Positions 1 to 43,320 of a stretch of DNA of 43,320 nucleotides are shown here, piece after piece. A program made the position numbers and the translations under genes. Numbering within the stretch: position 1 is the stretch's first letter; each line of letters opens with the position of its first letter. This stretch comes from Tabrizicola thermarum (GTDB taxonomy: Bacteria > Pseudomonadota > Alphaproteobacteria > Rhodobacterales > Rhodobacteraceae): contig NZ_KZ984536.1 in the NCBI RefSeq assembly GCF_003574395.1, forward strand, positions 1 through 43,320, written 5' to 3'. The notes below the pieces were generated by a model that made no database searches, was not told the DNA's origin, and saw only the letters and a list, made by a program, of their open reading frames with translations.

Positions 1-169
1 AGATTTTCCGAACCGTCGCTTCCGTTCCCGTCCGCTTCCGTCCGTCACCGTCGCCGTTCCGCTTCGGTGAGGCGGTATTTAGGCCCGGACTTCGGGGCCC
101 GCAAGCGGAAAATGACAGGATGATGACGATTTTTTTGGAAACCGCATTTTCCTGCTTAAAATCAGTGTG
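1..169. other. Intergenic edge, no gene called
   Basis: This stretch lies beyond the stop codon of the amidohydrolase and contains no coding region I can support. The first 70 bases are made of loosely repeated CCGTC/TTCCG units, followed by a small GC-rich inverted segment around 80-110 and an A/T-rich tract at 128-160. It is probably a non-coding spacer between the amidohydrolase and a gene outside the window. Confidence 0.4.
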
Positions 170-1831
170 TTAGTCCAGTCCGCCCGCCATGGAGAGCGGG
201 TCGTGGGTCACCCTTCCCCCGGCGATCGTCAGCGCGATTCCCGTCTTGCCCAGCCGCTCGGGCGGAATCGCCTCGATATCGCCGTCGATCAGCACCAGAT
301 CGGCCGCCATCCCCGCCTTCAGCACCCCCGTCAGCCCCTCCATATGTGCGGCCCAGGCCCCGCCCGCCGTATAGGCGCGCAAGACCTCCATCAGGCCCAC
401 CCGCTCGTCCTGACAGCCCTCGTAAGGTTGCCGCGTCAGCGCCGCCTGGATGCCGCGCATGACGCTGACATCCGTCACCGGCCAGTCGCTGGCGAAAGCC
501 AGCGGTGCGCCGTGGTCGGCCAGGGTCTTCGTCAGATAGGCATCCCGCCAGCGATCCCGATGGAAGACCTGCGCCATCGTGGACATCGGGAAATCCATCG
601 CCCCCGGCGGATGCGGCGGCTGGACGCTGGCCGTGATCCCCAGCGCCCCCAGCCGCGGCACATCGGCCCGGTCGATCAGCTCGATATGCTCGATCCGATG
701 CCGCAGGTCGGGCCGGCCCGCCGCCTCATAGCCGTCGATGGTCTGCCGCACCGCCCCGTCGCCGATGGCATGGACGGCGATCTGCAAATCGCGGGCCGAG
801 ATCGCGCGGCAGATCTCCTTGAACCGCTCCGCCTCGAACAGCGGCGCCCCGCGCTCGGTCGTTCCCGGATAGGGATGCAGCATATAGGCGGTGCGGCTGT
901 CGACGACCCCGTCCATGAACATCTTGACGAAACCGCTCGTCACCCATTCGCCGGTGAATTCCGCCGCCATCGCTGACGCACGGTCCAGTTCCGACAGTTC
1001 CATATGCGGCTTGAAATGGAAGGGAACCTTGACCCGCGCGGTCAGGCGGCCCTCCTGCTCCATCTCCTTCAGCAGCACGCAGGTATAGCGGTTGCCGTCC
1101 ATGTTCACCATGCTGGTGATCCCATGCATCGCGCAATGCGCCAGGCCCGCGGCCACCTTCTCCTTGTCCTTCGCCCGCTGCGCCGCGTCAGGCCAGGGGT
1201 CCGGCTCGCCCCCCGTCGCGATCCCCAGCTGCAAGTGCAGATCGCCGGTCAGCGCCAGCACCGGACTGAACGCCTCGAACTCCAGAAGCTCCCCCGTCGC
1301 CGTGCCGTCCGCGCCCATGACGACCACATGCCCCGCCGGCATCTTCGCCCCATGCAAGAGCCCCGCTGCCCTTAACGCCGCCGTATTGGCCCAGACCGTG
1401 TGGTGATCCGGCGCCATCATCGCGATGGGCCGGTCGGCAATCACCGCGTCCAGATCATGCCGCGTGACCGGATGGTCGAGGATCTCGTACGCCGCCCCCT
1501 GCGCCATCACCAGGGGCAAGCCGGGGTGCTTCGCCGCATAATCCCGGAAGAGCCGCGCCAGCTCCTCGAACCCGGACACCCCGCCCAGTTGCAGTTGCGA
1601 CAGCTCATTGCCCCCCAGCACCAGATGCAGATGGCTCTCCACGAATCCCGGCAGCAGCGTCCGACCCCCGGCATCCACGACCCGCGTCGCAGGCCCCGCC
1701 AGCGCCTCCACCTCGGCCCGCCCCCCGACCGCCAGGATGCGCCCGCCCGCGAAGGCCACCGCCTCGGCCCGAGGGCGCGCCTCGTCCATCGTCAGGACCT
1801 TTGCATTGGTGATGATCGTCTCAGGCGCCAT
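170..1831 (-). CDS. Amidohydrolase family 3 protein (YtcJ-like)
   Basis: Encodes 553 aa, a usual length for YtcJ-like metal-dependent hydrolases of the amidohydrolase superfamily, which act on C-N bonds of uncharacterised substrates in the cytosol. The N-terminal beta domain runs from MAPETIITNAKVLTMDE and leads into the metal-binding ESHLHL motif (H67 and H69). Later come VDSRTAYM, the conserved AVHAIGDGAVR segment, RIEHIEL and the C-terminal ASDWPVT aspartate motif, all in family order. No signal peptide is visible. It sits 69 bp downstream of the agmatinase-like gene on the same strand, but a strong palindrome lies between them. The substrate cannot be told from sequence. Confidence 0.9.
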   Translation of the reverse strand: MAPETIITNAKVLTMDEARPRAEAVAFAGGRILAVGGRAEVEALAGPATRVVDAGGRTLLPGFVESHLHLVLGGNELSQLQLGGVSGFEELARLFRDYAAKHPGLPLVMAQGAAYEILDHPVTRHDLDAVIADRPIAMMAPDHHTVWANTAALRAAGLLHGAKMPAGHVVVMGADGTATGELLEFEAFSPVLALTGDLHLQLGIATGGEPDPWPDAAQRAKDKEKVAAGLAHCAMHGITSMVNMDGNRYTCVLLKEMEQEGRLTARVKVPFHFKPHMELSELDRASAMAAEFTGEWVTSGFVKMFMDGVVDSRTAYMLHPYPGTTERGAPLFEAERFKEICRAISARDLQIAVHAIGDGAVRQTIDGYEAAGRPDLRHRIEHIELIDRADVPRLGALGITASVQPPHPPGAMDFPMSTMAQVFHRDRWRDAYLTKTLADHGAPLAFASDWPVTDVSVMRGIQAALTRQPYEGCQDERVGLMEVLRAYTAGGAWAAHMEGLTGVLKAGMAADLVLIDGDIEAIPPERLGKTGIALTIAGGRVTHDPLSMAGGLD

Positions 1832-1875
1832 GCCAGCCTCTTCCTGCTTGCTCTTTTCCCAAATACTCCGGGGGT

Positions 1876-1893
1876 CCGGGGGCCGGCCCCCGG
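1876..1893 (-). terminator. 18-bp perfect palindrome after agmatinase gene
   Basis: The sequence CCGGGGGCCGGCCCCCGG is a perfect palindrome just 3' of the agmatinase-family stop codon. On the minus strand it is followed by ACCCCCGGAGTATTTGGG. This arrangement is a familiar intergenic motif in Rhodobacterales genomes. It may act as a transcription terminator or be a dispersed palindromic repeat; there is no real T tract. Confidence 0.5.
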
Positions 1894-1900
1894 TCCGCCC

Positions 1901-2866
1901 TCAACCCCGCGCGACCCGCTCGGCCATGACGCAGAGCATTTCGAACATCAGGCTGATCCCCAGCCAGGCCGTGCCCCCCGACTGATCGAACGGCGGCGAG
2001 ACCTCCACCAGATCCGCCCCCACCATATCCAGCCCTCGCAGCGCCCGTGCCACCTGCAGGGCCTGCCACGATGTCGGCCCGCCCACCTCGGGCGTCCCCG
2101 TGCCGGGCGCAAAGGTCGGGTCCACGAAGTCGACGTCATAACTCACATAGACCGGCCCCGCCCCCACGATCTCCCGCGCCTCGGCCATCACATCCTCCGG
2201 CCCTCGGGCGTGGAACTCGGCGATGGGGATGATCCTGATCCCGTTGGCCTCGGCAAAGTCCCGGTCCTCGCGCCCGTAAGCCGTGCCCCGGATGCCGATC
2301 AGGACATAGCGCGAAGGCTCGATCAACCCCTCCTCCACCGCCCGGCGGAACGGTGTCCCGTGATTATACCGCGAGGTGCCGAAATAGACGTCGTTCAGGT
2401 CGGTATGGCTGTCGAACTGGATCAACCCCACGGGCCGGGCCTTGGCCACCGCCCGCAGGATCGGCAAGCTGCACAGATGATCCCCGCCCCCCGTCAAGGG
2501 CCGGATCCCCGCCGCCACGACCTTCGAGTAGAACGCCTCCATCCGCGCCATCGACTCCATCAGGTCGCCCGGATTGGGCGCCACGTCCCCCAGATCGGCA
2601 CAGCGCGCCAGGTCGAACGGAGCCACCCAGGTCGCCCCGTTCACCGCCCGGATCATCGTGGACAGGTCGCGCAACTGCCGCGGGCCGTGCCGCGGCCCCG
2701 GCCGGTTCGTCGTGCCCCCGTCCCAGGGCGCACCGATCAGCCCGATCTGCACCTCGCCAAACCTCGGATGATCGAACGGCACATGCGGCAGCCGCATGAA
2801 GGTCGGCACCCCGGCAAAGCGCGGCAGGTCGAACCCGCTGACCGGCTGGAAGAACGTGTCCCGCAT
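1901..2866 (-). CDS. speB: Agmatinase / guanidinobutyrase-family ureohydrolase
   Basis: Encodes 321 aa if started at MRDTFFQ. That ATG is preceded by AGGGG with 6-nt spacing, whereas two upstream in-frame ATGs (2899, 2872) lack a usable site. Ureohydrolases cleave a guanidino group to urea and an amine using two Mn2+ ions. The metal ligands are visible: GGDH (H130), DSHTD (D152, H154, D156) and SYDVDFVDP near residue 245. The segment FAPGTGTPEVGG is typical of the agmatinase/guanidinobutyrase branch rather than arginase. Substrate within that branch is not certain. It is divergent from the bactofilin gene. Confidence 0.88.
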   Translation of the reverse strand: MRDTFFQPVSGFDLPRFAGVPTFMRLPHVPFDHPRFGEVQIGLIGAPWDGGTTNRPGPRHGPRQLRDLSTMIRAVNGATWVAPFDLARCADLGDVAPNPGDLMESMARMEAFYSKVVAAGIRPLTGGGDHLCSLPILRAVAKARPVGLIQFDSHTDLNDVYFGTSRYNHGTPFRRAVEEGLIEPSRYVLIGIRGTAYGREDRDFAEANGIRIIPIAEFHARGPEDVMAEAREIVGAGPVYVSYDVDFVDPTFAPGTGTPEVGGPTSWQALQVARALRGLDMVGADLVEVSPPFDQSGGTAWLGISLMFEMLCVMAERVARG

Positions 2867-3030
2867 CGTCATCCCCTGATTCCCCGGCCATCTGACCAAA
2901 CCGGCCCCGCCTTGTCAGTGCCGATTGCGACCTCGCCCCGGGGAAACCTGCCACAGGACCAACGCGGCCCTTGACCCGACAACCGTGATCCTTCCTTATC
3001 AGGCCAACCCCTTTCCCGAGGAAGCCGCGC

Positions 3031-3411
3031 ATGTTCTCCAAGACCTCCGATCCGACCTCTGCCCCTCCGGTCTCGCGCCCCACCGCCCCCGGCTCGAATT
3101 CGGCACGCTCGGTTCTGGGCGCCGATCTGAAGATCACCGGGGAAATCTCCTCGACCGGCTGGGTCGAGGTTCTGGGCGAGATCGACGGCAACATCACCGC
3201 CAACGGGCTGATGATCGGCCAGGAAGGCCGCGTCAAAGGCTCGGTCAACGCCCACACGGTCGAGGTGAAGGGCAGGTTCGACGGCAAGGTCGCCTGCGAA
3301 AGCTTCACGCTGCGCGCCTCGTCGCAGGTCAAGGCCGACGTGACCACCGCCGCCCTAGTCATCGAAAGCGGCGCGCAGATCGAAGGCCGTTTCCTGAAAC
3401 CCAAGGCCTGA
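3031..3411 (+). CDS. Bactofilin
   Basis: Encodes 126 aa of the bactofilin family, small beta-helical proteins that polymerise without nucleotide and act as membrane-associated cytoskeletal scaffolds. The core from about residue 28 (SVLGADLKITGEISSTG) to 120 shows the repeating short strand-turn pattern (GEIDGNITANG, GRVKGSVNAH, GRFDGKVACE) ending in IESGAQIEGRF. A disordered Ser/Pro-rich N terminus precedes it. A GAGGAAG ribosome site lies 7 nt before the ATG. The next gene begins 2 bp after the stop, so the two are probably co-transcribed. Confidence 0.92.
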   Translation: MFSKTSDPTSAPPVSRPTAPGSNSARSVLGADLKITGEISSTGWVEVLGEIDGNITANGLMIGQEGRVKGSVNAHTVEVKGRFDGKVACESFTLRASSQVKADVTTAALVIESGAQIEGRFLKPKA

Positions 3412-3412
3412 G

Positions 3413-4183
3413 GTGAACGCCCGCCTGACCAGAACCGACGCGGAAGGCATCGCCACGGTCACGCTCGCCTCGCCCGGCACGCTGAACGCATTGTCCACCG
3501 CGATGCTTCAGGATCTTGCCGCGACCTTCGGCCGGATCGCCGCCGACGACAGCGTCCGCGTCGTGATCCTGGCCGCCGAGGGCAAGGCCTTCTCCGCCGG
3601 GCATGACCTGAAAGAGATGCAGTCCTACCGCTCGGCCCCCGATGGCGGCCGCGCGCAGTTCCAGGCGCTGTTCGACCGCTGCTCGGCCCTGATGCAGCAG
3701 ATCAGTGCCCTGCCCCAGCCGGTCATCGCCCAGGTCCAGGGCGTCGCCGCCGCCGCCGGTTGCCAGCTGGCCTGCACCTGCGACCTGATCGTGGCGTCCG
3801 AGACCAGCCGCTTCGGCGTCAACGGCATCAACCTCGGCCTCTTCTGCTCCACGCCCGCCGTGGCGCTCTCCCGCCGCCTCGCCCCCGGCGCGGCGTTCGA
3901 GCTTCTGACCACGGGCGATTTCCTCTCCGCCCCCCGCGCCCATGCGCTGGGTGTGGTGAACCGCCTCTCCCCGCCCGACCGGCTGGCCGAGGACACGCGC
4001 GCCCTTGCCGCGCAGATCGCCGCCAAGGACCCCGCCGCGATCCGGCTGGGCAAGCGCGCCTTTCAGGCCCAGCTTGGCCTGCCGCTTGACCAGGCCTACC
4101 GCGTCGCGGGCGAAGCCATCGTCGAAAACGCCCTCCGCCCCGACACGGCTGCGGGCATTGCCGCCTTCCTCGACCGCCGGTAG
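3413..4183 (+). CDS. Enoyl-CoA hydratase/isomerase family protein
   Basis: Encodes 256 aa with a GTG start one base after the bactofilin stop codon. The crotonase fold is evident: FSAGHDLKEM forms the first oxyanion-hole segment, and VQGVAAAAGCQLACTCDLIVAS forms the second. Substitutions in this region resemble ECHDC3-like members, so the classical hydratase Glu pair is not clearly both present. It would act on acyl-CoA thioesters in the cytosol, but the exact reaction is unknown. The link to bactofilin is positional only. Confidence 0.88.
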   Translation: MNARLTRTDAEGIATVTLASPGTLNALSTAMLQDLAATFGRIAADDSVRVVILAAEGKAFSAGHDLKEMQSYRSAPDGGRAQFQALFDRCSALMQQISALPQPVIAQVQGVAAAAGCQLACTCDLIVASETSRFGVNGINLGLFCSTPAVALSRRLAPGAAFELLTTGDFLSAPRAHALGVVNRLSPPDRLAEDTRALAAQIAAKDPAAIRLGKRAFQAQLGLPLDQAYRVAGEAIVENALRPDTAAGIAAFLDRR

Positions 4184-4191
4184 ACGCTGCC

Positions 4192-5394
4192 TCAGACCCC
4201 GTCCCTTCGGCGCAGAAGGACCAGCATCAGTCCCAGCCCGGTCGCCGCCAGCACCAGACAGGCCGCATAGACAAGCCCCGGCCCGCCCAGCGCCAGAAGC
4301 GCCGCGCCGACCGACGGCGCTGCGGCCGAGGCGAGGATCGGCGCCACCGCCACCGCGCCCGAGATCACTCCGAACCCCTCGCGCCCCAGCACTTCGGCGA
4401 TCAGCACCGGTCGCAGGATCGACATGAGGCCTGCCCCGGCCCCCTGCGCCAGGGCGAAGGCAAAGATCAGGGGCCAGGCCACGCCCGCCAGGATCAGAAG
4501 CAGGCTTGCCAGCACCACTCCGCCCATCGACATGACCGTGGCCCGCCCCGTCGACAGCCGGGCCCCCGCCGCCAGAAGAACCAGCCGCCCCGCCACCTGC
4601 GCAGGCCCGATGCAGGCCGCCGCGATCGCTGCCAGGGTCGGATCGGCCCCCCGGTCTGCGAACAGCACCAGCACATAGGTCAGCAGCACTCCGTGGTTCA
4701 GGTAGACCGCCGTGAACCCGCCCGCGATGATCCAGAACGCGGGCTTCCGCAGCGCCGCCTGCAGCATTCCCGGCGTGGCCGAAGGCAGGACCGTTCCCGG
4801 CCGCTCCCGCCGCCGCAACTGCCGCACCGCAACCCGGTTCAGCGGAATGACCAGCACCATCAGCCCGGCAAAGGCGACCAGCGCGCCCTGCCCGCCCAGG
4901 ACCTGCCCCAGCCAGTGGCCCAGCGGAAAGGCCAGCGTCCCGGCAAAGCCCGCCACCAGCGTCACCCGCGTGATCGCCGCCCGCGCGCCGTATCCCAAAC
5001 GGCGGGTCAGGAAGGCGAAACAGGTCTCATAGAGGCTCCCCGCCTGCGCGACCCCGATGACCGCCCACAGGGCAAGCCAACCGGCCAGGCTTTCAACCAG
5101 CCCCAGCCCCGCCACCGCCAGCGCCATCATCCCCGGCAATACTGTCAGCATCTCGCCGCCCAGGCCCCGGTCGACCAGCCGCCCGGTGAACGGCGTCAGC
5201 CCTGCCATGACAAGGAAGGCGAGCGTCGGCCCCAGTGCCAGAGTTCCCTTCGACCAGCCGGTCGCGGCCTCAAGATCCGGCAGCAGCGCCGGAAAGGAAT
5301 AATAGCTGCCCGCATAGATCAGCGTCTGCCCGACCGCAAGCAGCCAGACCGCCGCCCCGCCCTTCTCCGTCGCGCCTGCCACTCCGCCCCCCAT
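4192..5394 (-). CDS. MFS transporter
   Basis: Encodes 400 aa, typical for a 12-helix major facilitator transporter in the inner membrane. Hydrophobic segments alternate with short charged loops throughout, and a central loop rich in Arg (RQLRRRERPGTV) separates the two six-helix halves. The N-terminal half contains the PFTGRLVDRGLGG loop that corresponds to the MFS motif A region between helices 2 and 3. The substrate cannot be inferred. It faces the hydratase gene tail to tail with 8 bp between the stop codons. Confidence 0.85.
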   Translation of the reverse strand: MGGGVAGATEKGGAAVWLLAVGQTLIYAGSYYSFPALLPDLEAATGWSKGTLALGPTLAFLVMAGLTPFTGRLVDRGLGGEMLTVLPGMMALAVAGLGLVESLAGWLALWAVIGVAQAGSLYETCFAFLTRRLGYGARAAITRVTLVAGFAGTLAFPLGHWLGQVLGGQGALVAFAGLMVLVIPLNRVAVRQLRRRERPGTVLPSATPGMLQAALRKPAFWIIAGGFTAVYLNHGVLLTYVLVLFADRGADPTLAAIAAACIGPAQVAGRLVLLAAGARLSTGRATVMSMGGVVLASLLLILAGVAWPLIFAFALAQGAGAGLMSILRPVLIAEVLGREGFGVISGAVAVAPILASAAAPSVGAALLALGGPGLVYAACLVLAATGLGLMLVLLRRRDGV

Positions 5395-5475
5395 TCGACT
5401 TCGTCTCCCCGTCGGAAGGCCGCCTCGCGCGGAGGGGAAAGCTCACCGAGAGGCTCGAAGCATCACGTCTGTGGT

Positions 5476-5550
5476 TAAGATTTCCTGAACGCCCACGGCC
5501 AAGCCCTTGAAATCAAAGGCTTGGAAAAAGCGCCGCGCGCGGCGCGCGGG
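5476..5550. repeat. Dispersed intergenic repeat, copy 1
   Basis: The gap between the M32 peptidase stop and the MFS start contains TTAAGATTTCCTGAACGCC, then TTGAAATCA and TTGGAA, ending in a GC-rich palindrome of CGCG units (5531-5548). A diverged copy with the same order of blocks lies at 15878-15945. Both lie between two minus-strand genes. Confidence 0.5.
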
Positions 5551-5553
5551 CCC

Positions 5554-7019
5554 TCAGACCCCGTAGATCGCCCCGAACTTGGCCTCCAGATAGTCCAGGA
5601 GCGGCCCCTCCGACGGCTCGAACCCGCAGGCCCGCCGCACGACATCCCGGGGCTCATGGAGGCCCCCATGCCGCTGCACCCGCTCCCGCAGCCACCCCGT
5701 CGCCGCCGACACGTCCCCACGCTCCATCTGTCCGTCCAGCCCCGGAATGTCCGCCCGCAGGGCCTTGACCAGACAGCCCGCATAGACGTTGCCCAGCGTG
5801 TAGGTCGGGAAATAGCCGAACAGCCCGCAGGACCAGTGCACGTCCTGCAACATCCCGTTCGAGGGCCGGTCCACCGCCACCCCGAAGTCCGCCCGGAAAC
5901 GGTCGTTCCAGGCCGCCTCCAGATCCTCGACCTGCAAGTCCCCCCGGATCAGCGCCCGTTCCAGATCGAAGCGCATCATCACATGCAGGTTGTAGTGGAC
6001 CTCATCCGCCTCGGTGCGGATATAGCCCGGATGCACCCGGTTCACCGCCTTGTAGAAGGCATCCGCATCCGGGATCCCGAAGTCTCCGAAGACCTCGCGC
6101 ATCCGCCCGAACAGCCAGCCGGTGAAGGCCCGCGACCGCCCCAGCTGGTTCTCGTAGGACCGGCTCTGGCTCTCATGCACCCCCATCGACACGCCCTGCC
6201 CGATCGGCGTCAGCGCGTAGCCTGCGTCGATCCCCTGCTCATAGGCCGCGTGGCCGACCTCGTGGATCGTGGAATAGAAGCAGTTGAACGGGTCCGTCTC
6301 ATTCACCCGCGTGGTGATCCGCACGTCATGGCCCGACCCCGAACTGAACGGATGCACAGCCAGGTCGATCCGACCGCGCGACCAGTCATAGCCGAAGACC
6401 GTTGCCAGCTCGCGGCTCAGCGCCAGCTGCGCCTCCTGCGGGAACACCCCCACGACGCCGCGCGGAGCCGCCGCGCCCAGCACCTTCTCGCGCAGCGCCA
6501 CCAGCCGCGGCCGCATCGCATCGAACATCGCAGCGATGGCCGCCCCGGTCATCCCCGGCTCGTAGTCGTCCACCAGCGCGTCGTAAGGATCACCCCCCGC
6601 CGCCAGCGCCGCGCCCTCGGCCCGCTTCAGGTCCACCACCTTGCGCAATGTCGGCAGAAACCCCGCCACATCCTCGCGCGACCGGCACTCGGCCCAGACG
6701 CCCTGCGCCAGCGACATCGTCGCCGCGATCTCTTCGGCCAGCTTCGCCGGAACCTTCATCGTCCGCGCATAGGACCGCCGGATCAGCCGCAACTGCGCCT
6801 CGCCCACCGCATCGGGGGCCTGCGCCGCCTCCAGCCAGCCCGCGATCCGCGGATCGGTGCGGCGGGCGTGCAGCACCGCCTCCAGCGCCCCGATCTCCTC
6901 GGCCCGCTGCGCCGCCGCACCCTCGGGCATCACCGTCTCCTGATCCCAGCCCAACCGCCCGGCGACCTGCGCCAGGGCCTCGGTCTGGCGCTGGAACGCC
7001 ATCAGATCGTCGAACGCCG

Positions 7020-7023
<4 letters not shown>
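5554..7023 (-). CDS. Carboxypeptidase M32 (thermostable carboxypeptidase Taq family)
   Basis: Encodes 489 aa, the usual length for M32 metallocarboxypeptidases, which remove C-terminal residues from peptides in the cytosol. The zinc motif HEVGH is at residues 254-258 (HExxH), followed by HESQSRSYENQLGRS, which supplies the third ligand region of the family. The N terminus MTAFDDLMAFQRQ and C terminus DYLEAKFGAIYGV match family ends. The frame stays open upstream, but the true start is the ATG at 7023, which overlaps the ctaA stop codon as ATGA, so the gene is translationally coupled to ctaA. Confidence 0.93.
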
Positions 7024-10464
<3,441 letters not shown>

Positions 10465-10472
10465 GGGGCCCA

Positions 10473-10514
10473 AATTCCTTCGAAGGAATTCGCAAAAGTT
10501 TTCGAAAACTTTTG
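10473..10514. repeat. Two tandem perfect palindromes between proB and proA
   Basis: An 18-bp palindrome, AATTCCTTCGAAGGAATT (10473-10490), is followed two bases later by a 22-bp palindrome centred on TTCGAA (10493-10514). The pair is flanked by GGGGG on the left and CCCCCC on the right, so the whole block could also fold as one long structure. It sits in the 76-bp proB-proA gap. It may be a dispersed palindromic element, a terminator/attenuator or a protein binding site. Confidence 0.7.
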
Positions 10515-10540
10515 CCCCCCAGTTGAAACGGAGCGAGACG

Positions 10541-11800
10541 ATGGACGGCCAATTCACCGACCTGATGACCGAGATCGGCACCAAGGCCCGTGCGGCCGCC
10601 GCCGAGCTGGCCTGCGCCTCCTCCGAACGCAAGGCCGCCGCGCTGATCGCCGCCGCCGATGCCGTCTGGCGCCGCCGTCAGGAAATCTTCGACGCCAATA
10701 CGCTTGACCTCGACGCCGCCGACCAGCGCGGCATCACGCCGGCGATGCGCGACCGGCTGCGGCTGGACGACAGTCGCCTGCGCGGGATCGTCGATGCGCT
10801 GCGCCAGATCGCCGAACAGAAGGACCCGGTGGGCCGCATCCTTGCCGAATGGGACCGCCCCAATGGCCTGCACATCCAGCGCGTTGCCACCCCCCTGGGC
10901 GTCGTCGGCGTGATCTACGAATCCCGCCCGAACGTCACCGCCGACGCAGGCGCGCTCTGCCTCAAATCCGGCAACGCCGTCATCCTGCGCGGCGGATCGG
11001 AAAGTTTCGAGACGTCGGAGGCGATCCATTCCTGCATGCTCGACGGGTTGAAATCCGCCAATCTTCCGCCTGCCGCGATCCAGTTCGTCCCCACCCGCGA
11101 CCGCGAGATGGTGACGGCCATGCTCCAGGCCACGCAATGGATCGACGTGATCGTCCCCCGGGGCGGCAAGGGCCTTGTCGGCCTTGTGCAGCGCGAGGCG
11201 CGCGTCCCGGTCTTTGCGCATCTCGAAGGCATCTGCCACGTCTATGCCGACCGCGACGCCGACCTGGAAAAGGCCCGTCGCGTGGTGCTGAACGCCAAGA
11301 CCCGCCGCACCGGCATCTGCGGCGCGGCCGAGTGCCTGCTGATCGACTGGCAGTTCTACACCAGACACGGCGGCGTGCTGATCGAGGACCTGCTGAAAGC
11401 CGGCGTCGAAGTCCGCACCGAAGGCGAGCTGCTGAAGATCCCCGGCACGAAACGCGCCGCGCCGGATGATTTCGGACGCGAATTCCTCGACATGATCATC
11501 GCGGCGAAACTGGTGGACGGGGTGGACGAGGCCATCGCCCATATCCGCAGATACGGCAGCCAGCACACCGAGGCGATCCTGACCGAGAACGACGCCACCG
11601 CGCAGCGCTTCTTCGACCGGCTCGACAGCGCCATCCTGATGCGCAACGCCTCGACCCAGTTCGCCGACGGGGGCGAGTTCGGCATGGGTGCCGAAATCGG
11701 CATCGCCACGGGCAAGATGCACGCCAGGGGTCCCGTGGGGGCCGAGCAACTGTGCAGCTTCAAGTATCTGGTGACGGGCGACGGGACGGTCCGACCGTAA
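10541..11800 (+). CDS. proA: Gamma-glutamyl phosphate reductase ProA
   Basis: Encodes 419 aa. It reduces gamma-glutamyl phosphate to glutamate semialdehyde with NADPH, the second step of proline synthesis. The ATG at 10541 is chosen because GGAG lies 7 nt upstream. Visible family blocks are [39 protein letters not shown] and [13 protein letters not shown] with the catalytic Cys. The C terminus [16 protein letters not shown] is typical. It follows proB across a 76-bp gap holding two palindromes, and converges on chpT. Confidence 0.96.
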
Positions 11801-11821
11801 GGATCGGCGAAAGCGCGCGGC

Positions 11822-12421
11822 TCAGAAGGTCAGCCTGATCGTCTTCTCGCCGATGTCGGTCACCAGCCGCCGTCCCTGCCGGGCCAGTTCCTCGGGCACC
11901 AGCGCGAAATGCACCTGGTTCGCCCCGATCTCGGCCGGGGCGCGCGGCTCGGTCAGCACTTCCCACAGCGCGGGATCGACCTTCAGCCGAGGCGCCTCGG
12001 CCAGGACCTGCCAGCCGCTGTCCGACCGCGTCACGCTGATCTTGCCGCCATAGGCCAAGGCACTTTCCAGGCATTGCAAAAGCAGGAACGCCAGCCGCAC
12101 CTCGCGGCGGGACAGGTCCGACGGGCTGGTCCAGGCATAGCCGATCCGCCCCCCGCGCCCCAGATCGCCGAGGATCGAGATCACCTCGGACCGCGCGATG
12201 CGCTGATCGCCGGAGGCCTGGCCAAAGCAGACGCGAAAGAACCGGATCCGCGCATTGGCATTGGCCACGCTTTCCGAAATCAGCGCCATTTCCGGCCGCG
12301 TCCCGCCCGGCTCCATCGCCAGAAGCTCCACCCCATTGCCGATGGCGCCGATCGGGCTGATAAGATCATGGCAGATGCGCGAGGCGATCAGGGCGGCGAG
12401 GTCGGGCTTGTCTTGCATCAT
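11822..12421 (-). CDS. chpT: Histidine phosphotransferase ChpT
   Basis: Encodes 199 aa (198 if the second ATG is used). ChpT relays phosphate from the CckA kinase to CtrA and CpdR in the alphaproteobacterial cell-cycle pathway. The N-terminal dimerisation helix contains SRICHDLISPIGAIGNG, where the His is the phosphorylated residue. It is followed by a degenerate ATPase-like domain (LAFLLLQCLESALAYGGKISV) lacking nucleotide-binding boxes. It converges on proA, and its start is 23 bp from the divergent DUF3553 gene. Confidence 0.88.
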   Translation of the reverse strand: MMQDKPDLAALIASRICHDLISPIGAIGNGVELLAMEPGGTRPEMALISESVANANARIRFFRVCFGQASGDQRIARSEVISILGDLGRGGRIGYAWTSPSDLSRREVRLAFLLLQCLESALAYGGKISVTRSDSGWQVLAEAPRLKVDPALWEVLTEPRAPAEIGANQVHFALVPEELARQGRRLVTDIGEKTIRLTF

Positions 12422-12444
12422 GAAACCGGGCGAAAGGGCAGGAT

Positions 12445-12627
12445 ATGGCGGCACTTCTGGAACCGGGCATGCTGGTGCGACACCCGGATCAGGCGGATTG
12501 GGGTGTCGGTCAGGTGCAGTCGAACATCGACAACAAGGTGACGGTGAACTTTGAACACGCCGGAAAAGTCGTGATCGACAGCAAGCGGGTCTTCCTTCTG
12601 CCGGTGGCGGGGACTGCTCACCCATAG
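12445..12627 (+). CDS. DUF3553 family small protein
   Basis: Encodes 60 aa. The sequence LEPGMLVRHPDQADWGVGQVQS followed by KVTVNFEHAGKVVI matches the DUF3553 family, a small beta-barrel-like domain also seen next to UvrD/PcrA-type helicases; its function is not known. No signal peptide or membrane segment is present. It is divergent from chpT and lies 133 bp before olsB. Confidence 0.8.
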   Translation: MAALLEPGMLVRHPDQADWGVGQVQSNIDNKVTVNFEHAGKVVIDSKRVFLLPVAGTAHP

Positions 12628-12760
12628 TGCGAATCCGGCAAGGAAACTCAACCGGGAATTGCTCTATCCCCGCAGGAACCGGCAAACGGTTGCATTGCCG
12701 CCCCCCCGTGGCTAAGTCAGTCCGGTCACAAGCCTGAAGCAAAGCCCCAGATCGCCGCGG

Positions 12761-13540
12761 ATGTCCGTCGAACCTGCCCCCTATGCCGTCCGACTGGCCA
12801 CCACGCCCGAGGACGTGACGGCCGCGCAGGCCTTGCGCTATCAGGTCTTCGTGCGCGAGCTTGGCGGTGACGGCCCGCTGGTCGACCATGACCGGGGATT
12901 GGAGCGCGACGACTTCGACCCGTATTTCGACCACCTGATCCTCGTCGACAGCCGCATCGACCCCGCCAGTCACGCCCATGTCATCGGCGCCTACCGCATC
13001 CTGCCCTCCGACCGCCGCGCCGCCGCAGGGCGGTTCTATTCCGAGACCGAGTTCGACCTGACCCCCCTCCTCGCCTCGGGCCGCAAGCTCCTGGAGCTCG
13101 GCCGGTCCTGCGTCCATGCCGATCATCGCGGCGGCACCGCGATGTTCCACCTCTGGAACGGGCTGGCCGAATATGTGCTCGACCGCGGGATCGAGGTGCT
13201 GTTCGGTGCCGCCTCCTTCCACGGCACCGACATCCCGGCCCTGGCCCAGCCGCTGGCCTATCTGCACCACAACCACCTTGCCCCGCCCGAGATGCGGGTC
13301 CGCGCCCTGCCCCCGCACCGGCAGGACATGGACCTGGTGCCGAAGGACCGGCTCGACCGCCGCGCCGCAATGGCGGCCACACCGGCGCTCATCAAGGCCT
13401 ACCTGCGGCTCGGCGGCTTTGTCGGCGACGGGGCCTGGATCGACCGCGATTTCAACACCACCGATGTCTGCCTGGTGATGGACACCGGCCAGATGTCGGC
13501 CCGCCACCGCGAGTTCTACATCCGCAAGGCCGGATCATGA
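12761..13540 (+). CDS. olsB: Ornithine N-acyltransferase OlsB
   Basis: Encodes 259 aa of the OlsB/acyl-homoserine-lactone-synthase-like GNAT family. OlsB transfers a 3-hydroxyacyl group from acyl carrier protein to the alpha amine of ornithine, making lyso-ornithine lipid. Family landmarks are ALRYQVFVRELGG, DHLILVD, VIGAYRILPSDRR, LELGRSCVHADHRGG and GAASFHGTD. The stop overlaps the start of olsA as ATGA, so the two enzymes are translationally coupled. This gene order is the standard ornithine-lipid operon of alphaproteobacteria. Confidence 0.92.
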   Translation: MSVEPAPYAVRLATTPEDVTAAQALRYQVFVRELGGDGPLVDHDRGLERDDFDPYFDHLILVDSRIDPASHAHVIGAYRILPSDRRAAAGRFYSETEFDLTPLLASGRKLLELGRSCVHADHRGGTAMFHLWNGLAEYVLDRGIEVLFGAASFHGTDIPALAQPLAYLHHNHLAPPEMRVRALPPHRQDMDLVPKDRLDRRAAMAATPALIKAYLRLGGFVGDGAWIDRDFNTTDVCLVMDTGQMSARHREFYIRKAGS

Positions 13541-14358
13541 CCACCTGGCAGGAGGTCCCGCCCCCTCCCCTGCGCATCACCCCCCTCGGCTGGCTGCGCG
13601 TGCTTTGGCGCGGCGCGCTGATCGGCGGCCTCACCTACGGCGGGCTTGTCGTTCTTCTTCTGATCCGCCTCGTCGAATGGCCCATGTGCGGTCAGTCGCG
13701 CCCCGTCACGCCCTACATCACCCGTTTCGTCTGCCGCTCCGCGCTGCGCCTGATGCGCCTGCCGCTTGTCGTCCACGGCACGCCCATGACCCGACCCGGA
13801 GCGATCGTGGCCAACCATTCCTCATGGCTCGACATTTTCGTGCTGAACGCGGCGCAGACCGTCTACTTCGTCGCCAAGGCCGAGGTCGCCGACTGGCCCG
13901 GCATCGGCTGGCTTGCCCGTGCGACCGGCACCATCTTCATCGCCCGCAAGGGGACCGAGGCGAAGAAACAGCAGCAGGTGCTGGAAAGCCGCCTGCAGGC
14001 CGGCCACAGGCTCCTGTTCTTCCCCGAAGGCACCTCGACCGACGCGATCCGCGTGCTGCCCTTCAAGTCCACCCTGTTCCAGGCCTTCTTCTCGCCCGCC
14101 CTCGAACGCACGATGCACATCCAGCCCGTCACCGTGGTCTTCCACGCCCCGGACGGCGAGGACCCGCGCCATTACGGCTGGTGGGGCGACATGGATTTCG
14201 CCAGCCATCTTGTGAAGACCCTGGCCACCCCCCGTCAGGGCCGGGTTGAAGTGTTCTTCCACCCCGAAGTGCCCGTCGACGCTTTTCCGGACCGCAAGTC
14301 CCTGTCGCAGCATTGCGAACGGGTGATCCGAACCGCCCATGTGAAGGCCGTGGCCTGA
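13537..14358 (+). CDS. olsA: Lyso-ornithine lipid O-acyltransferase OlsA
   Basis: Encodes 273 aa of the PlsC/1-acylglycerol-3-phosphate acyltransferase family. It adds the second acyl chain to lyso-ornithine lipid at the inner membrane. The catalytic HX4D motif is NHSSWLD (H94, D99), the substrate motif is FFPEGTST (163-168), and one N-terminal membrane segment lies at about residues 27-45. The context beside olsB decides the ornithine-lipid assignment over a general phosphatidate role; OlsA enzymes can also do the latter. Confidence 0.9.
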   Translation: MTTWQEVPPPPLRITPLGWLRVLWRGALIGGLTYGGLVVLLLIRLVEWPMCGQSRPVTPYITRFVCRSALRLMRLPLVVHGTPMTRPGAIVANHSSWLDIFVLNAAQTVYFVAKAEVADWPGIGWLARATGTIFIARKGTEAKKQQQVLESRLQAGHRLLFFPEGTSTDAIRVLPFKSTLFQAFFSPALERTMHIQPVTVVFHAPDGEDPRHYGWWGDMDFASHLVKTLATPRQGRVEVFFHPEVPVDAFPDRKSLSQHCERVIRTAHVKAVA

Positions 14359-14482
14359 ACCCTCCATCCGCGTCGATTTCCTGCTCATTTCCCGGAAACG
14401 CCTGCGAGGGACCTTCTCCCTCACCCGCAAGGCGCCGCGGCGAAAAGGCGCGCGGGGTGCAAGGCCGGGCAACCGCCTGACG

Positions 14483-15778
14483 TCAGCGCAGGCGCCGCAG
14501 CAGATCGAGGCTCGGCTCGCCCGTCACCGGAACCCCGACACTCGCCTGCCAGGCGCTGATCGCGGCCTTGGTCTTCGCGCCGATCACCCCGTCCGTGCCG
14601 CCGGTATCGAACCCCTTCGCAGTCAGCAGCCGCTGCAACTCCTGCCGGTCGGCCTTCGTCAGGCCATTGGCATCCGGCCCGAACGACGCCAGCACCGGCC
14701 CGCGCCCCACCAGGCGGTCCGACAGGTGCCCGACCCCGATCGCGTAGTTCTGCGCATTGTTGTAGCGCAGGATGGTCGCAAAATTCTGCGTCAGCAGGAA
14801 ATACGGGGCCCCGCCGCCGTTGCCGCCCGCGATGATCGACCCGCCCGCCAGGGCCCGCCCGTCCGCCGCGCGGACACCCAGCGCCTGCCACTCCGCCGCC
14901 GACTTGCCCTTGCCGCGACCCAGAAGCTCCGCATCGAAGCCGCCCGGCAGCGTGACCTCCATCCCCCAGGGCAGACCGCGCGTCCAGCCCGACTTCGCCA
15001 GATAGGCCGCTGTCGAAGCCAGCGCATCCGTAGGGTCCTCCGACCAGATGTCGCGCCGCCCGTCGCCGGTGAAATCCACCGCGAAGGCAAGGTAGCTGGT
15101 CGGGATGAACTGGGTATGCCCCATCGCGCCCGCCCAGCTGCCCGTCATCTGACCGGGCGACACATCCCCCGCCTGCAGGATCTTCAGCGCCGCGACCAGC
15201 TGCCCCTCGAAGAACTCAGCCCTGCGACCCTCATAGGCCAGCGTCGACAGGGCCGAGATAACCGGCACATTGCCCCGCCTTGTGCCGAAGAAACTCTCCA
15301 GCCCCCAGATCGCCGCGACGACATTGCCCTCGACGCCGTAACGGCTTTCGATGGCCGACAGGGTGCCGGCATATTGCGCGTATTTCTGGCGGCCGAGGCT
15401 CACCCGTTCGTCCGAGGCGGCGATGTTCAGGTAATCCTCCAGCGTCCGGGTGAATTCGGTCTGGTTGCGGTCCTTCTCGATCACTTCGGGGATGAAGCCC
15501 GCGCCCCGGAAGGCCGCGTCGATGGTGCCTTGGCTGATGCCGCGCCCCGCCGCCCGGCCCTTGAACCCCTCGACCCAGGCGTCCCAGCCTGCATCCGGCA
15601 CGATCCGCGGCGCCGGATCCGGCGCACGAAATCCGACGCCACCTGAGCGGCCACCACTCACACAGGCCGACAGCAAGGCCGCCATCCCCAGCAACAGCGC
15701 GCCGCGCCGGGTGAAACCGTCTGAAAATGCCGTCTCCTGCATCGCGTCGCCTGCCATCTGCTCTTGTTGTCCCGCCAT
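14483..15778 (-). CDS. Lytic murein transglycosylase (MltB family) lipoprotein
   Basis: Encodes up to 431 aa. It cleaves peptidoglycan glycan strands in the periplasm to give 1,6-anhydro ends. The N terminus has a lipoprotein signal: RRGALLLGMAALLSAC with lipobox Cys39. The transglycosylase domain (about 60-345) carries the catalytic Glu161 in AAIWGLESFFGTRRG, plus QMTGSWAGAMGHTQFIPTSY and the VDFTGDGRRDIW block. A C-terminal peptidoglycan-binding domain occupies about 365-431. The ATG at 15742 (preceded by AGG) is an alternative start that keeps the signal peptide. Confidence 0.9.
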   Translation of the reverse strand: MAGQQEQMAGDAMQETAFSDGFTRRGALLLGMAALLSACVSGGRSGGVGFRAPDPAPRIVPDAGWDAWVEGFKGRAAGRGISQGTIDAAFRGAGFIPEVIEKDRNQTEFTRTLEDYLNIAASDERVSLGRQKYAQYAGTLSAIESRYGVEGNVVAAIWGLESFFGTRRGNVPVISALSTLAYEGRRAEFFEGQLVAALKILQAGDVSPGQMTGSWAGAMGHTQFIPTSYLAFAVDFTGDGRRDIWSEDPTDALASTAAYLAKSGWTRGLPWGMEVTLPGGFDAELLGRGKGKSAAEWQALGVRAADGRALAGGSIIAGGNGGGAPYFLLTQNFATILRYNNAQNYAIGVGHLSDRLVGRGPVLASFGPDANGLTKADRQELQRLLTAKGFDTGGTDGVIGAKTKAAISAWQASVGVPVTGEPSLDLLRRLR

Positions 15779-15818
15779 GATACAGGCGCGAGGCGCAAGG
15801 CCAAGACCGCAATCGTAA

Positions 15819-15838
15819 GGTGGGCAATATTGCCCACC
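15819..15838. repeat. 20-bp perfect palindrome upstream of transglycosylase
   Basis: GGTGGGCAATATTGCCCACC is a perfect palindrome 40 bp upstream of the transglycosylase start, nested in a slightly longer imperfect GTA...TAC repeat. Its form resembles abundant intergenic palindromes of Rhodobacterales. It could be a dispersed repeat or an operator. Confidence 0.65.
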
Positions 15839-15877
15839 CTACCCCTGCGCGAAGGGGTCAACCGGTCGGGAACGTGC

Positions 15878-15945
15878 CTAACCGTTCCTGAATGCCAAAA
15901 AGCAAGTCTTTGAAATCACTGATCTGGAAGGACTGTCCGCGCGTG
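15878..15945. repeat. Dispersed intergenic repeat, copy 2
   Basis: This segment repeats the block order of the element at 5476-5550: TTCCTGAATGCC, then CTTTGAAATCA, then CTGGAA, ending in CCGCGCG. It lies just 3' of the TrmJ-like stop codon on the minus strand, the same relative place as copy 1. Confidence 0.5.
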
Positions 15946-15956
15946 GTCAGCCCACC

Positions 15957-16694
15957 TCAGTCACCCTGCTTCTTCAGCTTCCAGGCGATCTGCCGCAGCA
16001 TCCCGTGGAAGGTCTGCACCTCGGCCCGGGTCAGCCCCAGCCGCCCCCACATGTTGCGCAGGTTGGCCTTCATCCCCTCCACCTTCGTCTCGGGAAAGAA
16101 GAACCCCGCCGCCTCCAGCCGCTCCTCGAAATGATCCGCCAGCCGGTCAACCTCCTCCCGGCTGGCAAACTCGGTCCGGGCCAGTTCCATGATGGAGGGA
16201 GGAACCGTGGCCCCCTGCCGCTGCCATTCATATCCCAGCAGCAGCACGCATTGCGCGAGGTTCAGCGAGGGGAAATCGGGGTTCACCGGCACGGTCACGA
16301 TCGCATTGGCCCGGACGATGTCGTCGTTCTCCAGTCCCGCCCGTTCCGGCCCGAAGAGCACGCCCACCCGCTTGCCCTCTGCCCCCATCGCGCGGGCCAT
16401 CTCCATCGCGCGTTCGGGGGTGACGACCTCCTTCACCAGCTCGCGCCCTCTTGCGGTGGTGGCGAAGACGAAATCGCAGTCGGCAATCGCCCCCGGCAGG
16501 TCCGCAAACAGCCCCGCGTGATCCAGGAGCCGCCCCGCGCCCGAGGCCATCGCCACCGCCTTCGGGTTCGGCCAGCCATCGCGCGGCCCCACGACCCGCA
16601 TCCGTTCAAGTCCGAAATTGAGCATGGCCCGCGCGGCGGCCCCGATGTTCTCGCCCATCTGCGGACGGACAAGGATGAAAACCGGAGGGATCAT
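15957..16694 (-). CDS. TrmJ-like tRNA/rRNA methyltransferase (SpoU family)
   Basis: Encodes 245 aa of the SPOUT superfamily. TrmJ 2'-O-methylates position 32 of certain tRNAs using S-adenosylmethionine. The start at MIPPVFILVRPQMGENIGAAAR is supported by AAGGTGG upstream. The knot motifs are visible: LFGPERAGLENDDI (motif 2) and VPVNPDFPSLNLAQCVLLLGYEW (motif 3). The longer C-terminal part (EVDRLADHFEERLEAAGFF) is the TrmJ-type extension. RNA target is inferred from the family only. Confidence 0.88.
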   Translation of the reverse strand: MIPPVFILVRPQMGENIGAAARAMLNFGLERMRVVGPRDGWPNPKAVAMASGAGRLLDHAGLFADLPGAIADCDFVFATTARGRELVKEVVTPERAMEMARAMGAEGKRVGVLFGPERAGLENDDIVRANAIVTVPVNPDFPSLNLAQCVLLLGYEWQRQGATVPPSIMELARTEFASREEVDRLADHFEERLEAAGFFFPETKVEGMKANLRNMWGRLGLTRAEVQTFHGMLRQIAWKLKKQGD

Positions 16695-16899
16695 GCGCCA
16701 CCTTTGCGAAAGCCTTGCCGCCAGATAGGCCAGCCCCCGTCGACTGACAAGAAGAGCCGCCGATGGCCCGGTCAAGGCTGACGCCCTTCGCGGCGCGCCT
16801 CCACCCATGGTGCCTGCCGCGGCTCGGGCCCTGCCCCCCGGTAGCCAAGCCCGCAAAACGCTGATAGACGGGCCGGAAACCTGACGCCCGGAGCCCGAA

Positions 16900-17520
16900 A
16901 TGGCCGCAGACGACCGCCCGCAGATCACCCTCATCACCCCCCCGACCTTCGATGCCGAAACCTTCTCTGACCGGATCGGTCGCATCCTTGACGGGACCGA
17001 GATCGCCTGCCTGCGGCTGTCGCTCGGCACCCGCGACGAGGACATCCTGATGCGCGCCGCCGATGCCGCGCGCGAGGCGGCCCATGCCCGCGACGTTGCC
17101 GTGGTGATCGACAACCACCTGATCCTGGCCGAGCGCCTGGGCCTTGACGGGGTCCACCTGACCGACGGGGCGCGGACTGTGCGCAAGGCCCGCAAGGACC
17201 TGGGCGCCGATGCCATCGTGGGCGCCTTCTGCGGTGCATCGAAACATGACGGGATGACGGCCGGCGAGGCCGGGGCGGATTACGTCAGTTTCGGCCCGAT
17301 CGGCGCCACCGCTCTGGGCGACGGCAGCCAGGCCCCGTTCGAGCTTTTCGAATGGTGGTCCGAAGTGATCGAGGTGCCGATCGTCGCCGAGGGCGCGCTG
17401 ACCGCCGAACTGGTGGCCAGGTTCGGCCCCGTGACCGATTTCTTCGCCGTGGGCGAAGAGATCTGGTCAGCCGAGGACCCTCTCGCAGCCCTCAAGGCCC
17501 TGATCGCACCACTCGGCTGA
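16900..17520 (+). CDS. Thiamine phosphate synthase-like protein (ThiE/TenI)
   Basis: Encodes 206 aa with a TIM-barrel pattern of the ThiE/TenI family. Supporting segments are QITLITPP, VVIDNHLILAERLGLDGVHLTDG, VGAFCGASKHDGMTAGEAGADYVSFGPIG and the C-terminal FFAVGEEIW. In true ThiE the SKH/S-HS-E and phosphate-binding loops bind the pyrimidine pyrophosphate; the GCASKHD-like segment suggests partial conservation. The lack of neighbouring thi genes leaves room for a TenI-type or uncharacterised role. It is divergent from the TrmJ-like gene. Confidence 0.8.
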   Translation: MAADDRPQITLITPPTFDAETFSDRIGRILDGTEIACLRLSLGTRDEDILMRAADAAREAAHARDVAVVIDNHLILAERLGLDGVHLTDGARTVRKARKDLGADAIVGAFCGASKHDGMTAGEAGADYVSFGPIGATALGDGSQAPFELFEWWSEVIEVPIVAEGALTAELVARFGPVTDFFAVGEEIWSAEDPLAALKALIAPLG

Positions 17521-17627
17521 TCCCGCTCGCCGTCAGTCCGACCACCAGATACGGCAGATCGGCCCCCGAATGGCCTGACGTCATCACCCCCGGCGCTGTC
17601 CGGCGGCGACAGGCAAGAGCCGATGCC

Positions 17628-18179
17628 CTAGTCCAGCTTGCGGATATAGGTCCAGGTCGGGACGTTCACCCCGCGCGCGACCGAGAAGCTTTCGGCGTCG
17701 CCCAGGTACTGGAAGCCCGCATTCGTCAGAACCCGCGCCGAGCCCGGATTGTCCTGGAACACCTCGGCGAACATGGTGCAGTTCTTCTGCGGGTTGGCCG
17801 TCACCAGCGCCTGCACGGCGGCCGAGGCGATGCCATGGTTCCAGAAGGCGGGGGCCACCCAGAACGCCACCTCGGACTGGTTGCGGTCCATCTTCTTCAG
17901 GCTGATGACCCCCAGCACCTCGGGCAGGCCCGACCGGGTACCATCCATGACCCAGATGTCCTCATCGCCGCCGAAGGTCATCGCGCGGGCGCAGAAAGCC
18001 TCGGCCGCGCCAGGCGGCAGGGGATGGGGAATGCCCTGGGTCGCTTCGGCCACACGCCTGTCACCGGCATAGAGCGCAAACAGCCCTGCATCGGACTTTC
18101 GCACCGGGCGCAAGGTGAAACGGTCGGTCACGATCTCGACCGGGGGGACGGGGGCGGTGGCGATCTTCTCCAGTATCAT
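17628..18179 (-). CDS. GNAT family N-acetyltransferase (RimJ/RimL-like)
   Basis: Encodes 183 aa. The ATG at 18179 is chosen because a strong AAAGGAGGG site lies 6 nt upstream; that site would be inside the coding region of any earlier start. The fold shows TDRFTLRPVRKSDAG at the N terminus, LGVISLKKMDRNQSEVAFWVAPAFWNHGIASAAV (acetyl-CoA binding motif A region) and DNPGSARVLTNAGFQYLG (motif B). It is downstream of rpmA on the same strand, beyond a terminator. Confidence 0.85.
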   Translation of the reverse strand: MILEKIATAPVPPVEIVTDRFTLRPVRKSDAGLFALYAGDRRVAEATQGIPHPLPPGAAEAFCARAMTFGGDEDIWVMDGTRSGLPEVLGVISLKKMDRNQSEVAFWVAPAFWNHGIASAAVQALVTANPQKNCTMFAEVFQDNPGSARVLTNAGFQYLGDAESFSVARGVNVPTWTYIRKLD

Positions 18180-18308
18180 GGCTTCCCTCCTTTGAAGCAC
18201 ATGTGGGGATTGTCGGTTGCCCGTGCAATCGCCCGAATGTTTGGCCCTTTCGGGGTGAGGTCGTGACGCCCTGCCACAATCTCTGCGTGAGGCCCCGGAA
18301 ACGAGAAA

Positions 18309-18334
18309 GGGGACCGGCCCTTCGGCCGATCCCC
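18309..18334 (-). terminator. Rho-independent-type terminator of rplU-rpmA
   Basis: On the minus strand, a GGGGA...TCCCC outer stem and CGGCC...GGCCG inner stem, separated by one mismatch, close a 4-nt loop (18320-18323). The hairpin is followed by CTTTCTCGTTT. It lies 30 bp after the rpmA stop codon and before the GNAT gene. Confidence 0.75.
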
Positions 18335-18363
18335 CATCTACAATCCGATTGTAAAGGTTCGGC

Positions 18364-18633
18364 TTACTCGGCTGCCTCCTGGACGGGGAGCACCGAAATG
18401 AAAGTGCGGCCCTTGAGACCTTTCTTGAAGGTCACGCGGCCCTCGACCATCGCAAAGATGGTGTGATCGGTGCCCATGCCGACGCCTTCGCCCGGGAACC
18501 ACTGGGTCCCGCGCTGACGGCAGATGATGTTGCCCGGAATGGCATGCTGGCCGCCGAACAGTTTCACGCCAAGGCGACGACCGGCCGAGTCGCGGCCGTT
18601 GCGGGACGAACCGCCTGCTTTCTTGTGTGCCAT
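18364..18633 (-). CDS. rpmA: 50S ribosomal protein L27
   Basis: Encodes 89 aa, full length for bacterial L27, which sits near the peptidyl transferase centre. The N terminus [20 protein letters not shown] is the invariant family signature, followed by LGVKLFGGQ and [21 protein letters not shown]. It begins 6 bp after the rplU stop codon and is co-transcribed with it. A terminator follows. Confidence 0.98.
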
Positions 18634-18639
18634 GGGGTG

Positions 18640-19086
18640 TTACTCCTGCGCTGCAGCGGCCTTGGCGGCGCGCTTCGGTTTCTCGGCCTTCTCGGCGGGC
18701 TTGGCCGCACCGGGGGCTTCGTGGGCGGCGCGGCGGGCGGCAACGGTGCCGATCGCGGCCTTCACGCCGGTCTTTTCGGCGCCCTTCTCCAGCACCTCGG
18801 TCACGCGGACCAGCGTCAGGTGCTGACGATGGCCCTTGGTGCGCTGGGAGGAATGCTTCCGGCGGCGCTTGACATAGTGGATGGTCTTTTCGCTCTTGAT
18901 CTGGTCGATGACCTCGGCCTGGACGGCCGCGCCCTTGACCATCGGCGCACCCACGGTGGTGCCGACCATCAGGATGTCGTTGAACTGGATCTTTTCGCCA
19001 GCGACGGCATCAAGCTTTTCAACGCGCAGAACGTCACCCGCCTGCACCTTGTACTGCTTGCCGCCGGTCTTGAGGACCGCAAACAT
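18640..19086 (-). CDS. rplU: 50S ribosomal protein L21
   Basis: Encodes 148 aa. Residues 1-102 are the standard L21 domain (MFAVLKTGGKQYKVQAGDVL, HYVKRRRKHSSQRTKGHRQHLT), which binds 23S rRNA domain II. Beyond it is a tail of about 45 residues rich in Ala, Lys, Glu and Pro, an extension common in alphaproteobacterial L21. It is first gene of the rplU-rpmA operon with a recognisable promoter about 150 bp upstream. Confidence 0.97.
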   Translation of the reverse strand: MFAVLKTGGKQYKVQAGDVLRVEKLDAVAGEKIQFNDILMVGTTVGAPMVKGAAVQAEVIDQIKSEKTIHYVKRRRKHSSQRTKGHRQHLTLVRVTEVLEKGAEKTGVKAAIGTVAARRAAHEAPGAAKPAEKAEKPKRAAKAAAAQE

Positions 19087-19243
19087 GGGTCTTTCCTTCC
19101 ATTGCTCCGCGCCCTGTGGCCCCCCTCACGGGTGTTTCGGACCGCCTCTCGAAAGATTTGGCCCGCCTCGGACAGCGCGCCCTTGCGGGCGTCATGAATA
19201 TGTGAACCCGGGCCAGGAGTCGCCTCCGGATCCGGGATGCGCG

Positions 19244-19272
19244 CTTATGCGGTGAAGCAGGTCAAGTGTCAA
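19244..19272 (-). promoter_or_regulatory. Sigma-70-type promoter for rplU-rpmA
   Basis: On the minus strand TTGACA (19272-19267), a 17-nt spacer and CATAAG (19249-19244) form a near-consensus housekeeping promoter. Transcription would begin near 19237, leaving a leader of about 150 nt before the rplU ATG. Confidence 0.65.
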
Positions 19273-19282
19273 GCGCCCTGCA

Positions 19283-20134
19283 TCAGATATCGCGGCCCTG
19301 CATCGCCTGCCCTGCAGCCCGGCCGAGATCGTGGGAAACCTGCCGGAAGACCCGGTCGAAGGCGGTGAACAGGGCCGCGTTCAGCCGCTGTCCGGCCGGG
19401 CTTTCCCAGAAGGCGATGTAGGCCTCCATCTCGTCCTTGCTCAGGGGCGCATAGGCGAGGCCGAGATAGGCGTAAAGCCAGGTCGAGGTGTCCGCGCGGA
19501 TCTGGTCTTCCTGCCCCCAGATGTCGGACAGGATCTGGTCTTCGGGCATGTCCGGGCCGTAGGCTCCGGTCCCGGCGATGCCGGTCATGAAGGCAAGGTT
19601 GCCCGACATCGACCCGGCCACGTTCATCTCCAGCAGATCGGCCGCCTCGATCATCCGGCGAATCTGGGCGACCTTGGGGTCACGCGCCGCCGCCGCGTCA
19701 TCGGCCGCGACCCGAGCGGCCTCTTCCGCTGCGGTGTCCAGAAACGCCCGGCGCGCCTCGATCTCCAGCCCGACGATCTTGCGGCCGAGGTCCGAGCCGA
19801 AGAAAGCCACGATCGCGTCGACGGTTTCGGGGTCGGCGCCCAGCTGCTCGGTCAGGGCGGCGTCGAAGCCCGCGCGCAGTCGGCCCGTGTCGTAAATGGC
19901 AGAGACGGCATCCTTCCACGCCGCACCGCCGCCCGAGGGGAACATGTCCGCTTCAAGCGTGGTGCCATGAGCCAGACCTTCGTCCCGCAGCACGGCGAAC
20001 AGGGCATCAAGTTGCAGGACCTCGCCCAGCTTGTCCGCCGCAACCTCGGTCGTCGCCCTGTCTGCAACGGTCTCGGCCGCGAGCGGTGTTGCGATGGCAA
20101 GGACGGCGGCAAGGACAAGACGGGACAGAAGCAT
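19283..20134 (-). CDS. DUF2059-like exported protein
   Basis: Encodes 283 aa from the ATG at 20134, which starts a clear Sec signal peptide (MLLSRLVLAAVLAIATPLAA, cleavage after A-A before ETVADR). The mature part is helical and Ala-rich. The C-terminal block LSKDEMEAYIAFWESPAGQRLNAALF resembles the DUF2059 repeat, in which residues near FY..P.G are conserved. The protein is probably periplasmic; its role is unknown. An upstream in-frame TTG would place the signal peptide internally and is rejected. Confidence 0.75.
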   Translation of the reverse strand: MLLSRLVLAAVLAIATPLAAETVADRATTEVAADKLGEVLQLDALFAVLRDEGLAHGTTLEADMFPSGGGAAWKDAVSAIYDTGRLRAGFDAALTEQLGADPETVDAIVAFFGSDLGRKIVGLEIEARRAFLDTAAEEAARVAADDAAAARDPKVAQIRRMIEAADLLEMNVAGSMSGNLAFMTGIAGTGAYGPDMPEDQILSDIWGQEDQIRADTSTWLYAYLGLAYAPLSKDEMEAYIAFWESPAGQRLNAALFTAFDRVFRQVSHDLGRAAGQAMQGRDI

Positions 20135-20332
20135 GGGCGGCGATCCGGAAATGGCGGACCCTTTGCCCGCCCGCCCAGAGGTAGCCCCTTCGCCGGGCCT
20201 TGCCAAGGCTCGCCCCCCGCAACTGCCCGTGATCCCGGCACTCTGCGCCCTGCAGGGAAACCGCCGATTGCCCCTTGCGCATCGCGCGGCTCCCGGCTAT
20301 CCACCGCGCCACATAGACGACCCCTGAAGCGC

Positions 20333-20422
<90 letters not shown>

Positions 20423-20771
20423 CTTGCCCTCGCGAAAGCGTTCTCCCGATCCGGCTGCGGCGGGATTTTTCCGTTGTTTTCGAGGGTTATGCGGGAGGGG
20501 CTGAGCACTGCCCCTGCCGCCAAGAGCCCCGAAAGCGGTCTCTCTGGACCGATATTCTCCGGACCTGTTGCCTGCGCGGATTTGGTGAAGTTCTACAAGT
20601 CTCTGAAAATGGAGCTTTTTTTCACGTCCGGCTGAACACTTCGATCTCAGGGGCATCTACCGGATGGGACAAAAATCGAACAGGTGCCTGCCCAAGCCGA
20701 TAGACGCGGCCGCATCTCAACTATAGGCTTCTCCCGATCTAGCAGGCAACTGAACGGAACGGGCCAACCGT
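20423..20771. other. Gene-free spacer after tRNA-Ser
   Basis: No coding region is supported in these 349 bases. The composition shifts from GC-rich to noticeably more A/T-rich around 20580, where ATGGAGCTTTTTTTCACG occurs. No second copy of the tRNA 3' end was noticed here. The spacer probably holds the tRNA terminator and the promoter for the McrB-like gene. Confidence 0.4.
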
Positions 20772-22529
20772 ATGGCAGCACAAGATAATCAGAATTTGGA
20801 GGGCCAGTTCTTCACTTGGTTGAAGACCTTCCTGAAGGACAAAGGGCTGCAGTTCTCCAAGTGTGGCTTCAAGACCAGAGATGGGCTTGGCGAACGCCAC
20901 GAATTCGATCTCGCCGCTGGGTACTGGAAAGAACCGAACTATTCCGCGAACAAGCCCCCGCGATGGATCTATCGCATAATTCCCGAGCCCGCTGGGCTTC
21001 GCGCTGAAAACCCCGCTGGCGGTCCATTCAACCTAGGTGCGATCAACACGGCGCAGGAAGACAAGGCGGGTGTAGTGTTCCGTCTTGTGCCGCTGATCCA
21101 GCAGGGGCCGGGTGACTTTGTCCAAGACAAGAGCTTCGAGGTTCACGCGCTATTTGTCTTTCACGGTGCAACCCCACAAGGGTCGTCTGCCGAACCGTTC
21201 AATTTCGATCCCGCGACAGGAGCGATGCGCTTCAAGGGGGCTCCTCTGGTGTACATCGGCTGCGGCCTGCTCGGTCTGATGCCGCGCGACACCGAGTTGA
21301 AGATCACGGAGAACGGCATGGAGCGCACGATCACCTATGGAGATGTGATCGACGCACTCGCAGCGGACATCAAATGCGCGCCGGCAGGAAATCCAGCTGC
21401 TCCAATCCCGGTCTACGATCTCACAGCGCAAGCCGAAGTTGATCGACTCAAGAAAATGGTCGCGGACGCTTGGGCGGCGGCCGGGCCTGCGACGCCAAAG
21501 AATGTTGCAGTCGCTGCAGTTGACGGCGACGAAAATGACGATGACGGTGAAATTATTCCGCCCGAGTCTCTCGAGATTCCGGAGAACACGGACCTTCTTG
21601 GCATCGATCCCACTGTATATCGCCAAATCAATGCGGCGCTGAAATCGGGCAAGCAGCACATCATGCTGTATGGTCCACCTGGAACCGGGAAGACAACTCT
21701 CGCGCGCTGGATTGCAGCAACCCTCACTGGCGGGAAGTGGACCCTCGTGACAGGTTCGTCAGACTGGAGTTCGCAAGACATCATCGGGGGGTACCAACCA
21801 GTAGGCGCTGGCGCCGTTGCCTTCATTCCTGGCGTCTTGCTTCGTCGCTTTGATCGTCCGTTGATCATCGACGAACTTAATCGTTGCGACATCGATAAGG
21901 TGATCGGTCCGCTTTTTACGGTCTTGAGCGGCCAGCAGACCACTTTGCCCTACAGGCTAAACATCGAGGACAAAGATAGCCCGCAATATGTGATCTTGCC
22001 AGAAAGCAAGCCCTCGGCAGAGCCATACGAGTTCGCGCCAGGCCCGCACTGGCGGCTGATCGCAACCATCAATTCCATCGACAAGGCCGCTCTGTATCAG
22101 ATGTCCTATGCCCTCAGCCGCCGATTTGGCTGGGTCTATGTCGACGTGCCGCGCGACACGGCTGGTTTCATTGAGTCTTTTATCAGAAAGTCTGATCCAA
22201 CTTGGGCTGGGCCTGCTGCGGGCGCACCTTGTCCGCTTGGCGCTTTCTGGGCGGCCATCAACAAGGTTCGTGTCCTTGGACCCGCCCCGATCATTGATGC
22301 AATCAAGGCCGTCCAGGCGATGGATGATGGCGCAGACTTCTTCGCTGTCCCTACGCCCTCGATGCGAGAGGCTTTGCTCGATGCGGTGGACATGGTGTTG
22401 CTGCCGATGCTCGACGGGATTGTGGTCCAGGATGCCGACTTCCTTGCGCAAGCGGCCGTAGACGCCTTCGGCCTTGATGCGGACTCCAGTGATCGGATCA
22501 AGCGGCGGATGGAGTCGGTTGCGGTCTGA
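20772..22529 (+). CDS. McrB-like AAA+ ATPase/GTPase
   Basis: Encodes 585 aa. Residues 1 to about 230 are an unassigned, probably substrate-recognising N-terminal region, followed by an acidic linker (DGDENDDDGE). The AAA_5-type motor has Walker A GPPGTGKT (301-308), Walker B LIIDELNR (364-371), sensor-1 ATINSIDK (N434) and an arginine pair in ALSRRF (450-451). The IIDELNR and NSID...ALSRRF segments resemble McrB. The stop overlaps the next start as TGATG, coupling it to an McrC-like nuclease. Together they form an McrBC-like restriction pair that would cleave modified or foreign DNA. Nucleotide (GTP or ATP) is not decidable here. Confidence 0.8.
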   Translation: MAAQDNQNLEGQFFTWLKTFLKDKGLQFSKCGFKTRDGLGERHEFDLAAGYWKEPNYSANKPPRWIYRIIPEPAGLRAENPAGGPFNLGAINTAQEDKAGVVFRLVPLIQQGPGDFVQDKSFEVHALFVFHGATPQGSSAEPFNFDPATGAMRFKGAPLVYIGCGLLGLMPRDTELKITENGMERTITYGDVIDALAADIKCAPAGNPAAPIPVYDLTAQAEVDRLKKMVADAWAAAGPATPKNVAVAAVDGDENDDDGEIIPPESLEIPENTDLLGIDPTVYRQINAALKSGKQHIMLYGPPGTGKTTLARWIAATLTGGKWTLVTGSSDWSSQDIIGGYQPVGAGAVAFIPGVLLRRFDRPLIIDELNRCDIDKVIGPLFTVLSGQQTTLPYRLNIEDKDSPQYVILPESKPSAEPYEFAPGPHWRLIATINSIDKAALYQMSYALSRRFGWVYVDVPRDTAGFIESFIRKSDPTWAGPAAGAPCPLGAFWAAINKVRVLGPAPIIDAIKAVQAMDDGADFFAVPTPSMREALLDAVDMVLLPMLDGIVVQDADFLAQAAVDAFGLDADSSDRIKRRMESVAV

Positions 22530-23758
22530 TGGAGGGGATCGACCGAGCGATTTCCGACTTTGCAGCAGGAATCTTCCTCCGGCATTTCCGGTCTGGGACG
22601 CTTCTCGGTGCTGACCGGCCGTCGCTTGACCTTGCCCGCGATCTCGAACTCCTTCGCGCGCACTGGGCGATCTCAGCGCCGGTTCGGGAGTTCGTTCAAT
22701 ATCTCCTTGCCCATCGGCACGAAGCGCAGGCGCTACTGCAATTCCAGAGACGAACAGATGACGCAGTCGCGCGCGGAAGGATCGATGCCCGGGCTTCGGT
22801 TATTGCGCGAAGGGTGTCCGGGCACCCGTCTCTGATTGTCTCGGAAGAGCCTGTGAGATCGTTCAACACGGGGCCAAACCAAGTCGTCGCTTGGGTTGTG
22901 CACATGGCCGCAACTCATGCCGAGCGGCTGTTTGCGATGCAGCCCAAGAATTCGGCCTATGCTGCCCTGATCGAGGCGGCGATGACGGAAATTGCAGCGG
23001 TGAAGCGGCTTGACGCTTTGCGAGAACCGCTGAAGCACGTGACGGCTGGACGAAGGCCGGGGCCAAACGCCGTAAGGGATGCAGCGCGGTCGCGACGACT
23101 GATCTATCGCTATGCGATTGCGGCCTACACGACGTTGACGGGGGTCGAAGCTGGCGACGAAGCCGCGCTTTCACGTGTCCTTCGAAGCACGCTCATCGGG
23201 CCGCTTGAGGAGTGGCGTCGTTTCGAATTGGCCGTTGCGGCGGGACTCGGGGAAGCGCTGTCTGCGGAACTCGGCCTTCCGCTGCGTCTGTCTGTACTTG
23301 ATGCTCGGCCAGGACAGCCAGTCTTGCGCTGCGGGCGGTACTCGGTTTTCTGGCAGTCAGGCGGCGGTCTGTACGTGCCACCTGCGCTGGAGCCATCTGA
23401 GCTGCGGCTTGAAGCCGTTCTCGCTGCATACGGGATGGCTGCAGCAGCGGATCGTCCGGACCTAGTAATTGTCGACGACGAAGCTGGAAGCGTGGCGGCC
23501 ATCGTCGAGGTCAAGTATCTGGCGGGCGATACGGCAAATGCGCGTTTCCGTGAAGCCGCGGGTCAGATCGTTCGGTATGGGCGGGGATATTGTGGCGAAG
23601 CCGAATTGCCCTCGCTGATCCGCCGGTCACTGATTGCTCTAAGCCGCGAAGTCCCCTCACTCATCGATGACACAGCGGACGCGCCCCGTGCGGTGGACTT
23701 CGCGGGGATACTGGATGGGCGGCTCAATTCTTGGGTCAGGGAGCGCCTTTTTGCTTAA
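22529..23758 (+). CDS. McrC-like PD-(D/E)XK nuclease subunit
   Basis: Encodes 409 aa. The N-terminal two thirds are helical with no recognised domain. The C-terminal part carries a nuclease motif: RPDLVIVDDE (D311), then about 15 residues on, AIVEVKYL (E327, K329), as in McrC and other restriction-family nucleases. It starts within the stop of the McrB-like gene. Its 3' end overlaps the convergent GIY-YIG gene by 23 bp. Base use is less GC-rich than the core genes, which fits horizontal acquisition. McrC identity is inferred from motif and partner. Confidence 0.7.
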   Translation: MEGIDRAISDFAAGIFLRHFRSGTLLGADRPSLDLARDLELLRAHWAISAPVREFVQYLLAHRHEAQALLQFQRRTDDAVARGRIDARASVIARRVSGHPSLIVSEEPVRSFNTGPNQVVAWVVHMAATHAERLFAMQPKNSAYAALIEAAMTEIAAVKRLDALREPLKHVTAGRRPGPNAVRDAARSRRLIYRYAIAAYTTLTGVEAGDEAALSRVLRSTLIGPLEEWRRFELAVAAGLGEALSAELGLPLRLSVLDARPGQPVLRCGRYSVFWQSGGGLYVPPALEPSELRLEAVLAAYGMAAAADRPDLVIVDDEAGSVAAIVEVKYLAGDTANARFREAAGQIVRYGRGYCGEAELPSLIRRSLIALSREVPSLIDDTADAPRAVDFAGILDGRLNSWVRERLFA

Positions 23759-24164
23759 GCCCATTGAGGGTCGGAGCAAGTTCGCCGCGCAATCGCACTT
23801 CAACGGCGCGAGCGGCGGCAGCATCTGCAGCGGGCAGCACCCGGACCTCGCAGAACTGCCGGATGTGCGCGCGGCAACGCCGCCCTGCCTCCTGTGGGGA
23901 GCGTGGTAGATCAGCAGGGTCTAGGATGCGATAAAACAGGAGGTACTGCGCGAACATGTTGACGACCTGCCCGCTGGCATGGTCGCGGAGCCGCCGCCTG
24001 AGCGAGCCTTTGCCGTCGCGTCTGGCCATGCCCACATAGATCACTTCGTCCCCGGCAAAGATGACATACACGCCCGCTGTGTCGGGCACGACCGACCAGT
24101 CAGCCGTGCCCATGGAAACACGAGGACCGAAACCGGCCTTGTCGAGTATCCTTTGGATGTTCAC
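23736..24164 (-). CDS. GIY-YIG nuclease domain protein
   Basis: Encodes 142 aa, nearly all of it one GIY-YIG domain. The motif halves are AGVYVIF (30-36) and VIYVG (41-45). The conserved Arg region is SLRRRLRDH (around R57-R58), the metal-binding Glu is in AVEVRLRGEL (E122), and Asn134 in PTLNGLKQK completes the set. It overlaps the upstream DNA methyltransferase gene as ATGA, so it is likely the restriction partner, comparable in principle to GIY-YIG type II enzymes such as Eco29kI. No separate DNA-recognition domain is visible, so a nicking or repair role is also possible. Confidence 0.72.
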   Translation of the reverse strand: MNIQRILDKAGFGPRVSMGTADWSVVPDTAGVYVIFAGDEVIYVGMARRDGKGSLRRRLRDHASGQVVNMFAQYLLFYRILDPADLPRSPQEAGRRCRAHIRQFCEVRVLPAADAAAARAVEVRLRGELAPTLNGLKQKGAP

Positions 24165-25405
24165 TCGGCGGCGACCTTCGGCGCGGTTGCCGTCTTGCGC
24201 ATCGAGGCGGGGCGTTGCGCACCTCCATCTTCAAAGAGCGGTACCGCTTCCTCGTCGACCGGCCGTGCGCAGGGCGAAGCGATCTCATAGGGCACGCCGC
24301 GCTCTTTGGGCAGTGGCTGGACGGTCGGCACGAAGCGAGCCTTTGCCCCGAGCAGATATTCCTCAGAAAGCTCGCAACAGACCCATCGTCTGCGTAGGTT
24401 CTCTGCGACGACGCCGGTCACGCAGGATCCACCGAACGGATCCACCACCAAGTCGCCGGGATCGGTCAGGAAGCGGATGAAGTACTCAGGCAGCTGCGTG
24501 GGGAAGCGGGCTGGATGGATGGCAATGTTCTCTGCCCGGCACTGATCCTGGTAGCGTCCATTCGATTCCGTGTTCGCGATGGCGAGCAAGTTGGGTGGGA
24601 CTGATCCGCCATTGTCCTTGCTGAATTTGTCGGAAATGTCATGGCCGGAAGGGCGCAACTTCGCGGTATAGCCGTTCTTCAGCAAGTGCTCCATTGACTT
24701 GGAGTATGGCTGCAGAATGCGCTTGTTGTTCGCCTTTGGATAAGGGGTCTTTGCAAGCCACCAGACGGTGTTCACGGCATCCTTGACGCGGACGCGACGC
24801 ACATTCACCCATTCAGCGGGTGTCGGGAGCTTCGATGGATTCCACCAGTAGTGCTCCTGACACAAGTGGAAGCCGTATTCTTCGACCAGCATCACCAGTA
24901 GTTTGAAGTGGTAGAGGCTGCGCGTCGGATGGCCAGGCTTCCAAGCTCCACCGATATCGATGACCAGACTTCCGCTGTCCTTCAGGACACGATGGAAGCC
25001 TTCAGCAAATGGCCGAAACCAATCACAATACTGATCGGCATCTTCGTTTCCGTAACTTTTCTTGCGAACGAGGCCGAAAGGCGGACTGGTCATGATCAGG
25101 TCTACGCTTTTCGGTTTCGCCTTGCCGAAAAGGTACCCCCGACTGTCGCCCCACAGAATCTCCCCGTTGTCCGTGGTGAGGAAGGGCTGCACGAGTGACC
25201 GCGGAAATGTCCGCGCGTTCGTCTCGATCGCACTATCCCGAGTGCTTTCCTTACCCAGATGCTCCGAATGCAGGAAGCGAATGTACTCACTGACGTTCTT
25301 GTATCCCCTCGTTGCCGCAGCCTCTTCGAATGCCGCGCGTTCCTCCTCCGTCAGCCGGATGTTGGTAAACTTTGTTCTAGGATTCTCTGCTCTTGGTCGC
25401 GCCAT
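24161..25405 (-). CDS. DNA methyltransferase with N-terminal ribbon-helix-helix segment
   Basis: Encodes 414 aa from the ATG at 25405, which has AGGGA 9 nt upstream. Residues 11 to about 50 (TNIRLTEEERAAFEEAAATRGY then NVSEYIRFL) look like a ribbon-helix-helix DNA-binding unit. The catalytic part has motif IV TSPPFG (106-111) before motif I DPFGGS (322-327), the order of class beta methyltransferases; the SPPF form suggests N4-cytosine methylation, though N6-adenine cannot be excluded. Its product would protect sites from the coupled GIY-YIG protein. The RHH segment might autoregulate expression. It lies 67 bp downstream of the recombinase cassette on the same strand. Confidence 0.82.
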   Translation of the reverse strand: MARPRAENPRTKFTNIRLTEEERAAFEEAAATRGYKNVSEYIRFLHSEHLGKESTRDSAIETNARTFPRSLVQPFLTTDNGEILWGDSRGYLFGKAKPKSVDLIMTSPPFGLVRKKSYGNEDADQYCDWFRPFAEGFHRVLKDSGSLVIDIGGAWKPGHPTRSLYHFKLLVMLVEEYGFHLCQEHYWWNPSKLPTPAEWVNVRRVRVKDAVNTVWWLAKTPYPKANNKRILQPYSKSMEHLLKNGYTAKLRPSGHDISDKFSKDNGGSVPPNLLAIANTESNGRYQDQCRAENIAIHPARFPTQLPEYFIRFLTDPGDLVVDPFGGSCVTGVVAENLRRRWVCCELSEEYLLGAKARFVPTVQPLPKERGVPYEIASPCARPVDEEAVPLFEDGGAQRPASMRKTATAPKVAAE

Positions 25406-25472
25406 TAGTACTTTCCCTCGTGTCACGCGAACACCATAGCTCTGGGCTTTCCGTAACACAACAACCAAGAGG

Positions 25473-25910
25473 TTAAAGCGTGGCACAAAAACCCGTCCCC
25501 TGGTGAATCTGGTCTGTGGCGGTGGTGCACTGGAGCGCGACCCTCTGCTCATCCCAATCGACCGGGTGAGTTTCCATCAGCCGCGCCAGCGTCACCTCCG
25601 TTCCCTGCCTACCATCAAGGATCGCCTCGACGATGTCCGGCGCGAACTGGGTCAGGCGCAGGACCCGGGTCATGTAGGAGGGCGCGATTGCCTCGCGCTC
25701 GGCCAGTTCAGCGATTGTGGCGAACTCGCCGGATTCGAGCATCCGTTTCCACCGGAACGCGCGCGCCAGCGCCTTGACCAGCGCACTATCCGTCCGGCGC
25801 GACTGCGTAACACCCTCGGGCATCTGCATCTCCTTCCGGCCGCCGCGCTTCACGACGCGGAACGGAACATGGAGCGTCATGGTCTCAGGAATCGGCGTGC
25901 CGCGGTTCAT
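25473..25910 (-). CDS. HTH protein of the recombinase cassette
   Basis: Encodes 145 aa starting at ATG 25910, which overlaps the recombinase stop as ATGA. After a short beta-rich N terminus (TLHVPFRVVKRGGRKE) there is a helical part with a helix-turn-helix-like segment, ATIAELAEREAIAPSYMTRVL, similar to the HTH of ParB/KorB-like proteins. The protein commonly follows this class of serine recombinase in Rhodobacterales. It may be a directionality or regulatory factor. The last 15 residues (DQIHQGTGFCATL end) look atypical and may mark a junction with the defence block. Confidence 0.7.
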   Translation of the reverse strand: MNRGTPIPETMTLHVPFRVVKRGGRKEMQMPEGVTQSRRTDSALVKALARAFRWKRMLESGEFATIAELAEREAIAPSYMTRVLRLTQFAPDIVEAILDGRQGTEVTLARLMETHPVDWDEQRVALQCTTATDQIHQGTGFCATL

Positions 25911-27232
25911 GCAGCCGCTCCCATGTCTCCGGCCAACATCTCGCGCGCGAGGCTCCCGAGGCCGTCGACCCGGAGCCGCACATTCATTCCTTGCGTGCCG
26001 ACTTCGACTCGCTCGACCAGCAGCGCGACGATGCGTGCCTGTTCGGCGGGGAAAAGTTCGTCCCAAAGCGGGTCGATCTGCTGCAAGGCCGCGCGGGCAT
26101 CGGCCTCGGAGACGTCGTCGGCGTGGGCACGCGCCGCCTTCCACGTTCCCGCAACGATCTCGGGCTGGCGGAACACGGCGCGGATCTGATCGATGAGGGC
26201 GGCCTCGATCTCGCCCGCAGGCACACGGCCGACGGGACACGATCCGGCGCCGTGCTTCAACACCGTCTGACTGACATAGTAGCGGTATAGCCTGTCGCCC
26301 TTGCGGGTATGCGTCGGCGAGAAGGCGGCGCCATCTGGGCCGAACAGCAGCCCCTTCAGCAGTGCGGGCGTGTCGGCGCGTGTGCGGGCGGCGCGCTTCC
26401 GGGGGCTCTCCTGCAGGATTGCATGGACACTGTCCCACGTCTCGCGGTCGATGATAGCTTCGTGCTCGCCGGGATAGCTGTCGCCCTTGTGGACCGCCTC
26501 ACCGATGTAGGCGCGGTTGCTGAGCATCCGATAGATGTATTTCTTGTCGATCGGGTTGCCGCGCGGCGTGCGGATGCCGCGCGTGCCGACCTCCCGCGCC
26601 AGTTCCGTGCAGGACCCGATCTCGAGGAAGCGGGCGAAGATCCAGCGGACATGCGCGGCGGCTTCCTCGTCGACCACCAGCTTCCGGTTCTCGACGCGAT
26701 AGCCGTAGGGCGGCACCCCACCCATCCACATGCCCTTTTTCCGGCTGGCGGCGACCTTGTCGCGGATGCGCTCGGCCGTCACCTCCCGCTCGAACTGGGC
26801 GAAGGAAAGCAGGATGTTCAGCGTCAGCCGCCCCATCGACGTGGTCGTGTTGAACGACTGCGTCACCGAGACGAAGGTCACCCCGTTGCGGTCGAACACC
26901 TCGACCAGCTTGGCGAAGTCGGCGAGCGAGCGGCTTAGACGGTCGATCTTGTAGACCACCACGACATCTACCAGCCCTTCCTCGATGTCTTCCAGCAGAC
27001 GCTGCAGGCCGGGGCGTTCCAGCGTGCCGCCCGAAATGCCGCCGTCGTCATACTGATCGCGGACCAGCACCCAGCCCTCGGAGCGTTGGCTGGCGATGTA
27101 GGCTTCGCATGCCTCGCGCTGAGCGTGGAGGCTGTTGAACTCCTGCTCCAGCCCTTCCTCGGAGGACTTCCGGGTGTAGACTGCGCACCGCAGCTTGCGG
27201 ACGACCTTTGCTTTTTCTGGCGACTTCGTCAT
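25907..27232 (-). CDS. Serine recombinase (resolvase/invertase plus Recombinase domains)
   Basis: Encodes 441 aa from the ATG at 27232 (MTKSPEKAKVV). The resolvase catalytic domain covers about 13-160: YTRKSS with nucleophile Ser23, DGGISGGTLERPGLQRLL, and VVVYKIDRLSRSLADF. The Recombinase domain (about 190-290) contains PPYGYR and RGNPIDKKYIYRMLSNRAYIG, followed by a zinc-ribbon-like region (RYYVSQTVLKHGAGSCPVGRVP) and a coiled C-terminal part. Large serine recombinases integrate and excise phages and islands. It is tightly coupled on both sides by 4-bp overlaps. Confidence 0.93.
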   Translation of the reverse strand: MTKSPEKAKVVRKLRCAVYTRKSSEEGLEQEFNSLHAQREACEAYIASQRSEGWVLVRDQYDDGGISGGTLERPGLQRLLEDIEEGLVDVVVVYKIDRLSRSLADFAKLVEVFDRNGVTFVSVTQSFNTTTSMGRLTLNILLSFAQFEREVTAERIRDKVAASRKKGMWMGGVPPYGYRVENRKLVVDEEAAAHVRWIFARFLEIGSCTELAREVGTRGIRTPRGNPIDKKYIYRMLSNRAYIGEAVHKGDSYPGEHEAIIDRETWDSVHAILQESPRKRAARTRADTPALLKGLLFGPDGAAFSPTHTRKGDRLYRYYVSQTVLKHGAGSCPVGRVPAGEIEAALIDQIRAVFRQPEIVAGTWKAARAHADDVSEADARAALQQIDPLWDELFPAEQARIVALLVERVEVGTQGMNVRLRVDGLGSLAREMLAGDMGAAA

Positions 27233-27684
27233 GTTCGCCCCCTGTGGTTCTTCAGCCCGAAGAAGGTCCACCCGTTCCAGCGCGTGCCGGTGATGGCCCG
27301 GGCGATGGCGGAAAGCGACTTGTAGGGCCGCCCCTGCCATTCGAAGCCGTCGGCGGTGACGGTGACGATTTGCTCGACGCCCTGCCATTCGCGCAGGAGG
27401 CGCGTGCCCATGATGGGGCGGTCGCGGTCGGCGCGGATGCCGCGCTTCTTCCTGTCGCCGCCGTCCAGTTCCTCGCCCAGCCGTTCAAGCCGCCGGATCG
27501 TCTCTGGCTTCAGCCCGCCATAGGCCAGTTCCTGGATGCGATAGGCGATGCGGCTTTCGAGATAGCGGCGGTTGAACGGCGGCGGCTCGCTGTCGAACAG
27601 GTCGCGCCACTGCGCCTTCAGGTCAGGCGTCGGTGTGGTCTTGAGCGCGGCGAGGCGCGCGGGGATGGGATCGGGCTTGTTCAT
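27229..27684 (-). CDS. DUF2924 protein
   Basis: Encodes 151 aa from the ATG at 27684. The blocks RRYLESRIAYRIQELAYGG, PIMGTRLLREWQGVEQIVTV and the C-terminal WNGWTFFGL match DUF2924, a family regularly encoded just before serine recombinases in alphaproteobacterial elements. The C-terminal region resembles the RAMA-like fold with GRPYKSLSAIARAITG. Its biochemical function is not known; a recombination accessory role is inferred from linkage. Both ends overlap neighbours as ATGA. Confidence 0.85.
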   Translation of the reverse strand: MNKPDPIPARLAALKTTPTPDLKAQWRDLFDSEPPPFNRRYLESRIAYRIQELAYGGLKPETIRRLERLGEELDGGDRKKRGIRADRDRPIMGTRLLREWQGVEQIVTVTADGFEWQGRPYKSLSAIARAITGTRWNGWTFFGLKNHRGRT

Positions 27685-27884
27685 GCATTTCTCCGGTGAG
27701 TTGGAGTTGCATGACGGCATTGGCCGGGCGGATAGTGTAGGCAACGTTCTCCGGTATCGTCAGATACTTCGCCCTTCTCCCGCATGCGCAACCGAACAAG
27801 CCCGAGCGCCAGCAGGCCGCACAGCTCAGTGCGGCGCTCGGCGGGTGTCATGTGGTTGGGAGGGAGCGGGTTCGGGCGTTTCAT
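27681..27884 (-). CDS. Small protein heading the recombinase operon
   Basis: Encodes 67 aa starting at MKRPNPLPPNHMTPAERRTEL. The first half forms a helix with a leucine-rich segment (LCGLLALGLVRLRM); the second half is polar and rich in His and Pro. Similar small ORFs precede DUF2924-recombinase pairs in Rhodobacterales elements, which supports it as a real gene. Function unknown. Its last 4 bases overlap the DUF2924 start. Confidence 0.7.
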   Translation of the reverse strand: MKRPNPLPPNHMTPAERRTELCGLLALGLVRLRMREKGEVSDDTGERCLHYPPGQCRHATPTHRRNA

Positions 27885-28075
27885 GTCTCGGTGGCTATGC
27901 TCGGTGGTGTCGTTACCGATCAAAAGCCACCCAGCCGCCCGGAACGGGACATCTCAGAGGAACGGGATGCAGAAATGCGAACAGGGAGAGAACATCAGGG
28001 CTTGCCGATCACGGATTTGTCCATGATTATCGCAGGTTGAATCAATCGAGAGCAGTAGTTCATTGAGGTGAGTTC

Positions 28076-30325
28076 ATGGCGCGCAAAGCATCCCCGATCG
28101 GTCCGCATGTTCTGGCGCTGATCGAGGATGCGCGCGTCGACCTCGCCCGAGCTGCCCTTGCCGTGCGCGAGGGCGACAATGAGCCGGAATTCAAGCTGCC
28201 CGAGGACGTTCCCGACCTCGCCGACGAAGAAGCGGTCGAGGCGTTTCGGCAAGCACTTGTCGAGACGCTGTCGGATTTCGACCGCGATGACCTGCGACCT
28301 GCGGAGCAGCGATCACGAAGGATCCGGGCCCTCGCCGAGAAAAAGGGCGTCACCTCGCTCACCACCATCGTCGAGCAACAACTCGATGAGACACGGTCGC
28401 AGGAGTTTCACCGGCAGCCAGATGAGCTCTGCAGAAGCATCTGGGCATATCTCCATGAACGCGAAACCTTCGAGGATGCGGAGAGCTTTCACTTCGCCCG
28501 ACAGTTCCGCGACCACGGCAAGCTCTACGACGCCTTCGAGGTCGAACTGGAGAACCAGGTAGCCCTCGACGCGGCGGCCATCGACGAAAAGGCGCTGGCG
28601 TCCAAGATCAAGGGCATGCTCGAGCTGAAGCCCGAGATATCCTGCACGGTCAAGGCGCTCGATCTGCCTGCCACCGATACGCACCCTGCGTCCATCATGC
28701 TGATCGTCCGGCACGGTGGCCCGCTTTCGAGCGTCTACGATCACCGGCAAGACGGACGGCGGGGAACCATCTACTACCGACCGCCGAACGAGGCGACGCT
28801 GATCTACACGCCCTCGATGCGGCAGATCGAGGTCTGCGCGGACAGCCCCGTGGTGCGCCAGACGGTCAGCGACTCCTTCGCCGAAGTTGCGCTAGGTCAC
28901 GACATTTCCCAGAAACCTCTGACCTGGAAGCGCTATAATCTTTCGCGCTTCCGCTCTTCGCTTCTCCTGCAGCCCCCTGAGATCGAAGGGTACGCGTTCG
29001 AGTTCGCGCGCGTCATCGAAGCCGAGATCCGGCTGGGAACCTGGCGCCGCAAGCTTCAGCTCAAGGTGACGGTCGACGATGACATCCAGGAGGTTGCCGA
29101 CCGATATCTCGGGGCGCGGAACATCTTTCGGCGTGCCGAAGCGTTCAGCCGTATCACCATCGCGGTGGCCTACAACCTGATCGGCGATGACAAGCAGCGG
29201 ACGCTCAATATCACGATTGCGGGCACGAAGAGCTGCAACCTGCAGAGCAAGCCCGATCCGGAGGAACGCAGCCTCGGCTTCGCGCTGCTGAAGGAATGGG
29301 GAATCCTGAGCGCGTTCAGGCAAATCGCGCATGATGACCTTCGCGCGATATTTCCCCAGCTTGTTCAACTCCACGATCGCATCGAGGACGAGGTCAGCGG
29401 AAGTTATCTGCTGGAACTCGGGCTTGACCCGAAGCGTCTCATCGAAGGCGGCCTGCTCGAGCGCCGCGACCGTCAGGACGTGGTTCTCATCGAGGACGAC
29501 GACGTCGACGGGGAAGGCGCCGTCAAGCCGTCGGCGACCGAAGGCATGATCCACGCTGTCGGTCCTTTCGGCGAAGATGTCGGCAAGCGCCCCGCGTCGG
29601 ATGTCGAGATGTTCGCGGTCAACGCTCAGTGGCTTCACGAGACGCTCATGCGCCTGATGAAGCCGCTGCTGAGCAAGCGGGCGGCGCAGATCCTGGACCC
29701 GGACCTGACCCTCGTCGGCGCGATCCAGATCGATGAGGCAGATGTGCCCGTCTATTTCGCCCGACGGCTCAATGATCCCAAAGCGGCGCAGAGACTGGAT
29801 CTGATGTTGCGCGCGCGGGGCACCGCTGGGGTGGGCATCGTCTTCGCCGCGAGCGAGGAGATGCCGTCACATCTTGGGCCTAACGTCGTCATGCCGCTGC
29901 TGTCCCATCTCGCATCGGCGGACGAGGAAATGCTGTTCGCGCGCGACGGAATAGAACTCGCGTACCGAGACGGTCTTTCACTCGCACGCGGGGGCGTGTC
30001 GCCGCGGGTGGTTCGGACAGGCAAGCAGTCCGGCACGCTGTTCATTCCTGGCCGGGAGCCGCTTCACCTCGCTGGGAACGATCAACTTACGATCTTCGAG
30101 CGCCTGGTGGTCGCAGCCGCGAAAGGCAGTCCCGACGTTCAGGTAAAGGCGCTGATGGAAGGCTTCGAGTCCAGAAGCCCCCAGCAGGCGTTCCGGAAGG
30201 AGACCTGGGACAGCATCCGGGACGTCTATATCGGGAAGGGTGCGAAGAACGGATATTGGCGACTGCTACTCACTGCGCAGCCGACCGAAGCCGTGGCCGA
30301 GCCAGCCGAGGAAGCGACCGTCTAA
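28076..30325 (+). CDS. Large protein of unknown function (749 aa)
   Basis: Encodes 749 aa with a GAGGTGA site 6 nt before the ATG. I recognise no domain. The N-terminal 110 residues are acidic and helical; the middle (about 120-420) mixes alpha and beta with IMLIVRHGGPLSSVYDHRQDGRRG and ERSLGFALLKEWGILSAF; near 460-490 there is an acidic LIEDDDVDGEG linker. The C-terminal part has DVQVKALMEGFESRSPQQAF. No signal peptide, membrane helices or nucleotide-binding loop is apparent. It is divergent from the recombinase operon across 191 bp and is followed by three GTCTAACA repeats. A role in element maintenance or defence is possible but unsupported. Confidence 0.8.
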   Translation: MARKASPIGPHVLALIEDARVDLARAALAVREGDNEPEFKLPEDVPDLADEEAVEAFRQALVETLSDFDRDDLRPAEQRSRRIRALAEKKGVTSLTTIVEQQLDETRSQEFHRQPDELCRSIWAYLHERETFEDAESFHFARQFRDHGKLYDAFEVELENQVALDAAAIDEKALASKIKGMLELKPEISCTVKALDLPATDTHPASIMLIVRHGGPLSSVYDHRQDGRRGTIYYRPPNEATLIYTPSMRQIEVCADSPVVRQTVSDSFAEVALGHDISQKPLTWKRYNLSRFRSSLLLQPPEIEGYAFEFARVIEAEIRLGTWRRKLQLKVTVDDDIQEVADRYLGARNIFRRAEAFSRITIAVAYNLIGDDKQRTLNITIAGTKSCNLQSKPDPEERSLGFALLKEWGILSAFRQIAHDDLRAIFPQLVQLHDRIEDEVSGSYLLELGLDPKRLIEGGLLERRDRQDVVLIEDDDVDGEGAVKPSATEGMIHAVGPFGEDVGKRPASDVEMFAVNAQWLHETLMRLMKPLLSKRAAQILDPDLTLVGAIQIDEADVPVYFARRLNDPKAAQRLDLMLRARGTAGVGIVFAASEEMPSHLGPNVVMPLLSHLASADEEMLFARDGIELAYRDGLSLARGGVSPRVVRTGKQSGTLFIPGREPLHLAGNDQLTIFERLVVAAAKGSPDVQVKALMEGFESRSPQQAFRKETWDSIRDVYIGKGAKNGYWRLLLTAQPTEAVAEPAEEATV

Positions 30326-30360
30326 CAGCGGTCTAACATGCGGCGGGAGACGGTCTAACA
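30320..30360. repeat. Three direct GTCTAACA repeats
   Basis: GTCTAACA occurs at 30320-30327, 30331-30338 and 30353-30360; two of the three are preceded by CGG or GCG. The first copy contains the stop codon of the 749-aa gene. The repeats could be a protein binding array or the trace of a recombination junction. Confidence 0.6.
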
Positions 30361-30403
30361 AACCGCTGATTACTGGAAGGGCTCCACATAGAGGAGCACT
30401 TCC

Positions 30404-30649
30404 ATGCCGACTCCCTTCCCCCCGCGCCAGGCAGCCCCGACGAGCTGGTCCGGCGCCGCGAAGACCAAGCCCACCACCCACAACTCGGAATGGCGCTGCA
30501 CGCGCTGTGACAAGCTGCTCGGCGTCTGCCGGGACGGCCGCATGCACCTGCGCTTCGCACGGGGGCACGAGTATCTCGTGGGCTTCCCGGCGCAGGCCAC
30601 CTGCCGCGGCTGCGGCACGCTGAACCACGCGACCGCACCCGCGCGCTGA
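30404..30649 (+). CDS. Com-like zinc ribbon protein
   Basis: Encodes 81 aa. Two Cys pairs, CTRCDKLLG and CRGCGTLN, are separated by about 35 residues; the pattern xCxxCxKLL...CxxCGTxN is that of the phage Mu Com family. Mu Com binds mom mRNA and activates translation of the DNA-modification gene mom. No mom homologue is visible in the window, although a ParB-methyltransferase gene lies 12 kb downstream. A structural zinc-ribbon role is equally possible. Confidence 0.7.
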   Translation: MPTPFPPRQAAPTSWSGAAKTKPTTHNSEWRCTRCDKLLGVCRDGRMHLRFARGHEYLVGFPAQATCRGCGTLNHATAPAR

Positions 30650-30720
30650 CGCGCGCATTCACCCAACCCCCTGAAATCGCAGAGACGCGCGACGTCCTGA
30701 CCTGGCCACGAGAAGGCGCC

Positions 30721-30747
30721 GGACGCCTGGCCGCAAGGCAGGCGTCC
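30721..30747. other. Strong hairpin before sigma-like gene
   Basis: GGACGCCTG (30721-30729) and CAGGCGTCC (30739-30747) form a perfect 9-bp stem with a 9-nt loop, ending one base before the ATG at 30749. It could terminate the com-like transcript or mask the ribosome site of the next gene. Confidence 0.6.
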
Positions 30748-30748
30748 G

Positions 30749-31471
30749 ATGTCCTTCGCGTGGCACGAGATCCGTGATCAACTCATGCATTCATCCTCCA
30801 ACCTTGACTTCCAGCGCAGTTTCGACGCCGTCCGGCGTGAACAGGCCGCCCTTGCAGCGTTCCGGGATCCGGCGGCCCTGCTGGACGGACTGCACCGCAC
30901 CCCCGGCGATCAGGGCCAGAAGAACCTGATCCTCGCCGCTCTCGTCAGGGCAGCGCAGGGCGACGGGCCCGCGTCCGACTGCGCCCTGACGCTGCTGTTG
31001 CTGGCACTCTGGCCCGGCCTCGACGCCATCCGCCGCCGGTCGATCTGGCGCAGGATCGGCACCGCCGACGAGATCGCGTCCGACGTACTGGCGCGCACCA
31101 CCGAGGCAGTCCGCAGCCTCGACCTCGGGCGCGTCAACTGGATCGCGGCCACGGTCCTGCGCAATGTCGAGCGCGACATGATCCGCGTGCGCCAGCGCGA
31201 CACGGCGCGCGAACATCTCGCCAGTGGCGCCGATCCCGACGAGGTGGCGGACAGCGGCGACAGCGGGATCGGCGCAACCGGGTACGCACGGCTGAACGAC
31301 GCCGTTCGGAAGCTGCTCGGCGACGACGCCCTTCTCGTGATCCGCGTGGCGATCGAGGGCTTCTCCCAGGCCGAGGTCGCCGTGGAACTGGGCCTGACCG
31401 AGGCTGCCGCCCGCAAGCGGTACCAGCGCGCCATGCGCCGGCTGCAAGACGCCCTCGAGGAAATCCCCTGA
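30749..31471 (+). CDS. Sigma-70-like HTH protein
   Basis: Encodes 240 aa (228 if the ATG at 30785 is used). The C-terminal segment VIRVAIEGFSQAEVAVELGLTE plus AARKRYQRAMRRLQDAL is a typical sigma region 4 helix-turn-helix. The central part (RSIWRRIGTADEIASDVLARTTEAVRSL, VNWIAATVLRNVERDMIRVRQRD) resembles sigma region 2. It is therefore probably an ECF-like sigma factor carried by the element. A 35-bp element that could be its target lies six bases after the stop codon and again upstream of another operon segment. Confidence 0.65.
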   Translation: MSFAWHEIRDQLMHSSSNLDFQRSFDAVRREQAALAAFRDPAALLDGLHRTPGDQGQKNLILAALVRAAQGDGPASDCALTLLLLALWPGLDAIRRRSIWRRIGTADEIASDVLARTTEAVRSLDLGRVNWIAATVLRNVERDMIRVRQRDTAREHLASGADPDEVADSGDSGIGATGYARLNDAVRKLLGDDALLVIRVAIEGFSQAEVAVELGLTEAAARKRYQRAMRRLQDALEEIP

Positions 31472-31476
31472 ACCGA

Positions 31477-31511
31477 TGTCCCGATCCGGTGCCGCCGGTG
31501 GCTTTTCCCAT
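31477..31511 (+). promoter_or_regulatory. 35-bp repeated element, copy 1
   Basis: TGTCCCGATCCGGT, a 6-nt spacer and GGTGGCTTTTCCCAT, ending 44 bp before the next ATG. The same two blocks with a different 6-nt spacer occur at 32981-33015. The spacing and position suggest a promoter or operator. Confidence 0.6.
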
Positions 31512-31555
31512 TCGAGCGCCCCGAGCGCCTTCCCTCCAACCGAAAGCAGACACGC

Positions 31556-31750
31556 ATGAACCGCACTGCCGATCTGTCGCTCGAGGATTTCAGGCGTCTT
31601 CCGGGGCTCTATCGCCGCTGGGAGCTGACCGAGGTCTGCGAGCCCAACCGCAACTATCAGATCGAGGACGCCGGCGCCCATGCCGACGGGACGCCGCTCT
31701 TGGCGATCTACGTCGCCGAGCCCGCGCCCGACGTCCGCGAGGCCGCGTGA
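31556..31750 (+). CDS. Small hypothetical protein (64 aa)
   Basis: Encodes 64 aa beginning MNRTADLSLEDFRRLPGLYRRWELTE. It is acidic overall, with no recognised domain. Support comes from its position in a tightly packed operon and the overlap of its stop with ATG as TGATG. It follows the first copy of the 35-bp element. Confidence 0.6.
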   Translation: MNRTADLSLEDFRRLPGLYRRWELTEVCEPNRNYQIEDAGAHADGTPLLAIYVAEPAPDVREAA

Positions 31751-31788
31751 TGCGCCTCTTCGATCACATCATCCCACGGAGAACAGCC

Positions 31789-32085
31789 ATGCCGGACCAG
31801 CCGGACGACATCACCCGACTTCGCGCCGCGAGCTACGCGCTCGAAGACCTCCCCGAAACCATTTCCCCGCCACAGCGCCCCGGCGACGAGCCCCGCGAGC
31901 CGCTGCCGGTCGTCGAGGCCACCGTCGACGAGATCGCCTTCGCGATCGTGGAGGCGGAGCGGGAGAGCACGGCCGCCTACCGCCGCGCCGACGCGCTGAA
32001 GCGCCTCTACAAGCTCGCCCGCGAGGCGGGATGCATCGGCGCAGATCGCGCCGCCGCGGTGGCGATGACGAAGGAGGGCCAGTGA
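31789..32085 (+). CDS. Small helical protein (98 aa)
   Basis: Encodes 98 aa from MPDQPDDITRLRAASY; this ATG has GGAG 7 nt upstream. An in-frame ATG at 31750 (MRLFDH) overlaps the previous stop codon and is an alternative giving 111 aa. The C-terminal half, EIAFAIVEAERESTAAYRR followed by ALKRLYKLAREAGC, is strongly helical. No domain recognised. The stop overlaps the ATPase start as TGATG. Confidence 0.65.
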   Translation: MPDQPDDITRLRAASYALEDLPETISPPQRPGDEPREPLPVVEATVDEIAFAIVEAERESTAAYRRADALKRLYKLAREAGCIGADRAAAVAMTKEGQ

Positions 32086-32960
32086 TGGCCCTTCCCATCA
32101 TCGGCGCCGACGAACGGCTCGCCCAACGCAAGGGCATCAAGGGCGTCATCTTCGGCCGGTCCGGCATCGGAAAGACCAGCCTGCTCTGGACGCTGAACGC
32201 CTCCACCACGCTCTTCCTCGACCTCGAGGCCGGGGATCTGGCGGTCGAGGGGCTGGAAATCGACACGCTCCGACCCCGGACCTGGAAGGAATGCCGGGAT
32301 TTCGCGGTGTTCATCGGCGGGCCGAACCCGGCGCTGCGCGAGGACCAGCCCTACAGCCAGGCGCATTTCGACGAGGTCTGCGGGCGGTACGGCGATCCCA
32401 CAGTGATCGGCAAATACGAGACCGTCTTCATCGACTCGATCACGGTGGCCGGGCGGCTCTGCTTCCAGTGGTGCCGTGGGCAGCCCGAGGCGTTCTCCGA
32501 GAAGACCGGCAAGCCCGACATCCGCGGCGCCTACGGGCTGCACGGCCGCGAGATGATCGGCTGGCTGACCCACCTGCAGCACACGCGCGGAAAGCATGTC
32601 TGGTTCGTGGGCATCCTCGACGAGCGGCTCGACGACTTCAACCGCAAGGTCTTCCAGCCGCAGATCGACGGCTCGAAGACCGGGCTCGAACTGCCGGGCA
32701 TCGTCGATCAGGTCATCACCATGGCCGACATCCCGGACCCGGGCGGCCAGCCTCAACGCGCCTTCGTCTGCCAGACGCTGAACCCCTGGGGCTTTCCGGC
32801 AAAGGACCGCTCGGGCCGCCTCGACAGGGTCGAGGCCCCGCATCTCGGCCGGCTGATGGAGAAGATCCAGCGTCCCGCAGCGCCTGCCGCCGAACGCCTG
32901 ACCTGGCCGCCGGTGACCCCGGCCGATCCCGCGCCCGCGCAGGAGCCCGGCCATGGCTGA
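32085..32960 (+). CDS. Phage AAA ATPase (AAA_24 / Sak4-like)
   Basis: Encodes 291 aa; the ATG is preceded by AAGGAGGG. The RecA-like core shows Walker A FGRSGIGKTSLL (23-34), LFLDLEAGDLAVEG and Walker B TVFIDSITV, the layout of phage AAA_24 nucleotide-binding proteins related to Sak4 single-strand annealing/recombination ATPases. The C terminus is Pro-rich. Linked genes for a DUF669-like protein and an SF2 helicase form a common phage recombination/replication module, so it probably acts on single-stranded DNA during replication of the element. Confidence 0.82.
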   Translation: MALPIIGADERLAQRKGIKGVIFGRSGIGKTSLLWTLNASTTLFLDLEAGDLAVEGLEIDTLRPRTWKECRDFAVFIGGPNPALREDQPYSQAHFDEVCGRYGDPTVIGKYETVFIDSITVAGRLCFQWCRGQPEAFSEKTGKPDIRGAYGLHGREMIGWLTHLQHTRGKHVWFVGILDERLDDFNRKVFQPQIDGSKTGLELPGIVDQVITMADIPDPGGQPQRAFVCQTLNPWGFPAKDRSGRLDRVEAPHLGRLMEKIQRPAAPAAERLTWPPVTPADPAPAQEPGHG

Positions 32961-32980
32961 GCGCCTCTCGCCACGCCCGG

Positions 32981-33015
32981 TGTCCCGATCCGGTCGCCGG
33001 GGTGGCTTTTCCCAT
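32981..33015 (+). promoter_or_regulatory. 35-bp repeated element, copy 2
   Basis: TGTCCCGATCCGGT, spacer CGCCGG and GGTGGCTTTTCCCAT, ending 46 bp before the ATG at 33062. It lies in the only sizeable gap between the ATPase and the DUF669-like gene. The conserved blocks match copy 1 base for base. Confidence 0.6.
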
Positions 33016-33061
33016 CTGACGCCGCTGCGCGTCCCATCCTCCAACTGAAAGGAGCCGCGCA

Positions 33062-33685
33062 ATGTCCGGACCTTGGAACGACTTCAACTCCGCCCAATCC
33101 AACACCAACGTCATCCCGAAGGGCACGCTCGCCAAGGTGCGCCTGACGCTCCGCCCCGGCGGCTTCGACGACCCGTCGCAGGGCTGGACCGGCGGCTGGG
33201 CGCGTCGCTCCGCCACCGGCGCCGTCTATCTTGACGCCGAATACACTGTCGTCGAAGGGCCCTATGCCCGCCGCAAGATCTGGTCGCTGATCGGCCTCTA
33301 CAGCCCGAAGGGCCCGGACTGGGCAAACATGGGGCGCGGCCTGATCCGCGGCATCCTCAACTCGGCGCGCGGCGTGTCGGACAAGGACAACTCGCCCGAG
33401 GCGCAGGCCCGCCGCCGCATCAACGGGTTCGGCGATCTCGATGGGGTCGAATTCGTCGCCCGCATCGACATCGGCCAGGACACCAACGGCGAGGACAAGA
33501 ACGAGATCCGCGCTGCGGTCACCCCCGATCATCGCGACTACGCCGCGCTGATGGGCACGGTCGCGCCGCAGTCCGCCGCCGCCCCGGCGCAGGGCCACGC
33601 CCCGCAGCAGCCCACCACGGTCACACAGCCCAGCCAGCCTGCGTCCGCCCCCGGCGCCGCCGGTCGGCCGAGCTGGGCGCAGTAG
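33062..33685 (+). CDS. DUF669-like phage single-strand DNA binding candidate
   Basis: Encodes 207 aa; GAAAGGAG precedes the ATG. The N terminus (PWNDFNSAQ, then IPKGTLAKVRLTLRPGG, and YTVVEGPYARRKIW) resembles DUF669 phage proteins, which are suspected OB-fold single-strand DNA binding proteins acting with AAA_24 ATPases. The C-terminal 50 residues are a low-complexity Ala/Pro/Gln tail ending PSWAQ, similar in style to the flexible tails of SSB proteins. Function inferred from these features and context. Confidence 0.65.
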   Translation: MSGPWNDFNSAQSNTNVIPKGTLAKVRLTLRPGGFDDPSQGWTGGWARRSATGAVYLDAEYTVVEGPYARRKIWSLIGLYSPKGPDWANMGRGLIRGILNSARGVSDKDNSPEAQARRRINGFGDLDGVEFVARIDIGQDTNGEDKNEIRAAVTPDHRDYAALMGTVAPQSAAAPAQGHAPQQPTTVTQPSQPASAPGAAGRPSWAQ

Positions 33686-33699
33686 GGGGGATCCCGGCC

Positions 33700-35388
33700 A
33701 TGCGCCTGCGCCCCCGCCAGAAGACCTTCGTCGAGCGCAGCGTGGCTGCGCTCACCTCCCGCGGCAACACGCTGGGCGTGGCGCCCACCGGTGCGGGCAA
33801 GACCATCATGCTCTCGGCGGTCACCGGCGAGTTGATTGGCAACGGCGCCAAGGCATGCGTGCTGGCCCATCGCGACGAGTTGACGGCGCAGAACCGCGCC
33901 AAGTTCCAGCGCGTGGTGCCGGGCGTCGCCACCTCGGTCATCGACGCCACCGAGAAGTCCTGGGGCGGCCAGGTCGCCTTCGCCATGGTGCCGACGCTGG
34001 CGCGGGCTTCGAACCTTGCCGACATGCCGCGTCTCGACCTGCTGGTCGTGGATGAGGCGCACCATGCCGTCGCCGACAGCTACCGCCGCATCATCGACCG
34101 GGTACGCGAGGCCAATCCCGACGCCCGCATCTTCGGGGTCACGGCCACCCCGAACCGGGGCGACAAGAAGGGGCTGCGTGAGGTCTTCGACAATGTCGCC
34201 GATCAGGTGCGGCTGGGCGAGCTGATCGCCTCGGGCCACCTGGTGCCGCCGCGCACCTTCGTCATCGACGTGGGCGTGCAGGACGAGTTGCGCTCGGTCC
34301 GCAAGACCATGTCGGATTTCGACATGGCGGAGGTGGCGGGCATCATGGACCGCGCCCCCGTCACCGACGAGGTGATCCGCCACTGGAAGGAGAAGGCAGG
34401 CGACCGGCAGACCGTGGTGTTCTGCTCCACCGTCGCGCATGCCGAGCATGGCACTGACGCGTTCAGGGCAGCTGGCGTTTCCGCCGCGCTGATCCACGGC
34501 GATCTGGCGGCCGAGACCCGCAAGGCGATCCTCGCCGACTACGCGGCGGGCGGCATCCGCGTCGTGGTCAACGTGGCGGTGCTGACCGAGGGCTGGGACC
34601 ACCCGCCCACCTCCTGCGTCGTGCTGCTGCGGCCCAGTTCCTACAAGTCCACGATGATCCAGATGGTCGGGCGCGGCCTGCGCACCGTCGATCCCGAGGA
34701 ACACCCCGGCATCGTGAAGACAGACTGCATTGTCCTCGACTTCGGCACCTCGAGCCTCATCCACGGCACATTGGAGCAGGATGTCGATCTGGACGGCAAG
34801 ACCGAGGCTGGTGACGCCCCAACGAAATCCTGCCCCGGCTGCGGCGCCGATATTCCGCTGGCCGCCACCGAATGCCCGCTCTGCGGCGAGGCGTTCCCGC
34901 GCGAGGACGAAGAGGCCGGTGAAGGTGGCGGTGCCGCGCCGCTGTCGGGCTTCATGATGACCGAGATCGACCTGCTGAAGCGGTCCAGCTTCGCGTGGGT
35001 CGACCTCTACGGCACGGACGACGCGCTGATGGCCACGGGCTTCGCGGCCTGGGGCGGCATCTTCTGGCTGGACGGGGTCTGGTACGCAATCGGCGGGGCC
35101 AAAGGCGAACGCCCGCATCTGCTGGGCGTGGGCGAACGGACCGTCTGCCTCGCACAGGCGGACGACTGGCTGAACACCCATGAGACCGACGAGAGCGCCT
35201 TCAAGACGCGCTCCTGGTTGCGCCAGCCGCCGACCGAAAAGCAGCTGCAATACCTGCCGCCCGAGTGCCGCCATGACTTCGGCCTGACGCGCTATCGCGC
35301 CTCGGCGCTGATGACCTTCGGCTTCAACAAGCGCGCCATCCGCCAGTTGATCGACACGGCGGCCTCTCCCGAACGGAGGGCTGCGTAA
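33700..35388 (+). CDS. SF2 DEAD/DEAH-box helicase
   Basis: Encodes 562 aa. Motif I is APTGAGKT, motif II is DEAH (VVDEAHHAV), motif III GVTATPNRG, and the second RecA domain has VNVAVLTEGWDHP and MIQMVGRGLRT (motif VI). A zinc ribbon follows (CPGCGADIPLAATECPLCGEAF) and then a C-terminal domain of about 140 residues. It would unwind DNA in phage replication or recombination. The present TAA stop is provided by the end of the IS110 element; without it the same two-alanine end would be followed by TGA. Confidence 0.9.
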   Translation: MRLRPRQKTFVERSVAALTSRGNTLGVAPTGAGKTIMLSAVTGELIGNGAKACVLAHRDELTAQNRAKFQRVVPGVATSVIDATEKSWGGQVAFAMVPTLARASNLADMPRLDLLVVDEAHHAVADSYRRIIDRVREANPDARIFGVTATPNRGDKKGLREVFDNVADQVRLGELIASGHLVPPRTFVIDVGVQDELRSVRKTMSDFDMAEVAGIMDRAPVTDEVIRHWKEKAGDRQTVVFCSTVAHAEHGTDAFRAAGVSAALIHGDLAAETRKAILADYAAGGIRVVVNVAVLTEGWDHPPTSCVVLLRPSSYKSTMIQMVGRGLRTVDPEEHPGIVKTDCIVLDFGTSSLIHGTLEQDVDLDGKTEAGDAPTKSCPGCGADIPLAATECPLCGEAFPREDEEAGEGGGAAPLSGFMMTEIDLLKRSSFAWVDLYGTDDALMATGFAAWGGIFWLDGVWYAIGGAKGERPHLLGVGERTVCLAQADDWLNTHETDESAFKTRSWLRQPPTEKQLQYLPPECRHDFGLTRYRASALMTFGFNKRAIRQLIDTAASPERRAA

Positions 35389-35396
35389 TGCGGAAG

Positions 35397-36575
35397 TCAA
35401 GCAGCTTTGAAGAGAGGATCGTAGGTCTTTCGGCGCTGGATCATGGTCCAGAGCACGGAGACGCGCCGGCGTGCGAGAGCGATGAGCGCCTGGGTGTGGT
35501 GTTTTCCTTCGCGTCGCTTGCGGTCGTAGAACGCCTTGGAGAGCGGATCCTTTCGACAGACAGCGCAGAAGGCGCCCTGGTAGAAGACGCGCTTGAGGGC
35601 CTTGTCCCCGCCGTAGGTGCGCCGCCAGCCTGCCTTTCGGCCCGACTGCCGGATCACGGGCGCAAGCCCTGCGGCGGAGGCCAGCGCATCGGCCGAGGGG
35701 AAGCGCCGGATGTCGCCGACGCAGGCGATGAACTCTGCCGCGAGCACCGCCCCCATCCCCGGCAGCGACTGGATGAGGGCGCCATCAGGGTGGACGGCGA
35801 GCAGGGCCGCGAGGTCGCGGTCGAGGCGGGCGATCTTCGTCCTGGTTTCGAGTGCTTCGGTGGCCATCTCCCGGACCAGCTCGGCCATGGCCGCCTCGCC
35901 GGGTACGGCGAGCATCTGGGCACGCGCCGCGGCAAGGGCGTGGTCGGCCAGCGCCTCGGCGCCCTGCACATGCGGGGTCTTCGCGAGATGCGCCATGATC
36001 TGCCGCTTTCCGGCATGCCGGATCTCGGCGGGCGTGACGTAGCGGGTCAGCAGGACCAGCGGCCCCTTGCAGGTGACGTCGAGGTCGCGCTCGAGCCCCG
36101 GATGGATGCTGCTCAGGAGCCCGCGCAGGCGACAGAGGTGCCGCGTCTGCTCCTCGATCAGGTCGCGGCGACGGCCGACCTTGAGGCGGATCGCCGTCAC
36201 CGTCTCGTCGTCCGGCAGGATCGGGCGCAGCTCGCGGGTGCGCACCAGGTCGGCGATGGTGCGGGCGTCGCGCGGATCGGACTTGCTCTCGCCCCCGGCA
36301 AAGCCCTGGCCCGCCCGATTGACGGCAATGCCCGGCGCATGGACGAGCCGGAAACCTTCGGCCAGAAGCGACGCGCCGAGGAAATGCGCGAAAGAGCCCA
36401 CCACGTCGAGGCCGATGACCGGCTCGCCGCCAAGCGCACGCAGATCGGCCGCGAAGGAGGCGATCCCCTCCGGCGTGTTCTCCACCGCCCGATCGAGCAG
36501 CGTCCGGCCTGCCTCATCGATGGCACAGGCCCAGTGGATCGCCTTGGCGACATCCATTCCCACAGAAATCCGCAT
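35397..36575 (-). CDS. IS110-family transposase (DEDD recombinase)
   Basis: Encodes 392 aa. The N-terminal RuvC-like domain has Asp8 in VGMDVAKAIHW, Asp57 in VIGLDVVG where the family usually has Glu, and D100/D103 in ESKSDPRDARTIADL. The C-terminal Tnp domain contains IQSLPGMGAVLAAEFI and LASAAGLAPVIRQSG, whose Ser311 is the likely nucleophile. IS110 enzymes use a structured RNA from the element to pair donor and target DNA. The stop codon lies 12 bp inside the helicase-side end. The open 5' region and all motifs are intact, so it appears functional. Confidence 0.95.
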   Translation of the reverse strand: MRISVGMDVAKAIHWACAIDEAGRTLLDRAVENTPEGIASFAADLRALGGEPVIGLDVVGSFAHFLGASLLAEGFRLVHAPGIAVNRAGQGFAGGESKSDPRDARTIADLVRTRELRPILPDDETVTAIRLKVGRRRDLIEEQTRHLCRLRGLLSSIHPGLERDLDVTCKGPLVLLTRYVTPAEIRHAGKRQIMAHLAKTPHVQGAEALADHALAAARAQMLAVPGEAAMAELVREMATEALETRTKIARLDRDLAALLAVHPDGALIQSLPGMGAVLAAEFIACVGDIRRFPSADALASAAGLAPVIRQSGRKAGWRRTYGGDKALKRVFYQGAFCAVCRKDPLSKAFYDRKRREGKHHTQALIALARRRVSVLWTMIQRRKTYDPLFKAA

Positions 36576-36599
36576 GGCGATCCTCCCTCGTTGCCCCGG

Positions 36600-36780
36600 A
36601 CCCGCATGCCCCGTCTCGCCGGCATCGCCTTACAAAGCCATCAGGGGCATCGCGTAATCAGCGGTCGATCAAGGGCGGCGATGCGGGCGGCCCAGCCCTC
36701 CGAGCCATCGGGAACAGCCAGCATGACAGCCATACCCGCATCGCCTGCGCCCAAGCAGCTTCCCACCGACATGGGCGCAT
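36600..36780 (-). ncRNA. Candidate IS110 bridge RNA
   Basis: Read on the minus strand, three stem-loops follow each other. First is TGCGCCCA/TGGGCGCA (36779-36772 with 36753-36746). Second is GGCGATGCGGG/CCCGCATCGCC (36745-36735 with 36687-36677), the target loop. Third is ATGCCCC/GGGGCAT (36650-36644 with 36612-36606), the donor loop. The target loop holds GTCATGC (36727-36721) and CGGAGGGCTG (36702-36693), matching the two flanks. The donor region holds ATTACGC (36658-36652) and GTAAGGCG (36633-36626), matching the two element ends. Length and order agree with the known IS621 bridge RNA. Confidence 0.85.
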
Positions 36781-36806
36781 TGAAAAGAGGTAAGGCGGCA
36801 TGACCC

Positions 36807-37217
36807 ATGTCCACATCCACCCCCATCCCGGCCGAGGACCGGCGGCGGCTCTGGCATCCGCGTGGAACGCTCTGTGCTGTCTGCCGGCAACCCACCCGTG
36901 GTTTTGGCTGGTTCGATCCGCACCGGTCGAAGCGACCCCGGCCCTCGGTCTGGTTCTGCTCGATGCCCTGCCAGTCCTTCTGGACGCGTTTGGCGCGGGA
37001 GCGCTTCGCCATGGTTGACCTGACCGAGGAAGAGCGCGCCGCGATCACCGCCACCATGAAGCGCGTGGCGCTGCTGATGGACGAGATCGGCTGGGCCACC
37101 CCGCTTGCCGACCTGACCGAGGCGCAGGTGCGCGCGCTGATCGAGGAAGCCGTCGAGGGCTTCCGCGAGGCCATGTCCGACATCGCCCGGGCGCAGACGC
37201 CGGAGGTGCCGTTTTGA
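36807..37217 (+). CDS. Cys-rich small protein (DUF6511-like)
   Basis: Encodes 136 aa. An N-terminal zinc-binding candidate has CAVCRQPTRGFGWF and WFCSMPCQSFW (two Cys pairs). The rest is helical (LTEEERAAITATMKRVALL). It resembles proteins labelled DUF6511 in prophage regions of Rhodobacterales. The ATG at 36807 is chosen over 36800, which is in another frame. The IS110 element now separates it from the helicase gene and from the GGAGGG that lay before it. Confidence 0.65.
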   Translation: MSTSTPIPAEDRRRLWHPRGTLCAVCRQPTRGFGWFDPHRSKRPRPSVWFCSMPCQSFWTRLARERFAMVDLTEEERAAITATMKRVALLMDEIGWATPLADLTEAQVRALIEEAVEGFREAMSDIARAQTPEVPF

Positions 37218-37615
37218 CCAAGCTCTGCACGAAATGCAGCGTCGAGAAGGACGTCTGCGAGTTCGGACGCCGACGGCTCAGTCCCGATGGTCGGCAGACC
37301 TGGTGCCGCGACTGCCGCCGGGAATACCAGCGCGCCTACGCGCAGAAATTCAGGAACCCCGAGAAGCATCGGGAGGCGCAGCGTCGCTATCGCCTGCGCC
37401 ACGCCGAGAAATATCGGGCCCACAGCATCGTCAGGCGTGCCGTCAAGGCTTGTCGGATCGTCGTGCCGGTCTGGTGTCAGCGATGTGGCTGCGTGACCGA
37501 CCTCGAAGCGCATCACCACGACTATGACGCGCCGCTCTCGGTCGAATGGCTCTGCTCGACCTGCCACGGGCTCGCCCACCGCAGCTACGAGGGAGGCCAG
37601 CATGCTGGACTATAA
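37214..37615 (+). CDS. HNH-type zinc protein
   Basis: Encodes 133 aa with a TTG start overlapping the previous stop codon. Two N-terminal Cys pairs (CTKCSVEK, CRDCRREYQ) form a zinc ribbon. The C-terminal CQRCGCVTDLEAHHHDYDAPL plus WLCSTCHGLAH has the Cys/His spacing of HNH nucleases, as in small phage homing or packaging-related proteins. The stretch between is Arg/Glu-rich and likely binds DNA. The catalytic triad is plausible but not certain. Confidence 0.7.
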   Translation: MTKLCTKCSVEKDVCEFGRRRLSPDGRQTWCRDCRREYQRAYAQKFRNPEKHREAQRRYRLRHAEKYRAHSIVRRAVKACRIVVPVWCQRCGCVTDLEAHHHDYDAPLSVEWLCSTCHGLAHRSYEGGQHAGL

Positions 37616-38369
37616 CCGCCGCCCCAGCTTCGCCGACCGGGTCAACGCCGCCGTCGACCGGGCGCTGACCGCCGATCAGGCCACGCGACCGCCCCGCGAT
37701 TATCTCGGCGGATCCCGACTCGGCCATGCCTGCGAGCGTGCCCTGCAGTTCGAGTTCACGGCGACGCCGAAGGACGAGGGCCAGGACTTCTCGGGCCAAT
37801 CGCTGCGGATCTTCGCCATCGGCCACGCCCTCGAGGATCTGGCCGTCGCCTGGCTGCGCGGCGCCGGGTTCGATCTCTACACCCGCAAGGGCAACCGCCC
37901 CGATGGCGGCCAGTTCGGGTTCTCCGTCGCGGGCGGGCGCATTCGCGGTCATGTCGACGGCATCGTCGCCGCCGGGCCCGAGGGTTTCGGTCTCGCCGTT
38001 CCCGCACTGTGGGAATGCAAGACCATGAACGCCAAGAACTGGCGCGCCTGCGTCAAGGACGGTGTGGGCAAGTCGAAGCCGGTCTACGCCGCCCAGATCG
38101 CCGTCTATCAGGCCTACATGGAAGGGACGGTCCCCGGCATCTCGGCTGCGCCCGCCGTGTTCACCGCGATCAACAAGGACACGGCCGAGATGCACCACGA
38201 ACTGGTGCCCTTCGACGCCGACCTCGCGCAGCGCATGTCCGACCGGGGCGTGCGGATCCTGCAGGCGACCGATGCGGGCGAGCTTCTGCCGCGCGTCGCC
38301 ACCACGCCCGACTTCTTCGAATGCCGCTTCTGCCCGTGGTCCGAGCGCTGCTGGGGGTTGCCGGCATGA
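37602..38369 (+). CDS. Cas4/RecB-like PD-(D/E)XK nuclease
   Basis: Encodes 255 aa from the ATG at 37602 with GGGAGG 8 nt upstream. It has the order typical of Cas4-like exonucleases: a lone Cys near GHACERALQ, HVDGIV (metal Asp), ALWECKTM (E-x-K), QIAVYQAYM, and a C-terminal trio CRFCPWSERC. The four Cys could hold a 4Fe-4S cluster. Phage copies process DNA ends during recombination. It overlaps the preceding gene by 14 bp and the next by 4 bp. Confidence 0.82.
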   Translation: MLDYNRRPSFADRVNAAVDRALTADQATRPPRDYLGGSRLGHACERALQFEFTATPKDEGQDFSGQSLRIFAIGHALEDLAVAWLRGAGFDLYTRKGNRPDGGQFGFSVAGGRIRGHVDGIVAAGPEGFGLAVPALWECKTMNAKNWRACVKDGVGKSKPVYAAQIAVYQAYMEGTVPGISAAPAVFTAINKDTAEMHHELVPFDADLAQRMSDRGVRILQATDAGELLPRVATTPDFFECRFCPWSERCWGLPA

Positions 38370-40687
38370 GCGACGACGGCATCCTGCACTTCAACCCGTG
38401 GATGGACTTCAACGACGGGCCACCGTCCGAGAACCCGTTCGGCTGCGATCCCGACCCCGACCAGATCGCCATCTTCCTCGACACCGTGTTCAGCTGGTGC
38501 GAGGGGCTGATCCCGCTCCGCGGCTTCGTCGACAAGGGTCAGGGCCGGGACGGCAAGCCACACAACATCTGGATCCCCGCCGACGACACTGCGCCCGGCA
38601 AGCTCGCGACCTTCGCCGCGTGGGCGAACCGCGAGGGGGCGGCCGTTTATGTCATCCCCGGCACGGTCGAGGAACAGGGCCAGGCCCGCGCCGCCGACGT
38701 GCTGCAGATGCAGGCCATCGTCGTCGATCTCGACGCGGGCGACATCCCGGCGAAGCTGGACCACGTTACCCGCCACCTCGGCCCGCCCACGCTGATCATC
38801 GAGAGCGGTGGGCGCACGCCCGAGGGCGCGGCGAAGCTCCATGTCTGGTGGCAACTGACCGAACCCGCCGAGGGCGAGGATCTGGCCACCCTCTGCCGCC
38901 TGCGCGGCGAGATCGCCGTGAAGGTCGGCGGCGACACGCATTTCCGCTCGGCGCACCAGCCGATCCGGGTGCCTGGCACGGTCTATCACAAGCACGGCCA
39001 TCAACGTCTCGTGCAGATCCGCGACCATCGCGACGTCGAAGTCGACCTTGCGGATTTCGCCGAAAAGGTCGCCGAGATGCCGCCGCTGCCAGGCGTGGGC
39101 TTCGTCAGCGACGCTGCCGCACCGACCGCGAAGCCCGGCATCGACGCGGTGCTCACTACGCCGGTGCGCGAGGGCGCGGTCGACGACTGGTCCCGGTTCC
39201 AGGGGGCCAGCGCCGCCATCGGCCATTACGTGCGCCTGGTGCACGAGGGCCGCCTCGACCCGTTCGCGGGCTGGGAGGCGATCTGCGGTTACAACGCCGC
39301 CATGCTGCGCCCGTCCTGGCCGCTCGATCGGCTGATGGCCGAGTCTGAACGGCTCTGGGCGTTGCATGTGAAGCGCAACGGCCCGCCGCTCCTGCGCGCG
39401 GCCCATGTCGATGCCCCGACCAGCCCGCTGCCGACCTTCAGCCTCGGCGCGTTGCTCGACGACACCAGTCCGATGCCCGAGGACATCATCGGGCCGCGCG
39501 TGCTGACGCCGGGCGGGCTCCTGGTGCTGGGCGGTGCGCCCAAGGTCGGCAAGAGCGACTTCCTGATCTCCTGGCTCGTCCACATGGCGGCAGGCGTGCC
39601 GCTCCTCGGCTTCACGCCGCCCCAGCCGCTGCGCGTGTTCTACCTTCAAGCCGAGATCCAGTATCACTACCTGCGCGAGCGCATACAGCAGATCGCGCTG
39701 CCCGCCACCGTGATCGCCGCCGCGCGCGACACCTTCATCGCCACACCGAAGCTGAAGCTGCTGCTCGACGCGGAGGGCGTCGCGCGCGTGGCTGAGGCGA
39801 TCCGGGCCGCATTCCCCAACGCGCCGCCCGACATCCTAGTCATCGACCCCATCCGCAATCTCTTCGATGGCGGCCCCGAGGGTGGTGGCGAGAACGACAA
39901 CACCGCCATGATGTTCTTTCTGAAGGACCGGGTGGAGCTCTTGCGCGAGGCGGTCAATCCGGACGCGGGCGTCATCCTCGCCCACCACACCCGCAAGGCC
40001 ACAAAGCATCAGGTCAAGGACGATCCCTTCCTCGCCCTCTCCGGCGCCAGCGCGCTGCGCGGCTTCTATACATCGGGGCTGCTCATGCACCGGCCCGACG
40101 AGGACAGCACCGCCCGCAGGCTGGAGATCGAGCTGCGGAACGGCCCCGCGCTGCCGGGGAAGCTGATCGACAAGGTGAAGGGGGAATGGGTCGAACTGAA
40201 CCCGTTGAACGAGCGCCTGGTGCGCAAGGAGGTCGGCGCCAAACTCGATGCCGAGCGGCTGCGCAAGCATGATGTCATCCTCGGCATGCTGCTGGATGAG
40301 GCGGCGAGCGAGCGCCTCTATACCGCCATGCAATTCGCCGAGACCTTCGAGAACCGGGGCGGTCTGGGCAGCAAGCACACGATCCGTGAACGCCTCAGCG
40401 TGCTGGCGACCAAGGGCTTCGTGAAGTTCCTGCGCGACCCCTCGGGGTTCGGCTTCCCCGTCACCCGGTCGCGGTTCGGCTATCTCTGCGTCGAGGGCAT
40501 GCAGTTCGGCGCGCCCGCCGATCATGTCGATCCGGCCACTGGCGAGGTCACCACGGAGGTCCGTCCGGTCCTGCCCAGCCACTTCAAATGCCCCCAATCC
40601 GGGCTCTGCCTCCAGGTCGAGAACCCTGCCGTCTGGGTCTACCCGGAAGGGCTCGAAGACGACCTCACTCATATGAGTGAGGCCTGA
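38366..40687 (+). CDS. Primase-helicase-like replication protein
   Basis: Encodes 773 aa, coupled to the Cas4-like gene as ATGA. The N-terminal third has features of a primase-polymerase/RepB-like domain: AVYVIPGTVEEQGQARA, VDLDAGDIPAKLDH, IIESGGRTPEGAAKLHVWW and HQPIRVPGT. The central AAA_25 (RepA-like) ATPase shows Walker A GGAPKVGKSDFL and Walker B ILVIDPIRNLF, then ILAHHTRK and LSGASALRGF. The C-terminal part contains a winged-helix-like segment (KHTIRERLSVLATKGFVKFL). It likely initiates replication of the element. The final codons overlap an 18-bp palindrome. Confidence 0.8.
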   Translation: MSDDGILHFNPWMDFNDGPPSENPFGCDPDPDQIAIFLDTVFSWCEGLIPLRGFVDKGQGRDGKPHNIWIPADDTAPGKLATFAAWANREGAAVYVIPGTVEEQGQARAADVLQMQAIVVDLDAGDIPAKLDHVTRHLGPPTLIIESGGRTPEGAAKLHVWWQLTEPAEGEDLATLCRLRGEIAVKVGGDTHFRSAHQPIRVPGTVYHKHGHQRLVQIRDHRDVEVDLADFAEKVAEMPPLPGVGFVSDAAAPTAKPGIDAVLTTPVREGAVDDWSRFQGASAAIGHYVRLVHEGRLDPFAGWEAICGYNAAMLRPSWPLDRLMAESERLWALHVKRNGPPLLRAAHVDAPTSPLPTFSLGALLDDTSPMPEDIIGPRVLTPGGLLVLGGAPKVGKSDFLISWLVHMAAGVPLLGFTPPQPLRVFYLQAEIQYHYLRERIQQIALPATVIAAARDTFIATPKLKLLLDAEGVARVAEAIRAAFPNAPPDILVIDPIRNLFDGGPEGGGENDNTAMMFFLKDRVELLREAVNPDAGVILAHHTRKATKHQVKDDPFLALSGASALRGFYTSGLLMHRPDEDSTARRLEIELRNGPALPGKLIDKVKGEWVELNPLNERLVRKEVGAKLDAERLRKHDVILGMLLDEAASERLYTAMQFAETFENRGGLGSKHTIRERLSVLATKGFVKFLRDPSGFGFPVTRSRFGYLCVEGMQFGAPADHVDPATGEVTTEVRPVLPSHFKCPQSGLCLQVENPAVWVYPEGLEDDLTHMSEA

Positions 40688-40696
40688 CTCATATGA
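40664..40696. promoter_or_regulatory. Palindromic operator-like sites
   Basis: CTCACTCATATGAGTGAG (40664-40681) is a perfect 18-bp palindrome at the very end of the replication gene. Its core ACTCATATGA is repeated 20 bp later (40687-40696), and GACTCATG occurs again near 40757. Two sites two helical turns apart suggest cooperative binding by a repressor. Confidence 0.6.
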
Positions 40697-41027
40697 CAGC
40701 GCCAACTGTGCACTCAATGAAATCAACAGGTTACTGGCAAATAAGAGTTAGGTCCCTGACTCATGCCCGAGGACTTCATGAAGTCTTATTCCGCAATGAT
40801 TTCAGCCACTTGAACACCTCGGAACAGTTAGGTGTCAAACCCCCATACTACGTATGGGAGGGCCACCCCACAGGGTTGGCCACTCCTCCCATACGTCCGG
40901 GCCAGCCGCGCGCGCCGCCGTGACGCTCCCTTGTGCTCTCCGATCCGACGACGGCGGCCCCGTACCGCCAAGCACCAGACCGCCGTCGTCTTCCACCACC
41001 ACAGGCCACCGGCAAAGGAGACCCATC
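40688..41027. other. Structured leader upstream of RuvC-like gene
   Basis: No protein-coding gene is supported in these 340 bases. The left half is A/T-rich. At 40842-40896 three complementary arms (CCCATAC, GTATGGG, CCCATAC) permit two competing hairpins; the longer has a 12-bp stem ACGTATGGGAGG/CCTCCCATACGT. A further 11-bp stem GACGACGGCGG/CCGCCGTCGTC joins 40947-40957 to 40980-40990, just before the ribosome site. The layout suggests an attenuator or other RNA control element. Confidence 0.5.
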
Positions 41028-41567
41028 ATGGCTCAGCCGACTCTGATCCCCAATTGCGACGGCGCAAGGTTTGAATCGCTGCCGCTCGACACGCCCCGCA
41101 ACCGCTGCATCCTCGCGCTCGATCTCGGCACCTCGACTGGCTGGGCGCTCCGCGGCCATGACGGTCTGATCACCAGCGGCACCGTCTCGCTGCGCCCCGG
41201 CCGCTTCGACGGTGGCGGCATGCGCTACCTGCGCTTCACCAACTGGCTGACCGAGATCGACCGGCTGTCCGGTCCAGTCGCCGCCATCTGGTTCGAGGAA
41301 GTCCGCCGCCACGCAGGCACCGACGCGAGCCACATCTACGGCGGGCTCATGGCCACGCTGACCGCATGGGCCGAGCTGCGCGGCGTGCCCTACGAGGGCG
41401 TCCCGGTCGGCACGATCAAGCGTCATGCCGCTGGCAAGGGCAACGCCGACAAGGCCGCCATGGTCGCCGCCGTCCGCGCCCGCGGCTTCAGCCCGGCCGA
41501 CGCCAACGAGGCCGACGCCATCGCCATCCTGCTCTGGGCGATCGAGACGAAGGGAGGTGTCGCATGA
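41028..41567 (+). CDS. RuvC-like Holliday junction nuclease (phage type)
   Basis: Encodes 179 aa; AAAGGAG lies 7 nt before the ATG. The RNase H-like fold is visible: ILALDLGTSTGWAL (first Asp), IWFEEV (Glu), VPVGTIKRHAAGKGNADKAAM and the final ANEADAIAILLW with the C-terminal Asp pair. Such proteins resolve branched DNA in phage replication. It overlaps the next gene as ATGA. Confidence 0.85.
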   Translation: MAQPTLIPNCDGARFESLPLDTPRNRCILALDLGTSTGWALRGHDGLITSGTVSLRPGRFDGGGMRYLRFTNWLTEIDRLSGPVAAIWFEEVRRHAGTDASHIYGGLMATLTAWAELRGVPYEGVPVGTIKRHAAGKGNADKAAMVAAVRARGFSPADANEADAIAILLWAIETKGGVA

Positions 41568-41764
41568 GATGGCATCCCCACGGCTACGGTGGTCGGCGCC
41601 GGGATCCCGAGCAGGTCAAGCGCGAGGGCTGGCACGAACAGGGCGTCCTCGCGGTCTCCGCCGATGACGACCGCCTCACCTGGCCCGAGCGTGAACTGGT
41701 CCGCCAGCTCGGCGAGAAGCTCTACGGCCCGCGCCCTGCCGACAGGGAGGCGCGCCGTGGCTGA
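41564..41764 (+). CDS. Small hypothetical protein (66 aa)
   Basis: Encodes 66 aa, basic at the N terminus (MRWHPHGYGGRRRDPEQVKREGWHEQ is split here as MRWHPHGYGGRRRD and QVKREGWHEQ). The C-terminal half contains LTWPERELVRQLGEKLYG. No domain recognised. It is supported by 4-bp overlap with the RuvC-like gene and 8-bp overlap with the next gene. Confidence 0.6.
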   Translation: MRWHPHGYGGRRRDPEQVKREGWHEQGVLAVSADDDRLTWPERELVRQLGEKLYGPRPADREARRG

Positions 41765-42137
41765 TCGCGAATGGACCGCCGAGTGCGTCGCCGATCATTT
41801 CGAGGAGGCGTTCCGCACCCTGCGCAAGCTGCCGCCGGTGAAGGCGCAGGGCTATTTCAACACCTGGCCCGACATCGTGCGCACCAGCCGCGAGATCGCA
41901 GCGATGGAGCCGCAGCCGATGCGGGTCTGGCCCTCGGCCGCAGCGATCACCCGGCTCGAGCAGACCTTCGACTGGGTGCTCTGGATCGAGGAGGCAGAGC
42001 GCAAGCTGGTCTGGTCGCGCGCGGCCCGTGTGCCGTGGAAGCAGATCAGCGGGGAGCTGGGCTGCGACCGCACGACCGCCTGGCGTCGCTGGCAGCTGGC
42101 GCTGACCAAGATCGCTGCGCGCCTGAATGCGCAGTGA
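41757..42137 (+). CDS. DUF6362-like HTH protein
   Basis: Encodes 126 aa with a GTG start preceded by GGGAGG. It has DREWTAECVADHFEEAFRTL, PVKAQGYFNTWPDIVRTS and a C-terminal helix-turn-helix, VPWKQISGELGCDRTTAWRRW. The pattern matches DUF6362 proteins of alphaproteobacterial prophages, commonly located shortly before the terminase genes. A DNA-binding role is inferred; its place in the phage cycle is unknown. Confidence 0.72.
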   Translation: MADREWTAECVADHFEEAFRTLRKLPPVKAQGYFNTWPDIVRTSREIAAMEPQPMRVWPSAAAITRLEQTFDWVLWIEEAERKLVWSRAARVPWKQISGELGCDRTTAWRRWQLALTKIAARLNAQ

Positions 42138-42572
42138 CTCCAATGTGTTGCAACACTTTTTCCTTCGACATCTGCAACAAGTTCGTGCTATTCCGAAGGC
42201 AAGATGGGGAGAGTGCGCTGGAAAGCTCGCTCTCCCCTTTGCTTTTGGCCGGATGCAGTTGGATTTCGGGGTGGCTTCCGGGGTCCGGGAAGGGTCCAAC
42301 CGGTGTCCATCCCGCTAACCCACTGATTTCTGGTTCCTTCCTGGCCATATTCGTATGCTGGCGGGCGAAGCGCGGGACATCGCCAGCGACAGAGCCGGAT
42401 TTTTGGGAAGCCACCCGGAAGCCGGACCCGCTCATGCCCCGCTCAAACACCAATGAACGCTGGCCTTCCGACCGGACACCGCTGGTAGCCGCTGGACCCC
42501 GTGTGGAGTCCGGGCCGGCATCCGGAGTCGGGAAGCCACCGGCATCCACCCGACCGAGGAACCTTGCCCACC
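42138..42572. other. Intergenic region with palindrome and short repeats
   Basis: No gene is supported in these 435 bases. GTGTTGCAACAC (42143-42154) is a perfect 12-bp palindrome just after the DUF6362 stop codon. GGGAAGCCACC occurs at 42405-42415 and 42530-42540, with its inverse GGTGGCTTCC at 42270-42279. A terminator hairpin is listed separately. The remainder has no recognised feature. Confidence 0.45.
42206..42245 (+). terminator. Rho-independent-type terminator of the early operon
   Basis: GGGGAGAG (42206-42213) pairs perfectly with CTCTCCCC (42230-42237), followed directly by TTTGCTTTT. It lies about 70 bp after the last gene of the RuvC-DUF6362 group and probably ends that transcript. 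Confidence 0.8.
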
Positions 42573-43280
42573 ATGACTCTGAGCTTCGCCCCGAACGCGA
42601 TCGAGACGTGGCCGCTGTCGCGCCTCCAGCCCTACGCGAAGAACGCGAAGGCGCATGGCGCGGACCAGGTCGCCAAGATCGCCGCCAGCATGGCCGAGTT
42701 CGGCTGGACGGTTCCGTGCCTGGTCGCCGAAGACGGAGAGCTTATCGCAGGCCATGGCCGCGTGCTGGCCGCAACGCAGCTGGGGCTGACCGAAGCGCCG
42801 GTGATCGTGCTGGGGCATCTGACGGAGGCGCAGCGCCGGGCGTATCGGATCGCCGACAACAAGCTGACCGAGCTCGGCACCTGGGACGAGGCGCTGCTTT
42901 CGGCCGAACTGAACGACCTGCTGGCCGAGGATTTCGACCTGTCGCTGGTCGGGTTTTCCGATGGCGAGTTGGACAAGCTGCTGGCCTTCGTGCCGGAGGG
43001 GGACGGTGAAGACGGTGGCGCTGGGGGCTCCGTGCCTCCGGTGACCATCCCCGAACCGCCGCGCAACCCGGCCTCGCGTACCGGCGATCTGTGGATCCTC
43101 GGGGATCATCGATTGCTGTGTGGTGACAGCACCAGCGCCGCCGATGTGCGCCGCCTGATGAACGGCGAACGCGCAGTGCTGTTCGCGACCGATCCGCCGT
43201 ATCTCGTGGACTACGACGGCTCGAACCATCCGACCCGCAACAAGATCCCATGGGCAGGTGGACGACGGCCGACTCGCTGA
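42573..43280 (+). pseudogene. ParB-domain DNA methyltransferase, 3' end broken
   Basis: The 235-aa reading frame starts MTLSFAPNAIETWPLSRLQPYAKNAKAHG, a ParB/sulfiredoxin-like domain with CLVAEDGELIAGHGRVLAA. A linker leads to the methyltransferase part: DLWILGDHRLLCGDS and motif IV FATDPPYLVDYDG. In intact homologues, as I recall them, the SNHPTRNK segment continues for about 200 residues to a SAM-binding DPFGGSG motif. Here the sequence departs from that near 43245 and stops at 43280, so the SAM motif is missing. It is likely truncated by an insertion or rearrangement, or by an error at the sequence edge. Confidence 0.7.
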
Positions 43281-43304
43281 CAGAGTGGGGTTGTTCATCG
43301 GACC
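43271..43304. repeat. Inverted repeat at the right edge
   Basis: ACAGAGTGG near 43279 and CCACTCTG near 43308 form an 8-bp inverted repeat just after the point where the methyltransferase frame breaks. It may belong to the end of an unknown inserted element that continues beyond the window. Exact ends are uncertain. Confidence 0.3.
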
Positions 43305-43320
43305 AACCACTCTGGAGCCA

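What the first reader, a model, noticed from the sequence alone, without database searches (positions are those of the whole stretch)
36600..36800. A complete bridge RNA readable in an IS110 element, with all four guides matching ends and flanks
Seen in sequence: the 5' non-coding end of the transposase gene gives three consecutive perfect stems (8, 11 and 7 bp). On the minus strand the second loop contains GTCATGC, identical to the upstream flank plus core (36804-36798), and CGGAGGGCTG, complementary to the other flank (35383-35374 read on the minus strand). The third region contains ATTACGC, identical to the helicase-side element end plus core (35389-35383), and GTAAGGCG, complementary to the other element end (36797-36790). 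All four sit directly against the GC core on the sides expected from IS621. Known: IS110 elements of this group carry a ~177-nt bridge RNA with a 5' stem-loop, target loop, then donor loop. The agreement of order, size and four independent matches makes chance very unlikely.
Basis: partly seen in the sequence, partly recalled or inferred. Interest (0 to 1): 0.93.

Follow-up and report, generated by a model that had tools for sequence, protein, structure and literature searches.

The report
RNA-guided insertion sequence sparing operons
A small jumping DNA appears to carry its own guide RNA, which fits the stop/start junction between two neighbouring genes; its end replaces the stop codon it displaces, and one reading frame opposite its own gene is left open from end to end, which may let the invaded operon keep working.

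Summary
The bridge RNA is well supported by sequence. An IS110-group element (35382-36796, minus strand) carries target and donor loops in its 5' non-coding end. Covariation supports the fold; a model built from 12 relatives finds it in 8 of 8 Streptomyces relatives. Guides track flanks across 17 elements (0 of 100,000 permutations).

Beyond the finding: the guides spell a Shine-Dalgarno-like stretch plus ATGA stop/start junction. The right end supplies a replacement TAA stop; at most sites the downstream start stays near the left end. A stop-free frame antisense to the transposase runs from TAATG to the target's stop in 10 of 14 complete copies. I read it as a translational relay; that is inference, and controls are only moderately in its favour.

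IS900 is a published precedent for target type and element-long antisense ORF. New member of a known kind.

The parts
35382..36796 (-). IS110-group element, 1415 bp counting one core copy
   Evidence: empty sites; relatives; length
35397..36575 (-). IS110 transposase/recombinase, 392 aa; D8, D57, D100, D103, S311
   Evidence: Pfam, alignment, PDB match
36609..36779 (-). bridge RNA: 5' stem-loop 36779-36746 (from the sequence and fold), then target and donor loops (model hit 36746-36609)
36721..36727 (-). left target guide GTCATGC
36695..36702 (-). right target guide CGGAGG plus core GC
   Evidence: empty sites
36693..36694 (-). target-loop handshake guide TG, complementary to donor CA (35383-35382)
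   Evidence: sequence; compared between types by eye; handshake defined in PMC11208158
36652..36658 (-). left donor guide ATTACGC
36627..36633 (-). right donor guide GTAAG plus core GC
36795..36796 (-). core GC at the left end (transposase 5' side)
   Evidence: empty sites
35380..35381 (-). core GC at the right end
   Evidence: empty sites
35388..36803 (+). element-long ORF antisense to transposase and bridge RNA; starts in TAATG at the right end, ends at the target's TGA; no Pfam match
35386..35388 (+). TAA stop supplied by the right end to the upstream helicase gene
36800..36803 (+). target ATGA (helicase stop in the empty form; start codon at most other sites)
33700..35388 (+). upstream phage helicase gene, ends ...ERRAA* in the occupied and the empty form
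36807..37217 (+). downstream phage gene with DUF6511
35395..35400 (-). TTGACT, -35-like half of a promoter that the circle junction would form (17 nt to TACCTC)
   Evidence: prediction only
36787..36792 (-). TACCTC, -10-like half of that promoter; on the other strand a Shine-Dalgarno-like GAGGTA
   Evidence: prediction only

Best explanation
This is an IS110-group insertion sequence whose bridge RNA guides a circular form into stop/start junctions of operons. The target loop reads GTCATGC (left guide) and CGGAGG+GC (right guide); on the operon strand the site is a Shine-Dalgarno-like stretch, GC, three bases, ATGA. The donor loop reads the element's own ends (ATTACGC and GTAAG+GC). Recombination at the GC core puts the element antisense to the operon. 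The right end (GCGTAATG) replaces the displaced TGA stop by TAA without changing the helicase protein, and the ATGA is left next to the left end. Shown here by sequence: element borders, guides, guide/flank covariation, RNA fold, target type, stop replacement, and lack of antisense stops in most copies. Inferred: that the RNA is made and guides recombination as shown for IS621; that the element moves as a circle with a junction promoter; and that the open antisense frame serves as a translational relay that keeps ribosomes, and so downstream expression, running through the insert.
For: IS110 domains; IS621/ISCro4 relatives. Empty sites: 91 of 100 loci span the junction, 77 of 91 match the shifted core exactly; three further target loci agree. 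Guide/flank permutations: 0 of 100,000 left and right, 17 elements. Fold: 97.4% of cells paired, 11 of 26 pairs with two-sided changes, 0 of 500 shuffles. Model R1: 8 of 8 Streptomyces relatives, none of 20 other IS110 loci below E 0.1. Annotated empty genes overlap by 4 nt in L184 and L185; annotated starts and stops fit the ends in L040, L041, L045. Antisense ORF. Antisense-stop codons and controls.
Against: No RNA or transposition data. Only one copy in the host genome. In the window the downstream gene starts 7 nt past the ATGA, so the site is a stop codon rather than a true overlap. L020 and L022 have no convincing downstream gene and L018 lies inside a transposase gene. Four of 14 complete copies have a broken antisense frame, and 3 of 6 Streptomyces elements. 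With a cleaner control 6 of 21 other IS110 genes are also free of antisense stops. The left guide does not pair with target position 7. Empty sites for L039 and for the permease site are too diverged to decide the core.
Confidence: 0.88

Rival explanations
1. The antisense ORF codes for a functional protein (a Hed-like product) that is selected as a protein.
For: It spans the element from an ATG behind a host Shine-Dalgarno-like stretch to the target's stop. IS900 carries an element-long antisense ORF named hed, and the title of Doran 1997 speaks of facilitating its expression.
Against: No Pfam match. In the six pairs whose sense third positions have diverged (identity 0.42-0.56), antisense amino-acid identity is 0.32-0.50 against 0.53-0.83 for the transposase. 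The frame also runs through the guide loops.
Confidence: 0.12
2. The open antisense frame is a by-product of GC-rich codon usage, with no function.
For: In high-GC hosts the aligned antisense frame is often open: 8 of 47 host ORFs, 5 of 17 annotated Streptomyces genes, 6 of 21 other IS110 genes, 6 of 15 at GC3 of 0.7 or more. For L045 the within-gene test gives p=0.27 and for L024 p=0.07.
Against: In lower-GC rhizobial hosts it is rarer (1 of 7 and 1 of 13 annotated genes; 0 of 10 ORFs), yet L038, L039, L040, L041 and L023 have none of the stop-making codons although other A-ending codons are common. 9 of 10 clade genes against 6 of 21 controls gives p=0.002, against 6 of 15 GC3-matched p=0.018, relatedness ignored.
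Confidence: 0.35
3. The guide matches and conserved ends are coincidence or simple end conservation, not RNA guiding.
For: Each single match is short and reached by 54 to 891 of 20,000 shuffles.
Against: All four together 0 of 20,000; guides of different sequence match their own flanks, 0 of 100,000 permutations; fold covariation.
Confidence: 0.02
4. The core is where the first reader put it (36799-36798 / 35384-35383) and the empty-site difference is a point mutation.
For: With that core the left guides touch the core directly.
Against: 0 of 89 empty junctions fit it while 77 of 91 fit the shifted core exactly; three other target loci fit only the shifted core; Streptomyces relatives align on the shifted core.
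Confidence: 0.03

Closest known systems
IS621 and ISCro4 (IS110 group, bridge RNA recombinases)
   Same: RNA upstream of the transposase; target loop then donor loop; left and right guides; core dinucleotide in the right guides; handshake guide; same two domains; promoter at the circle junction (prediction here).
   Different: GC core instead of CT; target is a Shine-Dalgarno-like/ATGA junction rather than REP sequences; Asp where ISCro4 has Glu (the IS621 E60 position by inference); left guides end one base before the core in the alphaproteobacterial members; distant in sequence (phmmer E 2.4e-9 and 3.5e-11).
IS900 of Mycobacterium avium subsp. paratuberculosis (IS110 family)
   Same: Published target motif CATGNNNNNNTCTCCTT, read by me as start codon plus Shine-Dalgarno; an antisense ORF (hed) spans the whole element; rarely inserts within coding sequences (PMC8141618, passages read). 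Its length 1451 and this element's 1415 are both 2 modulo 3.
   Different: IS900 sequence was not fetched or compared; whether it has matching guides was not tested. In the printed description hed lacks its own start codon; here the ATG lies in the element.
seekRNA of IS1111 and IS110 types (PMC11187229, passages read)
   Same: Same idea of a non-coding-region RNA that selects the target.
   Different: Other elements; no start-codon targeting and no IS900 in the passages and counts seen.

Membership tests
IS110 family | RuvC-like DEDD domain plus Transposase_20 domain | tested here: met
   PF01548 E 8.9e-36, PF02371 E 5.2e-24
IS110 family | Catalytic D-E-D-D plus serine | tested here: inconclusive
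   D8, D100, D103, S311 invariant in 15; the E position, placed by the alignment to ISCro4, is Asp in 14 of 15 clade members and His in L057. Activity not testable here
IS110 group (not IS1111) | Long non-coding left end with the RNA upstream of the transposase | tested here: met
   219 nt between core and ATG at the left end, 15 nt at the right end; model hit at the left end
Bridge RNA systems | Two internal loops whose guides pair with target and donor around a shared core | tested here: met
Bridge RNA systems | Conserved RNA secondary structure | tested here: met
   no Rfam match in the element
Bridge RNA systems | Guides covary with flanking target between elements | tested here: met
   0 of 100,000 permutations, 17 elements
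Bridge RNA systems | RNA is expressed and directs recombination | not testable with these tools
   needs bench work
IS900-like elements | Target is Shine-Dalgarno plus start codon | tested here: met
   reconstructed sites, annotated genes, Pfam of downstream genes. Met for most relatives; in the window the ATGA is a stop and the downstream start is 7 nt further
IS900-like elements | Element-long antisense ORF | tested here: met
   window and 10 of 14 complete copies in all
IS900-like elements | Sequence relationship to IS900 | not tested
   IS900 was not fetched

The most novel reading that the evidence does not exclude
The element-long antisense ORF is not a gene for a protein but a translational relay. 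The bridge RNA places the element exactly where an upstream stop (TAA overlapping ATG) hands ribosomes to the antisense frame and that frame's end (the target's ATGA) hands them to the downstream start, so the operon stays translated and free of polarity through the insert. Guide, ends and transposase codon choice would have evolved together for insertions that do the host little harm, and the same would explain IS900's hed.
Probability: 0.4. Interest if true: 0.82.

Novelty: new member of a known kind. Interest (0 to 1): 0.6.

Why it matters
It offers a bridge RNA reading of a long-known kind of target choice (insertion at translation starts, as in IS900). It shows with empty sites that a core read from one occupied site can be off by a few bases. 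It also raises a testable idea: a mobile element whose guide RNA, ends and antisense frame together keep the invaded operon translated. If true, bridge recombinases of this clade could place cargo between genes of an operon with little damage.

Tried and rejected
Energy of the single sequence: no signal (z -0.43), so covariation was used.

Codon-preserving synonymous shuffles for the antisense frame: uninformative, because the antisense frame is aligned with the codons and shuffling keeps the TTA/CTA/TCA counts. Replaced by host genes, other IS110 genes and within-gene comparison. The first control with other IS110 genes gave 2 of 16 open, but its ORFs ran past the true start and it used 17 of 30 loci. 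Redone from the domain match with trimmed starts, 6 of the 21 loci (of 29) with at least 290 codons are open, 6 of 15 at GC3 of 0.7 or more. That weakens the contrast (p=0.002 and 0.018, relatedness ignored), and I lowered the relay odds from 0.45 to 0.40 and raised the by-product rival from 0.30 to 0.35. The pooled within-gene value (0 of 433 against 144 of 1554) treats related elements as independent and overstates; host genes also use CTA+TCA less than other A-ending codons (ratio 0.26 to 0.74). ORF-based host figures not quoted elsewhere: S. alkalisoli 1 of 9, Shinella 2 of 17, Streptomyces 2 of 19.

One search read three partial relatives (L034, L035, L036) on the wrong strand; recounted on the right strand, with the same result (no TTA/CTA/TCA).

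More copies in the host genome: none. Phage records: none. Viral contigs: one. Close relatives are sparse: 4 of 295 family genomes and 2 of 387 class genomes, the window's own included in each. A search for GGAGGGCNGCATGA in the host genome found no match, so unoccupied sites could not be counted there. Empty forms of the permease site: 29 of 32 genus genomes match the joined flanks (two separate pieces in G002 itself) but, outside G002, at 73-84% identity; junctions shown by the script for 5 loci were too diverged to decide the core.

Papers: no hit in the held library for IS900 with bridge RNA or for IS900 with ribosome binding site and start codon; hits for bridge RNA with Shine-Dalgarno, IS110 family with start codon and antisense, IS110 with stop and start codon, IS110 with Shine-Dalgarno and IS110 with translational coupling looked unrelated in the listings; of these only PMC7823733 was opened (passages; nothing on IS900 targets). 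Subscription papers and preprints are not held. Doran 1997 was not read, only its title.

Dropped or partial rows: L055 and L056 were not analysed end to end for the antisense frame. L046 has one in-frame stop and no model hit. L023's transposase has one in-frame stop and L042's has four. The model search used 20 of the 29 other IS110 loci, some cut by contig ends. The empty-site set is 80 viral loci kept from at least 597 plus 20 genome loci; it includes the window itself and L106 (same contig as L027), both occupied.

Full report
What was checked. The minus strand of 36780-36600 lies upstream of a 392-aa IS110 transposase (PF01548 E 8.9e-36, PF02371 E 5.2e-24; the two PDB matches are ISCro4 and IS621). 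Taken together, with the corrected core, they are not reached in 20,000 dinucleotide shuffles of the 219-nt region, although each alone is reached 54 to 891 times. Folding energy alone is not unusual. Rfam has no match in the element.

Relatives. One copy is in the host genome. A genome of the same genus (G002; its contig C1 has the length, 333,208 bases, and the same matched end as Rhodobacter sp. YIM 73028 Scaffold1) has four element ends at contig ends: the same phage site (L002), two ends (L014, L019) whose flanks are adjacent in other genomes of the genus next to an ABC-3 permease gene, and a copy inside what I take from its reading frame to be an IS5-type transposase gene (L018). Further relatives came from Chelativorans, Paracoccus, Neorhizobium galegae (two copies), Sinorhizobium fredii NGR234 (two), Mesorhizobium, Shinella, S. 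alkalisoli, R. gallicum, Rhodobacteraceae MAGs, and, at 42-51% identity, Streptomyces plasmids.

RNA fold. On 12 relatives the consensus fold keeps 97.4% of cells paired; 11 of 26 pairs have changes on both sides; none of 500 shuffles reaches any of the five measures, and sliding the partners lowers all of them (the fold was derived from the same alignment, which favours it). A covariance model of these 12 finds the RNA in 8 of 8 Streptomyces relatives L051-L058 (E 2e-16 to 1e-10), upstream of the transposase, and in none of 20 other IS110 loci below E 0.1 (one at 0.7); one hit at E 0.036 lies elsewhere in the window.

Guides follow flanks. Guide types differ and so do the flanks: window right guide CGGAGG-GC with right flank GC-CCTCCG; N. 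galegae CAGGTG-GC with GC-CACCTC (one mismatch at the far end); Shinella CGGGAG-GC with GC-CTCCCG; Streptomyces NBC_00376 left guide GACAAGTGGC with flank GACAAGTG-GC. Over 17 elements own guides match own flanks better than in any of 100,000 permutations, left (mean 6.47 of 8 against 5.30 for others) and right (6.59 against 5.12).

Of 100 loci holding the phage helicase gene or its C-terminal part, 91 run uninterrupted across the junction, and 77 of these read CGGAGGGCGGCATGA, exactly the join predicted with the core GC at 36796-36795 and 35381-35380. Empty sites at three other target loci (N. galegae HAMBI 540, A. pusense, S. cellulosae NBC 01657) also fit only the shifted core; the one for NGR234 is too diverged. 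With this core the right target guide is CGGAGG plus GC and the right donor guide GTAAG plus GC. The next two bases of the target loop, TG, complement CA of the donor end. In the Shinella type they are AG with CT, in Streptomyces NBC_00376 TT with AA (compared by eye). That is the position and behaviour of the IS621 target-loop handshake guide (PMC11208158, passages read). The donor-loop handshake bases (GA) fit the target at one of two positions only. The left guides stop one base before the core in the alphaproteobacterial elements.

What the target is. Read on the operon strand the sites are a Shine-Dalgarno-like stretch, GC, three bases, and mostly ATGA (L020 has TTGA, L038 GTGA). In the two empty sites with annotation the two genes overlap by 4 nt, that is ATGA. 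In L040, L041 and L045 the annotated downstream start codon lies 3 nt from the shifted core and the annotated upstream stop is the TAA inside the right end. Downstream genes at seven further sites have Pfam matches: oligopeptide ABC ATPase, sulfatase, short-chain dehydrogenase, sigma-54 response regulator, a 2Fe-2S/FAD protein, a BPD_transp_2 permease, an ABC-3 permease. L024's downstream ORF of 95 aa has no match; L020 and L022 have no convincing downstream gene. In the window the ATGA carries the helicase stop, and the downstream DUF6511 gene starts 7 nt later.

How the genes are spared. The element lies antisense to the operon. Its right end reads GCGTAATG (GCCTAATG or GAGTAATG in other types). 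The helicase ends ERRAA* in the common empty form (GCG GCA TGA) and in the occupied form (GCT GCG TAA). In 10 of 12 other complete sites an upstream frame of at least 98 codons runs into this TAA; L038 and L020 are the exceptions. The left end reads GAGGTAAG-GC or AAGGTAGG-GC on the operon strand, Shine-Dalgarno-like at a fixed distance from the ATG. The same bases are the -10-like half of a promoter that the circle junction would form (TTGACT, 17 nt, TACCTC), so their conservation has two possible reasons.

The antisense frame. From TAATG at the right end an ORF runs through transposase and bridge RNA to the target's stop in 10 of 14 complete copies (8 distinct elements if same-element copies and L027 with the window are counted once); L044 and L039 (one element), L022 and L042 are broken. 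Of six Streptomyces elements examined, L051 and L052 do the same; L053 is open but lacks TAATG; three are closed. The frame is aligned with the transposase codons, so an antisense stop is a TTA, CTA or TCA codon. These are absent from window, L020, L024, L038, L039, L040, L041, L045 and L023, with one in L022 and four in the degenerate L042. Five more relatives have none: L037, L034/L021, L035, L036 (partial genes but for L037) and L046, which has an in-frame stop of its own.

Controls for the frame. Host genes of at least 392 codons are open in 8 of 47 (host), 0 of 10 (N. galegae) ORFs and 1 of 7, 1 of 13, 5 of 17 annotated genes of S. alkalisoli, Shinella and Streptomyces. Other IS110 genes from related genomes: 6 of 21 open, 6 of 15 at GC3 of 0.7 or more; against 9 of 10 in the clade this gives p=0.002 and 0.018, relatedness ignored. 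Within eight intact clade genes other four-fold boxes end in A 144 times of 1554, the CTN and TCN boxes 0 of 433, against host ratios of 0.26 to 0.74. Antisense amino acids are poorly conserved once third positions have diverged (0.32-0.50 in six pairs). The strongest cases are the lower-GC rhizobial elements; for the window itself and other high-GC hosts an open frame is not rare. The pattern fits selection for an open frame rather than for a protein, but the samples are small and related, so I hold the relay idea at 0.40.

Known or new. RNA-guided IS110 elements are known (PMC11208160 and PMC11208158, passages read; PMC11187229, passages read). Targeting of translation initiation signals (title of Doran 1997) and an element-long antisense ORF are known for IS900 (PMC8141618, passages read). 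I found no paper in the held library that joins IS900 with bridge RNA, but that library lacks subscription papers and preprints. So the element is a new member of a known kind; the open antisense frame as a translational relay is the bold part. The Asp at the position of ISCro4's Glu (14 of 15 clade members) is a second difference whose effect is unknown.

Noticed in passing
window 20333-20422 and 20772-23758: A tRNA-Ser gene followed by an AAA_5 ATPase ORF (McrB-like by recall) and an ORF overlapping it by one base; may be a defence pair at an integration site.
   Followed up: no
L195 (G000 contig C65) and G000 contig C5:44726-44962, just beyond the window: Two further matches to the IS110 Transposase_20 domain in the host genome.
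   Followed up: partly
window 35397-36575, residue D57: Asp instead of Glu at a catalytic position, in 14 of 15 clade members.
   Followed up: partly
L030:1860-1997: A Paracoccus sp. TOH plasmid holds a left-end remnant with a good model hit (130.8 bits) but no annotated transposase in the stretch.
   Followed up: no
   Followed up: partly
window 13357-13433: Weak model hit (18.3 bits, E 0.036) on the plus strand, probably chance.
   Followed up: no
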